64,000 nucleotides of DNA from an uncultured Flavobacteriales bacterium. Lineage in GTDB: Bacteria > Bacteroidota > Bacteroidia > Flavobacteriales_D > Sanyastnellaceae. The stretch lies in NCBI GenBank assembly GCA_905479115.1, contig CAJQLF010000002.1, positions 1 through 64,000 of the forward strand, read 5' to 3'. The notes beneath the pieces are model-generated. The model did not search any database, was not told the origin of the DNA, and saw only the letters and a list, made by a program, of their open reading frames with translations. This document shows, piece by piece, positions 1 to 64,000 of this stretch (position 1 is the stretch's first letter; each line of letters starts with the position of its first letter). The translations under genes were made by a program, and so were the position numbers.

Positions 1-1644
1 CCCCGGTGCAGTCTCGTGGAGCAGTGCCTCTTGGCCACCAGCGGAACGTCCCCAAACACGGTATACATATGGGCCCGGGAAAACGACCGTATCCGCATCC
101 GTTGGGGGTGACCATTCCACATCGATGGCACCTGCGAATGCATCCGTGACCTCCACCGATGCCCGCGTGATGACGGGTACGTCTTTGCGAATCGTAGCGC
201 AGACCTCATCACTGGCAATCGACTCACCGCTTCCGGGCCAGCGGGTTACCACCCGGTAACAATACGTGGCTCCAAATGAAAGCAAGTCCATATCGATGTA
301 CTCCGTCGCCGATAATCCATCGACCATACCCACCCACTCATAGCCCGTCTCTTCTGGCATACCCGTTTCACAGGCTCCTGGATTCCAATCCAATGAATCA
401 ACTCGGCGGTAGACATCATAGAATCCCGCTTCAACTTTCCATGCCGGCAATTCATCCAAGCACTCATGCGGAGACCAGTCCACAATGATGCTGTTACCAA
501 TGGGCGTGGCAGCGCTCATGGAGACACCAGGAGCAACCACCCGGATTTGAAAAGACTCCAAATCCATTAGCTGAACTTGATTGCTATTGTCTTCTGCGCG
601 CAGCACCACTTGGTACGGGGCTTCCCTGACTTCCGTGCATTTGGGAGCCCATGTAAACTGCCCAATGCCTGCGCCGAGATCACTAAAGTTAGCGGTGTTT
701 TCCACCTCTGTTAAAGGTCCTCCCACCGCATCCAAATCCACGTTGTCACCGTCCGGATCCAATGCATTCACGAGCAACGACAAAAACGTTCCAGCAACAA
801 TGCATGTGTCCTCCACTGCTGAGATCTCCGGTGGTTGATTGGTGCAGGCCTCTACGGTGATTTGCATATCACGAACCACCTCTCCCACCTTAATCAACTG
901 GCCCTCCACTGAGCGCCACTCTTGGATGCGCAATGCGACGTTGTAGATGCCTGCGATTTGCGGAACCTCCCAAGAAACATCCCCATAAACCGGGTCAATC
1001 TCAAAAACATCATCGTTTGGGCTGACTGCATCCGGCGTGACATAATCGGATATCACTTCGCCTTCGAACCCCCTGCATGGAACCAAATCATACGTCAGAA
1101 TATCCCCATCGGGGTCGTATGCTCCGGGATTGTGAATCCATGACTGGAACAGACAGGCATTTTGCTGCGCTGGATTGAGCAGTTGGACTGAGTTATTGTG
1201 GCCGGCCATCGGATCAATAATGAGCAAGCTGCTAATCGTAAAAGGGACATCCACCGACCCTGGAATGTTCAGTACGCCCTGGTTTCTATTGGGGTCCTCC
1301 ACTTGAATTTCATAGATTCCAGGTCCGCCGTAGGTGTGGTTTCCGCGGTAGCGGTTGACTTGAATATCCCCCTCCATGAGCACTTCGCTCTCTCGAGCAA
1401 GGCTGTCAACCGGCTCATCATTTTCGTCACCCCAATAAAGGTACAGCCAAGGACGGTCTGCTGGAGCGCTGGATTTCGTGTAGGTTGTGATGAGGATTTC
1501 GTAGGTCAAGCCCTCCACATGCGAGTAGGTGATTTCACCTGCGCGGTTGTGCGTGGCAAAGGCCTGCAGACAAAGGACCCAAAACGCTAGCAAAACCATG
1601 CCTCCGCGAAGGTAACGCAAGCCAAACCAAGCGGGGTTTTGCAT
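1..1644 (-). CDS. Secreted gliding-motility-associated/T9SS-cargo-type protein, N-terminal part (cut by window edge)
   Basis: The reading frame stays open on the minus strand from the start codon to base 1, so 548 codons are visible and the C-terminus lies outside the window. The N-terminus has a hydrophobic signal peptide ending near AFATHNRAGEITY; the HNRAGEITY opening is typical of large Bacteroidota exported proteins that end in a gliding-motility-associated C-terminal (type IX secretion) domain. Downstream are repeated beta-sandwich-like stretches with acidic DPDGD motifs (cadherin/Ig-like) and fibronectin-like segments (YCYRVVTRW). Start choice is open: ATG codons at 1683, 1644 and 1599 all precede the signal peptide. 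No enzyme motif is seen; an adhesive or surface role is inferred. The sorting domain itself is not visible. Confidence 0.8.
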   Translation of the reverse strand, partial: MQNPAWFGLRYLRGGMVLLAFWVLCLQAFATHNRAGEITYSHVEGLTYEILITTYTKSSAPADRPWLYLYWGDENDEPVDSLARESEVLMEGDIQVNRYRGNHTYGGPGIYEIQVEDPNRNQGVLNIPGSVDVPFTISSLLIIDPMAGHNNSVQLLNPAQQNACLFQSWIHNPGAYDPDGDILTYDLVPCRGFEGEVISDYVTPDAVSPNDDVFEIDPVYGDVSWEVPQIAGIYNVALRIQEWRSVEGQLIKVGEVVRDMQITVEACTNQPPEISAVEDTCIVAGTFLSLLVNALDPDGDNVDLDAVGGPLTEVENTANFSDLGAGIGQFTWAPKCTEVREAPYQVVLRAEDNSNQVQLMDLESFQIRVVAPGVSMSAATPIGNSIIVDWSPHECLDELPAWKVEAGFYDVYRRVDSLDWNPGACETGMPEETGYEWVGMVDGLSATEYIDMDLLSFGATYCYRVVTRWPGSGESIASDEVCATIRKDVPVITRASVEVTDAFAGAIDVEWSPPTDADTVVFPGPYVYRVWGRSAGGQEALLHETAPG

Positions 1645-1733
1645 GGGATTGTAAAACGTAAACGAAAGCCGTTGAAAAACCATCTCGATGCAAGTTAGGA
1701 CAAGGAAGTGAACCGTTAACTTTACGCGCTCAA

Positions 1734-2801
1734 ATGGCTTCCAAAAAAAAACCAACATCCATCGGATTCAGTTGCGGCGACCCCAACGGAATCGGAATTG
1801 AGACACTGATTAAAGTGTTTTCAGATGACCGCATGTTCCAGGAGGCAACTCCTGTGTTGTACGCCACGCCAAACTTGGTCGAAGCAGCAAGCGAGTGCAC
1901 CAAGCACACCGACATTGCATGGAAGGTCATCGCTTCCGCAGATGAAGCGAAAGAAGGTCAATTGAACTTGGTCTGTATTCAAGATGAACCGTGGGAAATT
2001 AAGTGGGGTGAAGTCGATGGAAAGGCGGGTGAATTTGCGATGAAATCGCTTCAGGCAGTGGTCAACGACTTGGCGAGCACGAAAGTAGATGTATTGGTCA
2101 CCTTGCCCATCCATAAAGAAGCGATGCGCCAAGGGTCGTTTCAATATCCGGGTCACACAGAATTTTTGGCGGACTTTGCCAATGTGGACGACGTCCTCAT
2201 GCTATTGGTTTCCGGCTCCTTGCGAGTAGGAATGTGCACAGGACATGTCGCATTAAAGGATGTTTCAAGCTTGGTCACCTCGGAAACCATTGTCCGCAAG
2301 GCACGGTTGATGCACGACTCGCTCAGCAGAGACTTCGGCATTCCCCAACCGCGCATTGCGATTTTAGGATTAAACCCGCATGCCAGCGACAACGGCCTGA
2401 TGGGAGACGAAGAGAAAAAAACCATCGTTCCTGCCATCCGCGACTTAAATGCCGAAGGACGGTTCGTTATGGGTCCATACCCCGCAGACGGATTTTTTGG
2501 CGCAGGAACACACAAGCAGTTTGATGGTGTTTTGGCGATGTACCACGATCAAGGCCTAGCCCCATTCAAAGCCCTCAGTTTTGGCGACGGAGTGAACTTC
2601 ACTGCAGGCTTGCCCATCGTTCGAACCAGTCCTGACCACGGCACAGGATTCGACATTGCGGGGAAGGGGGAAGCGAACCCAGACTCCCTTCGTGCGGCTA
2701 TTTTTCTCGCCAGGGATATTCGATTCAATCGCATTGCACACCGCGAATTGAATGAGAACCCCCTTCCGGTGGAAAAGCATGTGAGAAAAGAGCGGTATTA
2801 G
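1734..2801 (+). CDS. pdxA: 4-hydroxythreonine-4-phosphate dehydrogenase PdxA
   Basis: PdxA oxidises 4-phosphohydroxy-L-threonine in the DXP-dependent pathway to pyridoxal phosphate; it is a cytoplasmic, metal- and NAD-dependent dimer. The 355-residue protein is a little longer than the usual 330. It has the N-terminal signature GDPNGIGIE, the substrate/metal-binding GHTEFLA segment (about residue 140), a second metal His region near LGLNPHASDNG, and the hallmark MYHDQGLAPFK near residue 270. The start ATG follows a promoter-like TAACTTTA box 9 bases upstream, divergent from the exported-protein gene to the left. The next gene starts about 100 bases downstream from its own promoter, so pdxA appears monocistronic. 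Confidence 0.96.
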   Translation: MASKKKPTSIGFSCGDPNGIGIETLIKVFSDDRMFQEATPVLYATPNLVEAASECTKHTDIAWKVIASADEAKEGQLNLVCIQDEPWEIKWGEVDGKAGEFAMKSLQAVVNDLASTKVDVLVTLPIHKEAMRQGSFQYPGHTEFLADFANVDDVLMLLVSGSLRVGMCTGHVALKDVSSLVTSETIVRKARLMHDSLSRDFGIPQPRIAILGLNPHASDNGLMGDEEKKTIVPAIRDLNAEGRFVMGPYPADGFFGAGTHKQFDGVLAMYHDQGLAPFKALSFGDGVNFTAGLPIVRTSPDHGTGFDIAGKGEANPDSLRAAIFLARDIRFNRIAHRELNENPLPVEKHVRKERY

Positions 2802-2851
2802 GCTATCTCAACGCATTTGGAAGAATCGCATCTACTCCACCGAATATTCTT

Positions 2852-2882
2852 TTGCTCAACCGGATTGTTCTGATTACCTTTG
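2852..2882 (+). promoter_or_regulatory. Bacteroidota-type promoter for the DUF177-rpmF operon
   Basis: TTG at 2852-2854 is followed after 20 bases by TACCTTTG at 2875-2882, an exact match to the Bacteroidota -7 box TAnnTTTG. Predicted transcription start is about 2888-2890, leaving a leader of about 15 bases before the GTG at 2905. This supports that start over an upstream extension of the open frame. Confidence 0.7.
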
Positions 2883-2904
2883 CACTCCCCAAAATGAGGA
2901 GGTT

Positions 2905-3450
2905 GTGGATCACTTGGCACTCTTTCGTATTCCCTTTGTGGGACTCAAGCCCGGTCTACACGACTTCCAAATGGAGGTGGATTCGTTGTTCTTTGATTCT
3001 TTCCCCTCATCTGAAACCAATCAAATTACGGGATTGGCGAATGTGACGCTCGATAAACTGGGCTCCAAACTGGATTGCGTAGTAGCCTTTACTGGTGAAG
3101 CGACGCTTCCATGTGACCGGTGCCTTGCGGATGTCACACTGGCCATTTCGTTTGAAGAAAGGTTGGTGGTTCAACTTGGAGAGACCACCAATACCGAAGA
3201 TGATATCTGGACCCTGGGTTCTGAATGCCATGAATTGGACATCAGCCAACCTGTTTTTGAGTGGATTCATTTGCACCTTCCTTTGCGAAGGCTTCATGAA
3301 TCTTTAGAAGACTGTGATCCGGATGTCGCCGAGTACCTCTCCGGTTCTTCAGAAAAGCCGTCCGAAACTTCAGGGTCATCGGGCAGTGGGGGTACAGATG
3401 AAAACGACGGAATTGACCCGCGTTGGAATGCATTGAAAGACTTGAAATAA
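2905..3450 (+). CDS. DUF177 (YceD-family) protein, co-transcribed with rpmF
   Basis: DUF177/YceD proteins are found next to rpmF across bacteria and, in E. coli and plants, are linked to 23S rRNA accumulation. This 181-residue protein has the expected N-terminal [15 protein letters not shown], the central cysteine motif [10 protein letters not shown] (about residue 70) and a Ser/Gly/acid-rich C-terminal tail. The start is a GTG preceded at only two bases by AGGAGG (2897-2902), one of few strong Shine-Dalgarno-like sequences in the window, although the spacing is shorter than optimal. The frame is open further upstream but has no start codon there and crosses the promoter. The rpmF start lies 7 bases after its stop. 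Confidence 0.88.
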
Positions 3451-3457
3451 AATTGCC

Positions 3458-3646
3458 ATGGCACATCCTAAACGACGCCAAAGTAAAGCCCGGACGCGCA
3501 AGCGCCGCGCCCATGACGCACTAACTGCCCCACAGGTAGCGGCTTGCCCTACCACAGGACAGCCTCACCTTTTCCACCGTGCCCACTGGCATGAAGGAAA
3601 GCTCTATTACAAGGGCAAAGTGGTGATGGAAAAGGCGGAAGCCTAA
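3458..3646 (+). CDS. rpmF: 50S ribosomal protein L32
   Basis: This 62-residue basic protein has the bL32 opening [19 protein letters not shown] followed by the family's central segment with [14 protein letters not shown] and the LYYKGKVV ending. It is a structural protein of the large ribosomal subunit. Only one cysteine of the possible zinc-ribbon set remains (position about 30), so this is the zinc-free type common in Bacteroidota. It is the second gene of the DUF177-rpmF unit and is followed by a clear intrinsic terminator. Confidence 0.97.
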
Positions 3647-3694
3647 CCAAACACATTGATGACTGTTTGATCGACGAACGTCGTTCAGACGATG

Positions 3695-3722
3695 AAAAAG
3701 GGAGGGTTCACCTCCCTTTTTT
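3695..3722 (+). terminator. Intrinsic terminator after rpmF
   Basis: AAAAAGGGAGG (3695-3705), a five-base loop GTTCA, then CCTCCC and six T (3711-3722) form a perfect hairpin with a T tract about 50 bases after rpmF. It separates the ribosomal unit from fabH. Confidence 0.9.
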
Positions 3723-3801
3723 CGTGGCCTAAACTGACGTTATTCCACATTCGCCCTTTGAATACCGGAAAAATTCCCCTTTTTGGCGTGTTTCGACATG
3801 C

Positions 3802-3809
3802 TATCTTTG
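3802..3809 (+). promoter_or_regulatory. Probable -7 box upstream of fabH
   Basis: TATCTTTG matches TAnnTTTG exactly, 29 bases before the fabH start and after the rpmF terminator. A TTG lies 16 bases upstream (3783-3785), shorter than the preferred spacing. Confidence 0.5.
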
Positions 3810-3838
3810 GCGGCTATTTACAACCAACCTAGAAAACT

Positions 3839-4822
3839 ATGCGCGCTTCCATTACTTCCGTTGCAGGATATCTGCCTGATGACGTGTTGACCAATGCTGA
3901 TTTGGAAAAAATGGTTGATACCAACGATGAGTGGATTCGCTCGCGAACGGGAATCGAAGAGCGACGCATCCTGAAAGATCCAACGAAGGCCACTTCCGAT
4001 ATGGGAGCCGAAGCCGTCAAGACCCTGCTCGAAAAGCGCGGCATTGATGCCACAGAAATCGACCTGATTATTTGTGCCACCGTGACCGCAGACATGCACT
4101 TTCCAGCAACGGCAAACCTCATCGCGCACAAAGTAGGCGCCGTCAACTCATGGGGGTACGACTTAAGCGCAGCTTGCTCAGGATTCATTTTTGCTCTAAC
4201 AACAGGGGCGCAATTCATCGAGAGCGGCCGATACAAAAAAGTTGTGGTCGTGGGGGCCGATAAAATGAGTTCCATCATTGATTATTCAGACCGTACAACC
4301 TGCATCTTATTCGGTGATGCGGCCGCAGCGGTGTTGTTGGAGCCCACCGAAGAATATGGCGTCATCGACCACAAACTGCATGTGGATGGCAACGGAGCCA
4401 ACTTCCTCCGACAAAAGGCTGGCGGGTCTTTATTTCCCCCCACCCATGAAACGGTTGACGCGAAGGAACACGTTATTTTCCAAGAGGGCCAACCTGTGTT
4501 TAAAGCGGCGGTAAAAGGAATGGCAGACGTTAGTTATGACATCATGCAACGGAATAAACTGGCTCCTGAAGATGTCGCATGGCTTGTTCCACACCAAGCC
4601 AACTTGCGCATCATCGATGCTACGCAACGCCGAATGGGCTTGCCCGCAGAAAAAGTCATGATCAACATTCAGAAGTACGGGAACACGACGGCAGCAACCA
4701 TTCCTTTGTGTCTCATGGATTGGGAAAAGCAATTGAAAGCCGGTGACAACGTGATCCTCGCAGCGTTTGGCGGTGGCTTCACATGGGGCGCAGTCTATTT
4801 GCAATGGGCCTATAATAGCTGA
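3839..4822 (+). CDS. fabH: Beta-ketoacyl-[acyl-carrier-protein] synthase III
   Basis: FabH condenses acyl-CoA (acetyl- or branched-chain starter) with malonyl-ACP to start fatty acid synthesis. The 327-residue thiolase-fold protein has the full catalytic triad: Cys113 in [11 protein letters not shown], His251 in VPHQANLRI and Asn281 in [12 protein letters not shown], plus the C-terminal [13 protein letters not shown]. It sits between rpmF and accB-accC, which provide malonyl-CoA, a logical grouping for lipid initiation. Branched or straight starter preference cannot be read from sequence. The plain ATG start follows a promoter box; no Shine-Dalgarno is seen. Confidence 0.96.
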
Positions 4823-4859
4823 TTAACCCATTTCCGGACCGGGGCCAATAAAAACCGAC

Positions 4860-4867
4860 TAAATTTG
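4860..4867 (+). promoter_or_regulatory. Probable -7 box upstream of accB
   Basis: TAAATTTG matches TAnnTTTG, 19 bases before the accB start. No good TTG element is visible at the usual distance, so support rests on the -7 box and its position. Confidence 0.45.
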
Positions 4868-4886
4868 CTCCTTAAATTGTCATCAA

Positions 4887-5390
4887 ATGACCATTAACGA
4901 AATTCAAGACCTCATCAAGTTCATCGCGAAAGCGGGAGTAACAGAGGTGGAAATCGAAAAAAAGGATTTCAAGATTACCATTAAATCTGAAATCCCAAAA
5001 AAGAAGGGCGCCTCCGCGCAAGCTGGAGAAACAGTCATTCAAGTGCCGATGGCTGCTGTACCGGCAGCCGCAGCTCCTGCCGCTCCTGTCGTCCCTGCCG
5101 CTCCTGCGCCCGCAGCAGAGGCCGCGACTTCAGCTTCAGAAGAGGATCAATACATCACCGTTAAGTCGCCGATGATCGGTACGTTTTACCGCCGCTCAGC
5201 TCCTGACAAAGATGCCTTTGTCGAAGTGGGTAATTCAGTCGGAAACGGGGATGTCTTGTGCGTCATTGAGGCCATGAAGCTCTTCAATGAGATTGAATCT
5301 GAAGTGAGCGGAAAAATTGTCAAGATCCTGGTCGACGACAACAGCCCTGTGGAGTACGATCAGCCTTTGTTCTTGGTTGATCCTTCCTGA
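4887..5390 (+). CDS. accB: Acetyl-CoA carboxylase biotin carboxyl carrier protein
   Basis: AccB carries the biotin that shuttles CO2 from AccC to the carboxyltransferase in malonyl-CoA synthesis. The 167-residue protein has a short N-terminal helical domain (about 1-35), an Ala/Pro-rich flexible linker (about 50-85) and a C-terminal biotinyl domain. The biotinylation site is Lys131 in the exact motif [12 protein letters not shown], and [10 protein letters not shown] marks the domain start. accC begins 11 bases downstream, so the two are co-transcribed. The pyruvate carboxylase alternative is disfavoured by the separate, AccB-sized protein. Confidence 0.96.
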
Positions 5391-5401
5391 ACCCCATCGC
5401 C

Positions 5402-6736
5402 ATGTTTAAGAAAATTCTGATTGCTAATCGCGGGGAAATTGCGCTCCGTGTCATTCGCACATGCAAGGAAATGGGCATCAAAACTGTAGCCGTTTATTCG
5501 ACGGCTGATGCGGATAGCCTGCACGTTCGGTTCGCCGATGAGGCCGTTTGCATTGGACCACCCAAAAGCGCGGATTCCTACCTCGCTATTCCCAAGATCA
5601 TAGCCGCAGCTGAAATCACAAATGCCGATGCCATCCACCCAGGCTATGGCTTTCTCTCGGAGAACGCTGATTTTTCACGCATCTGTGCTGAAAATCAAAT
5701 CAAATTTATCGGAGCAAGCCCGCAAATGATCGAATCCATGGGAGATAAGGCTTCCGCCAAGGCAACCATGAAGGCAGCAGGTGTTCCGACCATTCCAGGT
5801 AACAAAGGAATTCTGGAAAGCTTGGACGAGGCAAAGAAAATTGCCAAGAAGATTGGATACCCTGTCATGCTCAAAGCCACCGCCGGAGGTGGCGGAAAAG
5901 GCATGCAAGTTTGCAACGATGTCGAAGAGCTTGAAGAAGGCTGGGAGTCAACGCGTCGGGAAGCAGGAGCGGCCTTCGGTAACGACGGAATGTACATGGA
6001 GAAATTCGTCGTAGAGCCCCGCCACATTGAAATTCAAATTGCCGCAGATAAACGCGGAAAAGCGTGCCACCTGTCTGAGCGTGATTGCTCCATTCAACGA
6101 AGGCACCAAAAGCTCGTGGAAGAGACGCCGTCTCCTTACATGACAGATAAGCTTCGGGAAAAAATGGGGAAGGCCGCCATCAAGGCAGCAGAAGCGGTAA
6201 AATATGAAGGCGTTGGAACGGTGGAGTTCTTAGTGGATGCCAACCGGGATTTCTACTTCATGGAGATGAACACCCGAATTCAGGTGGAGCATACCATCAC
6301 AGAGGAGGTTGTGAATTACGACCTCATCAAGGAGCAAATCAAATTGGCTGCGGGTGAAAACATCAGTGGAAAGAACTACTATCCGCAGATGCACGCCATC
6401 CAATGCCGGATCAACGCTGAAGACCCCGATCGCAACTTTGCGCCTTGCCCAGGACGCATCACCGATTATCACTCGCCCGGTGGACACGGAGTTCGGCTGG
6501 ACACGCATGTATATGCGGGGTACCAAATCCCGCCGTTTTACGATTCGATGATAGCAAAACTAATTGTCGTGGCCCAGACCCGGGATGAGGCCATCCTCAA
6601 AATGCAGCGCGCATTGGACGAGTACGTTATCGAAGGTGTGAAGACCACCATTCCCTTTCATCAGCGCTTGATGCGGAATGAACGGTTCCGAAGCGGAAAT
6701 TTCACCACAAAATTCATGGAGGAGGAAGACGTTTAG
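5402..6736 (+). CDS. accC: Acetyl-CoA carboxylase, biotin carboxylase subunit
   Basis: AccC uses ATP and bicarbonate to carboxylate the biotin on AccB. The 444-residue length and domain order match the family: N-terminal pre-ATP-grasp domain ([19 protein letters not shown]), glycine-rich ATP loop [11 protein letters not shown] (about residue 160), metal/bicarbonate segment [17 protein letters not shown] (about 285-302) and the C-terminal biotin carboxylase domain. It directly follows accB. A strong hairpin ends the unit just downstream. No carboxyltransferase genes (accA/accD) are in this window. Confidence 0.97.
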
Positions 6737-6756
6737 TACGTGCTCCATTGACAACC

Positions 6757-6786
6757 AAAAAAAGCCGGCTATGTCCGGCTTTTTTT
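6757..6786. terminator. Bidirectional hairpin terminator between accC and rfaE2
   Basis: A-rich run, AGCCGG (6763-6768), loop CTATGT, CCGGCT (6775-6780) and T run form a symmetrical terminator serving both converging genes. The stop codon of rfaE2 (6769-6771 on the minus strand) lies in the loop, so the final codons of that gene are part of the structure. Confidence 0.88.
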
Positions 6787-7257
6787 AATGATGTTGGTCG
6801 TAGAACGTCCGGGGAGCAAGGGAATCGAGTGGACCGCTCCACCCCGGTTGATGACCTCAATTGACCCGACTATGAATTGCGGCTCGGAGGGATCCGTGCA
6901 TTGAGGATCGTAATCGCCTCCTTTGACCAGCACGTCGGGTTGAATCGCTTGGATCAGTTTTGCTGGTGTTTCCTCGCCAAAAACAACCACCAAATCCACT
7001 GCTCGAAGCCCCTCAAGGACAGCCTGACGGTCGTTCTCAGGATTAATCGGTCGCTCTGGTCCTTTGCCCAATTTTCTCACACTTGAATCAGAATTTAATC
7101 CAACCACCAAGCGTGTTCCGAAGGCCTTTGCTTCCTTCAAATACATCACATGACCGGCGTGCAGAATGTCAAAAACACCGTTTGTGAACACCACCGTCTC
7201 CCCAGCTTTTTTCCATTGGCTGATAACCTGCAATGTGTGATCCAGGGTTCCTTTCAT
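6769..7257 (-). CDS. rfaE2: D-glycero-beta-D-manno-heptose 1-phosphate adenylyltransferase
   Basis: This cytidylyltransferase-like enzyme activates heptose 1-phosphate with ATP to ADP-heptose for the lipopolysaccharide core. The 162-residue protein corresponds to the C-terminal domain of E. coli HldE alone. It has TNGVFDILHAGHVMYL with the HxGH nucleotide motif, VVGLNSDSSVRKL, and a RPINPENDRQAVLEGL segment. Its ATG overlaps the stop of the flippase-like gene by four bases (ATGA), indicating translational coupling. gmhA, another step of heptose synthesis, lies at 57.7 kb; the kinase is not in the window. Its 3' end overlaps the shared terminator. Confidence 0.92.
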   Translation of the reverse strand: MKGTLDHTLQVISQWKKAGETVVFTNGVFDILHAGHVMYLKEAKAFGTRLVVGLNSDSSVRKLGKGPERPINPENDRQAVLEGLRAVDLVVVFGEETPAKLIQAIQPDVLVKGGDYDPQCTDPSEPQFIVGSIEVINRGGAVHSIPLLPGRSTTNIIKKSRT

Positions 7258-8225
7258 CTCCGGTCTTTTTTAAGCCGATACCACAGCAAGTAGAGATAGG
7301 CGATCCCACCCATCGTGATGATCATGGATGTTTGGGTAAACCAAATGATGTTGGCAACGGCCAGACCGAGTGCCTTGGTATATCCCAAAGCCATGAAACC
7401 CGACATCACTGCCCACTGATAGGCTCCTACCCCTCCAGGTGCTGGGATGACCATGCCAAATCCCCCGGCTACCATAATAAACAAGGCTTGCATCACCGTG
7501 ATATCATTAACCGCATCAAAGGATTTAAAGATGACCCAAGCCATGAAAAAGTACATCAACCAAATGAAAATAGTATGAGCCAGAAATTGGCCCTTGCGGT
7601 TCATGTTCCGGATGCTATTCAATCCATCCCACACACCTTTGAGAAAGTCCAGAATTCGCTGTGCGAAAGGCAATTTTAGTAAGCGATTTCGGTTCCAAAG
7701 GATCAAACCTAAAGCGGTCAAACCTGCAGCACAAATGGCCACCAGCTTGCTGAAATCTGGGAGCTCCGCTCCTTCGAGCAATTCCAAAAAGGCGGGCAAA
7801 TTGCCCAATATGGCCACACCCGTTAACACAATCAGAAAAACAAAATCAATGACCCGTTCGCTGATGACGGTACCAAACAACTCATCCACCGGGATATCGT
7901 CGGTCTGATTCAAGGCGGCGCATCTTGCTAACTCTCCGCTGCGCGGCACAAACGTGTTGGCAAAATATGCGAAAGCAACAGCGTGCACGCTTCGAGCTTT
8001 ACCCGCCTTTCGCCCAAGCGGCTCGAGCAGAATACCCCACCTCAACCCCCTGCTCACAATGGCCAGATAACCCATAACGAATGATGCTGCGATTCCTTCC
8101 CATCGCACAGACCGCATGTTTTCCCACAAGGCCTCTTTGTCATCTACAATTGAGAACGCTAAGTAAAAAAGGACTACGCCAATGCCCAATGAGACGACGT
8201 ACGTCGCAATCTGTTTTGCATTCAT
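7254..8225 (-). CDS. Lysylphosphatidylglycerol synthase transmembrane/flippase-like (UPF0104) membrane protein
   Basis: This 323-residue protein is almost entirely hydrophobic, with about eight to nine membrane segments and a motif pattern of the UPF0104/LPG-synthase-TM superfamily: RGLRWGILL, FANTFVPRSGELARCAAL near residue 95 and a late Pro/Gly-rich APGGVGAYQWAVM. Family members include the flippase half of MprF; most standalone members are of unknown substrate. It is coupled to rfaE2 downstream (ATGA overlap) and starts 9 bases after panD. A lipid or lipid-linked sugar flipping role at the inner membrane is inference. A diverged second member is encoded at 11.8 kb. Confidence 0.82.
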   Translation of the reverse strand: MNAKQIATYVVSLGIGVVLFYLAFSIVDDKEALWENMRSVRWEGIAASFVMGYLAIVSRGLRWGILLEPLGRKAGKARSVHAVAFAYFANTFVPRSGELARCAALNQTDDIPVDELFGTVISERVIDFVFLIVLTGVAILGNLPAFLELLEGAELPDFSKLVAICAAGLTALGLILWNRNRLLKLPFAQRILDFLKGVWDGLNSIRNMNRKGQFLAHTIFIWLMYFFMAWVIFKSFDAVNDITVMQALFIMVAGGFGMVIPAPGGVGAYQWAVMSGFMALGYTKALGLAVANIIWFTQTSMIITMGGIAYLYLLWYRLKKDRR

Positions 8226-8234
8226 GAGCGGAAG

Positions 8235-8588
8235 TTAGGGGTTCAATCGATTCGTCGCGGTGTCAGGGAAAACCAATACCGGTTTGTGCGCCCTCGCTTC
8301 TTCGGGTGTCATATGGGCATAAGCAATCACAATGATGATGTCACCAACTTGAACCCTTCTTGCTGCAGGTCCATTCAACCCCACTTGTCCCGAGCCACGC
8401 TCACCTAGAATCGTGTACGTCTCAAATCGTTCGCCGTTGTTGATGTTTACAATTTGAACCTTTTCCCCTTCAAACAAACCTGCAGCATCCATCAAATCGG
8501 GGTCAAGGGTAATCGAACCGATGTAATTCAGATCCGCCTGGGTAACCGTCAGGCGATGCAATTTTGAACGAAGTAGGGTAATCAACAT
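8235..8588 (-). CDS. panD: Aspartate 1-decarboxylase proenzyme
   Basis: PanD makes beta-alanine for pantothenate and coenzyme A. It self-cleaves to create a pyruvoyl cofactor; the cleavage site is Gly24-Ser25 in NYIGSITLD. The protein is 117 residues when started at the ATG at 8588, the normal family length and with the normal opening [16 protein letters not shown]. The frame is open to 8705, but that extension overlaps the preceding gene and has no family match. A TATTTTTG box ends five bases before the ATG, so the mRNA may be leaderless. Confidence 0.95.
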
Positions 8589-8593
8589 GGGCG

Positions 8594-8601
8594 CAAAAAT
8601 A
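8594..8601 (-). promoter_or_regulatory. Probable -7 box of panD, abutting the start codon
   Basis: On the minus strand TATTTTTG is followed by CGCCC and the panD ATG. If used, transcription would begin at or next to the start codon. No TTG is seen at 19 bases upstream. Confidence 0.4.
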
Positions 8602-8617
8602 AGGATTCCAAACTGCT

Positions 8618-10102
8618 TCAGTGCATCGTGGGCACCCATTCCACTTCCACACGGCGAGCGCTCGCCGCATTCTGGGCATGGGAATCCACTCCGTATCCGT
8701 TCCATTGGATTTGGGAGGCCGAGAATCCTGCGTTCAGAAGCACCTCCACAATGGACGCTGCACGCGCCTCACTTAGCACGTGGTTCCGTACCACCTCTCC
8801 TTGCGCATCGGCGTAACCGCTTACCACCAAATGACCTGCCAGGGAGGGAAGGGCATGACGGGCTTCCAACCACTTCATGAGCTCCTCTCGGGATTGAGAG
8901 GTAACCTGGTCTACTGACAAGTCAAAATAAGCAACCCACGTGGAGGATTCTCCCAACCACTCTGAACCATCAAATTCAGAGGGGCGTGGCCAGCGTCCAA
9001 GGGCATCAAGTGGAAGCAAATCGAAAACGAAAGCTTTTCCACCTTCCAATCGGTAGCTCCGAACGCGCTTCCATCCGGGCCAATATGAATCCAGGCACCC
9101 GCCCTGCTCACACTGCTCGTAGACATGACATACGGCACCATCCGGCACCTCCCGCTCTGTCGCAGCGGTCACAGCCACTTCCATCGCTGCGTCCAAGCGC
9201 ACCGCGCCCAACAGCATCCGTCCTTGAGCATCTGACACCCCTTCTACAACCGTTTTTCCACCCCGCTCATTGATGCGGACCTTCATGCCTTTAAGGGGCA
9301 TGCGTTGATAGCGAAATTCCATCGCAATAGAACGCACATGCTCTCCCCCTGATGCCTCTTGCTGTCCACACCACCACACATCCAATCCCTTTCCTTCAAA
9401 ACGCACGGCCGAGATATAATAACCTGACTCCGGCTTACTTCCAGCAGGAACAGCAGCCAACTCATCACCTGCCGTATTCACACCCTTTGGCATGCGTTCA
9501 ACGCGCTCAAAATGACTTGCACGTGATGCTCGGAATACATCAAATCCTCCAAGCCCCTGGTGGCCATTGGACGCAAACAACAACTCACCTTGATCGAAAT
9601 TGGGGAACACCTCATCCCCTGGTGTATTCAGCGCATTCAAAGGCAGTGGAACCGTCCAATTGCTTCCCATTCGCTGCGCCATAAATAAATCAAAGTCGCC
9701 CCGCTCCGACTGCGCGCTCGCGACCAAGACCCCTCGGACGGCATCGATGGCGACGTGCTGTATTTCATCCATACCGGGCCAATTCGCTGCCGACCAAGCC
9801 TTCAACTCCATCGGCTCAGGCTCCGCGAAATCCGTGTAGCCCGCCCGGCGTACAGCTTCAAATTCTTGACCTTCTGACAAAAACCAATGGGAGTCTTTTG
9901 GGGTCTCAACGGATCGGGTGACCCGTCGAAAATACAGCGATGAATCATCCCATCCCAAGAGCAACTCATCGTCTGCAGAATTCAATGCATCCAAGCCCAC
10001 TGCCTCATGTTCGGGCATAGATTGTGCCGCCGAAAGAAGCGGAAGAAGCAAAAGCATCCCCCCGGAAAGAAGTATTTTGATGCTCGGATCAATGCGCATC
10101 AT
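8618..10102 (-). CDS. Outer-membrane PD40 beta-propeller protein with C-terminal OmpA-like domain
   Basis: The protein (494 residues from the ATG at 10102) has a signal peptide ending near LLSAAQS, then WD40-like/PD40 repeat motifs ([28 protein letters not shown]) in the first half, a carboxypeptidase-regulatory-like segment in the middle, and an OmpA-like peptidoglycan-binding domain at the end ([20 protein letters not shown], then [10 protein letters not shown]). The usual GHTD of the OmpA motif reads GYAD here. This architecture is common in Bacteroidota, with PorE of the type IX secretion system as one member; that specific role is not shown. Longer starts would overlap DUF3109 by 70 bases; the chosen start overlaps it by 14. 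Confidence 0.82.
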
Positions 10103-10673
10103 CACGGTTTTTCCAGGCCTTCCAAATTTCCAGTGCATCATCGTACCACGCTTCTCCAAACTCGCGAATCAATGCGGTTCGGCAAAATTCCAACACCGTA
10201 ATATTCGAAGATGCGCCGCACGTCCGCGCGCCATCGCAGATGGTCCATTGGTGGACATTCAATGCCGTAAAATCCTGTAGCTGCTTCAACCGGATGGGAT
10301 ACAAATGACATGAAATGGGCTTCGGCCAATCCGACTTGCCTTGTCGCCAAGCCGATTCAAAAGCACATTTAGCGGTTCCATTGGATTCGAAAGTCGCATA
10401 AACACATTCTCGGCCTTTGATGATGGGCGTCACAAACTCGCCGTCCTGGTCCACTTCAAAAAGCCCGACTTCCTCAATAACGGCCAAGGCCTCTGGTCTC
10501 AGCATGGGCTTAACCACCTCAAACGCCCCTTCCAATCGATCTACTTCCTCTTCTGTGAGCGGCGCCCCGCTTTCTCCTTCAACACAGCACGCTCCCTTGC
10601 ATTTGCTTAAATCACAGGCAAATAAAGTGTCAAATACATCTTCCGAAATCAATGTGTCTCCGAGCGCTATCAT
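10089..10673 (-). CDS. DUF3109 cysteine-rich protein
   Basis: This 194-residue protein matches DUF3109 by the opening MIALGDTLISEDVFDTLF and the motif CDLSKCKGACCVEGESGAPL. It contains at least ten cysteines in CxxxxC, CC and C-H pairs (GRECVYAT, KCAFE, SCHLYPIRL, CDGARTCG), which suggests bound zinc or an iron-sulfur cluster; the biochemical role is unknown. The start at 10673 gives the normal family length; an in-frame extension to 10838 overlaps the divergent gene and is rejected. A near-consensus TAATTTCG lies five bases before the ATG. It begins the leftward run ending with rfaE2. Confidence 0.85.
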   Translation of the reverse strand: MIALGDTLISEDVFDTLFACDLSKCKGACCVEGESGAPLTEEEVDRLEGAFEVVKPMLRPEALAVIEEVGLFEVDQDGEFVTPIIKGRECVYATFESNGTAKCAFESAWRQGKSDWPKPISCHLYPIRLKQLQDFTALNVHQWTICDGARTCGASSNITVLEFCRTALIREFGEAWYDDALEIWKAWKNRDDAH

Positions 10674-10727
10674 GTGGACGAAATTAATTCGGGATTGCCG
10701 AACCTCCACTACCGAGTCGTTAGGCAT

Positions 10728-10735
10728 TAAATTTG
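10728..10735 (+). promoter_or_regulatory. Probable -7 box before the radical SAM gene
   Basis: TAAATTTG ends three bases before the ATG at 10739. If this is the promoter, either the mRNA is leaderless or the true start is the in-frame ATG at 10817. Confidence 0.4.
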
Positions 10736-10738
10736 AAC

Positions 10739-11782
10739 ATGGCATTGGGTTGGAAACATCAAGGACGGGTCGCACGCGACCGATGGAGAAGGGTTCGACC
10801 ACTGAACCTCGAACGCATGGGCAATGCCTGGGCTGCACATCGGGGATACGCCCAAAATCAACGTGGCAACCATGTGCCTCAAACAGCCTGGCCGCTCAGC
10901 CTGAGCATTGAACCAACCACCTCCTGTAACCTGCGTTGTCCAGAGTGCCCCTCCGGACTTCGGTCTTTTTCGCGGCCGACAGGAATGCTCGACCCCGCTC
11001 TGCTGGAGCGCGCATTGAACGAAATGGGACGATACTTGGTCTACCTCAACCTGTATTTCCAAGGAGAGCCGTACCTGCATCCGCAGTTAAACGAACTGGT
11101 AGCCATGGCACACGCCCGCGGCATTTATACCTCCACCTCCACCAATGCTCACTTTTTGAGGCCGGAACGCTGCGATGCAATTGTCCGGTCTGGATTGAGT
11201 CGCCTGATCATCAGCATCGACGGCATGACACAAGAGACCTATTCCGCGTATCGGGTTGGGGGACAATTGGAAAAGGTACTTGAAGGCACGCGCAACATGG
11301 TCGAAGCGAGGCGCAAGAACCGAGGACGGGGTCCGCACCTCGTTTGGCAGTTTTTGGTCGTGGGGCCAAATGAACACGAATTGACCCAAATCAAACGGGA
11401 GGCCCGCAAAGCAGGCGTCGATGAGTTGGTCATCAAGACAGCTCAAATCGATGACCCCCGCGATGGCCATCCATTGCTCACGGAGGCACCGGAACTCCGC
11501 CGATACGACCGAACAGACGGAGGGATCTGGAAGATTCGAAACACATTCCAGGATGAATGTTGGCGAATGTGGCAAGGGTGTGTCATGACGTGGGATGGCA
11601 AGGTCGTCCCCTGCTGTTTCGACAAGGATGCGCATCATTCCATGGGCATATTGGGTGAAAACAACTTCGAAGAGATCTGGTTTGGAGAAGCTTATGCCGC
11701 CTTTCGCCATCAGATTTTTACGCAACGATCCAGCATCGAAATGTGCCTAAATTGTTCCGAAGGCAGCCATGCGTATGCGTGA
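10739..11782 (+). CDS. Radical SAM/SPASM domain protein
   Basis: The 347-residue protein has the radical SAM cluster motif CNLRCPEC (CxxxCxxC) after IEPTTS, a barrel segment (LYFQGEPYLHPQ, STSTNAHFL, LIISIDGMTQETY) and a C-terminal SPASM-type cysteine region (DECWRMWQGCVMTWDGKVVPCCFDKD, here shown only by its Cys spacing, and MCLNC) that would hold an auxiliary iron-sulfur cluster. Such proteins modify peptides or act as SAM-dependent anaerobic-type oxidoreductases; no precursor peptide gene is seen nearby and the substrate is unknown. Start uncertain: ATG 10739 is used, ATG 10817 also fits the family, and a TTG at 10733 lies inside the promoter box. Confidence 0.85.
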   Translation: MALGWKHQGRVARDRWRRVRPLNLERMGNAWAAHRGYAQNQRGNHVPQTAWPLSLSIEPTTSCNLRCPECPSGLRSFSRPTGMLDPALLERALNEMGRYLVYLNLYFQGEPYLHPQLNELVAMAHARGIYTSTSTNAHFLRPERCDAIVRSGLSRLIISIDGMTQETYSAYRVGGQLEKVLEGTRNMVEARRKNRGRGPHLVWQFLVVGPNEHELTQIKREARKAGVDELVIKTAQIDDPRDGHPLLTEAPELRRYDRTDGGIWKIRNTFQDECWRMWQGCVMTWDGKVVPCCFDKDAHHSMGILGENNFEEIWFGEAYAAFRHQIFTQRSSIEMCLNCSEGSHAYA

Positions 11783-11804
11783 CTTCGTATTTTAAATTGT
11801 GCGC

Positions 11805-12893
11805 ATGCCGCAGTCTGCCCTTTTTCGATGGACCCAATGGGTATGGCCCGTTCTTATCGGAGTGGGAGCAGCAGCCGGGGTAGTGTGGTTGGGTGCAAAC
11901 CACGAAGTGATTGACCCGAGCACCCAGCAACCCACCACCTCCCTCGAATTACTCCGCGCCTTTACTTGGTCTTCCCGCTCAACTTGGGCGCTGCTAGCCG
12001 TTATAGCATGCGTGCTCATTCGCGATCTCGGCTACATCATTCGCCTGCGTATTTTGTCATTCAAGGCCTTTTCGTGGCGGCAATCCACCGAAAACATCCT
12101 GCTTTGGGAGCTGTCTTCGGCACTCACCCCGAGTGTCGTCGGTGGATCAGCGGCGGCGGTGGTCATCCTGCATCGAGACGGACTCAAATGGGGCAAGAGT
12201 TTAGCTACCGTTTTTGCAACCGCCATGCTCGATGAGGCCTTTTATTTGCTTGCGGTCCCGCTGGTCTTTGGACTTTCGATTTGGGCTGATTATCCCCTCT
12301 TCCCCACCTTGAACGAAGACATCGGAATACTGACTTGGGGCATGTCCTCGCTTTTTTGGATGGCCTATGGTTTCATCGCATTGCTTACCTCGTTGCTGTG
12401 GTTTGGTCTGGTCTTGCGACCGGAAAAGACCCATCAGTTCATCCAACGCTTGAGCACCTCGCGCGCATTGCGCAAATGGGACAAACGCATTAAATCGTGG
12501 TCCAAGGATTTGCTTGAAGCCTCCCGGAACATTCGTCATGCCCCTCGCTCGTTTTGGATTCAAGGATTTGCCGCAACGTGTGCTAGCTGGACGGCTCGTT
12601 TCTTAACACTGAATGCGGTCTTGTTGATTTTTTATCCGCACATCGAACACGGGGCTGTACTCGCAAGGCAACTGGTCCTCTGGATCGTTCTTTCCATCAG
12701 TCCGACGCCCGGATCATCTGGTGCTGCTGAATTAGGTGTACCTGCCTTCTTGGGAGACATCACAGGGCTTGCTTACATGGCCGGCGTGGTGCTCGTTTGG
12801 CGCATCATGACGTACTTCATTTACCTGTTGGCAGGGGCGTTTGTATTGCCTCAATGGTGGGTTCGCACCCAGAATGGCGACAAACGCCCTTAA
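11805..12893 (+). CDS. Second lysylphosphatidylglycerol synthase TM/flippase-like membrane protein
   Basis: This 362-residue integral membrane protein has about eight hydrophobic segments and the UPF0104-type signature elements: RDLGYIIRLRILS, LWELSSALTPSVVGGSAAAV and late PTPGSSGAAELGVPAF, equivalent to the SxPGxxG region of the other copy at 7.3-8.2 kb. Compared with that copy it has a longer N-terminus. It follows the radical SAM gene after 22 bases and may be co-transcribed with it. Substrate unknown; lipid transport across the inner membrane is inference. A GTG six bases upstream (11799) is an alternative start. Confidence 0.8.
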   Translation: MPQSALFRWTQWVWPVLIGVGAAAGVVWLGANHEVIDPSTQQPTTSLELLRAFTWSSRSTWALLAVIACVLIRDLGYIIRLRILSFKAFSWRQSTENILLWELSSALTPSVVGGSAAAVVILHRDGLKWGKSLATVFATAMLDEAFYLLAVPLVFGLSIWADYPLFPTLNEDIGILTWGMSSLFWMAYGFIALLTSLLWFGLVLRPEKTHQFIQRLSTSRALRKWDKRIKSWSKDLLEASRNIRHAPRSFWIQGFAATCASWTARFLTLNAVLLIFYPHIEHGAVLARQLVLWIVLSISPTPGSSGAAELGVPAFLGDITGLAYMAGVVLVWRIMTYFIYLLAGAFVLPQWWVRTQNGDKRP

Positions 12894-12910
12894 AGCCGCG
12901 AATCCAAGCG

Positions 12911-12918
12911 TAACTTTG
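12911..12918 (+). promoter_or_regulatory. Probable -7 box abutting the PLP-enzyme start
   Basis: TAACTTTG is followed by ACCCC and the ATG at 12924, a spacing that predicts a leaderless transcript for the following gene pair. Confidence 0.45.
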
Positions 12919-12923
12919 ACCCC

Positions 12924-14093
12924 ATGAATGATTCGAAAAACCTTGGCAAGGGGACGCGCACAGTGCACGCAGGGGTTGAACCCGATGCTTCTACTGGCGC
13001 CATCATGACACCCATTTTTCAAACCTCTACCTACGTCCAAGAGGCCGTTGGGGTGCACAAAGGCTGGGAATACTCCCGCTGTCACAATCCTACCCGTGCG
13101 GCGCTGGAAGCTGCGTTCGCAGAAATTGAGAGTGGGACCCACGGATTGGCTTTCGCCTCAGGGTTGGCTGCCATTGATACCGTGCTAAAGACTCTCAAGC
13201 CAGGTGACGAAGTCATTGCAGGGCAAGACCTGTACGGTGGGACCGCTCGGTTATTCCGAACAAACTATGCGCCCATGGGCATTGTGTTCCACTTCGTTGA
13301 CACCCAAGAACCCGCGTTGGTTGAAGCTGCAATCAACGATAAAACACGATTGATCTGGTTGGAAAGCCCGACCAATCCATTGATGCAGATCACCGACATC
13401 GCCGCGATTGCAGCACTCACCAAGCCTCGAGGAATTCTACTCGCGGTGGACAACACCTTTGCCTCACCCATGTTGCAGCGCCCGCTGGAACACGGAGCAG
13501 ATATTGTTATGCATTCCGTGACGAAGTACCTCGGAGGCCACAGCGACGTCGTCATGGGGGCACTCATCACTGCTGACGCAGCCATCGACGAGCCGCTGCG
13601 TACCATTCAAAACAACTGCGGAGCGATTGCCCAGCCCTTTGATTCTTTCTTGGTGCTGCGCGGTCTCAAAACGCTTCACTTGCGCATAGAACGGCATTGT
13701 GCCAACGGCCGAAAAATCGCGCACTGGCTGAAGGCCAACCCGCGTGTAGCGAAAGTATACTGGCCCGGTTTTGAAGACCATCCCGGCCACGACGTTGCCA
13801 AAAGGCAAATGGACGATTTCGGCGGAATGATTGCATTCGTAATCAAGGGAGATAACCTGGAACAGGCCAAAAAACTTGTGGCGACCACTCGGCTCTTTGC
13901 CTTGGCCGAATCGCTCGGAGGTGTGGAGTCGTTGATCGAGCATCCAGCAGCCATGACGCACGCGAGTGTGCCCGCGGAAATTCGAGCTGAACTGGGGATT
14001 TCCGATGGATTCGTGCGATTGAGCGTAGGAGTCGAAGACGCCGAGGACCTCATCGCCGACCTGGATCAAGCCATCAACGCAACCGTTCATTGA
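12924..14093 (+). CDS. Cys/Met-metabolism PLP enzyme (cystathionine gamma-synthase/lyase family)
   Basis: This 389-residue fold-type I enzyme belongs to the trans-sulfuration family. The PLP lysine is Lys201 in MHSVTKYLGGHSDVVMG; other family marks are YSRCHNPTRAALE (phosphate contacts), FASGLAAID, WLESPTNPLMQ, VDNTFASP and the C-terminal LSVGVEDAEDLIADL. The reaction (gamma-synthase, gamma-lyase or beta-lyase) cannot be separated safely by eye; GVEDAEDL with a preserved SLGGVESL is compatible with cystathionine gamma-lyase/synthase. kmo follows 9 bases later, implying co-transcription although the pathways differ; both use amino-acid-derived substrates and kynureninase, also PLP-dependent, is absent here. 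Confidence 0.88.
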   Translation: MNDSKNLGKGTRTVHAGVEPDASTGAIMTPIFQTSTYVQEAVGVHKGWEYSRCHNPTRAALEAAFAEIESGTHGLAFASGLAAIDTVLKTLKPGDEVIAGQDLYGGTARLFRTNYAPMGIVFHFVDTQEPALVEAAINDKTRLIWLESPTNPLMQITDIAAIAALTKPRGILLAVDNTFASPMLQRPLEHGADIVMHSVTKYLGGHSDVVMGALITADAAIDEPLRTIQNNCGAIAQPFDSFLVLRGLKTLHLRIERHCANGRKIAHWLKANPRVAKVYWPGFEDHPGHDVAKRQMDDFGGMIAFVIKGDNLEQAKKLVATTRLFALAESLGGVESLIEHPAAMTHASVPAEIRAELGISDGFVRLSVGVEDAEDLIADLDQAINATVH

Positions 14094-14102
14094 GCCTGCG
14101 GC

Positions 14103-15506
14103 ATGACTGATAATAGCAAGCACTCCTTGCCCGCTGAATCCATGGCAGTGGTCGGTGCCGGTCTAGTCGGCAGCTTATGGGCGCTGATGCTCGCTGAACG
14201 AGGTCACCACGTGGACGTGTACGAGCGCAGACCCGACCCGAGAATCGGACAGTACAAAGGTGGACGCAGCATCAATTTGGCATTGAGCAATCGGGGTTGG
14301 CGGGCCTTGGAAAAAGCCGGTATCGCTGATGCGGTCCGAGAAATTGCCTTGCCCATTACTCACCGAACCATGCATGCCACAGACGGAACACTCACTCGCC
14401 AACCTTACGGCTTGCCAGAGGCACGGGGCATGTTCGACGACCCTCAGTGCATTTATTCTGTTTCGCGCGCCCTGCTGAACCGATTGCTCGTAGAGAAATC
14501 TGAACGCCACGCCCATGTCGCTTACCATTTTGATCATAAATGTGTCGAACTGGACGTGAATCGAAAAGAATTGCATTTTGAAAAAAGCCAGAGCGAATCC
14601 ACCTCCAAATCATTCGACCGTATTTTCGGTACGGACGGCGCCTTCAGTGCGGTGCGCGACCGACTGATGCGCACGGATCGATTTGACTTTGCCCAACGAT
14701 ACCTCACGCATGGCTACAAAGAAATCGCGATGTACCCTGATGAGCAAGGTCAATTCAAAATGGAGTCCGATGCCTTGCACATTTGGCCTCGCGGCGAGTT
14801 CATGCTGATGGGCCTTCCCAATCCTGACGGCACATTTACATGTACCGTTTTTGCCCCCTTTGATGGAGCTACAGGCCTAGACAATTTGGATACCTTAGAA
14901 AAGGTTAAAACTTATTTCAGCACCTACTTTCCGGATGTCACCCCCCTGATCCCAGACTATGCTGAGCAGTGGCTTGCGAATCCCACGAGTTCATTGGTCA
15001 TGACTCAATGCAATCCATGGCACGTCGGCGATGGCATTTGTCTTATGGGCGATGCGGCCCATGCCATTGTGCCGTTTTACGGCCAAGGAATGAACAGTGG
15101 CATGGAGGACTGCAGTGTTCTGAGCGAATTGGTCGATGCCATGGACGGGCCGGAGGATTGGGGCGACACCTTGGAACGGTACACGCAATTGCGGCAGCCG
15201 TCTGGAGATGCCATCATGGAATTAGCCTTGCGTAATTACATCGAAATGCGTGACAAAACAGGTGATCCGCAGTTCCTATTGCGTAAAAAAATTGAGGCGA
15301 AGCTAGCCACTACGTACCCCGGGCGTTGGTTGCCATTGTATTCTCAGGTAACGTTCAGCCACACTCCGTATGAAGAGGCCTTGGCCGCTGGCAAGCGACA
15401 AGATCAGATCATGGAATCGATTTTGGCACAGCCCGATATTGCCACACGTTGGGATCGGCCGGAAACCTTCGAACAAATCCTAACGGAATGGGAAGGGACT
15501 TCTTAA
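14103..15506 (+). CDS. kmo: Kynurenine 3-monooxygenase
   Basis: KMO is an FAD- and NADPH-dependent hydroxylase converting L-kynurenine to 3-hydroxykynurenine, in tryptophan breakdown and the eukaryote-like route to quinolinate/NAD. The 467-residue protein has the N-terminal FAD dinucleotide fold VVGAGLVGSLWALMLAERG, the family signature YKGGRSINLALSNRGW, the second FAD motif GDAAHAIVPFYGQGMNSGMED near residue 315, and a late MRDKTGDPQFLLRKKIE segment characteristic of KMO. It lacks the long membrane anchor of mitochondrial forms. The start of the next gene lies 19 bases inside its 3' end. Confidence 0.94.
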   Translation: MTDNSKHSLPAESMAVVGAGLVGSLWALMLAERGHHVDVYERRPDPRIGQYKGGRSINLALSNRGWRALEKAGIADAVREIALPITHRTMHATDGTLTRQPYGLPEARGMFDDPQCIYSVSRALLNRLLVEKSERHAHVAYHFDHKCVELDVNRKELHFEKSQSESTSKSFDRIFGTDGAFSAVRDRLMRTDRFDFAQRYLTHGYKEIAMYPDEQGQFKMESDALHIWPRGEFMLMGLPNPDGTFTCTVFAPFDGATGLDNLDTLEKVKTYFSTYFPDVTPLIPDYAEQWLANPTSSLVMTQCNPWHVGDGICLMGDAAHAIVPFYGQGMNSGMEDCSVLSELVDAMDGPEDWGDTLERYTQLRQPSGDAIMELALRNYIEMRDKTGDPQFLLRKKIEAKLATTYPGRWLPLYSQVTFSHTPYEEALAAGKRQDQIMESILAQPDIATRWDRPETFEQILTEWEGTS

Positions 15507-16420
15507 ATCGAGCCGTTTTAGTAGCTGCTACCGTGTTGTTTTCAATTGGACTCACCGCCCAATCTGCAGCCTTATTTGATTCAGAAAAGACTTCTTTTCG
15601 AAGGTCTGGCTGGACGCTCTCTGCTGGCCTGCACAGTTTTTCTGCCCGTCCCGATTCCACCGATTCCTTCTATCCCATTGTTAAGTCCGATGGCTCCTTG
15701 GATACGCTGCACTGGGGAAACTGGGGGCATGAAGGTCACCGGGCATTGCGCTTGGGAATTGGATTTTGGCAAATCGCCAAGCGGCCTGTGGTGTGGGACA
15801 GATGGAGCATTGAGCTTCATGGAACGAGGAATGCTGCTATTTCCACGTTCACCGGATTGGTCGCTGATGCAGACAGCGTGCTCGTCCCCAATGCAATGGT
15901 TGATAGCGGACGTTCGAACTTGACGACCGAATTCACTTTTCGATTGTACCGCGCATTTGAAATCATCCCCGATTTTTTTATAGAAGGCCAACTTGGAGTG
16001 GGATGGGACCGCGAATGGGGGGGCCAATTTAGCCGTACAGGTCCCGACTCTATGTTCGTACCACGAGAGCAACCCGTTCTTGATCGCATCGCATTGGAAT
16101 TGGGTGTTGGTGCAGGTGTTCGAACCCGTTCCGGTCGCTACTTGAGGATCCTGGCAACGTACGATGCCGTCCAATTGAGCCCCTTTGCGGAGGAAGGTGA
16201 TGGCAGGGTACAATGGTACAGCGGGCAATTCCAGCCGTGGAACCTAGCCCTTCAATGGGATCTTCTTCGAGCCAAGCCTGAAGTTGATTGCGCCAAGCCT
16301 CCGGCGAAAGACCGCCCGGCAGAGGTCCTGTTCGGGTCTGATATGGAAAAAGCGGAAAAGAAGCGCGCAAAGGACCAAAAGAAGCGCGCTCGAAAACAGC
16401 GCAAAAGGCGACGGTTCTAA
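15488..16420 (+). CDS. Uncharacterised exported protein with Lys/Arg-rich C-terminal tail
   Basis: Not recognised. The 310-residue product (ATG at 15488; an upstream start at 15449 would overlap kmo further) has a signal peptide ending near GLTAQS, then an alternating polar/hydrophobic pattern with many Trp, Tyr and Gly (LHWGNWGHEGHRALRLG, FFIEGQLGVGWDREWGG, LELGVGAGVRTRSGR), as in small outer-membrane beta-barrels. The last 25 residues are strongly basic (KKRAKDQKKRARKQRKRRRF), odd for a barrel protein, which normally ends with an aromatic strand. It overlaps kmo by 19 bases and ends 9 bases from the converging mce gene. Confidence 0.7.
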   Translation: MGRDFLNRAVLVAATVLFSIGLTAQSAALFDSEKTSFRRSGWTLSAGLHSFSARPDSTDSFYPIVKSDGSLDTLHWGNWGHEGHRALRLGIGFWQIAKRPVVWDRWSIELHGTRNAAISTFTGLVADADSVLVPNAMVDSGRSNLTTEFTFRLYRAFEIIPDFFIEGQLGVGWDREWGGQFSRTGPDSMFVPREQPVLDRIALELGVGAGVRTRSGRYLRILATYDAVQLSPFAEEGDGRVQWYSGQFQPWNLALQWDLLRAKPEVDCAKPPAKDRPAEVLFGSDMEKAEKKRAKDQKKRARKQRKRRRF

Positions 16421-16429
16421 ATCGTATGC

Positions 16430-16828
16430 TCAACGCGCATCAGCGCAGAGTTCCACAAGCACCTTCACCGTGTCGCTCGGATGCAAGAAGGCTATGATTT
16501 TCCCGTCCGCTCCTGATTTGGGACCGCTTATGATGCGGTAGCCCAAGGTCTCAAGCCGCGAGATTTCTTCTTGTAAATCGTCCACATGAAAAGCGAGGTG
16601 ATGCAGCCCCGGACCGCGCTTTTGGATGTGTTCACCAATCGGGCCTTGAGCATCTGTCGTCGCAAGCAATTCAACTTTACTCTCACCCGTTTGGAAAAAA
16701 CTCACTTCCACGGATTCGGAATCCACCCGTTCTCTTTTATGCGGTGCATAACCGAGGATGTCCTCAAATATCTTCTCAGCACCTGCGAGGTCTTGAACGG
16801 CAATGCCGATGTGTTCGATTCGTTTCAT
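16430..16828 (-). CDS. mce: Methylmalonyl-CoA epimerase
   Basis: This glyoxalase-fold enzyme interconverts (S)- and (R)-methylmalonyl-CoA between propionyl-CoA carboxylase and the B12-dependent mutase. The 132-residue protein has paired beta-alpha-beta modules beginning MKRIEHIGIAVQDL and GLHHLAFHVDDL; metal ligands are the His in each of these (HIG, HLAF) and the Glu in VEL (C-terminal LVELCADAR). A start at 16855 is possible but adds only non-family residues. A TACTTTTG box and a GGAGGAAAGG stretch precede the ATG. Cobalamin adenosyltransferase at 28.2 kb fits the same pathway. Confidence 0.9.
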   Translation of the reverse strand: MKRIEHIGIAVQDLAGAEKIFEDILGYAPHKRERVDSESVEVSFFQTGESKVELLATTDAQGPIGEHIQKRGPGLHHLAFHVDDLQEEISRLETLGYRIISGPKSGADGKIIAFLHPSDTVKVLVELCADAR

Positions 16829-16844
16829 GTGACGCCTTTCCTCC

Positions 16845-16852
16845 CAAAAGTA
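16845..16852 (-). promoter_or_regulatory. Probable -7 box of mce
   Basis: On the minus strand TACTTTTG matches TAnnTTTG and lies 16 bases before the mce ATG; the intervening bases contain GGAGGAAAGG, a Shine-Dalgarno-like sequence unusual for this genome. It is back-to-back with the promoter region of the SDR gene. Confidence 0.5.
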
Positions 16853-16886
16853 CACCGATTGAGCCGTCCATCGCTAACTTCGCCGC

Positions 16887-17690
16887 ATGACCTTAGAAAC
16901 CCAAGAGTGGCTGCCTGTGGACCTCACCGGAAAAACAGCTGTCGTATGCGGATCCACACAGGGGATCGGATTTGCAGCGGCCCAGCATCTAGCGGGGCTC
17001 GGCGCCCGCGTCCTTTTGATTGCCCGCAATGCCGAACGCTTGCATTCTGCACAAGCATCTTTGCCAAATCCTGAGCGCCATGCCACCGTTCAGGCTGATT
17101 TTAGCGACCCCACAGATGTGCAGCGTGCCATCGCTGAAATCACCGAGCGCGAACCTGTGCACATCTTGGTCAACAACACGGGAGGACCAGCGGGCGGGCC
17201 CATCGTCGATGCAGATATCCAAGCGTTTCGGAACACCTTTGAGCAGCATTTGGTCTGCAATCACCTCCTCGCTCAAGCTGTTTTGCCTGGAATGAAAGAC
17301 GCCGGATATGGCCGCATCATCAATGTAATTAGTACGAGTGTGAAGCAACCTCTGGCCAATCTCGGGGTGAGCAATACCATTCGAGGTGCCGTAGCCAGCT
17401 GGGCAAAGACCTGGGCCAATGAGGTCGGTGCCTTTGGCATCACAGTCAATAATGTCCTGCCCGGAGCGACGAATACAGCACGACTCGATCAAATCATTTC
17501 TGCAAAAGCGGACAAAACCGGTCGAAGTGAGACCGAAATTCGTGCGCAAATGGCCTCTGCGGTACCCCTAAATCGTACCGGAAACCCCGAAGAAGTGGGT
17601 CGTGCTATTGCATTTTTAGCTTCACCCTCAGCGAGTTACATTTCTGGTATTAATTTACCGGTAGACGGAGGCCGAACTTCTTCCTTGTGA
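16887..17690 (+). CDS. SDR-family oxidoreductase with replaced catalytic Tyr/Lys
   Basis: The 267-residue protein is a Rossmann-fold short-chain dehydrogenase: cofactor loop VCGSTQGIGFAAAQHL (about 20-35), NNTGG (about 96-100) and the C-terminal LASPSASYISGINLPVDGG. The usual Tyr-x-x-x-Lys catalytic pair is replaced by Ser162 and Arg166 in NLGVSNTIRGAV, although serines around 149-151 remain. A subgroup annotated as FabG-like SDRs shares this LxxSNxxR pattern, so the change is probably old and functional rather than decay. Substrate unknown. A near-consensus TAACTTCG lies four bases before the ATG; the gene is divergent from mce. Confidence 0.85.
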   Translation: MTLETQEWLPVDLTGKTAVVCGSTQGIGFAAAQHLAGLGARVLLIARNAERLHSAQASLPNPERHATVQADFSDPTDVQRAIAEITEREPVHILVNNTGGPAGGPIVDADIQAFRNTFEQHLVCNHLLAQAVLPGMKDAGYGRIINVISTSVKQPLANLGVSNTIRGAVASWAKTWANEVGAFGITVNNVLPGATNTARLDQIISAKADKTGRSETEIRAQMASAVPLNRTGNPEEVGRAIAFLASPSASYISGINLPVDGGRTSSL

Positions 17691-17692
17691 AT

Positions 17693-17700
17693 TAGATTTG
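17693..17700 (+). promoter_or_regulatory. Probable -7 box upstream of gdhA
   Basis: TAGATTTG matches TAnnTTTG, 24 bases before the gdhA ATG. No good TTG is placed upstream. Confidence 0.4.
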
Positions 17701-17724
17701 TGACGCTAAACGTTAATAGACACG

Positions 17725-19083
17725 TTGATGACTACCCCTCACCACGAGCAGATCAGCGCCTTCATGGCGGAGGTTGCTGCTCAGAATCCGAATGAAGCCG
17801 AATTCATTCAGGCGGTTCAAGAAGTCGCAGAGACTGTTATCCCTTTTATTGCTAACCATCCCAAGTATACGGAACACCGTATACTCGAGCGCATGGTCGA
17901 ACCTGAGCGTATCTTGATGTTCCGAGTTCCTTGGACGAACGACGCAGGCGAGGTACAGGTCAATAAAGGCTATCGCATAGAATTCAATTCCGCCATTGGG
18001 CCATACAAAGGGGGGCTGCGCTTCCACCCAACGGTGAATTTAAGCGTCCTGAAATTCTTGGGATTCGAACAAGTATTCAAGAACAGCCTAACGACATTGC
18101 CTATGGGCGGTGGAAAAGGGGGTTCCAACTTTAACCCCAAAGGCAAGTCGGACAATGAAGTGATGCGCTTTTGCCAAAGCTTCATGACCGAATTGGCCCG
18201 GCACATTGGCCCGAATACGGATGTTCCGGCCGGCGACATCGGCGTGGGCGGACGTGAGATTGGCTACATGTTTGGCCAGTACAAGCGCTTGCGCAATGAG
18301 TTCACCGGGGTTCTAACAGGCAAAGGCTTGAATTGGGGAGGTTCGTTGATTCGTCCTGAGGCGACGGGGTACGGTGCTGTGTATTTCGCAGCGGAAATGT
18401 TGGAAAGCCAAGGACAAAATTTCGAGGGCAAACGCGTTGCAATTTCCGGATCAGGAAACGTTGCACAATACGCCGCTGAAAAATGCACCCAAATGGGGGC
18501 AAAAGTGATCACGATGTCAGATTCGTCGGGATACATCCATGAGCCCAATGGCCTGTCTGAAGACCAACTTTCCTGGATCCAGGATTTGAAAAACGTCCGC
18601 CGTGGGCGCATCTCGGAATTCGCTGAAGCGTATCCCAGTGCTACATTCCACGCAGGAGAACGCCCGTGGGGTGTGGCCTGTGAAGCTGCATTTCCGTGTG
18701 CCACCCAGAATGAACTCAATGAATCGGAAGCCAAAGGACTCATTGCCAATGGATGCATTGTAGTCGCGGAAGGCGCGAACATGCCGTCTACCCCTGAAGC
18801 CATTGAAGCATTCCAAGCGGCAAAAGTGCTCTTCGCTCCGGGCAAGGCATCCAACGCTGGAGGTGTTGCGACGAGCGGCCTGGAGATGTCCCAGAATAGC
18901 CTGCGCATGAATTGGAGTCGCCAAGAAGTGGATGAGCGGTTGCTGAACATCATGAAGGACATTCATGCTCAATGCGTTTCGTACGGCACGGATGACTCAG
19001 GTTATGTGGATTATGTAAAAGGAGCTAATATCGCTGGATTTGTCAAGGTCGCAGATGCTATGATCGACCAAGGCGTTGTCTAG
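17725..19083 (+). CDS. gdhA: Glutamate dehydrogenase (NADP-type, 50-kDa class)
   Basis: GdhA reductively aminates 2-oxoglutarate with ammonium, linking carbon and nitrogen metabolism. The 452-residue length and the segments GYRIEFNSAIGPYKGGLRFH, LPMGGGKGGSNFNPKGKSD (catalytic Lys130) and VPAGDIGVGGREIGYMFG match the hexameric bacterial class that usually prefers NADPH. The nucleotide-binding fold appears near ISGSGNVAQYAAEK (about residue 235). Cofactor preference is inferred from class, not proven. It stands alone behind its own promoter box; the next gene starts 17 bases later but has its own box. Confidence 0.96.
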   Translation: MMTTPHHEQISAFMAEVAAQNPNEAEFIQAVQEVAETVIPFIANHPKYTEHRILERMVEPERILMFRVPWTNDAGEVQVNKGYRIEFNSAIGPYKGGLRFHPTVNLSVLKFLGFEQVFKNSLTTLPMGGGKGGSNFNPKGKSDNEVMRFCQSFMTELARHIGPNTDVPAGDIGVGGREIGYMFGQYKRLRNEFTGVLTGKGLNWGGSLIRPEATGYGAVYFAAEMLESQGQNFEGKRVAISGSGNVAQYAAEKCTQMGAKVITMSDSSGYIHEPNGLSEDQLSWIQDLKNVRRGRISEFAEAYPSATFHAGERPWGVACEAAFPCATQNELNESEAKGLIANGCIVVAEGANMPSTPEAIEAFQAAKVLFAPGKASNAGGVATSGLEMSQNSLRMNWSRQEVDERLLNIMKDIHAQCVSYGTDDSGYVDYVKGANIAGFVKVADAMIDQGVV

Positions 19084-19088
19084 GGAGT

Positions 19089-19096
19089 TATCTTTG
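19089..19096 (+). promoter_or_regulatory. Probable -7 box abutting the cytochrome-like gene
   Basis: TATCTTTG is followed by ACAA and the ATG at 19101, predicting a leaderless transcript for the cytochrome-like pair and hflX. It begins 6 bases after the gdhA stop codon. Confidence 0.45.
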
Positions 19097-19100
19097 ACAA

Positions 19101-19547
19101 ATGATTACAGGATTTCAACACATGCACAGCGCGTTGCGCTGGGTAGTCCTCGCCTTACTGGTGCTCACGCTCATCAAGGCATGGCAAAATAGAAACGGTG
19201 CATTTACTGCAGATCAGGGCAAATTAGGTTTGTTTACCATGATATCATTGCATGTCCAATTGTTGCTCGGACTCGCCTTGTATGTGATGAAGGATTGGAT
19301 GTCCATGCTCGGAACACCGGGCGTCATGGAGTCTACCGTGATGCGCTTTTTTACGGTGGAACACCTCGCGGGGATGCTCATAGGTATTTTGTTTGGCACC
19401 CTTGGACACAGTCTCGTCAAACGGGCAGAAACGGATGCGCTCAAGCATCGACGCCAACTCCGGTATTTTGGCATTGCGTTGCTCATTATTGTAGCGAGCA
19501 TCCCATGGCCCATTCGTCCGGGGTTTGAAGCGTACGGCTGGTTCTGA
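19101..19547 (+). CDS. Four-helix membrane protein, cytochrome b-like
   Basis: The 148-residue protein has four predicted membrane helices (about 12-27, 43-62, 85-105, 120-135). Histidines fall within or at the ends of these helices (His9, His51, His88, His103), a layout compatible with heme b binding. Bacteroidota homologues are often labelled cytochrome B, but no experimental role is known to me. The stop codon overlaps the ATG of the cytochrome c lipoprotein gene (TGATG), so a two-component membrane electron carrier is plausible. What it oxidises or reduces cannot be told from sequence. Confidence 0.65.
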   Translation: MITGFQHMHSALRWVVLALLVLTLIKAWQNRNGAFTADQGKLGLFTMISLHVQLLLGLALYVMKDWMSMLGTPGVMESTVMRFFTVEHLAGMLIGILFGTLGHSLVKRAETDALKHRRQLRYFGIALLIIVASIPWPIRPGFEAYGWF

Positions 19548-19912
19548 TGCCCCGTATGGTTACCCTCGCGCGCGCCTCCACTGCTCTTTTAGCGGGTTTT
19601 ATTCTTCTCGTGTTGAGCCAATGCGGCTCGGCCGACCCAGCTGCCGAGCAAAACAGTGATCCAAGCGAGGCACCGTCCCAAGCTGCTATCAAACGGGCAT
19701 ACACCATGAAGTGCTCTTTATGCCACGGAACGGACGGTCGCCTAATGGCTTCGAAAGCACCCGATTTGAGCACATCCACCATGACAATTGAAGAGCGCAT
19801 TGCCATCATTACCTACGGCAAAGGCACCATGCCCCCCCAAAAAGGCATCCTTGACCCGGCGATCATACGCGGAATTGCGGATTACGTAGGCACCTTTCAG
19901 GATGTGAAGTAA
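19547..19912 (+). CDS. c-type cytochrome lipoprotein
   Basis: The 121-residue protein has a lipoprotein signal peptide with lipobox LSQC (Cys26), a short low-complexity linker, then a small class I cytochrome c domain: heme-binding CSLCH at 56-60 and a probable axial Met95 in GTMPPQKG, ending with the family helix IADYVGTF. It would be anchored to the periplasmic face of a membrane and carry one electron. Start and stop overlap the neighbouring genes by one base each (TGATG upstream, TAATG into hflX), showing tight coupling. The partner oxidase or reductase is not identified. Confidence 0.88.
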   Translation: MPRMVTLARASTALLAGFILLVLSQCGSADPAAEQNSDPSEAPSQAAIKRAYTMKCSLCHGTDGRLMASKAPDLSTSTMTIEERIAIITYGKGTMPPQKGILDPAIIRGIADYVGTFQDVK

Positions 19913-21090
19913 TGCTCGAGAAAAAACTCATTTCCACCGCGCAAGAACCTGAGACTTGCGTGCTTATTGGTCTGGTAACGGGACGTGAATCACGAGATGA
20001 AGTCCAAGAGCACCTCGAAGAATTGGCCTTTTTGGCGACCACCGCTGATGCGAATAATCAACGCACATTCGTCCAGAGTTTAGATCGACCGGACACCCGA
20101 ACGTTTGTTGGAAGCGGTAAGCTTCAGGAAATCAAAGAATACGTCGAGGAGCATGAAATTGACATCCTCATCTTCGATGATGAGCTCACACCCACTCAGC
20201 TGCGCAATATCGAGCGGGAGATTCCGGAGCACAAGATTTTAGATCGGCCCAACTTAATCCTGGATATTTTTGCCCAACGTGCTCGAACAGCACACGCCAA
20301 AACTCAAGTGGAACTCGCGCAATACCAGTACCTCCTCCCCCGATTGACCAACATGTGGACCCACCTGCAAAAGCAAAAAGGCGGGATTGGCATGAAGGGA
20401 CCGGGAGAGAAAGAAATTGAAACGGATCGCCGAATCATACGCGACCGAATTAGCCACTTGAAGAAGGAGCTCAAGGCCATTGACCGTCAGATGGCCACTC
20501 AGCGGGGAAACCGCGGCGCACTCGTGCGCGTCGCCTTGGTTGGCTATACCAATGCGGGAAAGAGCACTTTGATGACGAGGATGTCTAAAAGTGAAGTCTT
20601 TGCCGAGAATAAATTGTTCGCCACGTTGGATACAACGGTTCGAAAGGTGGTCTTGCACAACCTGCCATTTCTTTTGAGTGATACCGTTGGATTCATCCGA
20701 AAGCTGCCGCATCAGCTGATTGAAAGCTTTAAATCCACGCTGGACGAAACGCGCGAGAGTGATCTGTTGCTCCACGTCGTTGATATCAGTCATCCGCAAT
20801 TCGAAGAGCACATCGCCGTCGTGGAGTCCACGCTGGCAGAAATCGGAAGCGACGATAAACCCGCAATGATTGTGTTCAATAAAATTGACCAGATCACTGT
20901 CGAGCCCTTCGGTCCGACCCAGGAGGATCAGATGGCGGGCATTCGAGAACGATTCGAACGCAACGACCGCCACGTCATTTTCATCTCCGCAAAAGACAAA
21001 GTCGGGATGGATGAAATGCGTGAAATTGTTTTTGAAGCGGTGAAGGAAATTCACGTGAAGCGGTATCCTTATCACAACTTCCTTTATTAA
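19912..21090 (+). CDS. hflX: Ribosome-associated GTPase HflX
   Basis: HflX binds 50S subunits and rescues stalled or heat-damaged ribosomes in other bacteria. The 392-residue protein has the N-terminal HflX domain (VGSGKLQEIKEYV, IFDDELTPTQLRNIE), the linker motif GGIGMKGPGEKEIETDRR, and a TRAFAC GTPase domain with G1 GYTNAGKSTL (about residue 215), G3 DTVGFIRKLPHQLIESF and G4 NKID. Its ATG overlaps the stop of the cytochrome c gene by one base, an unexpected operon partner, and rbfA, another ribosome factor, follows 24 bases downstream. Confidence 0.95.
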   Translation: MLEKKLISTAQEPETCVLIGLVTGRESRDEVQEHLEELAFLATTADANNQRTFVQSLDRPDTRTFVGSGKLQEIKEYVEEHEIDILIFDDELTPTQLRNIEREIPEHKILDRPNLILDIFAQRARTAHAKTQVELAQYQYLLPRLTNMWTHLQKQKGGIGMKGPGEKEIETDRRIIRDRISHLKKELKAIDRQMATQRGNRGALVRVALVGYTNAGKSTLMTRMSKSEVFAENKLFATLDTTVRKVVLHNLPFLLSDTVGFIRKLPHQLIESFKSTLDETRESDLLLHVVDISHPQFEEHIAVVESTLAEIGSDDKPAMIVFNKIDQITVEPFGPTQEDQMAGIRERFERNDRHVIFISAKDKVGMDEMREIVFEAVKEIHVKRYPYHNFLY

Positions 21091-21114
21091 ACCGGACTTT
21101 CCGACCTTTACCCC

Positions 21115-21453
21115 ATGGCAGGAATACGTCAAGAAAAAATGGCCGAATTGATTCGGCGCGATCTCAGTGTCATCTTTCAGCGTGAGGCGAACTCATGGTT
21201 TGGGGGTATGTTCATTTCCGTGACGCAAGTTCGGATGGCGCCCGACCTTGGATTAGCTAAGGTTTACTTGAGCTTTATGGCGGTGCCCGACAAAAAGATT
21301 GCCCTTGAAGCAGTTCGCCAAGAGGGATGGCGAGTGCGGAAGACATTGGGGGGGATCATCGGCAAACAAGTGCGCGTCATTCCCGCGTTGAATTTCTACT
21401 TAGACGATAGCTTGGATTATTACGAGACCATCGATCAAGCCTTGAAGAAATAA
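21115..21453 (+). CDS. rbfA: 30S ribosome-binding factor A
   Basis: RbfA helps mature the 16S rRNA 5' end during 30S assembly. The 112-residue KH-like protein has the typical opening with a basic helix (RQEKMAELIRRDLSVIFQRE), the central VTQVRMAPDLGLAKVYLSF strand and a late VIPALNFYLDDSLDYYETID. It follows hflX and precedes an ABC permease by 13 bases; in many Bacteroidota rbfA is likewise next to the LolC/E-like permease gene. Start ATG has no Shine-Dalgarno. Confidence 0.94.
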   Translation: MAGIRQEKMAELIRRDLSVIFQREANSWFGGMFISVTQVRMAPDLGLAKVYLSFMAVPDKKIALEAVRQEGWRVRKTLGGIIGKQVRVIPALNFYLDDSLDYYETIDQALKK

Positions 21454-21466
21454 TGCTACCGCTCCT

Positions 21467-22717
21467 GTGAACCTTCCGATTCGTCTTGCATGGCGTTATG
21501 CGTGGACCCGACGGTCCCGCAGCATCACGCATCTTATTTCGGGGATATCCATGTTTGTGATAGCAGCTGTGACAGCCGCAATGATTGCTGTCCTGAGCGC
21601 TTTTAATGGAATTGAGTCCGTCGTTACGGAACTTTTCGGAACCCTCGATGCACCCCTCGCCATCGTCTCGATGGAAGGAAATGCACTTCCTGACAGCACC
21701 GGTGAATGGCTCGAAGCACATTTTGGGATGGACAGTGATTCACCCCTCCTGGAGCACATCGCTCCTGTCATCGAAGACGAAGCTGTGCTCTCTTGGAATG
21801 GCAACGCACCTCAAGTAGTCAAGGTGTTGGCATTTGATTCCACCATGCTTCATGCAGCGGACATCGAGCGAGCCTTGCGGGGAGGGACTTGGTCTCCCGA
21901 ATGGGCGCAAGGCTCATCCTGCGTCGCCCTGGGGCTTGGCGTGAGAAATGTTTTGGGAATCGGATCCTTGAACGCGACCGAGGATAAGGCCAGCTTGCTC
22001 TTCCGAGCACCAATTCGAGGAAAGAAAATGGCGCGGTACAAAGAAAATGCCTTTCAATCAGAGCGTGCTTTTGCATGCGATGTGTTTTCGGTCAATGCCG
22101 AAATTGATCGCAAATACGTGCTGGCTCCACTTGACTTTGCGCGCTTATTGTTTCAACGAAATGAATCTGTCAATCGCTTTGAGATCCGGCCTGTCGAAGG
22201 ATCTGACGGCGATGAAATAGCCCGGATCATTTCGGCGAAAATCACAGAACAGAACCTGCCTTGGCGCGTCCGCACCCGGGACGAAAAAAATGCACTGATT
22301 ACCCAAACCAACCGCGCTGAAAAATGGGCGACGTTTGTCATTCTGAGCTTCATTCTCGTCGTCGCCGCTTTTAATGTCATGGCCTCCTTGACCATGCTCT
22401 TGCTCGAAAAGCGCCAAGACATCGAAGTGTTGAACGCCATGGGACTAACGGGCTGGCGATTGGAACAAGTATTCGCTTGGCAAGGTGTTTTGATCAACGC
22501 CATCGGTGGTGCAGTAGGCATGGGGATTGGCGTAGGCCTTGTTTGGGGTCAACGAACGTTTGGGTGGGTCAAATTGCAAGGATCCGTGATTCCATCTTAT
22601 CCCGTGGAACTGGCCTTGGGCGATGTATTGGGCACCCTAGCCGTCGTGGTGTTCCTCGGGGGCATCGGATCTGGATGGATGGTTCGCAACCTCGTCCATC
22701 GCTTCATTGAGCGGTAA
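21467..22717 (+). CDS. LolC/LolE-type ABC transporter permease (FtsX/MacB fold)
   Basis: The 416-residue protein has one N-terminal membrane helix (about 22-45), a large periplasmic MacB-like domain and three C-terminal helices, the FtsX-fold layout. The opening MNLPIRLAWRYAWTRRSRS and ISMFVIAAVTAAMIAVLSAFNG resemble lipoprotein-releasing permeases; the FtsX segment includes FNVMASLTMLLLEKRQDIEVLNAMG. It likely works with a separate ATPase in lipoprotein release to the outer membrane; that ATPase is not in this window. Translation starts at a GTG. It converges on dusB with only five bases between stops. Confidence 0.87.
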   Translation: MNLPIRLAWRYAWTRRSRSITHLISGISMFVIAAVTAAMIAVLSAFNGIESVVTELFGTLDAPLAIVSMEGNALPDSTGEWLEAHFGMDSDSPLLEHIAPVIEDEAVLSWNGNAPQVVKVLAFDSTMLHAADIERALRGGTWSPEWAQGSSCVALGLGVRNVLGIGSLNATEDKASLLFRAPIRGKKMARYKENAFQSERAFACDVFSVNAEIDRKYVLAPLDFARLLFQRNESVNRFEIRPVEGSDGDEIARIISAKITEQNLPWRVRTRDEKNALITQTNRAEKWATFVILSFILVVAAFNVMASLTMLLLEKRQDIEVLNAMGLTGWRLEQVFAWQGVLINAIGGAVGMGIGVGLVWGQRTFGWVKLQGSVIPSYPVELALGDVLGTLAVVVFLGGIGSGWMVRNLVHRFIER

Positions 22718-22722
22718 CGCGC

Positions 22723-23733
22723 TCAAGCCAGCTCGAACGGCAACGATTCCAGTTCGGTCAACTTCGTGCGAATGGCCTCAACCTCATCCATGGTTACCAA
22801 TTCCAATCGGTGCTGCTTGAAGTCCCTCAAGCCTTTGAAGTAATTGGCATAATGTCGCCTCATTTCTACCACTCCCAGCCGATCTCCTTTCCATTCGATG
22901 CTCTTCTCGAAATGCTCCCTGGCCACATCTACCCGCTCTATCATGCCCGGCGGTGGCAGGATTTCACCCGTAGCCATGTAATGCTTCATCTCCCGAAATA
23001 CCCACGGTGTTCCAATACTGGCACGACCAATCATGATTCCGTCGACCCCATAGCGTGAACGATATTCCATCGCTTTCTGCGGAGAATCAATGTCGCCGTT
23101 GCCAAAGACGGGGATGTGCATCCGTGGATTGTTCTTGACCGCCGCAATCAGAGACCAATCGGCCTGCCCTTTGTACATCTGAGCGCGTGTGCGACCGTGA
23201 ATGCTAATGGCTTTGATTCCCACGTCTTGCAAACGCTCGGCTACATCGACAATGTGTTTGGATTGCTCATCCCATCCGAGGCGTGTCTTTACTGTAACCG
23301 GTAACGTGCACGTGTCAACGATTTCCTTGGTCATGGACACCATCTTCGGGATGTCCTGAAGGATGCCCGCACCCGCGCCGCGGCATGCGACTTTTTTTAC
23401 TGGGCACCCGTAATTGATGTCAACGATATCGGGCTTTGCTTCTTCGGTAATTGCCGCAGCTTGACGCATAGAATCGATCTCGCTGCCAAAGATTTGAATC
23501 CCAATCGGGCGCTCATATTCGAAGATATCCAGCTTGGCTCGGCTTTTTACTGCGTCCCGAATGAGGCCCTCAGAACTAATGAATTCCGTGTACATCAAGT
23601 CAGCACCGTACTTCTTGCATAACGCGCGAAAAGGCGGATCGCTGACATCCTCCATGGGAGCCAACAAAAAGGGGAATTCAGCAATTTCTATGTCTCCGAT
23701 CCGTACCAATGGCACTGCTATGTTGAGTTTCAT
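22723..23733 (-). CDS. dusB: tRNA-dihydrouridine synthase
   Basis: Dus enzymes reduce specific uridines of tRNA with FMN and NADPH. The 336-residue TIM-barrel protein has LLAPMEDVSDPPFRALCKKYGADLMYTEF, the catalytic cysteine Cys110 in NYGCPVKKV followed by GAGAGIL, the HGRTRAQMYKGQADW segment and the phosphate-binding GNGDIDSP and DGIMIGRASIG. The start at 23733 (MKLNIAVPLV) is preferred to a longer frame reaching 23793, which runs into the divergent gene. A TAATTTTG box lies 32 bases upstream. Confidence 0.95.
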   Translation of the reverse strand: MKLNIAVPLVRIGDIEIAEFPFLLAPMEDVSDPPFRALCKKYGADLMYTEFISSEGLIRDAVKSRAKLDIFEYERPIGIQIFGSEIDSMRQAAAITEEAKPDIVDINYGCPVKKVACRGAGAGILQDIPKMVSMTKEIVDTCTLPVTVKTRLGWDEQSKHIVDVAERLQDVGIKAISIHGRTRAQMYKGQADWSLIAAVKNNPRMHIPVFGNGDIDSPQKAMEYRSRYGVDGIMIGRASIGTPWVFREMKHYMATGEILPPPGMIERVDVAREHFEKSIEWKGDRLGVVEMRRHYANYFKGLRDFKQHRLELVTMDEVEAIRTKLTELESLPFELA

Positions 23734-23765
23734 CCTTTTCAGCGAACTTGCGCTTTCGGACTTCG

Positions 23766-23773
23766 CAAAATTA
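23766..23773 (-). promoter_or_regulatory. Probable -7 box of dusB
   Basis: On the minus strand TAATTTTG matches TAnnTTTG, 32 bases before dusB and only five bases from the start codon of the divergent CPBP gene. A CAA (TTG on the minus strand) occurs at 22 bases spacing. Confidence 0.45.
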
Positions 23774-23777
23774 CACC

Positions 23778-24704
23778 ATGATTCGAACCGCATTCCAATC
23801 CATGCACCCTTTCGGGCAATTAATCTTCTTCTTTTGCCTCGTTCTCATGGGAATGGGCATCGCATCTGGGTTGGGGTTGATCGCACTCTCAGGACTGATG
23901 GGCCATTCGGTCGAAGAAGCGGTGGCTTTTGCCTCTGATGCTGGTTCGCGTGATGGCCGGGTTTACAACCTAGTCATCAATGGATTCAATCAGCTGTTTT
24001 CGTTCGGACTCATGGCTTGGATCGCCAGTCGACTCTTTGCAGGGCGCACCTTTTTGGCCTTGGGAAAAATTTCGGCCCCTTGGATCGTGGCGTCGGTCGC
24101 ACTTGCCTGGGCCGCACAGCCGCTCATCGACTTGACGTTTCGCCTGAATGCCGCTGCCTTGAATTTCATGCCGGATTCATGGGTAGAGACCGCCAACAGA
24201 TTCGAGGCCTTGGCCGCAGAGGTGACAGCCTCGATGCTTTCCTTTGATGAAGCGTGGCAATTTCCAGCGACACTGGTGATCGTCGCTTTGATGCCTGCTG
24301 TTTGCGAAGAATTGGCGTTTCGTGGGGTCATTCAGCCGCTCGTCGCCAAATGGACCAACAACATCCATGCTGCGGTATGGATGGCAGCATTTTTATTCAG
24401 TGCCATTCACCTTCAGTTCCACGGATTTCTGCCCAGAATGATTTTGGGCGCCGGATTGGGTTATTTGGTCGTTTACAGTGGGAGTCTGTGGCCGGCCATC
24501 GCCGCTCATTTCTTCAACAACGCTGCCGCCATCGTGATGGCCCTGGTCTACGGCCCGGAATGGGTCGAGGCAGAGCTGAATTCGACGTCAAGCTGGGAGT
24601 GGGGCGACTACGGCTTAGCCGCCGTGGCACTTGGAATCGGCGTTTATGCCGTTCGCTGGGTTCGCAGTAACGGCCAGTGGTCAGCCTCGCACCCCATTCA
24701 TTGA
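23778..24704 (+). CDS. CPBP-family intramembrane metalloprotease (CAAX protease/bacteriocin-processing)
   Basis: The 308-residue protein has about eight membrane segments and the conserved CPBP motifs in order: EELAFRG (Glu-Glu-x-x-x-Arg), a FSAIHLQFHG histidine motif and HFFNNAAAIV (His-x-x-x-Asn), which form the intramembrane metal/proteolytic site of Rce1-like proteins. The bacterial substrates are mostly unknown. The start at the ATG 23778 is preferred to a TTG at 23748. The gene is divergent from dusB and its stop overlaps the ispD stop by seven bases. Confidence 0.9.
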   Translation: MIRTAFQSMHPFGQLIFFFCLVLMGMGIASGLGLIALSGLMGHSVEEAVAFASDAGSRDGRVYNLVINGFNQLFSFGLMAWIASRLFAGRTFLALGKISAPWIVASVALAWAAQPLIDLTFRLNAAALNFMPDSWVETANRFEALAAEVTASMLSFDEAWQFPATLVIVALMPAVCEELAFRGVIQPLVAKWTNNIHAAVWMAAFLFSAIHLQFHGFLPRMILGAGLGYLVVYSGSLWPAIAAHFFNNAAAIVMALVYGPEWVEAELNSTSSWEWGDYGLAAVALGIGVYAVRWVRSNGQWSASHPIH

Positions 24705-25378
24705 TCTGAGCGCTGGGCCTGCATAAAGGCCTGAGCAATAAACAAATCTTCGGGAGTTGTCACCTTGATGTTTTCCAAATCACCCGGTACGAGATGAATC
24801 GCCTGGCCTGAAAATTCGAACACACTCGCATCATCTGTAAATTCTGACCGAAACCCCGATGCGTATGCCTCCTTGAGCAACTTTAAATCGAAGCACTGGG
24901 GAGTCTGCACCGCCCTCAATCGATCCCGAATCAAGGCATGAGATGCCGCTCCGTTGACTTCTCGAACGCTGTCCTTCACCGGGACCACAGGAACCGCAGA
25001 ACCGAGCTCAACCGCCTCATCAAAACACCTGCGAATCGTCGCTGCGGTGACAAATGGTCGAACGGCATCGTGGATGCCGACCACGCCTTCCTCCGGCAAT
25101 GCCGCTAGCCCATTGGCCACAGAGTGCCAGCGTTCTTCGCCCCCTGGAATCACCTGATCTGCTCCCGCTGGCCCGAAGCGGTTCTCCAATTCGCGAAACG
25201 TTTCCATCAAGCTTTCATGCAACACAAGCACCACGTGCAAGCCTTCCAAGGCCTCTTGAAAACGCCGAAGGGTCCACCACATCAGTGGAAGACCCTCCAA
25301 CATCAAAAATTGCTTTGCAACGGGCTGCGCCATGCGCGTACCCGTTCCTCCCGCAACAATGATCAAATATTGTTTCAC
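24698..25378 (-). CDS. ispD: 2-C-methyl-D-erythritol 4-phosphate cytidylyltransferase
   Basis: IspD transfers CMP to methylerythritol phosphate in the MEP isoprenoid pathway. The 226-residue protein has the nucleotide loop [29 protein letters not shown], and RAVQTPQCF, all typical. The start is a GTG at 25378 that overlaps the sod stop codon (GTGA), giving a family-length protein; a longer frame overlaps sod further. It converges on the CPBP protease gene with overlapping stop codons. A polyprenyl synthase for downstream isoprenoids lies at 46.2 kb. Confidence 0.94.
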
Positions 25379-25980
25379 GCCTGCGCCGCTGCGTAGCGTG
25401 CAGCCACCGCGTTCCAATCAATCACATGAAAGAATGCAGCAATGTAGTCAGGACGTCTATTTTGATAGTTCAGGTAATAGGCGTGTTCCCAAACATCCAG
25501 CCCCATGATCGGCGTTCCACCGCATCCAACGCCTGGCATCAATGGGTTATCTTGGTTGGCAGAAGAGCAAACCTCCAGCTTGCCATCTTTTACGCACAAC
25601 CAAGCCCAACCCGAGCCGAAACGCGTAGCCGCTGCCTTTGCAAAGGCCTGTTGAAAAGCTTCCCATCCCCCCAAATCAGCATTAATCGCATCCGCCAGTG
25701 CACCGGTTGGCGCGCCTCCGCCGTCAGGTGACATGGTACTCCAAAACAAGCTGTGGTTGTAGTAGCCGCCGCCGTTGTTGCGCACAGCTCCGTTGTCCGA
25801 GTGCTCTGCCAACAAGGCCTCGATGGATTTACCTTCCATCTCTGTTCCTTCAATCGCAGCATTCAAGTTTTTGGTGTATCCAGCGTGATGCTTACCGTGG
25901 TGGATTTCCATCGTTTGAGCGTCAATGTGAGGGGCCAAGGCATCGTATGCATAAGGCAACGTAGGGAGTTCAAAAGCCAT
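25375..25980 (-). CDS. sodA: Superoxide dismutase, Mn-type of the Fe/Mn family
   Basis: The enzyme dismutates superoxide. The 201-residue protein has the opening [18 protein letters not shown] and all four metal ligands: His27 (HHGKHHAGY region), His76 in YYNHSLFW, Asp162 and His166 in DVWEHAYYL. The active-site outer-sphere Gln lies in ANQDNPLM (about 143) and the preceding position before the second ligand is glycine-rich, which points to manganese rather than iron use, though mixed use is known. The gene follows the ctp protease by 20 bases and is translationally coupled to ispD. Confidence 0.94.
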
Positions 25981-26000
25981 GGGGTGTGTTTTTAGAGTGG

Positions 26001-27659
26001 TTAAAATTCAATTCCGTCATTTGAGCGCAAAGTTAATCGACCGTCAATGACTACTGCATCAGATTTATTTCGAAGCCAATGTAAGGCCTGCAACACTTCT
26101 TCATCATCCGCAGCTAAGTATTCATAATAAGCAGATTCACCTTGTAAATTCCGGATCACTTGCGCGTTCATGCGCTTCCTAAGCTCTGTTGTTTCCGACG
26201 CCGTCAAGGCCTCCTCAGGCTGAATCTCCTTGGATTCGGCATAGTTCATCAAGAAAGCATGGGCGTCTCTCTCCCACTGCTGCGGTCCTGAACTCATCAT
26301 TTCTTGGTCCTTGGCTTCGGCGCGGCATTGGTCGACGTAAGCAAAAGCCGCATCCCGGAGCACCCCATTCCAGCTCAATTCGGATAAGAAACTCGACCAC
26401 CGCATCGTATCCAGTGGAACAAATACATCCGGTGTGATTCCGCCCGAACCTTGGACGATTTTGCCGGCGGGCGTCTTGTAGATAAGGGAATCACCAAGCG
26501 CTATACTGTCCCGGTGAAAGAGTTCTCCGTTTTCGTAGCGGTCAAAATAATCATCGCCATAGTCAATGTCTTCCCCATATGGCCGCTGGATGGCCCTCCC
26601 CGTTGGGGTGTAGAACCGAGCAACGGTGAGCCGCAAAGCTCCCAGGGAGGCAATCGAAAATTCCTCCTGTACAAGTCCTTTCCCAAAGGATCGGCGACCG
26701 ATGATGGGCCCTCGGTCGTGGTCCTGAATCGCCCCGGCAAAAATCTCAGAAGCCGAAGCCGAAGACTCATCTACCAGCACCGCTACGTCCCAATCTTTCC
26801 ATGGACCATTCCGACGTGCAGTGTACGTGCGACGTGGTGCATGCTCCCCCTCGGTGTAAACAACCAACTCATCTTCTTCGAGGAAGGACTCCACCATCGG
26901 AACCACGGCATTCAGGTAGCCACCGCCATTTCCACGCAGGTCCAAAATAACTTCTCGAACTCCTTGTCGCTCCAAGTATTGCATGGCCTCCTCAAACTCT
27001 ACAGCCGTGTTTTGAGCAAACCTGATCACCTTGATGTAGCCCCGATCGCCATCCAAATTTGCCGTTGACACGACGCTGTGAATTGGAATGCGATCCCGAC
27101 GCAGCAGCACGTGCTCCACCTCACTCCCGCCCCGGTCGAGTCCAACGACGACCGTAGTATTCCGCGGTCCTTTCAGTAAGTCCATGACCTTTCGGTTGGT
27201 CAATTCCGGCCCGGATATTGGCACCGTGTCGACCATCAAAATTCGGTCTCCTGCGCGGACTCCTGCTTGCTCAGCTGGCCCCCCGGGAATGGCTGCGACC
27301 ACCATCAGGGTATCGCTTTGAATGATAAACTCCACCCCGATGCCTTCAAAATTGCCCTCCATCGGCTCCGCCATTGCCTCGAGCTCCGCTGCAGAAAAGA
27401 ATAAGCTGTGTGGATCTAATTCCTCCAAAACAGCTTCCAAAGCAACTTGCTCAAGCTCTTCGCGAACTACCGGGTCCACGTACATCTGCTCAACTCGATC
27501 CAACACACCATCCAGTGCATTTCGAGGGCTCATCCGCTGAAATCCTGAACCGTCTGAATCCCCGGACTGCAAACCGATATACACTCCCAAAATGAGAATT
27601 ATGGCATATGCCAGCGGTTGCCAGGAGGGCGCCATCCGTTTTTGAGGAAGTTGATCCAT
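26001..27659 (-). CDS. S41-family carboxyl-terminal processing protease
   Basis: The 552-residue protein has one N-terminal membrane anchor or signal (about 15-31), a PDZ domain (about 90-180, [25 protein letters not shown] region) and the S41 peptidase core. The catalytic Ser302 and Lys327 are seen in [13 protein letters not shown] and RSFGKGLVQ with the 25-residue spacing of Tsp/CtpA, and GNGGGYL lies before them. It acts in the periplasm on envelope proteins. A roughly 160-residue C-terminal extension (from the [10 protein letters not shown] region) is typical of Bacteroidota members. It lies between a dCMP deaminase gene (8 bases upstream) and sod. Confidence 0.93.
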
Positions 27660-27667
27660 GTCCCTTT

Positions 27668-28144
27668 TTAACTCCTCAACTTCGGTCGATGTTCAAGCTG
27701 GATGCAATCCACCCCCGCTTGGCTTAAAAAGTCCAATCCTTGGGCGTCCTTGTAACGATCCTTGAAGACGACCCGGCTAATCCCAGCTTGATGAATCAAC
27801 TTGGAGCACTCACGGCAAGGTGACATGGTGATGTACAACGTAGCACCCACCGCACTGTTATTTGAACGGGCCAACTTGGTGATGGCATTCGCCTCAGCGT
27901 GCAAAACATACCATTCGGTTTCGCCGGCTTCGTTCTCACACACATTAGGAAATCCGGTCGGCGTCCCATTGAACCCATCTGCAATGATCATTCGATCTTT
28001 CACGATCAAGGCACCTACCTGCTTTCTTGTGCAGTGGGAAAGTTTTGCCCACTCAACGGCCATGCGCATGTAGGCTTCATCATAGCGCAATTGCTTCAAA
28101 ACGTCGGGAGTGTGGGCCAAATCAGATTCCAATGCAGTTGACAA
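27668..28144 (-). CDS. dCMP/cytidine deaminase-family protein
   Basis: The 158-residue zinc enzyme has HAE at 82-84 (zinc His and catalytic Glu) and PCRECS (Cys110, Cys113), with GFNGTPTGFPN and the FKDRYKDAQGLDFL tail typical of bacterial deoxycytidylate deaminases. The reaction is dCMP to dUMP, feeding thymidylate synthesis. A related ComE-type annotation is used for the same family in some genomes. The ctp protease gene begins 8 bases downstream. A TACCTTTG box precedes the start by 10 bases, divergent from the cobalamin adenosyltransferase gene. Confidence 0.9.
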   Translation of the reverse strand: MSTALESDLAHTPDVLKQLRYDEAYMRMAVEWAKLSHCTRKQVGALIVKDRMIIADGFNGTPTGFPNVCENEAGETEWYVLHAEANAITKLARSNNSAVGATLYITMSPCRECSKLIHQAGISRVVFKDRYKDAQGLDFLSQAGVDCIQLEHRPKLRS

Positions 28145-28154
28145 TTTGAGGCCT

Positions 28155-28162
28155 CAAAGGTA
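28155..28162 (-). promoter_or_regulatory. Probable -7 box for the dCMP deaminase-ctp-sod-ispD run
   Basis: On the minus strand TACCTTTG matches TAnnTTTG, 10 bases before the first gene of the leftward group. Confidence 0.45.
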
Positions 28163-28210
28163 GGGGTCTATGCGTTGATTCGTAGTTTGGTCGTTCAGAA
28201 AGAATGACAA

Positions 28211-28765
28211 ATGCGCATTTACACGCGAACCGGTGATGACGGAACCACGTCCCTCTTTGGAGGCCAACGAATCAGCAAGGACGACTTGCGCATAGAGGCG
28301 TATGGAACACTTGATGAATTGAACGTGTGCTTGGGGGCATTGGGATCTCATGCCGTCGTGGCCGAATCTTCCGACCTCTCATTTCTGCGCTCAGTGCAGT
28401 CCGATGTCTTTTCCTGGGGAAGTCATTTAGCCACAACAGATCCCAAGATGATTCAACACCTCCCCGAAGTCCCCGGTGGGCGAGTTGCTGAAATGGAGGC
28501 CTGGATGGATGAAAAAAATGAAGCGCTCGAACCCTTGACTCAATTTCTTCTTCCTGGTGGACATTTGGCCATAGCCGATGCACATGCTTGTCGCGTTGTC
28601 TGCCGAAGGGCGGAACGCAGGGTTATTTCTTTGGCAAATTCCACCGATGTTCCGGAAGGTCTTGTGGCATACCTGAATCGCCTAAGCGATGTGTTTTTTG
28701 TTTGGAGTCGGGTGCTACACAAGGCACTGGATGTTCCCGAAATTCCATGGGAATCGACCCCCTGA
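28211..28765 (+). CDS. Cob(I)alamin adenosyltransferase, PduO type
   Basis: The enzyme transfers adenosyl from ATP to cob(I)alamin to make adenosylcobalamin. The 184-residue helical-bundle protein has the PduO signature MRIYTRTGDDGTTSLFGG, RISKDDLRIEAYGTLDELN and the late CRRAERRVISLA and YLNRLSDVFFVWSR segments with the ATP/cobalamin-binding arginine and asparagine. It probably serves methylmalonyl-CoA mutase, consistent with mce at 16.4 kb; the mutase itself is not in the window. The gene is divergent from the dCMP deaminase and followed by an independent promoter. Confidence 0.93.
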   Translation: MRIYTRTGDDGTTSLFGGQRISKDDLRIEAYGTLDELNVCLGALGSHAVVAESSDLSFLRSVQSDVFSWGSHLATTDPKMIQHLPEVPGGRVAEMEAWMDEKNEALEPLTQFLLPGGHLAIADAHACRVVCRRAERRVISLANSTDVPEGLVAYLNRLSDVFFVWSRVLHKALDVPEIPWESTP

Positions 28766-28818
28766 AGCCCTCAAACGGCTAAAAAGCGTGCGGAAAGACA
28801 CGGAATGTGAGGTTTTTC

Positions 28819-28848
28819 TTGGAAGTGATAGCGATTCTTCTATTTTTG
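28819..28848 (+). promoter_or_regulatory. Full consensus promoter before the DUF2795 gene
   Basis: TTG at 28819-28821 and TATTTTTG at 28841-28848 are separated by exactly 19 bases, the Bacteroidota optimum. Predicted start of transcription is about 28854, leaving a short leader of about 14 bases to the ATG at 28868. Confidence 0.75.
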
Positions 28849-28867
28849 CGCGCTGAAGACCCTACCG

Positions 28868-29089
28868 ATGTATTGGACACTTGAATTGGCTTCGTATCTC
28901 GAAGATGCCCCCTGGCCAGCTAGCAAAGACGAGCTGATTGATTTTGCTATGCGTGCTGGCGCCCCCTTGGAAGTCGTCGAAAACTTGCAACAACTCGAAG
29001 ACGAAGGCGATGCGTTTGAAACCATCGAAGACATCTGGCCTGATTATCCGAGCAAGGAAGACTTCTTTTTCAACGAAGACGAATACTAG
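28868..29089 (+). CDS. Small acidic DUF2795 protein
   Basis: The 73-residue protein begins MYWTLELASYLEDAPWPASKDELIDFA and continues with GAPLEVVENLQQLEDEGD, matching the Bacteroidota DUF2795 family of small proteins with a helical fold and unknown function. It is strongly acidic, ending in DFFFNEDEY. It sits alone behind a full consensus promoter and is probably highly expressed, judged only from promoter quality. Shadows in other frames are longer only because stops are few. Confidence 0.85.
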   Translation: MYWTLELASYLEDAPWPASKDELIDFAMRAGAPLEVVENLQQLEDEGDAFETIEDIWPDYPSKEDFFFNEDEY

Positions 29090-29119
29090 TCGGCTACTCC
29101 AACCGCAAAACAAGACGAC

Positions 29120-29605
29120 TCACAAGAAAGTCTGAAGCTCGTCTTTCGTCAACTTGCCATTCAGCCATTCGGGATCTAATCCGGCACCGAGAGACCGGTA
29201 AAACCCAATTGCCGGCTCATTCCAATCCAGCACCTGCCATTCCATTCGGCCGTAGCCGCGGTGAGCACACGCCTTCGCCACCTCTAAAAAGAGCGCTTTT
29301 CCTATGCCCCTTCCCCGGACATCCGCTTGAACGACCAGATCTTCTAGGTACCCGCACTTGCCCTTCCACGTGCTATACTTCGTGTACCACAGAGCCATTC
29401 CGACCACCTTTTCTTCCGTTTCTGCCACCAGCAATTCATAGACCGGATCCTCCCCAAAACCGTCTCTGAGCAGTTGGTCCACGGTGTTACTCACCTCCTG
29501 TTCCGCGCGCTCATAGATTGCCAGTTCAACAATGAGCGCGTGAACAGCTTTGACATCGTTCTTGGTGCCCTTGCGAACGGTGAACACCTCTGTATGATTT
29601 CCCAT
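29120..29605 (-). CDS. GNAT-family N-acetyltransferase (diamine acetyltransferase-like)
   Basis: The 161-residue protein has the acetyl-CoA pyrophosphate loop VRGRGIGKALFLEVAK (RGxGxG/A), the spermidine/spermine acetyltransferase-like ALWYTKYSTWKGKCGYLEDLVV segment and GRMEWQVLDWNEPAIGFYRSLGA. By similarity to SSAT/thialysine acetyltransferases it may acetylate polyamines or amino acids, but the substrate is not certain. A perfect promoter lies immediately upstream with its -7 box four bases from the ATG, so the message is predicted to be leaderless. It converges on DUF2795. Confidence 0.88.
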   Translation of the reverse strand: MGNHTEVFTVRKGTKNDVKAVHALIVELAIYERAEQEVSNTVDQLLRDGFGEDPVYELLVAETEEKVVGMALWYTKYSTWKGKCGYLEDLVVQADVRGRGIGKALFLEVAKACAHRGYGRMEWQVLDWNEPAIGFYRSLGAGLDPEWLNGKLTKDELQTFL

Positions 29606-29609
29606 GCTC

Positions 29610-29639
29610 CAAAGCTACCCAGTCATTTCATTCGGGCAA
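29610..29639 (-). promoter_or_regulatory. Full consensus promoter abutting the GNAT start codon
   Basis: On the minus strand TTG (29637-29639) and TAGCTTTG (29610-29617) are separated by 19 bases, followed by GAGC and the ATG. This is the clearest predicted leaderless start in the window. Confidence 0.75.
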
Positions 29640-29667
29640 ACTCATTTATTTCTCCCTACTTTGCGAT

Positions 29668-30243
29668 ATGGAGTTCGAAAATTTAGTCGCATTGGATATC
29701 GTTATAGGTGTGGCCATCATTTGGTCCATGTTCAATGGCTTTCGAAAAGGACTCATCATTAAAATCGCCTCAATTGCCTCTCTTTTTTTGGGCGTTTACG
29801 CTGGATTTCATTTTTCGTCTACAGCAGCAAACTGGTTGAATGGACAGTTCGATTGGTCTGCAAGAACACTGGAAATAGGTGCCTTCGTTTTGACCTTTTT
29901 GGCCGTCGTCATCGGGGTACACTTTTTGGCTCGCGTGCTGGAGAAGGTGGTCGATTTGACTGCACTTAGCTTGGTTAATAAACTGGGAGGCATGCTTATG
30001 GGGTTGATCCAGGGTATTCTGTTTTTGAGCGTCCTGACCTACGCGCTGAACGGGATGCTTGGACCCCGAAAATGGTTGCCGGCTGAACAAGTCGAGTCCT
30101 CCGTGCTTTATCCCGAGATTGAATCAGCCATTGAATACCTCATTCCCGAAATGAACCACAACACGCCTTGGGAACAATATAGAGACCGGCTGGAAGAGGG
30201 ATTGGAAGAAGCTGTTGAGTCCCGCGGTTTGACCCGGGATTAA
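29668..30243 (+). CDS. CvpA-family membrane protein
   Basis: The 191-residue protein has four hydrophobic helices (about 10-28, 33-52, 70-92, 108-130) and family motifs NGFRKGLIIKIASIASLFLG and LNKLGGMLMGLIQG-like text (VNKLGGMLMGLIQG), matching CvpA, which in E. coli is needed for colicin V production and envelope stress survival but has no defined activity. The C-terminal part is soluble and acidic. The stop codon TAA is shared in a TTAA palindrome with the converging phosphohexomutase gene, so the two 3' ends overlap by four bases. Confidence 0.88.
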   Translation: MEFENLVALDIVIGVAIIWSMFNGFRKGLIIKIASIASLFLGVYAGFHFSSTAANWLNGQFDWSARTLEIGAFVLTFLAVVIGVHFLARVLEKVVDLTALSLVNKLGGMLMGLIQGILFLSVLTYALNGMLGPRKWLPAEQVESSVLYPEIESAIEYLIPEMNHNTPWEQYRDRLEEGLEEAVESRGLTRD

Positions 30244-32003
30244 CCCACGCCCATTTCTGCCTTGAGCTGAGTGATTTTTTGCTCGAGTGATTGCATCACA
30301 TCATCGTAAGAACCCACTGCTCTCCATGCTTCGGGCATCATCCTAACGGAGAAATAAAACTTGATTTTAGGTTCCGTGCCACTGGGACGAGCGGTCACCA
30401 CAGTTTGGCGGTCCGTCACCAATTGAACCACATTGGATGCAGGGAAGTCAAGTGATTGGCTCTCACCCGTGGACACATTGAGTCTGCGCTGTGCAGCATA
30501 ATCCCGCACCTCGACCACGCGTTCCCCCGCCAAAAATTCAGGAGGATCCTCCCGAAACCCCTCCATTTGCTGAGCGATTTCCGCCTTGCCAGCCCGGCCG
30601 TGCTTCGTTTGAGAGACCAAGGCTTCCTTAAACGCACCATGTTGCGCATGAATTTGTGCCAACCGCCCTAACAACCCCGTTCCATGGGTATTAGCGAAAT
30701 CTGCCAATTCACAAAGTAAACAAGCGGCTGCCACGGCGTCTTTGTCTCTTACGGCATCGCCAATCATGTACCCATAGCTCTCCTCTCCGCCTACAACGAA
30801 TTGACCCGACCCCTCCGTTTCCCGAATAGCCGCAGCAATCCACTTGAACCCGGTCAATGTTTCCTTAACGCTCAACCCCGCATCTAAGCCAATTGCTGCC
30901 ATCAAATCAGACGTCACAATGGTCTTCGCAACGAAATCCCCCGGGCCCAAAGATCCCTGCCTCTTGCGCTCGGAAACCACATAATCCACAAGCAGCGCAC
31001 CTGTTTCGTTGCCATTCAACAAACGCCAACCTCCTGGAGAAGCTGCATCAGGAACTGCAATACCCACCCGATCAGAATCCGGATCCGTCCCCAAGACCAA
31101 ATGAGCGTCTACGGTCTTCGCAAGCTCAATGGCCGCGGAAAGGGCCGCTCCTTCCTCGGGATTGGGACTATGAACCGTGGGAAAATTACCATCAGGCTCA
31201 CGCTGACTTTCCACGATGTGCACGTTGCGAAATCCAGCAGCTGCCAGCGCTGGAATTACCGAAACCGAACCCGTGCCATGAAGCGGTGTAAACACAATGC
31301 TCAAGTCCGACCCACTCGATCGCAGGGAATCACTCAATCTGAGATTCAATACGGTCTTCAAATAGGCGTCATCCGCCTCTTTGCCCAACCAGTGAATCCG
31401 TTCCTGCGCAGCGGGATCACTGCCCCAACTTACTTGGTCGGGTCCAGCAACCGCCCGCACTTCAGCAATAATCCCTGCGTCGTGTGGAGGAACGATTTGT
31501 CCTCCATCGCTCCAATATACCTTGTACCCATTGTATTCCTTGGGGTTGTGGCTTGCCGTAATAACAATCCCCGCCGTGCAGTTCAAATGCCGGACGGTGA
31601 AAGAAAGTTGAGGAGTCGGCCGCAACGCTGAAAACAAGTGAACCTCGATGCCATTGCCCGCCATAACATCAGCGGCGACCTTGGCGAAAGTATCGCTCTG
31701 ATTGCGCGAATCGTACGCAATGGCAATGGAAGCCCCCTCTGGGACGGAGGCGAGCATATAATTGGCCAGTCCCTGTGTGGCTTGTGCCACGGTGTATTTA
31801 TTCATGCGGTTGGTTCCCGGCCCCATCAGTCCGCGCAACCCACCTGTTCCGAATTCTAAATCCGTATAGAAAGCCTCCAACAGAGGCTCTCCACCCGCTT
31901 GCACCAGCGACTCAACCTCTTTACGGGTCTCCTCATCAAACGGTGGTTTGGTCCAGGCAATCGCCCTTTCGATGGCTACTTCATTCAAATTCTCACTTTT
32001 CAT
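30240..32003 (-). CDS. Phosphohexomutase (phosphoglucomutase/phosphomannomutase)
   Basis: The 587-residue alpha-D-phosphohexomutase interconverts hexose 6- and 1-phosphates. It has the phosphoserine loop TASHNPKEYNGYK (Ser151), metal loop DPDSDRVGIA, sugar loop GGEESYGYM and C-terminal phosphate loop RPSGTEPKIKFYF. Length and the FGTGGLRGLMGPGTNRMN opening match the long phospho-sugar mutase class of Firmicutes/Bacteroidota. Glucose 1-phosphate made here could feed RfbA (47.2 kb) and RfbD (adjacent). The start used overlaps rfbD by 11 bases; an ATG at 32015 would overlap 23. Confidence 0.93.
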   Translation of the reverse strand: MKSENLNEVAIERAIAWTKPPFDEETRKEVESLVQAGGEPLLEAFYTDLEFGTGGLRGLMGPGTNRMNKYTVAQATQGLANYMLASVPEGASIAIAYDSRNQSDTFAKVAADVMAGNGIEVHLFSALRPTPQLSFTVRHLNCTAGIVITASHNPKEYNGYKVYWSDGGQIVPPHDAGIIAEVRAVAGPDQVSWGSDPAAQERIHWLGKEADDAYLKTVLNLRLSDSLRSSGSDLSIVFTPLHGTGSVSVIPALAAAGFRNVHIVESQREPDGNFPTVHSPNPEEGAALSAAIELAKTVDAHLVLGTDPDSDRVGIAVPDAASPGGWRLLNGNETGALLVDYVVSERKRQGSLGPGDFVAKTIVTSDLMAAIGLDAGLSVKETLTGFKWIAAAIRETEGSGQFVVGGEESYGYMIGDAVRDKDAVAAACLLCELADFANTHGTGLLGRLAQIHAQHGAFKEALVSQTKHGRAGKAEIAQQMEGFREDPPEFLAGERVVEVRDYAAQRRLNVSTGESQSLDFPASNVVQLVTDRQTVVTARPSGTEPKIKFYFSVRMMPEAWRAVGSYDDVMQSLEQKITQLKAEMGVG

Positions 32004-32883
32004 CTCCTGTCGCATTTTCTAGTGCTCTGATCTCGTTCTTTAATTCCAACTCCCACGGCATGTAGGGCAACTTCAGCGCATGGGCGAAAGCGGCGCCATC
32101 CAAATATGAATAGCTTGGGCGCTTGGCGGGAGTTGGGTATTCAGCCGTTGAACACGGGGAGGCATCAACCTCCAATCCATACTCCTTGAAAATCGCCTGG
32201 GCAAATTCAAACCACGTGGTGGGTCCTTCTGTACCGCAATGCCAAATTCCTGAAGGCACCCGTGAGGGATGTTTCGCCAATGTTAGCAATGCTGCTGCCA
32301 ATGGCCTAGCGGCAGTAGGGGAGCCCTGTTGATCTTGCACAATGCGCAAGGCCTTTCCAGCCCGCCCGAGGCGCAGCATCGTCTGCATGAAATTTGAGCC
32401 CCTGACGTCGTAAAGCCAAGCCACGCGCACAATCCACCACCGTGGATTGTCAAGCGACTTGAAGGCCTCTTCGACTTGCTGTTCTCCATTGTACTTGGTA
32501 GCGGCATAGATCCCTTGCGGGTTCGGTTGATCCTCTGGCCGGTAAGGCCGACGCGCTTCACCATCAAAGACATAATCTGTGCTCACATGGATGAAGTCGA
32601 TGCCATGCTCTGCACATGCCCTGGCCAGAAGCCCCGGCCCCGTGGCGTTGATTTGCCGTGCCAATTCTGGTTCCGACTCTGCACGATCGACAGCCGTATA
32701 AGCCGCAGCATTGATGATTACATCGGGCCGATGCACTTCGATGGCCCGTTTGATTGATTCGGTATCAGCGATGTCCAATTCTTTCCGACCCAACGGAACA
32801 AGGTGCATCTGCGCGTCAACAGGATGTTCCGATAACCTGGAGCCCAATTGGCCGTTGGCCCCTGTCACCATGACTTTACGCAT
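31993..32883 (-). CDS. rfbD: dTDP-4-dehydrorhamnose reductase
   Basis: RfbD makes dTDP-L-rhamnose, the last step of rhamnose precursor synthesis for surface polysaccharides. The 296-residue extended SDR has VTGANGQLGSRL, HVSTDYVFDG and the catalytic Tyr126/Lys130 in GIYAATKYNGE, then WLYDVRGSNFMQTMLRLG. A start at 32913 is possible but would overlap the upstream permease. rfbA lies 15 kb away; rfbB and rfbC are not in the window, so the pathway genes are scattered. It is coupled to the mutase downstream. Confidence 0.92.
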   Translation of the reverse strand: MRKVMVTGANGQLGSRLSEHPVDAQMHLVPLGRKELDIADTESIKRAIEVHRPDVIINAAAYTAVDRAESEPELARQINATGPGLLARACAEHGIDFIHVSTDYVFDGEARRPYRPEDQPNPQGIYAATKYNGEQQVEEAFKSLDNPRWWIVRVAWLYDVRGSNFMQTMLRLGRAGKALRIVQDQQGSPTAARPLAAALLTLAKHPSRVPSGIWHCGTEGPTTWFEFAQAIFKEYGLEVDASPCSTAEYPTPAKRPSYSYLDGAAFAHALKLPYMPWELELKNEIRALENATGDEK

Positions 32884-32905
32884 ATTCGAAGATACAGATT
32901 TCTGC

Positions 32906-34147
32906 CTATCCATTTGCTCGCATCGCCTCCACTGGTTCCATTTCCGCAGCGCGCTTTGCCGGAGCTAAACCGGCCAACAAGCCCGAGGCCACAGCAACAC
33001 TTAAAGCAATCACCACGCGAGATGGGTGAACATTCAACACAAACCCAATGTCCGCCGCGTTGACCAAGACCACAATGGCCTGGATGGCGAGGAGGGCGAC
33101 CAGGGCCCCAATGATGCACAACGCCACCGCCTCAAACAGAAATTGGAGCAGAATGAAGGAAGATTTTGCACCGATGGCCTTTTGCACTCCAATGATTCGG
33201 GTGCGTTCGCGGACACTAACGAACATGATGTTCGCAATGCTAAAACACCCCACCAAGATGGCAAAGATGCCAATGAACCACCCCCCGTATTCCACTTGCT
33301 GAAAAATCGAGTCCAACACGGAGGTCAACATATCAATTTGGTTGATGGAAAAATCTTCCTCTTCTCGCGGACGAAGGCGGCGGACGGATCGGAATTGCTG
33401 GACAATTTCATCCGACAATTCCGCCGTGGTTACGCCGTTTCTCGGCTTAACCATGATGCTTGTACCCATTCCGTAGTCCATGATGCGATGTCCAAATTTC
33501 GCAGGAACTAAAGCTGCTCGGTCAAATCCATCGTTGATCACCGATGCACCCTGCTGGGCGAACACTCCTACAATTTCAAGGCGTTGACCTTTTGCCTCAA
33601 TGGTCTCTCCCACAGCGTTCTCTCTGCCTGTGAGCTCTATTGCGACGTCATGACCTACGACGGCCACATTGCGTCCGGCGGCGACCTCCATGGGCGAGAA
33701 ATATCGACCGTGGGCGATGTCCAAGGCAATCACATCCTCATACCCCTCTGAAACAGCCACAATGCCCGTGCCTTCAATTCTGCTGTTCTGAGACTCTAAG
33801 GCAAGCATCGTTTTCGCCTGAAAAACCACTTTTTGGGCTGAATTCAATCGTTCTGCTAACAGCTCGGCATCACCCAAACTGACCTCGCGCCGTTGAACGT
33901 ATTTCCACCAAGGGTATTCTTCATCAAATGCCCATGGCCACTTCTGAATAAAAAGCACCTCGTCGTCGAGCATATTGAATGTGCTTTTCAGCCCGTCTTC
34001 TAAGGAATCAACAACAGCAAAAACTGCGGTGATCATGAAGATGCCCACCATGACGCCCAGCAGGGAAAGCAGCGTGCGCAGTCGGTTCGTCACAATCGCC
34101 GACCAAGCAAAGGCAAAACTCTCGTACAACAACCGAAGCCACAGCAT
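32906..34147 (-). CDS. MacB-type ABC transporter permease
   Basis: The 413-residue protein has the MacB layout: N-terminal helix (about 20-43, LLSLLGVMVGIFMITAVFAV), periplasmic core domain, and three C-terminal helices with the FtsX segment SVRERTRIIGVQKAIGAK. MacB-type pumps export macrolides, peptides or lipoproteins, or act as mechanotransmitters; the ATPase and periplasmic adaptor are not adjacent. A TAGCTTTG box ends four bases before the ATG. rfbD follows 22 bases downstream and may be co-transcribed. Confidence 0.88.
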   Translation of the reverse strand: MLWLRLLYESFAFAWSAIVTNRLRTLLSLLGVMVGIFMITAVFAVVDSLEDGLKSTFNMLDDEVLFIQKWPWAFDEEYPWWKYVQRREVSLGDAELLAERLNSAQKVVFQAKTMLALESQNSRIEGTGIVAVSEGYEDVIALDIAHGRYFSPMEVAAGRNVAVVGHDVAIELTGRENAVGETIEAKGQRLEIVGVFAQQGASVINDGFDRAALVPAKFGHRIMDYGMGTSIMVKPRNGVTTAELSDEIVQQFRSVRRLRPREEEDFSINQIDMLTSVLDSIFQQVEYGGWFIGIFAILVGCFSIANIMFVSVRERTRIIGVQKAIGAKSSFILLQFLFEAVALCIIGALVALLAIQAIVVLVNAADIGFVLNVHPSRVVIALSVAVASGLLAGLAPAKRAAEMEPVEAMRANG

Positions 34148-34151
34148 GATA

Positions 34152-34159
34152 CAAAGCTA
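34152..34159 (-). promoter_or_regulatory. Probable -7 box abutting the MacB-type permease start
   Basis: On the minus strand TAGCTTTG, then TATC, then the ATG at 34147. No TTG is seen at the best distance. Confidence 0.4.
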
Positions 34160-34243
34160 ATTCCAAGCACCGTTCGGGCCCCATATGTTGATGTTTAATT
34201 GTAATTTCGCGTCTTTCTCGTCGTCTACTTAACCTTACGCAAC

Positions 34244-35776
34244 ATGACCGCTCCCCGTCGCATTCAATCCGCGCTGATTTCCGTGTTTCACAAAGAAGGG
34301 CTTGAGCCCATCGTTGAGCAACTTCAGCGACTGGGCATCACAATGTACTCCACTGGAGGGACCCAAAAAGCACTGGAAGCGATGGGAGCTCAAGTAGTTC
34401 CGGTGGAAGAAATCACCAACTACCCTTCCATTCTTGGTGGACGCGTTAAAACACTTCATCCCAAAGTATTTGGAGGCATTCTCAACCGGCGGGCCGAGGC
34501 AGATGACATTGCCCAAATGGAGGAATACGCTCTTCCCCAAATTGATTTGGTAATTGTAGACCTGTATCCTTTCGAAGCAACTGTAGCCCAAGGTGGAAGC
34601 CACAGCGAAATCATTGAAAAAATTGACATTGGCGGCATTTCATTGATTCGGGCTGCCGCAAAAAACTTCCAAGATGTCGTCATTGTTTCAAGCCAAAACG
34701 ACTACGGGAACCTGCTGGATTTATTATCAAATGGCGAAGGCATTACCACGCTCGAAGAACGTCAAGCACTCGCTACTCGTGCCTTTCGGATCAGTTCACA
34801 CTATGACACCCGAATCCATTCTTGGATGGAAGGGGGCGCCTTGCTCGATACGCTCAACCTGTCAGAAATGGAGGGTCGCGAGTTGCGCTATGGTGAAAAC
34901 CCGCATCAAGCAGGTCGGTTCTTCGGGGATCTGGATGGGTTGTTTGATCAATTAAACGGCAAAGCACTCTCGTACAACAACCTCCTGGATGTTGATGCCG
35001 CTGTACAATTGATGGGAGAATTCACCCACGATGACCCCACATTTGCGGTGATGAAGCACAACAACGCCTGCGGCGTGGCCACGAGGGCAACGGTGCTGGA
35101 AGCCTGGAATGATGCGCTGGCGGGAGATCCCGTCTCAGCCTTTGGAGGTGTTTTGATCTGCAACCGTCCTATCGATGCAGCGACCGCATCTGCGATGCAT
35201 GAGTTGTTTTTTGAAGTCGCTATTGCACCTGCGTTTGATGCCAGCGCCTTGGAAATCTTGACCCAAAAGAAGAACCGGATTTTACTCGTACAGAAACCCT
35301 GTGAAATGCCGCAAATTGGTGTTCGCTCTGCACTCAATGGATTTTTAGTCCAGGCGAGCGATGCCAAAACAGAAACGAAAGACCACTTGACATTGGCCAC
35401 TCAATCAGTGGCGAATGAGGCCGAAGTAGCTGACCTTATTTTCGCTATGAAATTGGCCAAGCATACACGTTCCAATACGATCGTATTTGCAAAGGACAAA
35501 CAACTCTGTGGAAGCGGAACCGGTCAGACCAGCCGGGTTGACGCGCTGAAACAAGCAGTCGTCAAGGCACGCAGCTTCGGGTTTGACTTGAAAGGAGCGG
35601 TCATGGCTTCCGACGCTTTTTTTCCATTTCCAGATTGCGTTGAATTAGCTGATGAAGCGGGAATCACCGCTGTAGTTCAGCCTGGGGGTTCGGTCAAAGA
35701 CCAACTGAGCATTGACTATTGCGATACACACGGTCTCGCGATGTACATGACAGGGACCCGCCACTTTCGGCACTGA
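34244..35776 (+). CDS. purH: Bifunctional AICAR transformylase/IMP cyclohydrolase
   Basis: PurH carries out the final two steps of purine synthesis to IMP. The 510-residue protein has the N-terminal cyclohydrolase/MGS domain (ALISVFHKEGLEPIVE, GGRVKTLHPKVFGGIL) and the C-terminal transformylase domain with the catalytic Lys-His in MKHNNACGVA, plus GSGTGQTSRVDA and SDAFFPFPD. It is the expected length. It begins 97 bases from the divergent permease gene; a near-consensus TAATTTCG and TAACCTTA occur in that interval. It stands alone. Confidence 0.97.
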   Translation: MTAPRRIQSALISVFHKEGLEPIVEQLQRLGITMYSTGGTQKALEAMGAQVVPVEEITNYPSILGGRVKTLHPKVFGGILNRRAEADDIAQMEEYALPQIDLVIVDLYPFEATVAQGGSHSEIIEKIDIGGISLIRAAAKNFQDVVIVSSQNDYGNLLDLLSNGEGITTLEERQALATRAFRISSHYDTRIHSWMEGGALLDTLNLSEMEGRELRYGENPHQAGRFFGDLDGLFDQLNGKALSYNNLLDVDAAVQLMGEFTHDDPTFAVMKHNNACGVATRATVLEAWNDALAGDPVSAFGGVLICNRPIDAATASAMHELFFEVAIAPAFDASALEILTQKKNRILLVQKPCEMPQIGVRSALNGFLVQASDAKTETKDHLTLATQSVANEAEVADLIFAMKLAKHTRSNTIVFAKDKQLCGSGTGQTSRVDALKQAVVKARSFGFDLKGAVMASDAFFPFPDCVELADEAGITAVVQPGGSVKDQLSIDYCDTHGLAMYMTGTRHFRH

Positions 35777-35852
35777 TTCTCTGCATCTTATTTCCTTCAA
35801 AAGAGCACCAGATTTGTGCAAAATTAGGTGGGAATTCCGTTGTCGCGGTGCG

Positions 35853-35860
35853 TATATTTG
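35853..35860 (+). promoter_or_regulatory. Probable -7 box of the mre-rod operon
   Basis: TATATTTG matches TAnnTTTG, 37 bases before mreB in the 121-base gap after purH. The nearest TTG (35840-35842) is too close, so only the -7 box is supported. Confidence 0.45.
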
Positions 35861-35897
35861 AGAGTTCACTTCGTCTTCCTTAATTCGCCTGCCGCCC

Positions 35898-36923
35898 ATG
35901 GGACTGTTCAATTTCTTCATGCAGGAGATCGCCATAGATCTCGGTACTGCCAACACCATCATTTACTTTGAAGACAAAGTCGTTGTGGACGAGCCAAGCA
36001 TCGTCGCCAAGGACCGCTTGACGAATCGCGTTGTGGCCATTGGTCGCCTTGCTCAGCAAATGCATGGAAAGACCCACAAAAACATCGAGACGATTCGGCC
36101 ATTGAAAGATGGGGTTATCGCGGATTTCCAAGCTGCAGAAGAAATGATCAAAGGCATGATCAAGATGATTAATAAGCGCAAGTCTTGGTTTACCCCATCG
36201 CTCCGCATGGTCATCTGCATCCCTTCAGGTATCACCGAGGTCGAAAAACGAGCCGTAGGTGACAGTGCGGAACATGCAGGAGGAAAAGACGTCTACCTGA
36301 TCCACGAGCCCATGGCAGCTGCCATCGGCATCGGCATTGACGTTGAGGAGCCCATGGGAAATATGATCATCGATATCGGGGGAGGCACTTCCGAAATTGC
36401 CGTCATCGCATTGGGCGGAATCGTTACAGACAAAAACATCCGAGTGGCCGGTGACGAATTCACATCCGATATCGAGGAATATATGCGCCGTCAGCACAAC
36501 ATCCTCATTGGTGAACGAACGGCTGAACAAATCAAAATTGAGGTCGGTGCCGCCACGGCTGAACTGGACAATCCACCGGATGATTATCCGGTGCGGGGTC
36601 GCGACTTGATGACCGGCATCCCCAAAGAGATCCTGGTTTCGCACATCGAAATCGCTCAGGCTCTCGACAAGAGCATTTCTAAAATTGAGGAGGCCATCCA
36701 CAGCGCCCTCGAACAAACGCCCCCAGAACTTTCTGCGGACATCTACAAAACCGGCATCTACTTGGCGGGAGGAGGCGCTTTGTTAAGGGGGTTGGATAAA
36801 CGCATTTCAGCGCGAACCAAACTCCCTGTGCACGTGGCCGAAGATCCATTGCATGCCGTTGCAAAAGGAACATCGATTGCCCTGAAAAACATCGACCGTT
36901 TCACTTTTTTGATGCGCAACTAA
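35898..36923 (+). CDS. mreB: Rod shape-determining actin-like protein MreB
   Basis: MreB forms membrane-associated filaments that guide lateral wall synthesis. The 341-residue protein has the actin-fold phosphate loop IAIDLGTANTIIYF, the second phosphate motif IIDIGGGTSEIAVIALGG and adenosine motif LAGGGALLRGLD. The N-terminal amphipathic start MGLFNFFMQE resembles the membrane-binding helix. It opens a five-gene unit (mreB, mreC, mreD, mrdA, rodA) whose downstream genes overlap by four bases each, giving a complete elongasome core. Confidence 0.97.
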   Translation: MGLFNFFMQEIAIDLGTANTIIYFEDKVVVDEPSIVAKDRLTNRVVAIGRLAQQMHGKTHKNIETIRPLKDGVIADFQAAEEMIKGMIKMINKRKSWFTPSLRMVICIPSGITEVEKRAVGDSAEHAGGKDVYLIHEPMAAAIGIGIDVEEPMGNMIIDIGGGTSEIAVIALGGIVTDKNIRVAGDEFTSDIEEYMRRQHNILIGERTAEQIKIEVGAATAELDNPPDDYPVRGRDLMTGIPKEILVSHIEIAQALDKSISKIEEAIHSALEQTPPELSADIYKTGIYLAGGGALLRGLDKRISARTKLPVHVAEDPLHAVAKGTSIALKNIDRFTFLMRN

Positions 36924-36941
36924 GCTCGGCTACGATCACGC

Positions 36942-37739
36942 ATGCGCAACCTCTGGAACCTCATCACTCAATACCATATTGCGCTGGTCTTTTTTGCGCT
37001 GCAAGCTTTAGCGCTTGGTTGGTTTGTTTCGAGCCATGGGTACCCCAGAGGAAAATGGGTAAAGCAGTCCCTGGCCTGGCAAGGGGCATGGAACCAAAAG
37101 CTGGGTCAGTGGAGCCGATTGACCGAACTCGATGCGTTGAACCGAGAATTGCTCACTGAAAATGCCCAACTCAGGTCTTTGGTCTATGCGCAGGAAAATG
37201 AGGGCCGGGAATTATCGATTTATGGAGCCCAGGTCGTTCGGTTCACATGGACTTCTTCTGCAAACCACTTTATCCTGGATAAGGGCACGAAAAACGGCCT
37301 AAGATCAGGAATGGGTGTGAGCCAAAATGGAATCGCTGTGGGCCGCATCATCGAGACCTCTGATGCATTTTCCTTGGGACTCCCCATCATCAATCAAGAA
37401 GTAGAATGGAGCGCCCGGATCGGCCACAGTGGACCTGTCGCTCGGTTGGTTTGGAATGCCCCTGACATTTCGCGCGCTCAGCTCCAAGACCTCCCTCGAA
37501 GCGCAACGTTCTCCCCCGGAGATTCCATTGTGACCTCTGGGTTTCAGGGGTACTTTCCCGATGGATTGCTGATCGGATGGATCTCTGATGAAACCCCAGA
37601 ATTTGACGGGCAGTTTTTGACCGTTGGCATCAACCTGGCGGCCGATTTCCGCGCCTTAAACTACGTCGAAACCATGTCCGTTGTGGACTGGGAGTCCATC
37701 GAGGCGCTCTCCCAATCAACGCCCGACGCTGGACCATGA
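36942..37739 (+). CDS. mreC: Rod shape-determining protein MreC
   Basis: MreC is a periplasmic scaffold that activates PBP2-RodA. The 265-residue protein has one N-terminal membrane helix (about 12-30), a coiled-coil segment with LTELDALNRELLTENAQLRSL and a beta-barrel domain with FILDKGTKNGLRSGMGV and GDSIVTSGFQGYFPDGLLIGWI. Its stop overlaps the mreD ATG by four bases. Overall sequence diverges from the proteobacterial form, as usual in Bacteroidota, but the layout and operon are clear. Confidence 0.93.
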   Translation: MRNLWNLITQYHIALVFFALQALALGWFVSSHGYPRGKWVKQSLAWQGAWNQKLGQWSRLTELDALNRELLTENAQLRSLVYAQENEGRELSIYGAQVVRFTWTSSANHFILDKGTKNGLRSGMGVSQNGIAVGRIIETSDAFSLGLPIINQEVEWSARIGHSGPVARLVWNAPDISRAQLQDLPRSATFSPGDSIVTSGFQGYFPDGLLIGWISDETPEFDGQFLTVGINLAADFRALNYVETMSVVDWESIEALSQSTPDAGP

Positions 37740-38254
37740 ACACTCGCCTTGCGCCTTACCTCCGCGTGATTTTGCCCCTGATTCTGCAAGTGGTTTTTTT
37801 CCAGTATGTATCCGTGGGAGGTGGGTGGTGGTATTTGGGGTTTCACCTCTTGGGAATCCTGCTTCTTCCTCTTCAGCGGTCGGGCTTATCTATTTTGTTG
37901 TTTTCAGCCGTTTTCGGCGCTGCGATAGACTTTACCTGCCACGGAGGTGGACTCTTTATGTCATCTGCAGTGCTTATGGGGCTGTTCATTCCCATTGTGA
38001 ACCGGCTTCTGGCGCCGCGAGAGGGCTATGAGGTTTCCGATCAGCCCACCATTTCTTTGATGGGAAGTCGTTGGTTTTTGGTACGTACTTTTCTCTTGTT
38101 GTTCATCCACAACACCTGGATGTTCTCCATCGAGGCTGGACGATGGGACCTGTTGCTACTCGCTTGGGGCAAGGCAACAGCTTCCACCCTGCTGACTACC
38201 GTCATCTTTGCTTTGACCTTGCTGCTTACCCAGCGCAAAACGCGATCGCGATGA
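37736..38254 (+). CDS. mreD: Rod shape-determining membrane protein MreD
   Basis: The 172-residue hydrophobic protein has five predicted membrane helices and lies between mreC and mrdA with ATGA overlaps on both sides. MreD sequences are poorly conserved; identification rests on length, topology, FQYVSVGGGWWYLGFHLLG-like loop and operon position. It anchors or couples the Mre proteins to the synthases. The segment AAIDFTCHGGGLFMSSAV is typical of the mid-protein conserved region in Bacteroidota MreD. Confidence 0.87.
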   Translation: MNTRLAPYLRVILPLILQVVFFQYVSVGGGWWYLGFHLLGILLLPLQRSGLSILLFSAVFGAAIDFTCHGGGLFMSSAVLMGLFIPIVNRLLAPREGYEVSDQPTISLMGSRWFLVRTFLLLFIHNTWMFSIEAGRWDLLLLAWGKATASTLLTTVIFALTLLLTQRKTRSR

Positions 38255-40074
38255 ATCTGAGGGAACGGCAAGTGGTCATAGGAGGCATTTTCGTTTTGAT
38301 TACGCTCATTTTTATCGGACGGCTCATTCAAATGCAGCTTTATTCAAGCGAATGGAAAGAATACGCTGCACGGCTAACAGAGGAAACTGAACAGCTAGAG
38401 CCAGCTCGGGGGTTAATGCTCGATCGAAACGGCCAAATCCTCCTCAATAACATGGCGGGATACGACATTTGGTTCACTCCACGCAAGTGCCGCACGGCAG
38501 GCGGCTTGGACACCATGGCATTTGCAGAGATCCTCCGAATGACACCCGCTGAATTAGAACGGGAATTCAGGCGAGCTGAAGCCTATGCGTCGTACCGACC
38601 GTCCATCATCCGCAAGCAAATCCCTGCGGAGCACTTCGCCCGAATCGCAGGAGAACTATATCGCTTTCCAGGCGCTGAGGCAAGACGGAGGACCATCCGT
38701 ACCAATCCAACAGGTCTTGCGAGCCACCTCGTCGGGGAATACCGAGAGGTCGATCAAAATGACATGGCATCGAATTCGAGGTATCGGCTCGGCGATTACA
38801 AAGGCAAGTCCGGCCTTGAACTCCAATGGGACCAGGCGCTGCATGGCAAGCGTGGAATCCGCCACCACATCGTTGATATTCGAAATGATTACCGAGCGCC
38901 TGCGCAGGAGGGCTTATTGGATACCCTCCCTACACCGGGACAGGATATCCAATTGACCTTGGATTTGGACTTGCAGGCGTATGGTGAAAATATCATGGCC
39001 AACAAAAGAGGAGCCATTGTCGCCATCGAGCCTTCCACCGGCGAAGTTCTCGCAATGGTGAGTGCCCCGAGCTACGCGACAGATTTACTCACAGGCCGCG
39101 AACGTGGATCGAATTACGACAGCCTGCTCAATCACCCGAGCAAACCGCTTTTTAATCGGACCCTGCGAGCCACCTATCGACCCGGTAGCATTTTTAAGAT
39201 GATTCAAGGATTAATCGCCTTGGACAGGGGAGTCATCCGGCCTTCGAGCCGAATCTATTGTGACCGAAACATCATCGGGTGCCACGGCGGTCACACCTTA
39301 GATAACCTCGAAGAGGCCATCGTCCACTCGTGCAATCCTTATTTTCATGAAGTCATGAAGCGGATGATCCAAGACGGTTCGTCCGGCAATATCTTCCGTG
39401 ATGCACACAACAATTTAGGTGCCTGGTCGGAATCTATACGGGCTTTTGGAATGGGGACGAACCTCGGTGGACATTTCCCCGCTCTGCGCTCTGGAACAGT
39501 CCCCGACACGACCGATTATGACCGGATGTACGGCCGCAAACGATGGGCCTATTCAACCATTTATTCCATTTCAATTGGGGAGGGCGAATTGCTGACTACC
39601 CCGATTCACATGGCTAACTTAGCCGCAGTTTTGGCCAACAGAGGACACTATGTCACTCCTCACGTTATCCAGCACATTGGCGACCTAGGGAAACCGGAAG
39701 AAATGAATCAGCGGTTCGATACGGGAATCGACCCCATTCACTTCGAAACAGTTATTCGTGCTATGGCACAGGTCGTGACGGCAGAGGATGGAACGGGCAG
39801 CCGCGCTCAAGTGCCTGGCTTTGATGTCTGCGGCAAAACCGGTACCGTTCAAAATTCACAAGGCAATCATTCCGTATTCATCGCTTTTGCGCCGAAGAAC
39901 AATCCCCAAATCGCCCTGAGCGTGTATGTCGAAAATGCCGGTTCTGGTGGAGATTGGGCGGCGCCTATTGCGAGTTTAATGATTGAACGATACCTCAATG
40001 GAACCGTGGAACAGCGCGAAAAAGAAGACCGAATTCTGCAGGCGACCTATCCTTTTCCAGAATCACCCTTATGA
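38251..40074 (+). CDS. mrdA: Penicillin-binding protein 2 (elongation transpeptidase)
   Basis: PBP2 cross-links new lateral peptidoglycan. The 607-residue protein has one membrane helix (about 8-27), a PBP dimerisation domain (LEPARGLMLDRNG) and a transpeptidase domain with Ser313-x-x-Lys316 (PGSIFKM), Ser-Cys-Asn at 360-362 and Lys-Thr-Gly at 529-531. A frame open to 38071 overlaps mreD; the ATG at 38251, overlapping the mreD stop by four bases, gives the normal N-terminus. rodA follows with another four-base overlap. Confidence 0.95.
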   Translation: MNLRERQVVIGGIFVLITLIFIGRLIQMQLYSSEWKEYAARLTEETEQLEPARGLMLDRNGQILLNNMAGYDIWFTPRKCRTAGGLDTMAFAEILRMTPAELEREFRRAEAYASYRPSIIRKQIPAEHFARIAGELYRFPGAEARRRTIRTNPTGLASHLVGEYREVDQNDMASNSRYRLGDYKGKSGLELQWDQALHGKRGIRHHIVDIRNDYRAPAQEGLLDTLPTPGQDIQLTLDLDLQAYGENIMANKRGAIVAIEPSTGEVLAMVSAPSYATDLLTGRERGSNYDSLLNHPSKPLFNRTLRATYRPGSIFKMIQGLIALDRGVIRPSSRIYCDRNIIGCHGGHTLDNLEEAIVHSCNPYFHEVMKRMIQDGSSGNIFRDAHNNLGAWSESIRAFGMGTNLGGHFPALRSGTVPDTTDYDRMYGRKRWAYSTIYSISIGEGELLTTPIHMANLAAVLANRGHYVTPHVIQHIGDLGKPEEMNQRFDTGIDPIHFETVIRAMAQVVTAEDGTGSRAQVPGFDVCGKTGTVQNSQGNHSVFIAFAPKNNPQIALSVYVENAGSGGDWAAPIASLMIERYLNGTVEQREKEDRILQATYPFPESPL

Positions 40075-41393
40075 GACGCACGGCTCCCATCATTCAGCGC
40101 ATCGATTGGCTCACCGTCGCCATTGTGGTCATTCTCATGGCCATAGGACTCTTCAACGTTGCTAGCGCCACTGCCGGTGCCGACGCCGTGGATTGGTTCG
40201 ATTGGGGAAGCAAACAGGGGAAGCAGTTTATGTGGGTCGCCTTGGCAATGATATTGGCCGGGCTCATCCTCGTCATTGAAGGCGAATTTTTCATTCGCAC
40301 AGCCGCCATTTATTACTTCGTCAATCTCTTGCTGCTGGTTGCCGTTTTGGCTGTTGGCCGAACGATTGGAGGTGCGAAATCTTGGTTCAGTTTTGGCAGC
40401 ATTGGGATACAGCCCTCAGAATTTGCAAAAACCGGTACGGCTTTAATGTTAGCCTGGCTATTGAGCCGCAACAACGAACGTATCAGCAATCGAAACAACC
40501 TGGTTAAAGCGATTCTAATTGTGGCCATTCCCGCTGGCTTGATTCTCCTGCAGCCTGATGCTGGTACCGTATTGGTCTTTGGCGGAATGATCCTCGTATT
40601 CTACCGAGAAGGGCTCTCGGGCAATGTCCTTATCGCTGTTTTCTGTGCTTTGCTCATCGCCATAGCAACGATCTTGACGGGTGCGAGCCTCTTCGAATAT
40701 CCCGCAATCGGAAGCGCATCGGCCGTAGGTATTCTCTGGTTCATCTTAGCCGTTCTCGGCACCTTCATCTGGTCCATGATACCCCAATGGGTCCTGCCGC
40801 GCAAGCGCAAGCGCGTGAGACGTGCGGTAGTTTTTTCATTCATTGCCGGCCTCGTCATGAGCGCCGCACTCCATACCGGCTTAGAAGAAGTACTCAAACC
40901 GCACCAAAAAGATCGGATTCACGTGCTCTTTGGCATTGATGTTGGAAACCCTGATGCGGATTACAACATTCGCCACGCCAAAGCGGCTGTCAGTTCGGGA
41001 AGTTGGACCGGAAAGGGTTACCTCCAAGGTCCGATGACCGCTTATGGTTTCGTACCAGAGCAAGAAACGGACTTTATCTTCTGCACAATCGGAGAAGAGT
41101 GGGGGTTTGTCGGAACCGTCTTTACATTGCTGCTCTATACCTTATTGATGCTGCGAATTCTGCATTTAGCGGAGCGCCAACGAAGTGATTTCACCCGCAT
41201 CTTCGCCTACGCGGCGGCCAGCGTACTCTTCATGCACTACCTCATCAACATTGGCATGGTCCTCGGATTGGCACCCGTCATTGGAATTCCATTGCCCTTT
41301 ATTAGCGCTGGAGGATCGTCGATGCTGGGGTTCACCTTGCTTATTTTCATCCTTTTACGCCTTGACGCAGAAAGATTCACAGTTCTCCGTTAA
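40071..41393 (+). CDS. rodA: SEDS peptidoglycan polymerase RodA
   Basis: RodA polymerises lipid II together with PBP2. The 440-residue SEDS protein has about ten membrane helices and signatures RTIGGAKSWFSFGSIGIQPSE (split here by one helix end), a large periplasmic loop with the catalytic-type segment SWTGKGYLQGPMTAYGFVPEQ followed by ETDFIFCTIGEEWGF, and the final PLPFISAGGSSMLGF. Its place after mrdA makes RodA more likely than FtsW. It is longer than E. coli RodA, with an inserted basic loop near PRKRKRVRRAVVF. The unit ends here. Confidence 0.95.
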   Translation: MRRTAPIIQRIDWLTVAIVVILMAIGLFNVASATAGADAVDWFDWGSKQGKQFMWVALAMILAGLILVIEGEFFIRTAAIYYFVNLLLLVAVLAVGRTIGGAKSWFSFGSIGIQPSEFAKTGTALMLAWLLSRNNERISNRNNLVKAILIVAIPAGLILLQPDAGTVLVFGGMILVFYREGLSGNVLIAVFCALLIAIATILTGASLFEYPAIGSASAVGILWFILAVLGTFIWSMIPQWVLPRKRKRVRRAVVFSFIAGLVMSAALHTGLEEVLKPHQKDRIHVLFGIDVGNPDADYNIRHAKAAVSSGSWTGKGYLQGPMTAYGFVPEQETDFIFCTIGEEWGFVGTVFTLLLYTLLMLRILHLAERQRSDFTRIFAYAAASVLFMHYLINIGMVLGLAPVIGIPLPFISAGGSSMLGFTLLIFILLRLDAERFTVLR

Positions 41394-41437
41394 TCGACAT
41401 TATACAGCTCTTTGTCGTAATTAATAGCGCATTCACT

Positions 41438-41467
41438 TTGTTTATAGCGTGATTTGCACTATATTTG
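41438..41467 (+). promoter_or_regulatory. Full consensus promoter in the non-coding interval after rodA
   Basis: TTG at 41438-41440 and TATATTTG at 41460-41467 are separated by exactly 19 bases. No start codon with a reading frame of any length follows; two hairpin terminators do. Predicted transcription start is about 41472-41475. Confidence 0.75.
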
Positions 41468-41473
41468 TACGTG

Positions 41474-41537
41474 CTTTGTTTAGAATAGAAATAACCCCAT
41501 TGCGACCCGTTCAACCGGAAGCAATGAGGTTTTTTTG
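41474..41537 (+). ncRNA. Candidate short non-coding RNA
   Basis: The interval from the predicted start (about 41474) to the first terminator's T run (41530-41536) would give an RNA of about 64 bases, or about 130 if transcription reads through to the second hairpin at 41577-41605. The 5' third is A/T-rich and single-stranded in appearance; the rest folds into a long hairpin with an 11-bp stem and a structured 17-base apical part. I do not recognise a known RNA family. It could also be the leader-less start of a decayed gene or simply an isolated promoter. Confidence 0.45.
41493..41537 (+). terminator. First hairpin terminator of the candidate RNA
   Basis: AACCCCATTGC (41493-41503) pairs with GCAATGAGGTT (41521-41531) with one C-A mismatch, followed by a T run to 41536. 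The apical 17 bases contain a further small CCG/CGG stem. Confidence 0.7.
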
Positions 41538-41576
41538 TTCCCTAAATTCAAGGCGAGCAAAACAATCAAACCGGAG

Positions 41577-41605
41577 ACCCCGTGCCCTTGAGGTACGGGG
41601 TTTTT
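41577..41605 (+). terminator. Second hairpin terminator, 40 bases further on
   Basis: ACCCCGTGCC (41577-41586), loop CTTGA, GGTACGGGGT (41592-41601) with one G-T wobble, then TTTTT. The T run is on the plus strand; the odhB 3' end on the other strand lies 30 bases away and may also use the stem. Confidence 0.8.
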
Positions 41606-41634
41606 GCTTTGATACAGGTCGTTTAAATCGAGGC

Positions 41635-42894
41635 CTAAAGTCCCAGCAGAACCTCTTCAGGACTCTTGCCCGTGAAGAGAAGTCGCTCAGGTTGCTCGAT
41701 CATCTCTTTGATCGCATAGAGAAAGCTCACACTTTCTTTGCCATCAATGATGCGGTGATCATAGCTCAAGGCCAAGTACATGACAGGACGAATTTCCACC
41801 TGACCGTTAATCGCTACCGGACGCTCAACAATGTTATGCATACCGAGAATGGCACTCTGAGGAGGATTGATAATTGGCGTTGACAACATCGACCCGAAAA
41901 CGCCCCCATTGGTAATGGTGAAGGTACCACCCGTCATTTCCTCGATGGCCAGTTCCCCATCTCGGGCACGAATCGCTAACCGCTTAATCTCTGCTTCAAT
42001 CTCTGCAAGGCTAAGCGTTTCTGCATTGCGAATAACCGGCACCATGAGTCCTTTGGGCGAGCTCACTGCAATGCCAATGTCCGCATACTCGGGCAGAATG
42101 ACTTCCTTTCCATCGATCGTCCCATTCACTGCTGGAAATTGAGAAATCGCATGCGTTACCGCTTTGGTAAAGAAACTCATGAATCCAAGGCCGACGCCAT
42201 GTTCCTCGCGAAATGCTTCTTTGTACTTCTTGCGCAAATCCATCACCGGCTTCATGTCCACCTCATTGAACGTGGTTAACATGGCCGTCTCGTTTTTAAC
42301 GCCGACTAGGCGCTCTGCAACCTTGCGGCGCAGCATGGACATCTTCTCACGTCTCACGTCCCTAGAACCGCCCCACCCTTGAGCGGAAGCGCCTTCAAAT
42401 CCAGTCGCGAGGGCATTGAGCACATCCTGCTTGAGGATGCGGCCATCCCGGCCTGTCCCCTTCACTTGACCTTGCTTTAAGCCCGCATCGGCCATGAGCT
42501 TTTTCGCAGCCGGAGAGGGATGATCAGACGCATGGTGCTCGGTTGAAGCAACGGGAGCTGGTGTCGGCGAAGAGGGCTTGGAAACTGCCGCAGGGGCAGG
42601 AGCAGCGACCGCCGCAGGGGCGGGCACAGGAGCCTCAACCACTTTGGGAGGCTTGGCCGATGTGTCAATCAAGCAGCACACCGAGCCCACTTCGATCGTA
42701 TCACCTTCTTCGGCTTTCAACGTGATCACGCCTGCCGCTTCTGCGGGTAATTCTAGGGTGGCTTTATCGGAATCTACTTCCGCGATGGCTTGATCTTTTT
42801 GGACATAGTCCCCGTCCGAGACCAACCACGTTGCAATTTCAACTTCACTGATGGACTCCCCGGGGCTGGGGACTTTCATTTCGAGTTGGGACAT
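41635..42894 (-). CDS. odhB: 2-oxoglutarate dehydrogenase E2 (dihydrolipoyllysine succinyltransferase)
   Basis: E2 moves the succinyl group from E1 to CoA. The 419-residue protein has a lipoyl domain with Lys44 in [15 protein letters not shown], an Ala/Pro-rich linker (about 80-115), a peripheral-subunit-binding domain ([31 protein letters not shown]) and the catalytic domain with [19 protein letters not shown] and [13 protein letters not shown] carrying the active His and Asp. It follows odhA by 102 bases on the same strand. The neighbouring E1 type shows that the complex is for 2-oxoglutarate rather than pyruvate. Confidence 0.95.
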
Positions 42895-42996
42895 CTTTAA
42901 AAGCTATTTAGAAGAATGCGATTCAGTACAAATAACGAACGAAGCGTCGAACGAATAAAGAAGTCAATGGGTTTTCTTCACCAACGCCGTGTTCAC

Positions 42997-45720
42997 TCAG
43001 TGAGCATGTGAGAACACTTCATCCAGGATGGCCTGTTGACGTTGTGCATGCAACTCTGAGCTTCCAGAAGCCGGACTCGCGCTGATGCTGCGAGAAATCA
43101 CACTCAATGGAACCTGGGTGAAATGTTGAAGCATGAACGACCACGCACCCATATTTTGCGGCTCTTCTTGCACCCAGATGTAATTCGCTTCCATTCCGTA
43201 GCGCTTCACAAGGACATTCAATTCATTTACTGGCAGGGGATGAAGTTGCTCCAAACGCACAAAAGCCATGTTATTGGCAGCTTGTTCATCCAGCCGTTCA
43301 ATCAAATCATAATAGACTTTTCCAGCGCAAAGCACGACCGTATCCACTGCCTTGGCTTTTTTCAAACTGGAGATCCGTGGATCATCAATAACCTTTTGGA
43401 ATCCTCCTCTGGCCATTTCCGCGAATTGCGAAACCGCTTTAGGGTAGCGCAAAAGCTTCTTTGGCGTGAAGACCACCAGCGGCTTCCGGAAATTCAACTT
43501 GACTTGACGGCGGAGCAAGTGGAAATAGTTCGCGGGTTCTGTGACATTGCAAACGAAGAAATTGTCCCCACTGCCCAATTGTAAAAACCGCTCCATCCGG
43601 CCGGAGCTGTGTTCCGAACCCATGCCTTCATATCCATGAGGCAGCAGCAACGTGAGGCCATTCATCGTTCGCCACTTATCCTCCGCTGCACTTAAAAATT
43701 GGTCGAATAAAATCTGAGCACCGTTGTTGAAGTCTCCGAATTGCGCTTCCCATATGGTGAGGCCATTGGGGACTGCGAACGCATAGCCGTAGTCAAATCC
43801 AGCGACAGCATATTCGCTCAAAAGCGAATTGTAAATGGTCAACTTCTCCTGGTTCTCCGAGAGTAAATTCAGCGGTATAACCTCCTCTTCGCTGTCTTCT
43901 GTTTTTACAACCGCGTGGCGATGAGAGAACGTTCCGCGCTCCACGTCTTGTCCACTGATTCGCACAGGATGGCCCTCCGTCAATAAACTTGCATACGCCA
44001 ACAACTCGCCCAATGCCCAATCCAGCCGATCCTCATCAATCATCTTCAGCCGATCCCGCATCAAACGTTGGACCTTCCGATAATAAGATTTCCCCTCCGG
44101 TAACGTCGACATCGCCACAGCCAATTTTTTCAATTTAGCCTCTGTGACAGCCGTTTTGGGATTCATTTGCAGCGCCTTCTCATCGGCAACTTCATATGCC
44201 TTCCATAAGTCGCTTAAAAAATCTTCTACACTCGCCTTGGTTTTCTTCTGCGCTTTTTCAAAAGCCTGCTCCATTCGGGCAAGTTGAGCGTCCCTGACTT
44301 GCTGCACATCCGATGCCTGCATCGACCCGTCAGAAATCAATCGGTGCATGTACAATTTCAGGGGGTTCTCATGCTTCGCAATGGCCCTATACAATTGGGG
44401 CTGCGTGAACATCGGTTCATCGCCTTCATTGTGGCCATACTTGCGGTAACCCAGCAGGTCAATGAAGACATCCCGGTTCCAACGCTGTCGGTACAACAAG
44501 GCAATGCGCATCACCTGCACAACGTCTTCCGCATCATCGGCGTTCACATGAAAAACCAACGATTGAGTCACCTTTCCCACATCCGTGCAGTAAATGGAAC
44601 TTCGGCCATCCAGGTAATTCGTAGTGAAACCGACCTGGTTGTTGACGACAACGTGCACCGTTCCACCCGTTCGGTATCCATCGAGTTGAGCCATTTGAGC
44701 CATCTCATAGACGACTCCTTGCCCAGACAATGCCGCATCACCGTGAATAAGAATGGGCAACACCGCATTTTCATCGCCATCTAGCGCCTCTATCCGAGCG
44801 CGCGACAACCCCTGAACAACGGGTCCAACGGCCTCCAAATGAGAGGGATTGGGTGCCAGCGAAATCGTTACGTCCTCTCCTGAATCTGCTTTAAGTAAAC
44901 GGGAATAGCCCAAATGGTATTTGACATCGCCGTCGAAATCTCCCTCTTCATCGTATGACTTTCCTGAAAACTCACAAAAAATCTCTTCGTAGGGTTTACC
45001 CAAAATGTGGGCCAAGGTTGAAAGCCGGCCCCGGTGAGCCATACCAATAAAAACCTCCTTCACTCCTTGCTTGGTCCCTTCCTCAATCACGGCATCGAGC
45101 GCAGCAATGAGCGTTTCTCCACCCTCCAACGAAAACCGCTTTTGGCCAACAAATTTCTTCTGCAAAAACTCTTCGAACAGGGTTGCCTGCGCAAGTTTTT
45201 TTAGAATTTGGACCCGATCCTCCACGTCAATTCTGGGGCGATTGGCGAGCTCAATGTGCTCACGCACCCACGCTCGACGGTCCACATCCTGAATCATCAC
45301 ATACTCAATACCGATGCTGCTGCAATACGTCAACTCCAGGTGCTCAATGATGTCTTTCAGTTTGGCAGGGCCGATGCCGACTTCAATTCCTGCTTGAAAT
45401 ACCGTCTCTAAATCTTGATCTGAAAGCCCAAATGTACCCAGGCTCAAATCGGGCTGATACACCCGACGAGCTCGGACCGGATTGGTCTTGGTAAATAAAT
45501 GGCCTCGCTCGCGGTAGCCTTGGATCAAACCAATGACTTGAAACTCTTTTTGGGTAAAAGGCGAGGAACTATCCTCATCGTAGGAAGCTGTAGCTAGATC
45601 AAATCCCTTGAAAAAAAGCCTCCAGCTCGCATCAACGGACTCAGGGTTTGCCAGGTACTGAGCGTACAAGGATTCGATGGCGCGGGGTTCAGCTTGGCTG
45701 ATAAAGTCTAAAGGGTCCAT
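42997..45720 (-). CDS. odhA: 2-oxoglutarate dehydrogenase E1 component
   Basis: This thiamine-diphosphate enzyme decarboxylates 2-oxoglutarate in the TCA cycle. The 907-residue protein begins with the short E1-type N-terminal helix (MDPLDFISQAEPRAIESLY), has AHRGRLSTLAHILGKP, the ThDP motif GDAALSGQGVVYEMAQM with NNQVGFTT, and the transketolase-like C-terminal half with PHGYEGMGSEHSS. It lacks the fused succinyltransferase domain of actinobacterial OdhA. A longer frame to 45831 has no family match. A TATCTTTG box lies 26 bases upstream. lpdA, 5 kb away, would supply E3. Confidence 0.96.
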   Translation of the reverse strand: MDPLDFISQAEPRAIESLYAQYLANPESVDASWRLFFKGFDLATASYDEDSSSPFTQKEFQVIGLIQGYRERGHLFTKTNPVRARRVYQPDLSLGTFGLSDQDLETVFQAGIEVGIGPAKLKDIIEHLELTYCSSIGIEYVMIQDVDRRAWVREHIELANRPRIDVEDRVQILKKLAQATLFEEFLQKKFVGQKRFSLEGGETLIAALDAVIEEGTKQGVKEVFIGMAHRGRLSTLAHILGKPYEEIFCEFSGKSYDEEGDFDGDVKYHLGYSRLLKADSGEDVTISLAPNPSHLEAVGPVVQGLSRARIEALDGDENAVLPILIHGDAALSGQGVVYEMAQMAQLDGYRTGGTVHVVVNNQVGFTTNYLDGRSSIYCTDVGKVTQSLVFHVNADDAEDVVQVMRIALLYRQRWNRDVFIDLLGYRKYGHNEGDEPMFTQPQLYRAIAKHENPLKLYMHRLISDGSMQASDVQQVRDAQLARMEQAFEKAQKKTKASVEDFLSDLWKAYEVADEKALQMNPKTAVTEAKLKKLAVAMSTLPEGKSYYRKVQRLMRDRLKMIDEDRLDWALGELLAYASLLTEGHPVRISGQDVERGTFSHRHAVVKTEDSEEEVIPLNLLSENQEKLTIYNSLLSEYAVAGFDYGYAFAVPNGLTIWEAQFGDFNNGAQILFDQFLSAAEDKWRTMNGLTLLLPHGYEGMGSEHSSGRMERFLQLGSGDNFFVCNVTEPANYFHLLRRQVKLNFRKPLVVFTPKKLLRYPKAVSQFAEMARGGFQKVIDDPRISSLKKAKAVDTVVLCAGKVYYDLIERLDEQAANNMAFVRLEQLHPLPVNELNVLVKRYGMEANYIWVQEEPQNMGAWSFMLQHFTQVPLSVISRSISASPASGSSELHAQRQQAILDEVFSHAH

Positions 45721-45745
45721 GCGGACAATACGTGATTTCGTTCGA

Positions 45746-45753
45746 CAAAGATA
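45746..45753 (-). promoter_or_regulatory. Probable -7 box of odhA
   Basis: On the minus strand TATCTTTG matches TAnnTTTG in the 73-base gap between the unknown gene and odhA, suggesting odhA-odhB can be transcribed separately from the upstream isoprenoid gene. Confidence 0.5.
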
Positions 45754-45793
45754 CACCCGTGCCAGCAGACCCGGAAAGAAAAGAGCATCGAGG

Positions 45794-46180
45794 TCATTGC
45801 GAATCTTTTCCCGGCGAGATAACCTCTTCAAAAGTCCAGCGCATCCACACTTTCAAGGCCGCTCGCTCCAAAGACTTTTGGGCCAGCATCTGCGCCGCTT
45901 CAGGCCGCTCGTGATGGCTCAAAATTTCTCGCATCAGCTGCTCTCCTAAATCCAACCGATAAAACGAAGCAAAAAGCAATCCGGCATCCCCCTCCAAACC
46001 CCAGCCAATCTCATCAGCCAATAATTGCAGCAGATCAATACCGGCAGCTTCTACGCGTTCGGCATCCCACTGAAAGTCCTTGATTAATTGATGCTTGACG
46101 GCTCGCTGAAATGCCTCAACGGTGCGTCCTTCCGGAAGTTTGCGGTTGCCCAGCCAGCCGTCAATGGCCTCCGCTTCCAT
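45794..46180 (-). CDS. Uncharacterised 128-residue protein between polyprenyl synthase and odhA
   Basis: Not recognised. The protein is soluble, mostly helical in appearance and acidic (AIDGWLGNRKLPEGRTVEAF, VEAAGIDLLQLLADEIGWGL, SHHERPEAAQMLAQKSLERA), without cysteines, signal peptide or known motif. Its start codon overlaps the stop codon of the polyprenyl synthase gene by one base, so the two are translationally coupled and it is very likely real. A role tied to isoprenoid or quinone synthesis is possible only by position. Codon use looks like its neighbours. Confidence 0.7.
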   Translation of the reverse strand: MEAEAIDGWLGNRKLPEGRTVEAFQRAVKHQLIKDFQWDAERVEAAGIDLLQLLADEIGWGLEGDAGLLFASFYRLDLGEQLMREILSHHERPEAAQMLAQKSLERAALKVWMRWTFEEVISPGKDSQ

Positions 46181-47163
46181 TAAGATTCTCTTTGCGTGAC
46201 CAGTCCCGTCAAGAATTCAAACCACTCGCGATGTTCGTCGTTAAGTTGCAGGCGGTCTAAGCACGCCAACGCTCGACCCACCTGCTCGCTCATCAATTCC
46301 TTGGCGGCCACTTCCGCTCCAGCTGCCTGCATCGCCGAGCGAATCGCCTCAATTTTAGCCGCTGCATCCGATCGATTTCCGTCCCATGATGCCAGTGTTC
46401 TGCGAGCTTCCTCGTCCCCATTCTCTGCCGTGTATAAGCGCAAAAATGTTTTCTTATCCGCCAAAATATCTCCACCAATTTGCTTGCCAACGGCATCGCC
46501 TCCAAACGTATCCAACAAGTCATCTTGCATTTGAAATGCCAGACCCAATTGCTCCCCCAATTCAATCCAAATGGCGGTGCGTTCAGGCGACGCTCCAGCG
46601 GCAATGGCGCCGACTCCCAACGAAGCTGCAACCAATACCGAGGTCTTCAATCGAATCATCTCCAAATATTCTTCTACCGAAACATCCTGCCGCTCTTCGA
46701 ACGCCATGTCCGATTGCTGACCTAAGCAAACCTCCAGTGCCGTCTGATTGAACAGCTGCAAGGCACGAGGCAACACCTGCACGTCCAACTCCAAAAAAGC
46801 AATGTGGGCGAGGGTGTACATGGCATCTCCCGACAAAATTGCTGTGCTGTCATCCCACTTCGTGTGCACCGTATCCTGACCTCTCCGTTTGGGAGCCTCA
46901 TCCATGATGTCATCGTGCATAAGGGTAAAGTTGTGGAACAACTCAACTCCCATAGCCCCCGGCATCGCGACGTCCAATGGCCGCCCCTCTGCCTCCGCTG
47001 CCGATAAGGCAAGGACGGCGCGCAGCCGCTTACCTCCGAGTTGCATCAGGTAATGAACGGGCGCGTAAAGCCCGTCACCTTCGTCCGCCGGCCAACGATT
47101 CAAAAATGCGATTAAGGCAGCATCTGCCTTCGATTTCAGCCTATTCAGGTTGGGATGCTTCAT
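46180..47163 (-). CDS. Trans-polyprenyl diphosphate synthase
   Basis: The enzyme condenses isopentenyl diphosphate with allylic diphosphates. The 327-residue protein has LMQLGGKRLRAVLALSAAE, the first aspartate-rich motif DDIMD in FHNFTLMHDDIMDEAPKRRG, and the second DDLLD in FQMQDDLLDTFGG. A phenylalanine five residues before the first motif hints at a shorter product such as FPP or GGPP, but chain length should not be taken as fixed. It lies 14 bases after rfbA and is coupled to the unknown gene at 45.8 kb. ispD at 24.7 kb acts earlier in the same pathway. Confidence 0.93.
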   Translation of the reverse strand: MKHPNLNRLKSKADAALIAFLNRWPADEGDGLYAPVHYLMQLGGKRLRAVLALSAAEAEGRPLDVAMPGAMGVELFHNFTLMHDDIMDEAPKRRGQDTVHTKWDDSTAILSGDAMYTLAHIAFLELDVQVLPRALQLFNQTALEVCLGQQSDMAFEERQDVSVEEYLEMIRLKTSVLVAASLGVGAIAAGASPERTAIWIELGEQLGLAFQMQDDLLDTFGGDAVGKQIGGDILADKKTFLRLYTAENGDEEARRTLASWDGNRSDAAAKIEAIRSAMQAAGAEVAAKELMSEQVGRALACLDRLQLNDEHREWFEFLTGLVTQRES

Positions 47164-47177
47164 TAAAAAAGCCTTTT

Positions 47178-48056
47178 CTAAGCGGCTCCTCTGCCCCGCT
47201 TCAATTGATCCAGTAAGTACTCCCCGTATCCAGACTTACGCAATGGTGCCGCGATCAGCTCGAGTTGGGCATCATCGATGTAGCTCATGCGCCATGCGAT
47301 TTCTTCAATGCATCCAATTTTCAATCCCTGCCGTTCTTCAATCACCTGAACGTATTGGGATGCCTGCATCAACGATTCATGGGTCCCTGTATCGAGCCAC
47401 GCCATGCCACGGTCCATTTTGGAAACGAATAGTTTACCCGCATCGAGGTAGGCTTTGTTGACGTCCGTAATCTCGTATTCGCCACGCGCACTTGGCTGCA
47501 GCTCCGAAGCGATGTTGACGACGTCGTTGTCGTAAAAATACAAGCCTGGAACCGCGAAATTTGAAGGTGGATTTTTCGGCTTTTCGATGATGCTCACCGC
47601 CCGGTCAGATTCATCAAAAGTAACCACTCCATACCGCTCAGGATCGTTCACGTAATACGCATATACAATGGCTCCATCGGGATTGGTGTTGGCCCGCAAC
47701 TGCCGACCGAAACCTTTGCCATAGAAGATGTTATCCCCTAAAACCAACGCCACTTTTTCATTCCCAATGAAGTCTGCCCCGATAACAAATGCCTGAGCCA
47801 ACCCGTTGGGCTCCGGCTGTTCCGCATACGTCAGGGAACATCCAATCGAGGAGCCATCGCCCAATAAACGCTGAAAACCGGGCAAATCAGTCGGCGTGCT
47901 AATGATGAGAATGTCCCTGATTCCGCTGAGCATCAGCGTCGACAACGGGTAGTAAATCATCGGTTTGTCAAACACCGGCATCAATTGTTTTGAGACGGCT
48001 TTGGTCAATGGCCACAGACGAGTGCCGGATCCACCGGCTAGAATGATCCCTTTCAT
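47178..48056 (-). CDS. rfbA: Glucose-1-phosphate thymidylyltransferase
   Basis: RfbA makes dTDP-glucose from dTTP and glucose 1-phosphate, the first step to dTDP-rhamnose. The 292-residue protein has [47 protein letters not shown] and [14 protein letters not shown], all typical. It lies 6 bases after the exporter gene stop and 14 before the polyprenyl synthase, so it is transcribed within an envelope-related group rather than with rfbB/C/D. rfbD is at 32.0 kb. Confidence 0.96.
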
Positions 48057-48062
48057 TGCAGG

Positions 48063-50603
48063 TTAATTTTCGGATGATGACTTTGCACGTTGGTTCATCA
48101 ATTCATCGTGGCGTTCTTCTCCTCTGCCCGGTGAAAGACCGCGCTGAATTTCAAGTTCCTCCAACTCAATATCCTCCTCCTCGTCTAAGATAGAGAAGAA
48201 GGGCTCCTTGAATGATCTTGTAGTCAAGGTCTTTTCGAACTGCAACAACAGCGAGGGCAACAACAGCAAATTTGTTGTCATCGCCACTCCAAGCGTAATC
48301 GACACGAGAACACCCAAGAAGCGCGTCCCTTCAAACGTCGACAAGGCAAACATCAAAAAGCCAAAGAACAACACGATGCTGGTGTACATCATGCTGACGC
48401 CCGTCTCCTTCAGTGCCAGTATCACAGCTTCGCTAATGTTCCAACCTTTGACGTTTAATTCTTGTCGGTACTTCGCCAAAAAGTGAATGGTATCGTCCAC
48501 CGAAATCCCAAACGCGATGCTAAAGACCAGCACCGTAGATGGCTTGATAGGAATTCCTATCCACCCCATAAACCCTGCTGTGAAAAGAAGCGGGAAGAGG
48601 TTGGGAACGAGGGCGATGGCCACCATGCGCGCAGATTTGAAAAGCATCGCCATCATCAACGCGATCACGCAAATGGCCAGGACAATGGAAATCCCCAAAT
48701 TCTGGACCATGTAAGTGGTTCCCTTCAAAAAAGCCACGCTCGTGCCCGTCATGATCAAGTCATAGTTACTGGGCGGAAAAATACTGTCGATGCGCGGTTG
48801 AATATCGTCCATTAAGTCGCTCATTTCTACGGTGCCAACATCCGCCATTTGCACACTCACGCGGGTGATGCTGCGGGTTGAATCAAAAAAGTTCGACGTA
48901 ACATTTTGAGCGACGGAGGACTCTTCCGCGGCATCTTCCGACCCCCTCAGCCAAGGCCCGAACTGGGTTTTTTCCATGCCTAACCTGGGAAGACGGTAAT
49001 TCTTGGGATGCCCATTTTTGAAGGCTTGAAAGGCAAATTTTGTCGCATCTGCGGCACTTACCGATCGACTGAATTCGGGGTAATCGCTGAGAACATTTTG
49101 CAGCTTTTCAATGCGCTTCATCGAAGCGTTGCTGGCTGCGCCGTTGGGCTTTCCCGTATCAATCATGATTTCAAAGGGCATGGACCCTCCAAAACGAGCC
49201 TCGACCCATTGCAAGTCTGTGATCACCCGATCCTTATCGGGTAAGTCGTCTACAATATTCCCCGTGGTCTCCATTTGCAGCAACCCGGTGATGCTGAACA
49301 ACAGGATGGCTACAGACCCTATATAGACTTTGGAACGATGATTTTGAACGATGTGCACCAAGTGATTCACGAAAGTGAACATCCACCGGCGATCTAAATG
49401 CTCTGTATGCCGAGACTTCGGAGGGGGAAGCCACGTCATCAGTGCGGGAATCACCACAATCGAGATGACAAACATGCCCATGATATTCAGGGCGGTCACC
49501 ACCCCAAATTCTTTCAGCACCTCACTGCGGGTGAAGATGAATGTTGCAAAACCCAACGCCGTTGTAAAGTTGGTCAACAACGTTGCATTGCCCACTTTCA
49601 CAATCATGCGTTGCAAGGCCATGGCCTTATTCCCATGCCGTTTATACTCCCCATGGTACTTATTGACCAGGTAGATGCAATTGGGCACCCCAATGACAAT
49701 CATCAAGGGGGGAATAAGGCTCGTCATAAGGCTCAACTTATAGTCAAGCAGGGCCATGCTCCCCAAGCACCAAACCACCCCGATGCTCACCACGATCATG
49801 CTCACCCCCATCACCACGGGGTTTCGGAAGAAGAGGAATAGAAGCAAGGCAGTCACCAGAAATGCGGCCCCTATGAAGTACCCGATTTCATCCTTGACCT
49901 TGTTGGTCATCTCAATTCGAATGAAAGGCAAACCGCTGAGGGCCAGCTTGACTCCATGTTCCTCACTCCAGGCATCAGCCAGCGCGGTCACGTCTTCAAC
50001 AATGGTCCCTCGGCGTTCCGAATTGAACAACTGAGGATTCATGAACACCGTCATTAGCGTGGCGGTTCGTTCTTGGTTGTAGAGCAGGCCTTCGTAAAAC
50101 GGCAGGTCAAATAACCGGCCAAAAAACGCATCCGTTTCCGCTCCTGACATCTCGGATTGGAGCGGAAGCGAGGGCAAGATTGGCTGAATAACAAAGCGGC
50201 GATTGGTGGTGTCTTTGACCACATCAAACGCGCGCGTGAAGCAGAACACGCTGTCCACCAATGAAACAGGAACCGGATTATCTAGCCCGTCATCTGTGGT
50301 GTCTCGGCGGACATCCATGGTCCGAATGGACTCTGCTAATTGATCCCAGGCCAAAACGCCTTGGGGCGATTGCAAGGGATCTAAATCCGATCCGATCAGC
50401 ATTACATTTCCCTCCGTGCCGAAAATTTTCTTGAAGCGTTCGTAGTCGATCGCGGTCGAATCTGTTTCAGGCAGAAGCCCTCCAAATTCGTATTGCAACT
50501 TGAGGTTCGGAATTTGACCGCCCATGAAAGCCGTTCCCACGCCCAGGAGCAACAACAGCAATAAACGCTGCCGAATAAGAATGGCTGCAATTCGCGTCCA
50601 CAT
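48063..50603 (-). CDS. RND-superfamily exporter (MMPL/HpnN-like)
   Basis: The 846-residue protein has twelve predicted membrane helices in the RND pattern: helix 1 near the start, a large periplasmic loop, a five-helix group (about 230-410), a second loop, and a final five-helix group (about 650-800). Motifs include MVVSIGVVWCLGSMALLDYKLS-like text, GVPNCIYLVNKYHGEYKR and FSIAFGISVDDTIHFLAKYR, seen in MMPL/HpnN-type exporters of lipids or hopanoids. Substrate unknown. The start is taken at 50603; an ATG at 50648 is possible because a near-consensus promoter (TTG-18-TTACTTTG) lies at about 50693-50721. Confidence 0.88.
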   Translation of the reverse strand: MWTRIAAILIRQRLLLLLLLGVGTAFMGGQIPNLKLQYEFGGLLPETDSTAIDYERFKKIFGTEGNVMLIGSDLDPLQSPQGVLAWDQLAESIRTMDVRRDTTDDGLDNPVPVSLVDSVFCFTRAFDVVKDTTNRRFVIQPILPSLPLQSEMSGAETDAFFGRLFDLPFYEGLLYNQERTATLMTVFMNPQLFNSERRGTIVEDVTALADAWSEEHGVKLALSGLPFIRIEMTNKVKDEIGYFIGAAFLVTALLLFLFFRNPVVMGVSMIVVSIGVVWCLGSMALLDYKLSLMTSLIPPLMIVIGVPNCIYLVNKYHGEYKRHGNKAMALQRMIVKVGNATLLTNFTTALGFATFIFTRSEVLKEFGVVTALNIMGMFVISIVVIPALMTWLPPPKSRHTEHLDRRWMFTFVNHLVHIVQNHRSKVYIGSVAILLFSITGLLQMETTGNIVDDLPDKDRVITDLQWVEARFGGSMPFEIMIDTGKPNGAASNASMKRIEKLQNVLSDYPEFSRSVSAADATKFAFQAFKNGHPKNYRLPRLGMEKTQFGPWLRGSEDAAEESSVAQNVTSNFFDSTRSITRVSVQMADVGTVEMSDLMDDIQPRIDSIFPPSNYDLIMTGTSVAFLKGTTYMVQNLGISIVLAICVIALMMAMLFKSARMVAIALVPNLFPLLFTAGFMGWIGIPIKPSTVLVFSIAFGISVDDTIHFLAKYRQELNVKGWNISEAVILALKETGVSMMYTSIVLFFGFLMFALSTFEGTRFLGVLVSITLGVAMTTNLLLLPSLLLQFEKTLTTRSFKEPFFSILDEEEDIELEELEIQRGLSPGRGEERHDELMNQRAKSSSEN

Positions 50604-50760
50604 CAAGCTAAAAGTGTTCGGTATTGATTCGAATGGGGCATGGTACAATCACTCCAGAATCTGTACGATTTCTTTAACTACAGATTCAAGTGCAAAGTAA
50701 AGGGAAAAACCATCGAGCCAATCACTCCCACTTCCTGCTTGCAAATGTTACCTTTACGGC

Positions 50761-52164
50761 ATGGAATCTTTTGATGTCATTGTTATCGGAAGTGGCCCCG
50801 GCGGATACGTTGCGGCAATCCGAGCGGCCCAATTAGGAAAGAAAACCGCGTTGGTCGAAAAGTACAGCTCCCTCGGCGGTACCTGCTTGAATGTCGGGTG
50901 CATCCCTTCGAAAGCACTGTTGGATAGCTCCGAACATTATCACCAAGCCGCACACCAGTTTGAAACCCACGGCATTCAAACAGGAGGTTTAAAGCTCGAT
51001 TTCAAACGGATGATCGCCCGCAAAAGCGAAGTGGTGGAACAGACCGTTGGTGGCATCGACTTCTTGATGAAGAAGAACAATATCACAGTCCTGCGCGGAA
51101 TGGGAAGTTTTAAAGATGCCCACACCATTGAAGTGAAGCCTACCAAAGGCAAGGGTTCCAGCGTTAAAGGCGATCACATCATCCTCGCAACCGGATCCAA
51201 GCCCGCGTCCCTTCCATTCATTCAGATCGACAAAAAACGCGTCATCACCTCAACAGAAGCCTTGAGCTTGCCATCCCTGCCCAAGAGCATGGTGGTCATC
51301 GGTGGTGGAGTTATTGGACTGGAACTCGGGAGTGTATATGCGCGTTTGGGAACGGAGGTACACGTCGTGGAATACCAAGACACCATCATCCCGACCATGG
51401 ACCGAGGCATGGGCAAAGAATTAATGCGCAGCATGAAAAAGTTGGGCGTGAAGTTTCATTTACAGCATGGGGTCAAGGCCGTCAAGGCAACCGCCAAAAA
51501 CGTCACGGTGAAGGCGGATGACAAGAAAGGCAAGGAAGTCGAATGGAAGGCGGATTACTGCCTGGTTTCGGTCGGCCGAAGGCCCTACACGGAGGGGCTC
51601 AATCTCGAAGCAGCCGGATTGGCCGTGGATGAGCGAGGCCGCATTGATGTCAATGATCAGATGCGCACATCCGTTCCCCACATATTTGCCATCGGTGATG
51701 TTGTTCGAGGGGCGATGCTGGCGCACAAAGCTGAAGAAGAAGGCGTCGTGGCAGCAGAAGTCATAGCGGGCCAGCATCCGCACATCGATTACAACCTCAT
51801 TCCCAATGTGGTGTATACGTGGCCCGAAGTGGCTGGGGTTGGTCAAACAGAAGAACAACTCAAAGCGAATTCCGTGCCCTACAAAGGAGGTAGTTTTCCA
51901 TTCAAAGCGAGTGGGCGCGCACGCGCTTCCATGGACACGGATGGATCCGTCAAAGTCTTGGCTCATGCCGACACGGATGAAATTCTCGGAATCCACATGT
52001 GTGGACCGCGGGCAGCTGATATGATTGCAGAGGCGGTAGTTGCCATGGAATTCCGGGCCACAGCAGAAGACATCAGCCGCATGTCCCATGCTCACCCCAC
52101 GTTTACAGAAGCCATTAAGGAAGCCGCATTGGCTGCCACCGGCAACCGCGCTTTGCACGTGTAA
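50761..52164 (+). CDS. lpdA: Dihydrolipoyl dehydrogenase (E3)
   Basis: E3 reoxidises the lipoyl groups of 2-oxo acid dehydrogenases with FAD and NAD. The 467-residue protein has the FAD fold VIGSGPGGYVAAIRAAQLG, redox-active Cys42/Cys47 in GGTCLNVGCIPSK, the NAD fold VIGGGVIGLELGSVYARLG and the C-terminal active His-Glu in MSHAHPTFTEA. It lies 5 kb from odhA-odhB on the other strand and so is positioned to serve the 2-oxoglutarate complex. A TACCTTTA box ends four bases before the ATG. pabB follows three bases later. Confidence 0.96.
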   Translation: MESFDVIVIGSGPGGYVAAIRAAQLGKKTALVEKYSSLGGTCLNVGCIPSKALLDSSEHYHQAAHQFETHGIQTGGLKLDFKRMIARKSEVVEQTVGGIDFLMKKNNITVLRGMGSFKDAHTIEVKPTKGKGSSVKGDHIILATGSKPASLPFIQIDKKRVITSTEALSLPSLPKSMVVIGGGVIGLELGSVYARLGTEVHVVEYQDTIIPTMDRGMGKELMRSMKKLGVKFHLQHGVKAVKATAKNVTVKADDKKGKEVEWKADYCLVSVGRRPYTEGLNLEAAGLAVDERGRIDVNDQMRTSVPHIFAIGDVVRGAMLAHKAEEEGVVAAEVIAGQHPHIDYNLIPNVVYTWPEVAGVGQTEEQLKANSVPYKGGSFPFKASGRARASMDTDGSVKVLAHADTDEILGIHMCGPRAADMIAEAVVAMEFRATAEDISRMSHAHPTFTEAIKEAALAATGNRALHV

Positions 52165-52167
52165 GTC

Positions 52168-53442
52168 ATGCCGGATCACGTGGCGCGTCCCCTTCCCGAT
52201 TTGAAATCCCTCTTCGAACGGGAGTCCCACGTCAGCTTGCATTTTGACGCCCACCCTCAAGGACGATGTATCCTGGCCGTTGGAGCGCGGCGGTCGTTTA
52301 TGTGGAATGGCACCGACTCCGATTGTTTGGCTGCGCTGCAGTCCTTTTTGCAATCGAACGGAGAACCTTCCTGGGCCTTTGGATGGCTTGGATATGACCT
52401 CAAAAACGGGATCGAAGTGCTCAAGTCTCAGCGGGTGAATGCCTCTGCTTTTCCCACCTTACACTGGGTTGAACCCCGGATTGTCATTGAATGGGGCGGA
52501 GAGCGAGTACGAGCAGAAGTGGTGCACGGTGCAGATGAACCCGAGGTACCGCAGCTCCTGACTGAAATCGCCCAGCCCCAATCAAACATCCCCGAAGCTC
52601 CGGGCATTTCATTGCTCCCCAGGTGGGACGCCAGTACCTATTTGCAGCGTGCACACCGCGTCAAAAAACACATTCAGCGAGGAGATATATACGAAATGAA
52701 CCTCTGCCAGGAATGGTCAGCAAACCGGGAACTGCCCTCTGCATGGGAAGCTTTTGTGCGCTTGCATCAACTCACAGAGCCTCCGTACGCAGCACTAGTC
52801 AAGGCCGGGGAGTACCACGTACTGTGTGGCTCGCCAGAATTGTTTTTGAAGAGGCGAGGAGATGTGCTTGTTTCTTCACCCATCAAGGGCACCATTCGGC
52901 GCGGCGACTCTCCAGAAGAGGACGATGCATTGGCGCATCAATTGCAAAATGACCCCAAAGAGCGAGGTGAAAATGTCATGATTTGCGATTTGGTTCGAAA
53001 CGATTTTAGTCGCGTTGCCCAGCCCGGCTCTGTGAACGTCCCTGAGTTGTTCGGCATCCATCGGTTCCGCACAGTGCATCAAATGATATCCACGGTCCAA
53101 TGCAAAATTCGGCCCGAGTGCACGGTGGAGGATATTCTCAGAGCAACTTTCCCCATGGGATCCATGACCGGAGCCCCCAAAATTCGGGCCATGGAAATCA
53201 TCGACGAGTTGGAGGGTAGCCGCCGAGGAGTGTATTCAGGCAGTGTGGGCTTTTTCCGTCCCAATGGGGACTTTGATTTAAATGTCGTTATTCGAAGCAT
53301 CTTGTACAACGCGGCCATGCCGCGCATTTCGATGCACGTCGGAGGGGCCATCACGGCTCTGAGCGATCCCGAAAAAGAATACGAGGAGTGCCTGCTGAAA
53401 GCCAAGGCCATGCTTCAAACCTTGCAAGGCGATGCGAAATAA
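52168..53442 (+). CDS. pabB: Aminodeoxychorismate synthase component I
   Basis: PabB aminates chorismate to 4-amino-4-deoxychorismate for folate. The 424-residue chorismate-binding protein has CGSPELFLKRRG, then SPIKGTIRRG, whose lysine (where anthranilate synthase has alanine) indicates PabB rather than TrpE, and the metal-site segments PMGSMTGAPKIRAMEIIDELE and RRGVYSGSVGF. A pabA-type glutaminase is not in the window. It starts 3 bases after lpdA and overlaps tilS by 11 bases, so these genes are coupled although functions differ. Confidence 0.92.
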   Translation: MPDHVARPLPDLKSLFERESHVSLHFDAHPQGRCILAVGARRSFMWNGTDSDCLAALQSFLQSNGEPSWAFGWLGYDLKNGIEVLKSQRVNASAFPTLHWVEPRIVIEWGGERVRAEVVHGADEPEVPQLLTEIAQPQSNIPEAPGISLLPRWDASTYLQRAHRVKKHIQRGDIYEMNLCQEWSANRELPSAWEAFVRLHQLTEPPYAALVKAGEYHVLCGSPELFLKRRGDVLVSSPIKGTIRRGDSPEEDDALAHQLQNDPKERGENVMICDLVRNDFSRVAQPGSVNVPELFGIHRFRTVHQMISTVQCKIRPECTVEDILRATFPMGSMTGAPKIRAMEIIDELEGSRRGVYSGSVGFFRPNGDFDLNVVIRSILYNAAMPRISMHVGGAITALSDPEKEYEECLLKAKAMLQTLQGDAK

Positions 53443-54403
53443 CCGCCACGGGCTCGTCCAACACCTCCAATCGTGGGCGAAGCTTCACCATGTAGATGCC
53501 GATGCCATTCTGGTGGTGGGCGTAAGCGGTGGTTTGGACTCCATGGTCCTGGCTGAAACATGCTTGCGTGCGGGGTTTAACCTGCACGTAGCACACATTA
53601 ATTATGGCCTTCGGGGGGGAGAATCTGATGGCGATGCGACCGCCGTTAAGTCCTGGTGCGAGGCTGCGGGTATTCCTTTTTTTGCGCATCAAGCTAAAAT
53701 CGAAAAGGCCCCCGATGGCATTCAAGCAGAGGCGAGGAAGATCCGCTATGCATTTTTCGAATCCCTGCGCATTCAATTGGCAGAAACGACCGGATTGAAT
53801 GCTTATGTCGTGACGGCCCATCACGCAAACGATCAAGCCGAAACCGTGATGCTGCAGTTAATGCGCTCTTCCAATCCTCTGTCCCTTTCAGGCATGCGAC
53901 CGCACGATGCAAAACGTCATTTGTTGCGTCCGTTCTTAACGATTACCAAATCCCAATTGGCAGCGTATGCCCGCGATTGGGACGTAAGTTTTCGCGAAGA
54001 CTCGTCGAACGCCAAACACGACTATTTGCGCAACCGCATTCGCCATGAAGCCCTGCCCCAAATGGAGTCGATGCGAGAAGGGACCAATGAGCACCTCGCT
54101 CGCTGGGCAGAGCGGTTTCAGCCAATTGCTACTTACCTCCAAAGTGAAATCGAACAAGCGAGAAGCCGTTGTTGGGAATCCCTCGAAGACAGAGGCGTGC
54201 TGCACCTCGATGCATGGGTCGATGAACCGCTGCATATGGAAGTGCTCTTCGGCTTAGCTCAAGACCATAAAATCGGGGCGCGCGCCGTTCGCGAAGTCTC
54301 TGCACTAACCGAACGACTCGTCGAATCAGGAGCTGCATTCCAAACCGCACACGTCCGGATAGTGCGCAAAAAACGCACGTTGCACTGGACCGTCTTACCT
54401 TGA
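53432..54403 (+). CDS. tilS: tRNA(Ile)-lysidine synthase
   Basis: TilS converts C34 of the CAU-anticodon tRNA-Ile to lysidine, needed to read AUA. The 323-residue protein has the PP-loop SGGLDSMVLAETC near residue 30, NYGLRGGESDGD, the TAHHANDQAETVMLQLMRSSNPLSL signature split over about 130-155, and RPFLTITKSQLAAYA with SNAKHDYLRNRIRHE. It is about 100 residues shorter than E. coli TilS and lacks the last C-terminal domain; short forms exist. Start overlaps pabB by 11 bases. Confidence 0.93.
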   Translation: MRNNRHGLVQHLQSWAKLHHVDADAILVVGVSGGLDSMVLAETCLRAGFNLHVAHINYGLRGGESDGDATAVKSWCEAAGIPFFAHQAKIEKAPDGIQAEARKIRYAFFESLRIQLAETTGLNAYVVTAHHANDQAETVMLQLMRSSNPLSLSGMRPHDAKRHLLRPFLTITKSQLAAYARDWDVSFREDSSNAKHDYLRNRIRHEALPQMESMREGTNEHLARWAERFQPIATYLQSEIEQARSRCWESLEDRGVLHLDAWVDEPLHMEVLFGLAQDHKIGARAVREVSALTERLVESGAAFQTAHVRIVRKKRTLHWTVLP

Positions 54404-54408
54404 AGCCC

Positions 54409-55107
54409 ATGGACAGCATCGGCTCCTCACCACACCGTCAGCGCGCCCTGCGGATTTACCTGATCCTCGCGGCACTTTTTATGGCCAGCTTGGTTGCTTG
54501 CAATCTGATTTTTCGAAAGTTCTTTCATTGGAGTCCGATTGAAGGGCTCACCTTTGAACAGAGCGTCGGGCTTCTGCCTTATCCCATAACCTTCCTGGTC
54601 ACCGACTTGATTTCGGAGTGCTTTGGACGGCGGCGTGCCAATGAAGTGGTCCTTGGCGGATTGTTTGCCAGCGCCTTCACCTTGATCATCGTGAGTGTGA
54701 GTCAATCGGTACCGGCAGCAGCGTGGTCACCTGTGAGCGATGCAGAATTTGATCATGTTTTTGGCTCTACAATTGTTGCGGTCAGTGCTTCCATGGCCGC
54801 CTATTTATTGGCTCAATTTCTCGACGTGCGGTTGTTTCATTTCTGGAAACGAAAAACCAAAGGCAAAAAACTCTGGCTCAGAAACAACCTCAGCACGATT
54901 CCGTCTCAATTCATTGATACGTTTACCGTGCTTTTTTTAATGTGCATGTTGGAGCAAATTGAATGGGCGCTCTTTACTACACTCTTGCTCAACGGCTTTC
55001 TCTTCAAAGTCCTTGTGGCCCTCGTCGATACGCCATTGGTCTACTTGGGTAGCTGGCTGATTCGGCGGCCTTTTGGGCTGGCTTTGGGAGAAGAAATTGA
55101 ACTCTAA
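54409..55107 (+). CDS. Queuosine precursor transporter (YhhQ/QPTR family)
   Basis: YhhQ imports 7-cyano-7-deazaguanine or preQ1 for queuosine in tRNA. The 232-residue protein has six predicted helices and family motifs PYPITFLVTDLISECFG, RRRANEVVLGGLFAS, the conserved RNNLSTIPSQFIDTFTV and DTPLVYLGSWLIRR. The ATG at 54409 is used; a TTG nine bases upstream overlaps the tilS stop. Next to tilS it forms a small tRNA-modification pair. dusB elsewhere in the window also modifies tRNA. Confidence 0.92.
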   Translation: MDSIGSSPHRQRALRIYLILAALFMASLVACNLIFRKFFHWSPIEGLTFEQSVGLLPYPITFLVTDLISECFGRRRANEVVLGGLFASAFTLIIVSVSQSVPAAAWSPVSDAEFDHVFGSTIVAVSASMAAYLLAQFLDVRLFHFWKRKTKGKKLWLRNNLSTIPSQFIDTFTVLFLMCMLEQIEWALFTTLLLNGFLFKVLVALVDTPLVYLGSWLIRRPFGLALGEEIEL

Positions 55108-55166
55108 CAGTCATTGGCCATTGTCCGAGCGGAAACCGCCGTTCTGCGTTTTATATTCGCGGTGCT

Positions 55167-57671
55167 ATGAAAAGTTCGAATCTACGCATCCGCCCCATTC
55201 TGTTTCTGTTCAGTTGGCTCCTCGCATTGGGCGGTATTCCTTCGCTACAAGCGCAAATATTAGACCCTGTCAACTGGGTGTTCTCCGCGCACGAAACGGA
55301 TGAATCAGGGTCTGTGGACGTGGTATTCCATGCCTCCGTAGAACCCTGTTGGCACATCTACAGCCAGTTTCTCGATGATCCCAATGGCCCCTTACCGACT
55401 TATTTTGAAGTCAACACCTCGGAAGGCATTGAGAAAATTGGAGCCGTCACCGAATGTGACCCGATCGTAGAGTACGACCCAAATTTCATGATGGATTTGA
55501 AGTTCTTTGAGGAAGAAGTCTATTGGGTTCAGCGGGTGAACGTCGGTAAAAGTGGTGGCGGTAAAGTTTCCGGTTTTTTGAGCTTCATGGTTTGTGATGC
55601 CTCGCGCTGCCTGCCACCTGAGGACATTGATTTCTCTATTGATTTAAGCGACGTGCAGCCTGCACTGGAAACGTATTGTCCTCCGTCTCAGCATCTGTGC
55701 AACAGCCACGGGGATGCGGATGACGCGCACGTTTCAGACGATCCATTTGAAGGATCTGACGGTGCTGAACCCGAAGGAATGGTGGATCCCGTGCACTGGG
55801 ATATTGCTGTATATGACACGCCCAGCGGAGAATCCTTTAATCTTATTTTTCATGCTTCGGTGGATCCATGTTGGCACCTGTACAGTCAATTTTTGGAGCG
55901 CCTCGACGGGCCCATTCCCACCGAATTTCACATCGACTGGCCAGCAGGCTTGGAGCCCATTGGACAGGTAGAGGAGTGCGAGCCCATCCTCCAATTCGAC
56001 CCCAACTTCAACATGGACATCCAAATGTTTGAAGAGGAGGTCTATTTTGTTCAGTCTTTCAAAGCGGCCACTTCACCAAGCACGGAGACAGTTTCAGGTG
56101 CAATCACGTATATGACCTGTGACGACGCGAAATGTACTTTCCCTCCCGATCTCGAGTTTGCAGTGGCCATGGGTGACAAAAAGCCGGCCTCAGCGCAACC
56201 GGATCTATGCCCCGCCTCCCAACATCTTTGTGACCAAGGGAAGGAAGGAACGATAGAAGGCTCTGAGGGCGACGGTGATAAAGAAGAAGGACTCGCAGGA
56301 GTTTTCTTCCTGGGCATGCTGCTCGGTTTTGCTGCACTGCTGACACCCTGCGTCTTCCCGATGATCCCCATGACGGTCAGCTTCTTCACAAAGCAATCAA
56401 AAAACCGCAGCGAAGGAATTCGAAACGCCTTGATTTACGGGCTCTTCATCATCCTAATCTACACTGGATTGGGCTTGCTTCTCACGGCTGTTTTTGGCGT
56501 CGACATCTTGAATGTCATCTCCACGGACCCCTTCTTCAACGTCTTCCTGTTCCTGCTGCTCATCATTTTTGGAGCGAGCTTCCTCGGGGCCTTTGAAATT
56601 CAACTGCCTGCAAGCTGGGCCAACAAAACAGATCAAGCAGCCGACAAAGGTGGGTTGTTGGGCATCTTCTTTATGGCCGCAACCCTCGCGATTGTCTCTT
56701 TTTCTTGCACTGGCCCACTGGTTGGCAGTGCATTGGCTGGAGCGGCCACGGGATCATTTGCCGCCCCCACGGCGGTGATGTTCGGTTTCTCACTGGCTTT
56801 GGCACTGCCATTCATGCTCTTCTCCGCCTTCCCAGGCTGGCTCAATTCGCTGCCACAATCAGGCGGATGGCTGAACAGCGTCAAAGTAGTATTGGGCCTT
56901 CTCGAAATTGGTTTTGCTTTCAAATTCCTCTCCAACGCAGACTTGGTTCTTCAGCTCGGATTAATAGAAAGAGAGCTGTTTATAGCCATTTGGATCGTGA
57001 TTGCGATGTGCATCGCGTTTTACTTATTCGGATGGATTTTGTTCCCGCATGATTCCAAAACGGAACGAATCGGCGTATTCCGATTTTCGATGGGGATGCT
57101 GTTTTTCACCTTGGGCATCTACCTCTTGCCCGGTATGTGGGGTGCCCCGGTGAAACTTATCAGCGGGTTCCCGCCTCCCCTGTTTTATAGCGAGTGGAGT
57201 GGTGGTGGACAGGGCGAATCAGAAAGTGGTGGTCACGTCGAAGCACAGTTTACCGATTTAGAATCGGGCATGAAAGCAGCAAAAGCGGAAGGAAAACCCG
57301 TTCTCCTTGACTTCACAGGCTGGGCGTGTGTTAACTGTCGAAAAATGGAGGAGCAAGTTTGGTCCAAGCCAGAAGTGGCCGACATGCTGCGAAATGACGT
57401 GGTATTGGTTTCCCTTTACGTTGATGAACGACGTGACCTTCCCGAAGCAGAACAACGCGAGGAGAGCTACGGAGGGAAAACGTTCAAAATCAAAACCGTC
57501 GGCAACAAATGGTCCTACTTCCAAGCATCTGAATTCAACACCAATTCCCAGCCCTTTTACGTCCTGCTGGATCACGAAGGAAACGCATTGGGCGGGGGCA
57601 TAGGATATGACCCTGATGCAGAGAAATTTGTCGAATTCCTGGAGACAGGGCTGGCCGCATTCTATCGCTAA
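55167..57671 (+). CDS. DsbD-type thiol:disulfide interchange protein with duplicated N-terminal domain
   Basis: The protein carries electrons from cytoplasmic thioredoxin across the inner membrane to periplasmic thiols. The 834 residues comprise a signal peptide (1-30), two N-terminal DsbD-alpha-like domains (about 31-160 and 205-335) that are near copies, an eight-helix DsbD-beta membrane part with Cys395 in LTPCVFPMIP and Cys514 in SFSCTGPLVG, and a C-terminal thioredoxin domain with Cys721/Cys724 in WACVNCRKME. Each alpha copy has a C-x4-C pair (143/148 and 318/323) and a trailing CPxSQHLC motif. E. coli DsbD has one alpha domain, so this one is extended. A TATATTCG box precedes the ATG. 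Confidence 0.92.
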   Translation: MKSSNLRIRPILFLFSWLLALGGIPSLQAQILDPVNWVFSAHETDESGSVDVVFHASVEPCWHIYSQFLDDPNGPLPTYFEVNTSEGIEKIGAVTECDPIVEYDPNFMMDLKFFEEEVYWVQRVNVGKSGGGKVSGFLSFMVCDASRCLPPEDIDFSIDLSDVQPALETYCPPSQHLCNSHGDADDAHVSDDPFEGSDGAEPEGMVDPVHWDIAVYDTPSGESFNLIFHASVDPCWHLYSQFLERLDGPIPTEFHIDWPAGLEPIGQVEECEPILQFDPNFNMDIQMFEEEVYFVQSFKAATSPSTETVSGAITYMTCDDAKCTFPPDLEFAVAMGDKKPASAQPDLCPASQHLCDQGKEGTIEGSEGDGDKEEGLAGVFFLGMLLGFAALLTPCVFPMIPMTVSFFTKQSKNRSEGIRNALIYGLFIILIYTGLGLLLTAVFGVDILNVISTDPFFNVFLFLLLIIFGASFLGAFEIQLPASWANKTDQAADKGGLLGIFFMAATLAIVSFSCTGPLVGSALAGAATGSFAAPTAVMFGFSLALALPFMLFSAFPGWLNSLPQSGGWLNSVKVVLGLLEIGFAFKFLSNADLVLQLGLIERELFIAIWIVIAMCIAFYLFGWILFPHDSKTERIGVFRFSMGMLFFTLGIYLLPGMWGAPVKLISGFPPPLFYSEWSGGGQGESESGGHVEAQFTDLESGMKAAKAEGKPVLLDFTGWACVNCRKMEEQVWSKPEVADMLRNDVVLVSLYVDERRDLPEAEQREESYGGKTFKIKTVGNKWSYFQASEFNTNSQPFYVLLDHEGNALGGGIGYDPDAEKFVEFLETGLAAFYR

Positions 57672-57743
57672 CTGCAGTCAATTGCTCACCCTCAGTTACA
57701 AAACACCAAAGCCACTTTCGGGATATTTGACCAACTTGCTCGC

Positions 57744-58325
57744 ATGAATCAAAGGAATCGACTAAACGCCCATTTTGACGAAGCTGCGCAATTGTTGGAG
57801 TCCATCCGCAAGCAACCGGACTTCATGGATGCGGTGGAGGCTGCCGGAATTTGCATGAGCACGGTCATTCGTTCGGGAGGGAAAATCATCTCATGCGGGA
57901 ACGGAGGATCCATGAGTGATGCCATGCATTTTGCTGAAGAATTGAGCGGCCGATACCGCGATGATAGGCCGGGTCTTCCCGCCATCGCTTGCAGCGATCC
58001 CAGTCACATTACATGTGTCGGCAACGATTATGGATTTGACCAGATCTTTGCGCGGTATGTTGAGGCCATTGGCCGCCCGGGCGATTGCTTGGTCGGTATC
58101 TCCACAAGCGGAAACAGCGCCAACGTAATTGAAGCCGCCAAACGTGCGCGGGCACAAGGCATGAAAGTGATTGGTCTGACAGGGCGCGGTGGAGGAGCTT
58201 TAAAGCCCTTGTGTGATATAGTAGTCGATGTGCCCTGGGAAGGCTTTGCGGACCGGGTGCAAGAGGTTCACATCAAGGTCATTCATTCTTGGATTGACCT
58301 CATCGAGCGCGCTCACTCGTCCTAA
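57744..58325 (+). CDS. gmhA: Phosphoheptose (sedoheptulose-7-phosphate) isomerase
   Basis: GmhA converts sedoheptulose 7-phosphate to D-glycero-D-manno-heptose 7-phosphate, the first step of ADP-heptose synthesis. The 193-residue SIS-domain protein has [44 protein letters not shown] and the phosphate loop [16 protein letters not shown], then [13 protein letters not shown]. It fits with rfaE2 at 6.8 kb. The next gene begins 5 bases after its stop, so it shares a transcript with comM. Confidence 0.95.
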
Positions 58326-58330
58326 CTGCC

Positions 58331-59893
58331 ATGCTGGTTACTACGTATGGGATTGGCTTTGCCAATCACAACGGGCAAGTTGTGTCCGTTCAATTGCACA
58401 AATCAAGGGGCGCTAGATTTCATGTTTCAGGCATTCCTTGGTCGGAGGCTCGCAAAATTCTTTCACGCATCTTCGCCGCGTTTGAACACACGGGATATGC
58501 TCGGCCAACAGGTGCCTTCACCTTGCTCGTAAGCCCAACGGATAAATTAGAGCGCATGGCAACGCTTGATGTTCCCATTGCATTGACTTTCCTAGCCGCC
58601 ATGGGCGAAATTCCTGCCGAAGCCATTCGAGAGGTAATTTCCATGGGTGAAATGGAATTGGACGGTTCCATTCGGCCATTTGAGTCACCTTGGGCGCTTC
58701 TGAATCCCGAACCCCATCAAATGCCATCGGTTAACCGTATGTGCCTTTTGCCTGCTGGCCCCGGCTCCAGTTGCTACGCAGATCTGCACCCGCGCTCCAT
58801 TCATCTGGCGGCACACCTGACGAGCATCGCACGTCATTTTCAGCAAGGAGCTCCGCTTCCGATGATTCGAACCAAGAAGCCCTGGCGATGTCGCCTGAAG
58901 TGGGAACCTCAAGCCCCGTCCATTTTTGAATCGTTAGAGCTCAACGAGATCCAACGTAAAACGCTCTTGGTAGCCGCTGCAGGAAACCTGTCGCTGATGA
59001 TGATTGGCTCTCCAGGAACAGGCAAATCTCAAATGGCACGGGCTGTTCATGAATTGCTCCCCATCCTTGATGAGTCCGCATCGGCCCAATTACAGTCCTT
59101 CCATCGTATGCGAGGAGAGCCGTATGCCTTGCAAGAAGTGCCGCCCTTCCGCTCTCCACATCACCGTTCAAGTTCCAATGGTCTTGTCGGAAGTTGGCGC
59201 CGAGACAAGGCATGGATGCCCGGCGAACTGAGCCTCGCCGAAGGCGGGGTGCTGTGCCTCGACGAGTTCACCGAATTTTCACGCGACTGCATTGAGTCTC
59301 TGCGCGGGCCTATGGAATTTGGAACCTTGAGTATATCACGTGCCCACGGTGGACAAACCGTCGGTGTCAGCGCACTGATCATTGCTACCTCCAACCCGTG
59401 CCCATGCGGTCATTTTCATGAAGGTGGAAATCGATGTTCGTGCACTTCAGGTCGTGTGCAAAACTACCTCAAGCGAATCTCTGGCCCTGTGATGGAGAGA
59501 TTCACATTGCACCTGGAAACGCAAAATCAGTCTCTCATTGGCCCACTCTCTGAAATTTCATTGTCCACTGCTCGCGAGTGCACGAAACGATGCAGGTTAG
59601 CGCTTCAAAGTAAATCATCCTGGTCTTGGTCTGCCGAAGCCATTGACACTTTGCAACGGCATGTTCGACTTCATCGCGTATCACCGCGAGGTCGGCAAAA
59701 AATCGAAACCATCGCCACCGTCCATGCATTGGTAGAACATTTCTTTGCAAAACGTGCGGAGAGCAAGGGAGATGCCGCCATAAAAATCTCCCCGTCGGAT
59801 GTCCGCTTTGCTGGGCAAATGCGCATCTTTGATCGACCGAACTGGTGGAGTTTTGACCAATCCCGGTCTTCTATCGAACTGAACAATGCCTGA
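58331..59893 (+). CDS. comM: ComM/YifB-family AAA+ ATPase
   Basis: ComM is a hexameric helicase that promotes branch migration during natural transformation; YifB is the same family. The 520-residue protein has the N-terminal Lon-like/ChlI domain (ALTFLAAMGEIP), the AAA+ core with Walker A GSPGTGKSQMAR (near residue 230), Walker B and sensor segments GGVLCLDEFTEFSRD and TSNPCPCGHF with a cysteine-rich loop (CPCG, CSC), and the C-terminal RVSPRGRQKIETIATVHAL. The gene follows gmhA by 5 bases and overlaps the next start by 8. Its presence does not by itself show competence. Confidence 0.93.
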   Translation: MLVTTYGIGFANHNGQVVSVQLHKSRGARFHVSGIPWSEARKILSRIFAAFEHTGYARPTGAFTLLVSPTDKLERMATLDVPIALTFLAAMGEIPAEAIREVISMGEMELDGSIRPFESPWALLNPEPHQMPSVNRMCLLPAGPGSSCYADLHPRSIHLAAHLTSIARHFQQGAPLPMIRTKKPWRCRLKWEPQAPSIFESLELNEIQRKTLLVAAAGNLSLMMIGSPGTGKSQMARAVHELLPILDESASAQLQSFHRMRGEPYALQEVPPFRSPHHRSSSNGLVGSWRRDKAWMPGELSLAEGGVLCLDEFTEFSRDCIESLRGPMEFGTLSISRAHGGQTVGVSALIIATSNPCPCGHFHEGGNRCSCTSGRVQNYLKRISGPVMERFTLHLETQNQSLIGPLSEISLSTARECTKRCRLALQSKSSWSWSAEAIDTLQRHVRLHRVSPRGRQKIETIATVHALVEHFFAKRAESKGDAAIKISPSDVRFAGQMRIFDRPNWWSFDQSRSSIELNNA

Positions 59894-60428
59894 CATGTCA
59901 CAACCGAAACCTCTTATTCTGTCCTGCAGAGGTCATGCACCTCAAATCGATGAAACGTGCTGGCTTGCACCCAATGCAACCGTCGTTGGCCAAGTTTCAC
60001 TCGGCCCGAATTCATCCTGCTGGTTTCAATCCGTCATCCGGGGGGATGTTGCTCCCATCAAGATTGGGCACCGAGTCAATATTCAAGACGGGGCAATCAT
60101 CCATGGAACATTTGAGCAAAGTGAAACCGTCATCGAAGACGATGTTAGCATTGGCCATCAAGCTGTCGTTCATGGCGCGCACATCAAATGCGGAGCCTTG
60201 ATTGGCATGGGAGCTATTGTCATGGATGGAGCTGTTGTGGGAGCGCACGCGGTCGTTGCTGCTGGAGCTGTGGTGCTGGCTCAAACTGTGATTCCAGACC
60301 AAACATTGTGGGCAGGCGTTCCCGCCAAACAGCGTGGCGATGTCAAGCCCGAATTGCAGCGACACTTGGCCGCGACTTCAGCCCGGTACGTAGAATACGC
60401 TGAGTGGTTCAATCCAGAAGAGAGCTGA
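59886..60428 (+). CDS. Gamma-carbonic anhydrase-like hexapeptide-repeat protein
   Basis: The 180-residue protein is a left-handed beta-helix with repeated hexapeptides (VVGQVSLGPNSS, NIQDGAIIHGT, DVSIGHQAVVHGA). It keeps the three zinc histidines His73, His91 and His96 with the five-residue spacing of gamma-carbonic anhydrases, and ends with the GVPAKQRGDV helix. Activity in this YrdA/PaaY-like subgroup is variable, so carbonic anhydrase function is likely but not certain. The start overlaps comM by 8 bases; the 3' end overlaps the converging murI by 20. Confidence 0.9.
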   Translation: MPDMSQPKPLILSCRGHAPQIDETCWLAPNATVVGQVSLGPNSSCWFQSVIRGDVAPIKIGHRVNIQDGAIIHGTFEQSETVIEDDVSIGHQAVVHGAHIKCGALIGMGAIVMDGAVVGAHAVVAAGAVVLAQTVIPDQTLWAGVPAKQRGDVKPELQRHLAATSARYVEYAEWFNPEES

Positions 60429-61215
60429 GTTTCCGCTCCTGCAAGGTGATTGGTGATGCATAGAACCGCTGAGCACCGCGGGCAAATGAATCGGTCAAAT
60501 CAGAAACAAGGAATCGCTGAGAAGTTGACGATGGTATTTCCGCTCCATCGACCAACTGCTCCTGAATAGCTGATCGCAAAGCCTGGGCTACAACATTTGC
60601 ACTGTCTATCAACTCAACATGCGATGGCAGTTGAGCTGAAATTTGATCAGCGATCAGAGGATAATGTGTGCAACCCAGAATGATGGCTTGGACGGAGTCG
60701 AACGCTCCTTCACCGAGGTAAGCCTCAATGAGCGCAGAGGAAACCCGACCGTGTTGGAAGCCTTCTTCAATGGCCGAGGCCAGCAAAGGAGTTGCCTTCG
60801 CTTGAGCCGTAAACCCTGCCTCATGAAGTAACTGCTGATACCAACCTGATGCAATGGTCGCTCGAGTGCCAATGACGCCAATCGCACCCCGTTCGTACTT
60901 CGATTGCACCCAATTGACCGCGGGCGTTACAACATCGATTACTGGAATCCCAGGGCCCGCTGCGGACCGTATCGCATCTAGTGCATTGGACGAAGCGCTA
61001 TTGCATGCCACCACAAGAGAGCCACAACCTAAATCCAATAACTCCCGCGCAATGCGCACTGAATAACGCTGGATTAGTGTTGCACTTTTTTCCCCGTAAG
61101 GGAGGTGCGCCGTATCACCAAAATAGACAATGGGATGGCCGGGGATGGCCTCAGAAACGGCTCTCGCCACCGTCAAACCTCCAATTCCGGAGTCGAATAT
61201 CCCTATGGGTTTCAT
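60409..61215 (-). CDS. murI: Glutamate racemase
   Basis: MurI makes D-glutamate for peptidoglycan. The 268-residue protein has the opening PIGIFDSGIGGLTVARAV and the two catalytic cysteines Cys71 in VACNSASSNAL and Cys182 in LGCTHYPLIAD, with FGDTAHLPYG between. It follows the two ompH genes in the order bamA-ompH-ompH-murI common in Bacteroidota. Its last 20 bases overlap the 3' end of the gamma-carbonic anhydrase gene. A longer frame past 61215 is not present. Confidence 0.96.
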   Translation of the reverse strand: MKPIGIFDSGIGGLTVARAVSEAIPGHPIVYFGDTAHLPYGEKSATLIQRYSVRIARELLDLGCGSLVVACNSASSNALDAIRSAAGPGIPVIDVVTPAVNWVQSKYERGAIGVIGTRATIASGWYQQLLHEAGFTAQAKATPLLASAIEEGFQHGRVSSALIEAYLGEGAFDSVQAIILGCTHYPLIADQISAQLPSHVELIDSANVVAQALRSAIQEQLVDGAEIPSSTSQRFLVSDLTDSFARGAQRFYASPITLQERKLSSLLD

Positions 61216-61232
61216 CTCCGGTAGACCGCTTC

Positions 61233-61727
61233 TTACATGCCCAATTTGGCGCGCACCATGTCCACCACATTCTCCCCACCCGTATAAACGGTCGCACCAG
61301 AGCTGGTGTCGAAAATATAGGTGAACCCATTTTCGGCACCGACAGCATCAATCGCCTCTTGGACACGCTCAACCATGGGCATCAACAATTCTTGCTCGAG
61401 TTGTGCCAATTCATTTTGGACAGTTGTCCCGAATTCTTGCATCCCTTGATCTAACGCTTGAAGCTCTCGCTCTTTCTGCTGTAAAATCGCTGCCGGCCAA
61501 GTGCTGCCCTTACTTTGGTATTCCGCTAACTTGGTTTGAAAGTCCTGCTGCATGCGCGTCAATTCTGACTCGTACTCTCCCGCCCGAGCTTCAATCGTCG
61601 ACTGGGCCTGGGTCCGCTCTGGCATATTCAGTAAGACCTCCTGCGTATTCAGATGGCCAAACTTCTGGGCAAAGCCCGTAATCGAGAAAGACACCATCAA
61701 TGCAATAACCAATGAAAACTGCTTCAT
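61233..61727 (-). CDS. OmpH/Skp-family periplasmic chaperone, copy 1
   Basis: Skp/OmpH chaperones escort unfolded outer-membrane proteins to BamA. The 164-residue protein has a signal peptide ending SITGFAQKF, then the OmpH start FGHLNTQEVLLNMPE, a long charged coiled coil (AQSTIEARAGEYESELTRMQ) and a C-terminal EAIDAVGAENGFTYIFDTS. It lies between copy 2 and murI in the bamA group. The gap of 49 bases to copy 2 holds no clear promoter. Trimer formation is inferred from the family. Confidence 0.93.
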   Translation of the reverse strand: MKQFSLVIALMVSFSITGFAQKFGHLNTQEVLLNMPERTQAQSTIEARAGEYESELTRMQQDFQTKLAEYQSKGSTWPAAILQQKERELQALDQGMQEFGTTVQNELAQLEQELLMPMVERVQEAIDAVGAENGFTYIFDTSSGATVYTGGENVVDMVRAKLGM

Positions 61728-61776
61728 GAATTTGATCTTAATTGTAATCTGTGTTGGTAAAATTAGTGGATTCTTT

Positions 61777-62469
61777 TCAATCCTTGCTGCGGCTGTTCAC
61801 GGTATTTCCTCCACCTCGAACTCCCGCTGCTGCGCCTTGGATTCGGTCTGTCGCTGAATCCTTGCCCTTATTGATTGCATCCTTTGCCCGGTCTTGGATC
61901 GACTTGCTCTCCTCACCGTCATTGCCATCCGATTCTATCGTTTCACCCGGAACAAACCCCAGTGCCTTGATGAGGCGGTCTGAAATGTCATATTTAGGGT
62001 TGGTATACAGCATATTGCTTTGATTGCTTTTATCGAAGATGACCATGTAGGCGCTTCCGCTCGCGATGTCCTTGAGCTCTTCAAAGACCATATCTTGGAT
62101 TGGCTGAATAAGCTCTTGGCGCTTTTCAAACAATTCGCCCTCTACGCCAAACTTCTCCTTTTGCAGCTCTCTGGCTTCCAAGCGCTTCGTCGATATTTCT
62201 TCTTCACGCTTCGACCGCATCTCAGCTGTTAGCAGCACACGTTCAGCACGATAAGCCAATTCTAATCGCTCTACAGCGTCCAACTTCATTTCAATCTCCA
62301 CTTGCCAATCGACCGCCATTTGATTCAATTCCCCTTGGGCCTCCGAGTATTCTGGCAGGTGTAACAGCACATAATCCGTATCGATGTACGCAAATTTTTG
62401 GGCTACCATGACATTCCAAATGCTTGATGTTGTCATCGCACAGATGAGAATAAAACCAATCTTTTTCAT
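61777..62469 (-). CDS. OmpH/Skp-family periplasmic chaperone, copy 2 with extended tail
   Basis: The 230-residue protein has a signal peptide ending near NVMVAQKF, the OmpH opening YIDTDYVLLHLPEYSEAQ, a long coiled coil rich in Glu and Arg, and the family end SAYMVIFDKSNQSNMLYTNP. It then carries an extra tail of about 60 residues with acidic then basic Gly/Asn/Arg-rich text (DGNDGEESKSIQDRAKDA, GVRGGGNTVNSRSKD) absent from copy 1. Start at 62469 or 62481 (both give the same signal peptide); the latter overlaps the bamA stop by only a few bases. It lies directly after bamA. Confidence 0.88.
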   Translation of the reverse strand: MKKIGFILICAMTTSSIWNVMVAQKFAYIDTDYVLLHLPEYSEAQGELNQMAVDWQVEIEMKLDAVERLELAYRAERVLLTAEMRSKREEEISTKRLEARELQKEKFGVEGELFEKRQELIQPIQDMVFEELKDIASGSAYMVIFDKSNQSNMLYTNPKYDISDRLIKALGFVPGETIESDGNDGEESKSIQDRAKDAINKGKDSATDRIQGAAAGVRGGGNTVNSRSKD

Positions 62470-62482
62470 TTCAATTTTCATT

Positions 62483-64000
62483 TTACAAATCACCTGTATT
62501 CATACCAATACTGAAGTGGAATTGACCTCGAGACATATTGGGTTGCATCGGAATGTCGTCCAATCGCCATCCATAATCCAGCCCCAATAAACCAAACATG
62601 GGCAGGAAGATACGCATCCCAACACCTGCCGAGCGATAAACCTCGAAGGGATTGAACTGTCGTGCATCTGACCATGTCTTGCCCGCGTCCAAAAAGCCAA
62701 GCATAAAGATTGTTGCGCTCGGGTTGGTGGACAGCGGGTAGCGCAATTCAGCTCCGTACTTCGCGATCACCGGTGCTCCCGTATTTTGGTTGGGCATGGT
62801 CAAAGACAGGTCATCAAAGCCGCGAAGGTTGATGATTTCTCGACCATCCAATACAAAACCGCTCAGAAAGACACCCCCGAGGTAAAAACGCTCAAAAGGT
62901 GAAAGCCCCACGGACCGATTGTATTGACCAATTAATCCAACACCTGCATGCGTCTTGAGTACCAAAGTCCTCGGATTCTCCCCCGCAGATTGCGTCAACG
63001 GAGTGTACCATTCAGCCTTCACTTTCCATTTGTGGTACTCCACCCATCGGAATCTCTCCTGATCCGTCATGTTGGCATAGTCCGTATCCTCCGGACGAAA
63101 CTTGCTGTAGGGAGGCGTCGCCTTAACGGACATCGAAATATTCGATCCCCAGACAGGGTAAATCGGGTCTGAAACGGAATTTCGTGAAAGGGTAAAGTTG
63201 GCGGCGATGTTATTGGCTACCCCATTCGAAAAGCTAAAGAACACTCCATAATTATTCAAATTGAAATGCTGATAGCTCAAGGCCAAGTTCATCGTAAACC
63301 AATCATCCGGCTTGTTCCATCGTTGACCAAAGCCGACCTGAACACCTGTGATTTGAAGAGATTGCCGTGACTCGTTTACCTCCCCCTCGATGCGCTTTGG
63401 CTGACCGTTGGATTGAATAGAGCGCCAGGCAGAAAAGCTCAGCGCATTTGGTTTTTGGCCTCCCAACCAAGGCTCCATAAAACTCAAATTGTAGCTCTGA
63501 AAAAACAGCCCATTGGACTGTGCACGAAGAGACAATCGCTGCCCATCTCCTGTTGGGATGGGTTTCCAAGCGCCTTTTTTGAACATGTTCTTGGCGCTGA
63601 AGTTTGTGAAACTCACTCCCAATGTTCCCACCACACGACCACCGCCCCAACCACCGGACAACTCAATTTGGTCCGAAGGCTTCTCTTCCACAGTATACTC
63701 AATGTCGACTGTGCCGTCTTCTGGATGTTGAATGGGATTGATCCCAAAGGCCTCTTGATTGAAATAGTTTAATTGAGCCAATTCGCGCTGGGTACGAATA
63801 ATGTCCGTCCGGCTAAAAAGATCACCAGGGCGGGTTCGAATCTCGCGGTAGATGACATGATCATTGGTTTTTGTATTCCCCTGCACCAAGATTTTCCCAA
63901 CCCTGAACTGCTTGCCCTCCATCATGCGAATTTCGATATCGATCGTGTCGCTCTCAATCCGCATTTCGATCGGGACCGCCTGGAACGTAAGGTAACCGTC
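62483..64000 (-). CDS. bamA: Outer-membrane protein assembly factor BamA, C-terminal part (cut by window edge)
   Basis: BamA folds beta-barrels into the outer membrane. About 505 residues are visible and the frame is open to the window end. The visible part has the last POTRA domain (FRVGKILVQGNTKTNDHVIY, TRPGDLFSRTDIIRTQREL) and the Omp85 barrel with FERFYLGGVFLSGFVLDGRE (VRGF-type loop reads LRGFDDL nearby) and an aromatic C-terminal strand ending FHFSIGMNTGDL. It heads the group followed by two ompH genes and murI. The missing N-terminal POTRA domains lie beyond base 64000. Confidence 0.95.
   Translation of the reverse strand, partial: DGYLTFQAVPIEMRIESDTIDIEIRMMEGKQFRVGKILVQGNTKTNDHVIYREIRTRPGDLFSRTDIIRTQRELAQLNYFNQEAFGINPIQHPEDGTVDIEYTVEEKPSDQIELSGGWGGGRVVGTLGVSFTNFSAKNMFKKGAWKPIPTGDGQRLSLRAQSNGLFFQSYNLSFMEPWLGGQKPNALSFSAWRSIQSNGQPKRIEGEVNESRQSLQITGVQVGFGQRWNKPDDWFTMNLALSYQHFNLNNYGVFFSFSNGVANNIAANFTLSRNSVSDPIYPVWGSNISMSVKATPPYSKFRPEDTDYANMTDQERFRWVEYHKWKVKAEWYTPLTQSAGENPRTLVLKTHAGVGLIGQYNRSVGLSPFERFYLGGVFLSGFVLDGREIINLRGFDDLSLTMPNQNTGAPVIAKYGAELRYPLSTNPSATIFMLGFLDAGKTWSDARQFNPFEVYRSAGVGMRIFLPMFGLLGLDYGWRLDDIPMQPNMSRGQFHFSIGMNTGDL

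Follow-up and report, generated by a model that had tools for sequence, protein, structure and literature searches.

The gap between the convergent genes rodA and odhB/sucB in the genome of an uncultured Flavobacteriales bacterium raises the question of whether it encodes a small RNA, and of what kind. The window analysed here is a stretch of 64,000 nucleotides from a genome of 2.27 Mb. The genes, named by NCBIfam, lie at 40071-41393 on the + strand (rodA) and 41635-42894 on the - strand (odhB/sucB), with 241 bases between them. A sequence-only reading of the window had proposed a discrete small RNA in this gap, with a promoter followed by two tandem terminators. The gap was also taken for the sole non-coding interval of notable size in the window. 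On a naive ORF map this is incorrect, since wider stretches without a long ORF remain near 839-1197, 3451-3838 and 8226-8617. The statement that no reading frame begins between the promoter and the hairpins was right in substance, although mechanical frames begin with a GTG at 41449, upstream of hairpin 1, and with an ATG within hairpin 1. A small protein starting at this ATG was rejected, as the frame stops at differing sites in the relatives, has erratic lengths and is not conserved. A search for tRNA and tmRNA genes found none.

The elements of a transcription unit were examined individually. As proposed, a Bacteroidota sigma-A promoter of the form TTTG-N19-TATATTTG is present on the + strand at 41437-41467, and the full motif occurs twice in the 64 kb, where 0.27 occurrences are expected by chance. 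In promoters of Flavobacterium psychrophilum, the TAnnTTTG box is located at -12 to -5 (PMC9723704), and therefore the start of the RNA was placed near 41472. Hairpin 2 (~41573-41605) is present on the + strand and ends in T5. Hairpin 1 (~41493-41530), which had been described as an 11-bp hairpin with a T7 tail, is followed by the T7 but holds one C.A mismatch and therefore has no clean 11-bp stem. Both hairpins folded better than their dinucleotide shuffles (z -3.7 for hairpin 1 and -4.3 for hairpin 2). The 134-nt whole reached -50.7 kcal/mol with a z of -5.65, and none of 200 shuffles was as good. Only hairpin 2 was listed by a simple terminator scan, and hairpin 1 was absent from the list. 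The features are collected in Table 1.

Table 1. Features of the rodA-odhB gap, with positions in the window and mean pairwise identity among the relatives
Feature	Position	Strand	Identity	Basis
-33 element TTTG	41437..41440	+		sequence; discernible in most clade A members, weak in B and C
-10 (-7) box TATATTTG	41460..41467	+	0.86	TAnnTTT[GA] in 19/19 RNAs
Predicted sRNA transcript, about 130-134 nt	41472..41605	+		placed by promoter, terminator and the extent conserved among 19 genomes; start accurate to ~2 nt
5' arm of the rod (P1 and P2, 5' strand)	41472..41495	+	0.52	paired with the 3' arm in folds of single sequences and of clades; covarying
P3 apical helix, 5' strand CCCAUUGC	41496..41503	+	0.94 (19 genomes)	paired in 96.7% of cells
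Variable apical part and loop	41504..41520	+	0.35	
P3 apical helix, 3' strand GCAAUGAG (GCAAUGGG in most relatives)	41521..41528	+	0.89	
3' arm of the rod, including the U7 run	41529..41556	+	0.48	pairs with the 5' arm; U-run not conserved
Exposed A-rich linker GCAAAACAAUCAAACC, candidate seed	41557..41572	+	0.72	almost always unpaired in folds of single sequences and of clades
Intrinsic terminator (hairpin 2 with U5)	41573..41605	+	0.56	terminator scan; z -4.3; hairpin and U-run in 19/19 RNAs

The conservation of the gap was then followed in the genus, where a DNA search found similar sequence. In all 20 genomes that have both genes, rodA and odhB face each other across 196-256 bases, counted with the stop codons; G003, with a truncated rodA, and G021, without rodA, were left out of the count. 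The element is present in 19 of these 20 gaps, which have kept the -10 box, the apical helix CCCAUUGY/GCAAUGGG, the linker GCAAAAC-N-AACC, in which GCA.A.C and AACC are invariant, and the 3' terminator. The mean pairwise identity is 0.46 from the rodA stop to the -33 element, 0.43 in the promoter spacer and 0.24 in the downstream flank. High identity is restricted to the functional parts (-10 box, P3 and linker), in contrast to the loop and the downstream flank. Drifted hairpins between conserved flanks had been named as evidence against a small RNA. The opposite was observed, with conserved hairpins between drifted flanks.

In the remaining genome (G007, gap L049) a decayed copy was found, where the -10 box and the rod are lost and traces of the linker and the terminator remain. 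In a RodA tree the RNA occurs in all three clades with a single decay, and G007 is nested in clade A. Since clades A, B and C all carry the RNA, the ancestor of the genus had it, and from its position inside clade A it follows that G007 has lost it. The RNA is therefore not indispensable. If the assembly is right, G007 is a natural loss mutant.

Single-sequence and clade-wise folds agreed on a rod in which the 5' end pairs with the stretch 3' of hairpin 1 and P3 is on top. The unpaired linker and then the terminator hairpin are predicted to follow. This fold bears on the two terminators in tandem, which had been expected to yield products of about 64 and 130 nt. Some genomes do carry a U-run behind hairpin 1, U7 in G000 and G005 and U4-U6 in clades B and C, so that partial early termination is possible there. 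No part of the RNA is more conserved than the stem of hairpin 1, but the sequence after it varies, with GUUUCCUCAUU in G001, G004 and G013 and GCUUCGUCAUU in G006. In five genomes (G001, G004, G006, G012, G013) the stem stays but the U-run is down to UUU or UU. In the predicted fold the run is buried by pairing with the 5' arm. All 19 RNAs keep hairpin 2, followed by a stretch of 4 to 8 U. Since the tail of hairpin 1 is variable and paired with the 5' arm, and hairpin 2 is kept throughout, one RNA of ~132 nt is expected. The longer of the two proposed products is thus retained and the ~64-nt one is not, and tandem termination is highly improbable. By the predicted folds and the comparison of the relatives, hairpin 1 is the tip of a longer rod and not the first of two terminators. 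In a single genome, a hairpin with a U-tail can be the tip of a larger fold, which only comparison reveals.

The pairing of the two arms was analysed by comparing the clades. A consensus fold computed from the sequence alignment recovered P3 alone, because the arms shift register between the clades; this was resolved by the clade-wise folds and an arm-swap test. The arms differ between the clades yet pair within each, for example as UUUG/CAAA in clade A and as CACA/UGUG in the same columns in clade B. Pairing was observed in 81.6% of the alignment cells, compared to 73.9% after shuffling and at most 44% when the partners were slid. Two-sided changes were found in 37 cells (17.9 shuffled), and the covariation score was 0.291 (0.187 shuffled). 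When the arms were swapped, the mean energy was -12.2 kcal/mol for own arms and -7.5 for cross-clade arms, and the observed sum was reached in 0 of 20,000 permutations, where shuffles and permutations alike ignore the relatedness of the sequences. Most of the in-register double changes in P1 are common to the four sequences of clade B and may go back to a small number of events. In clade C the pairing of the arms is weak (mean of -9.0 for own arms and -7.8 for swaps within the clade), and the fold z-score is weaker than -2.6 in five of its six rods. Taken together, the sequence comparisons indicate that the two arms have co-evolved.

This covariation argues for an RNA and against a DNA operator or other palindrome; the repeat is present once in the window. 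The proposal of a discrete small RNA at this locus is strongly supported by its presence at the same place in 19 of 20 genomes, its conserved parts and its covarying arms. With its own predicted promoter, a terminator, a conserved structure and no conserved frame, the gap very probably holds a real structured sRNA gene, whose existence, boundaries and fold are supported by sequence comparison.

The position between convergent genes and the terminator would also fit a role in cis only, in which the element either ends rodA transcription and separates the converging rodA and odhB transcripts, or is antisense to the 3' end of odhB, and in clade B hairpin 2 has a U-run on the minus strand as well. 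A terminator, however, requires neither a promoter of its own nor a rod whose arms co-evolve, and P3 and the linker would not have to be invariant, and G033 and L096 from related genera have rodA facing odhB without such an element. We therefore consider an exclusive role in cis very improbable.

The distribution of the RNA was investigated with two covariance models. With the model R1, each of the 19 genomes gave a single strong hit (58-90 bits), and no hit of similar strength was obtained from the 92 genomes that represent the other genera of the family. In other genera, different things are located after rodA. The model R2, which includes the -10 box, was run with laxer filters on a set of 38 genomes (37 related or RNA-less) and found nothing credible. 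Likewise, no credible relative was found with our models in the class-wide sample (R2 over 247 genomes, 246 of them other class members). The best matches outside the genus had E values of 0.03, 0.34 and 0.0014 per genome. On inspection, several proved to be coding DNA or terminators whose stems are of the CCCATT type, and none combines promoter, linker and terminator. A pattern scan of GTDB genome contigs returned the same genus and scattered chance matches, the best being a Bacteroidaceae record with 29.7 bits, and no new group. The RNA thus goes back to the ancestor of the genus and has decayed in one species. Within the sensitivity of these searches, in which scores are given to the top candidates of each genome only, it was not detected beyond the genus. 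Its vertical inheritance as a single copy within the genus is supported by these sequence data.

The sequence-only reading could name no family for the RNA. In agreement, Rfam gave no match in the window at the gathering score, and at lax E-values only terminator-like chance matches at six loci. The literature on an sRNA beside rodA in Bacteroidota yielded nothing relevant. Since the RNA is rod-shaped and neither the 6S-Flavo (RF01685) nor the general 6S model (RF00013) finds a 6S RNA in the genus, 6S RNA was a serious candidate. Neither model matched at the locus, and none of their matches in the genus or the order was credible. This non-detection is weak evidence, because these models miss most of the order. 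The motifs were compared with sub-threshold RF01685 hits from the class. The Bacteroidota 6S consensus has the ends ACUCAAC/GGAGUUU and the apex GCC..GGAU, which can still largely be made out in hits as weak as 38-49 bits. These ends and this apex are absent from all 19 sequences, and the predicted folds have small internal loops only and no large open central bubble. The RNA resembles 6S-Flavo, Bacteroidales-1 (RF01693) and 6S in being a small rod-shaped RNA in single copy, but lacks the conserved ends and apex, a large central bubble and a covariance-model match. By the features compared in sequence and predicted fold, it is not a 6S member.

A strongly diverged 6S RNA of this lineage, which would bind the sigma-A RNA polymerase, would share the rod shape and the single copy and would also suit the constitutive-type promoter, but with these features and an Rfam match missing we consider it quite improbable. 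We give little credence to a related idea, in which the RNA replaces 6S where a recognisable one has been lost or disguised and, as a different rod, would regulate the sigma-A RNA polymerase or another global regulator via P3.

As an observation on the 6S family itself, convincing 6S RNAs with conserved ends and apex were found elsewhere in the class (L124, L125, L127 and others) with 49-83 bits, where the gathering score of RF01685 is 85. The Rfam cut-off for RF01685 therefore probably misses many real Bacteroidota 6S RNAs. Separately, a leader that looks like a putative cysteine attenuator occurs twice in tandem in L099 and L105.

For the function of the RNA, the following course can be proposed. 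The sigma-A RNA polymerase would start near 41472 and stop at hairpin 2, giving a transcript of ~132 nt. This would fold into a rod of ~85-90 nt, formed by the 5' arm and the 3' arm and capped by the near-invariant CCCAUUGC/GCAAUGGG helix, with the A-rich linker exposed downstream, followed by the terminator hairpin. The linker GCAAAAC-N-AACC may act as a seed that pairs with GGUU..GUUUUGC stretches in target mRNAs, and the rod may give stability or bind a protein via P3. Hfq would not take part. Dependence on Hfq presupposes that it is encoded in the genome, and Hfq (PF17209) was not detected in 22 genomes, several of which are incomplete, although the same search recovered it from 5 controls; a distant chaperone may be encoded. 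Expression and action in trans are only inferred here. We estimate a probability of roughly 0.5 for the reading as a whole, namely an independently transcribed non-coding RNA that acts in trans via a linker seed without Hfq.

The mechanism by base pairing is suggested by the conserved and mostly unpaired linker, but this conservation could serve the terminator or a protein instead, and we hold the linker as a trans-acting seed only tentatively, at somewhat less than an even chance. In the alternative, a protein that is carried or titrated by the RNA would read the near-invariant P3, and the linker would be a mere spacer. P3, the obvious site for a protein, is indeed kept as sequence on both strands, though any complementary pairs would hold the stem, and the arms, unlike P3, keep their pairing but not their sequence. 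No known protein-binding motif was recognised, however, and protein binding does not need a conserved linker, yet the linker is conserved. We consider protein binding fairly unlikely and prefer the linker as the putative active part.

Precedents for the action of sRNAs in the phylum are GibS and Rfp18. GibS of Bacteroides thetaiotaomicron is an RNA of ~145 nt with its own promoter and a terminator that acts by base-pairing in a phylum without obvious Hfq (PMC7366714). It is largely unfolded with a single-stranded 5' seed (PMC7366714), whereas in the rodA-odhB RNA the 5' end is in the predicted rod and the linker is exposed. Rfp18 of F. psychrophilum is described as having at least 3 stem-loops with the pairing region in the third and as affecting metalloprotease mRNAs (PMC9723704). 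Compared by description and not by sequence, the two are alike as independent, strongly structured and genus-conserved intergenic sRNAs of flavobacteria (PMC9723704) and differ in architecture. The newly described F. psychrophilum RNAs also have no Rfam family (PMC9723704).

In conclusion, the small RNA gene is genuine and uncatalogued, and its kind, the lineage-specific intergenic sRNA, is common. Its support is stronger than could be seen from the sequence alone, and its anatomy differs from the one first proposed. For this well-supported structured RNA gene of an uncultured flavobacterial genus, the boundaries have been delimited, a covariance model has been built and a candidate seed can be named. 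Trans-acting RNAs in the Bacteroidota that lack Hfq are few and their mechanisms poorly known, and therefore another conserved, deletable example is useful.
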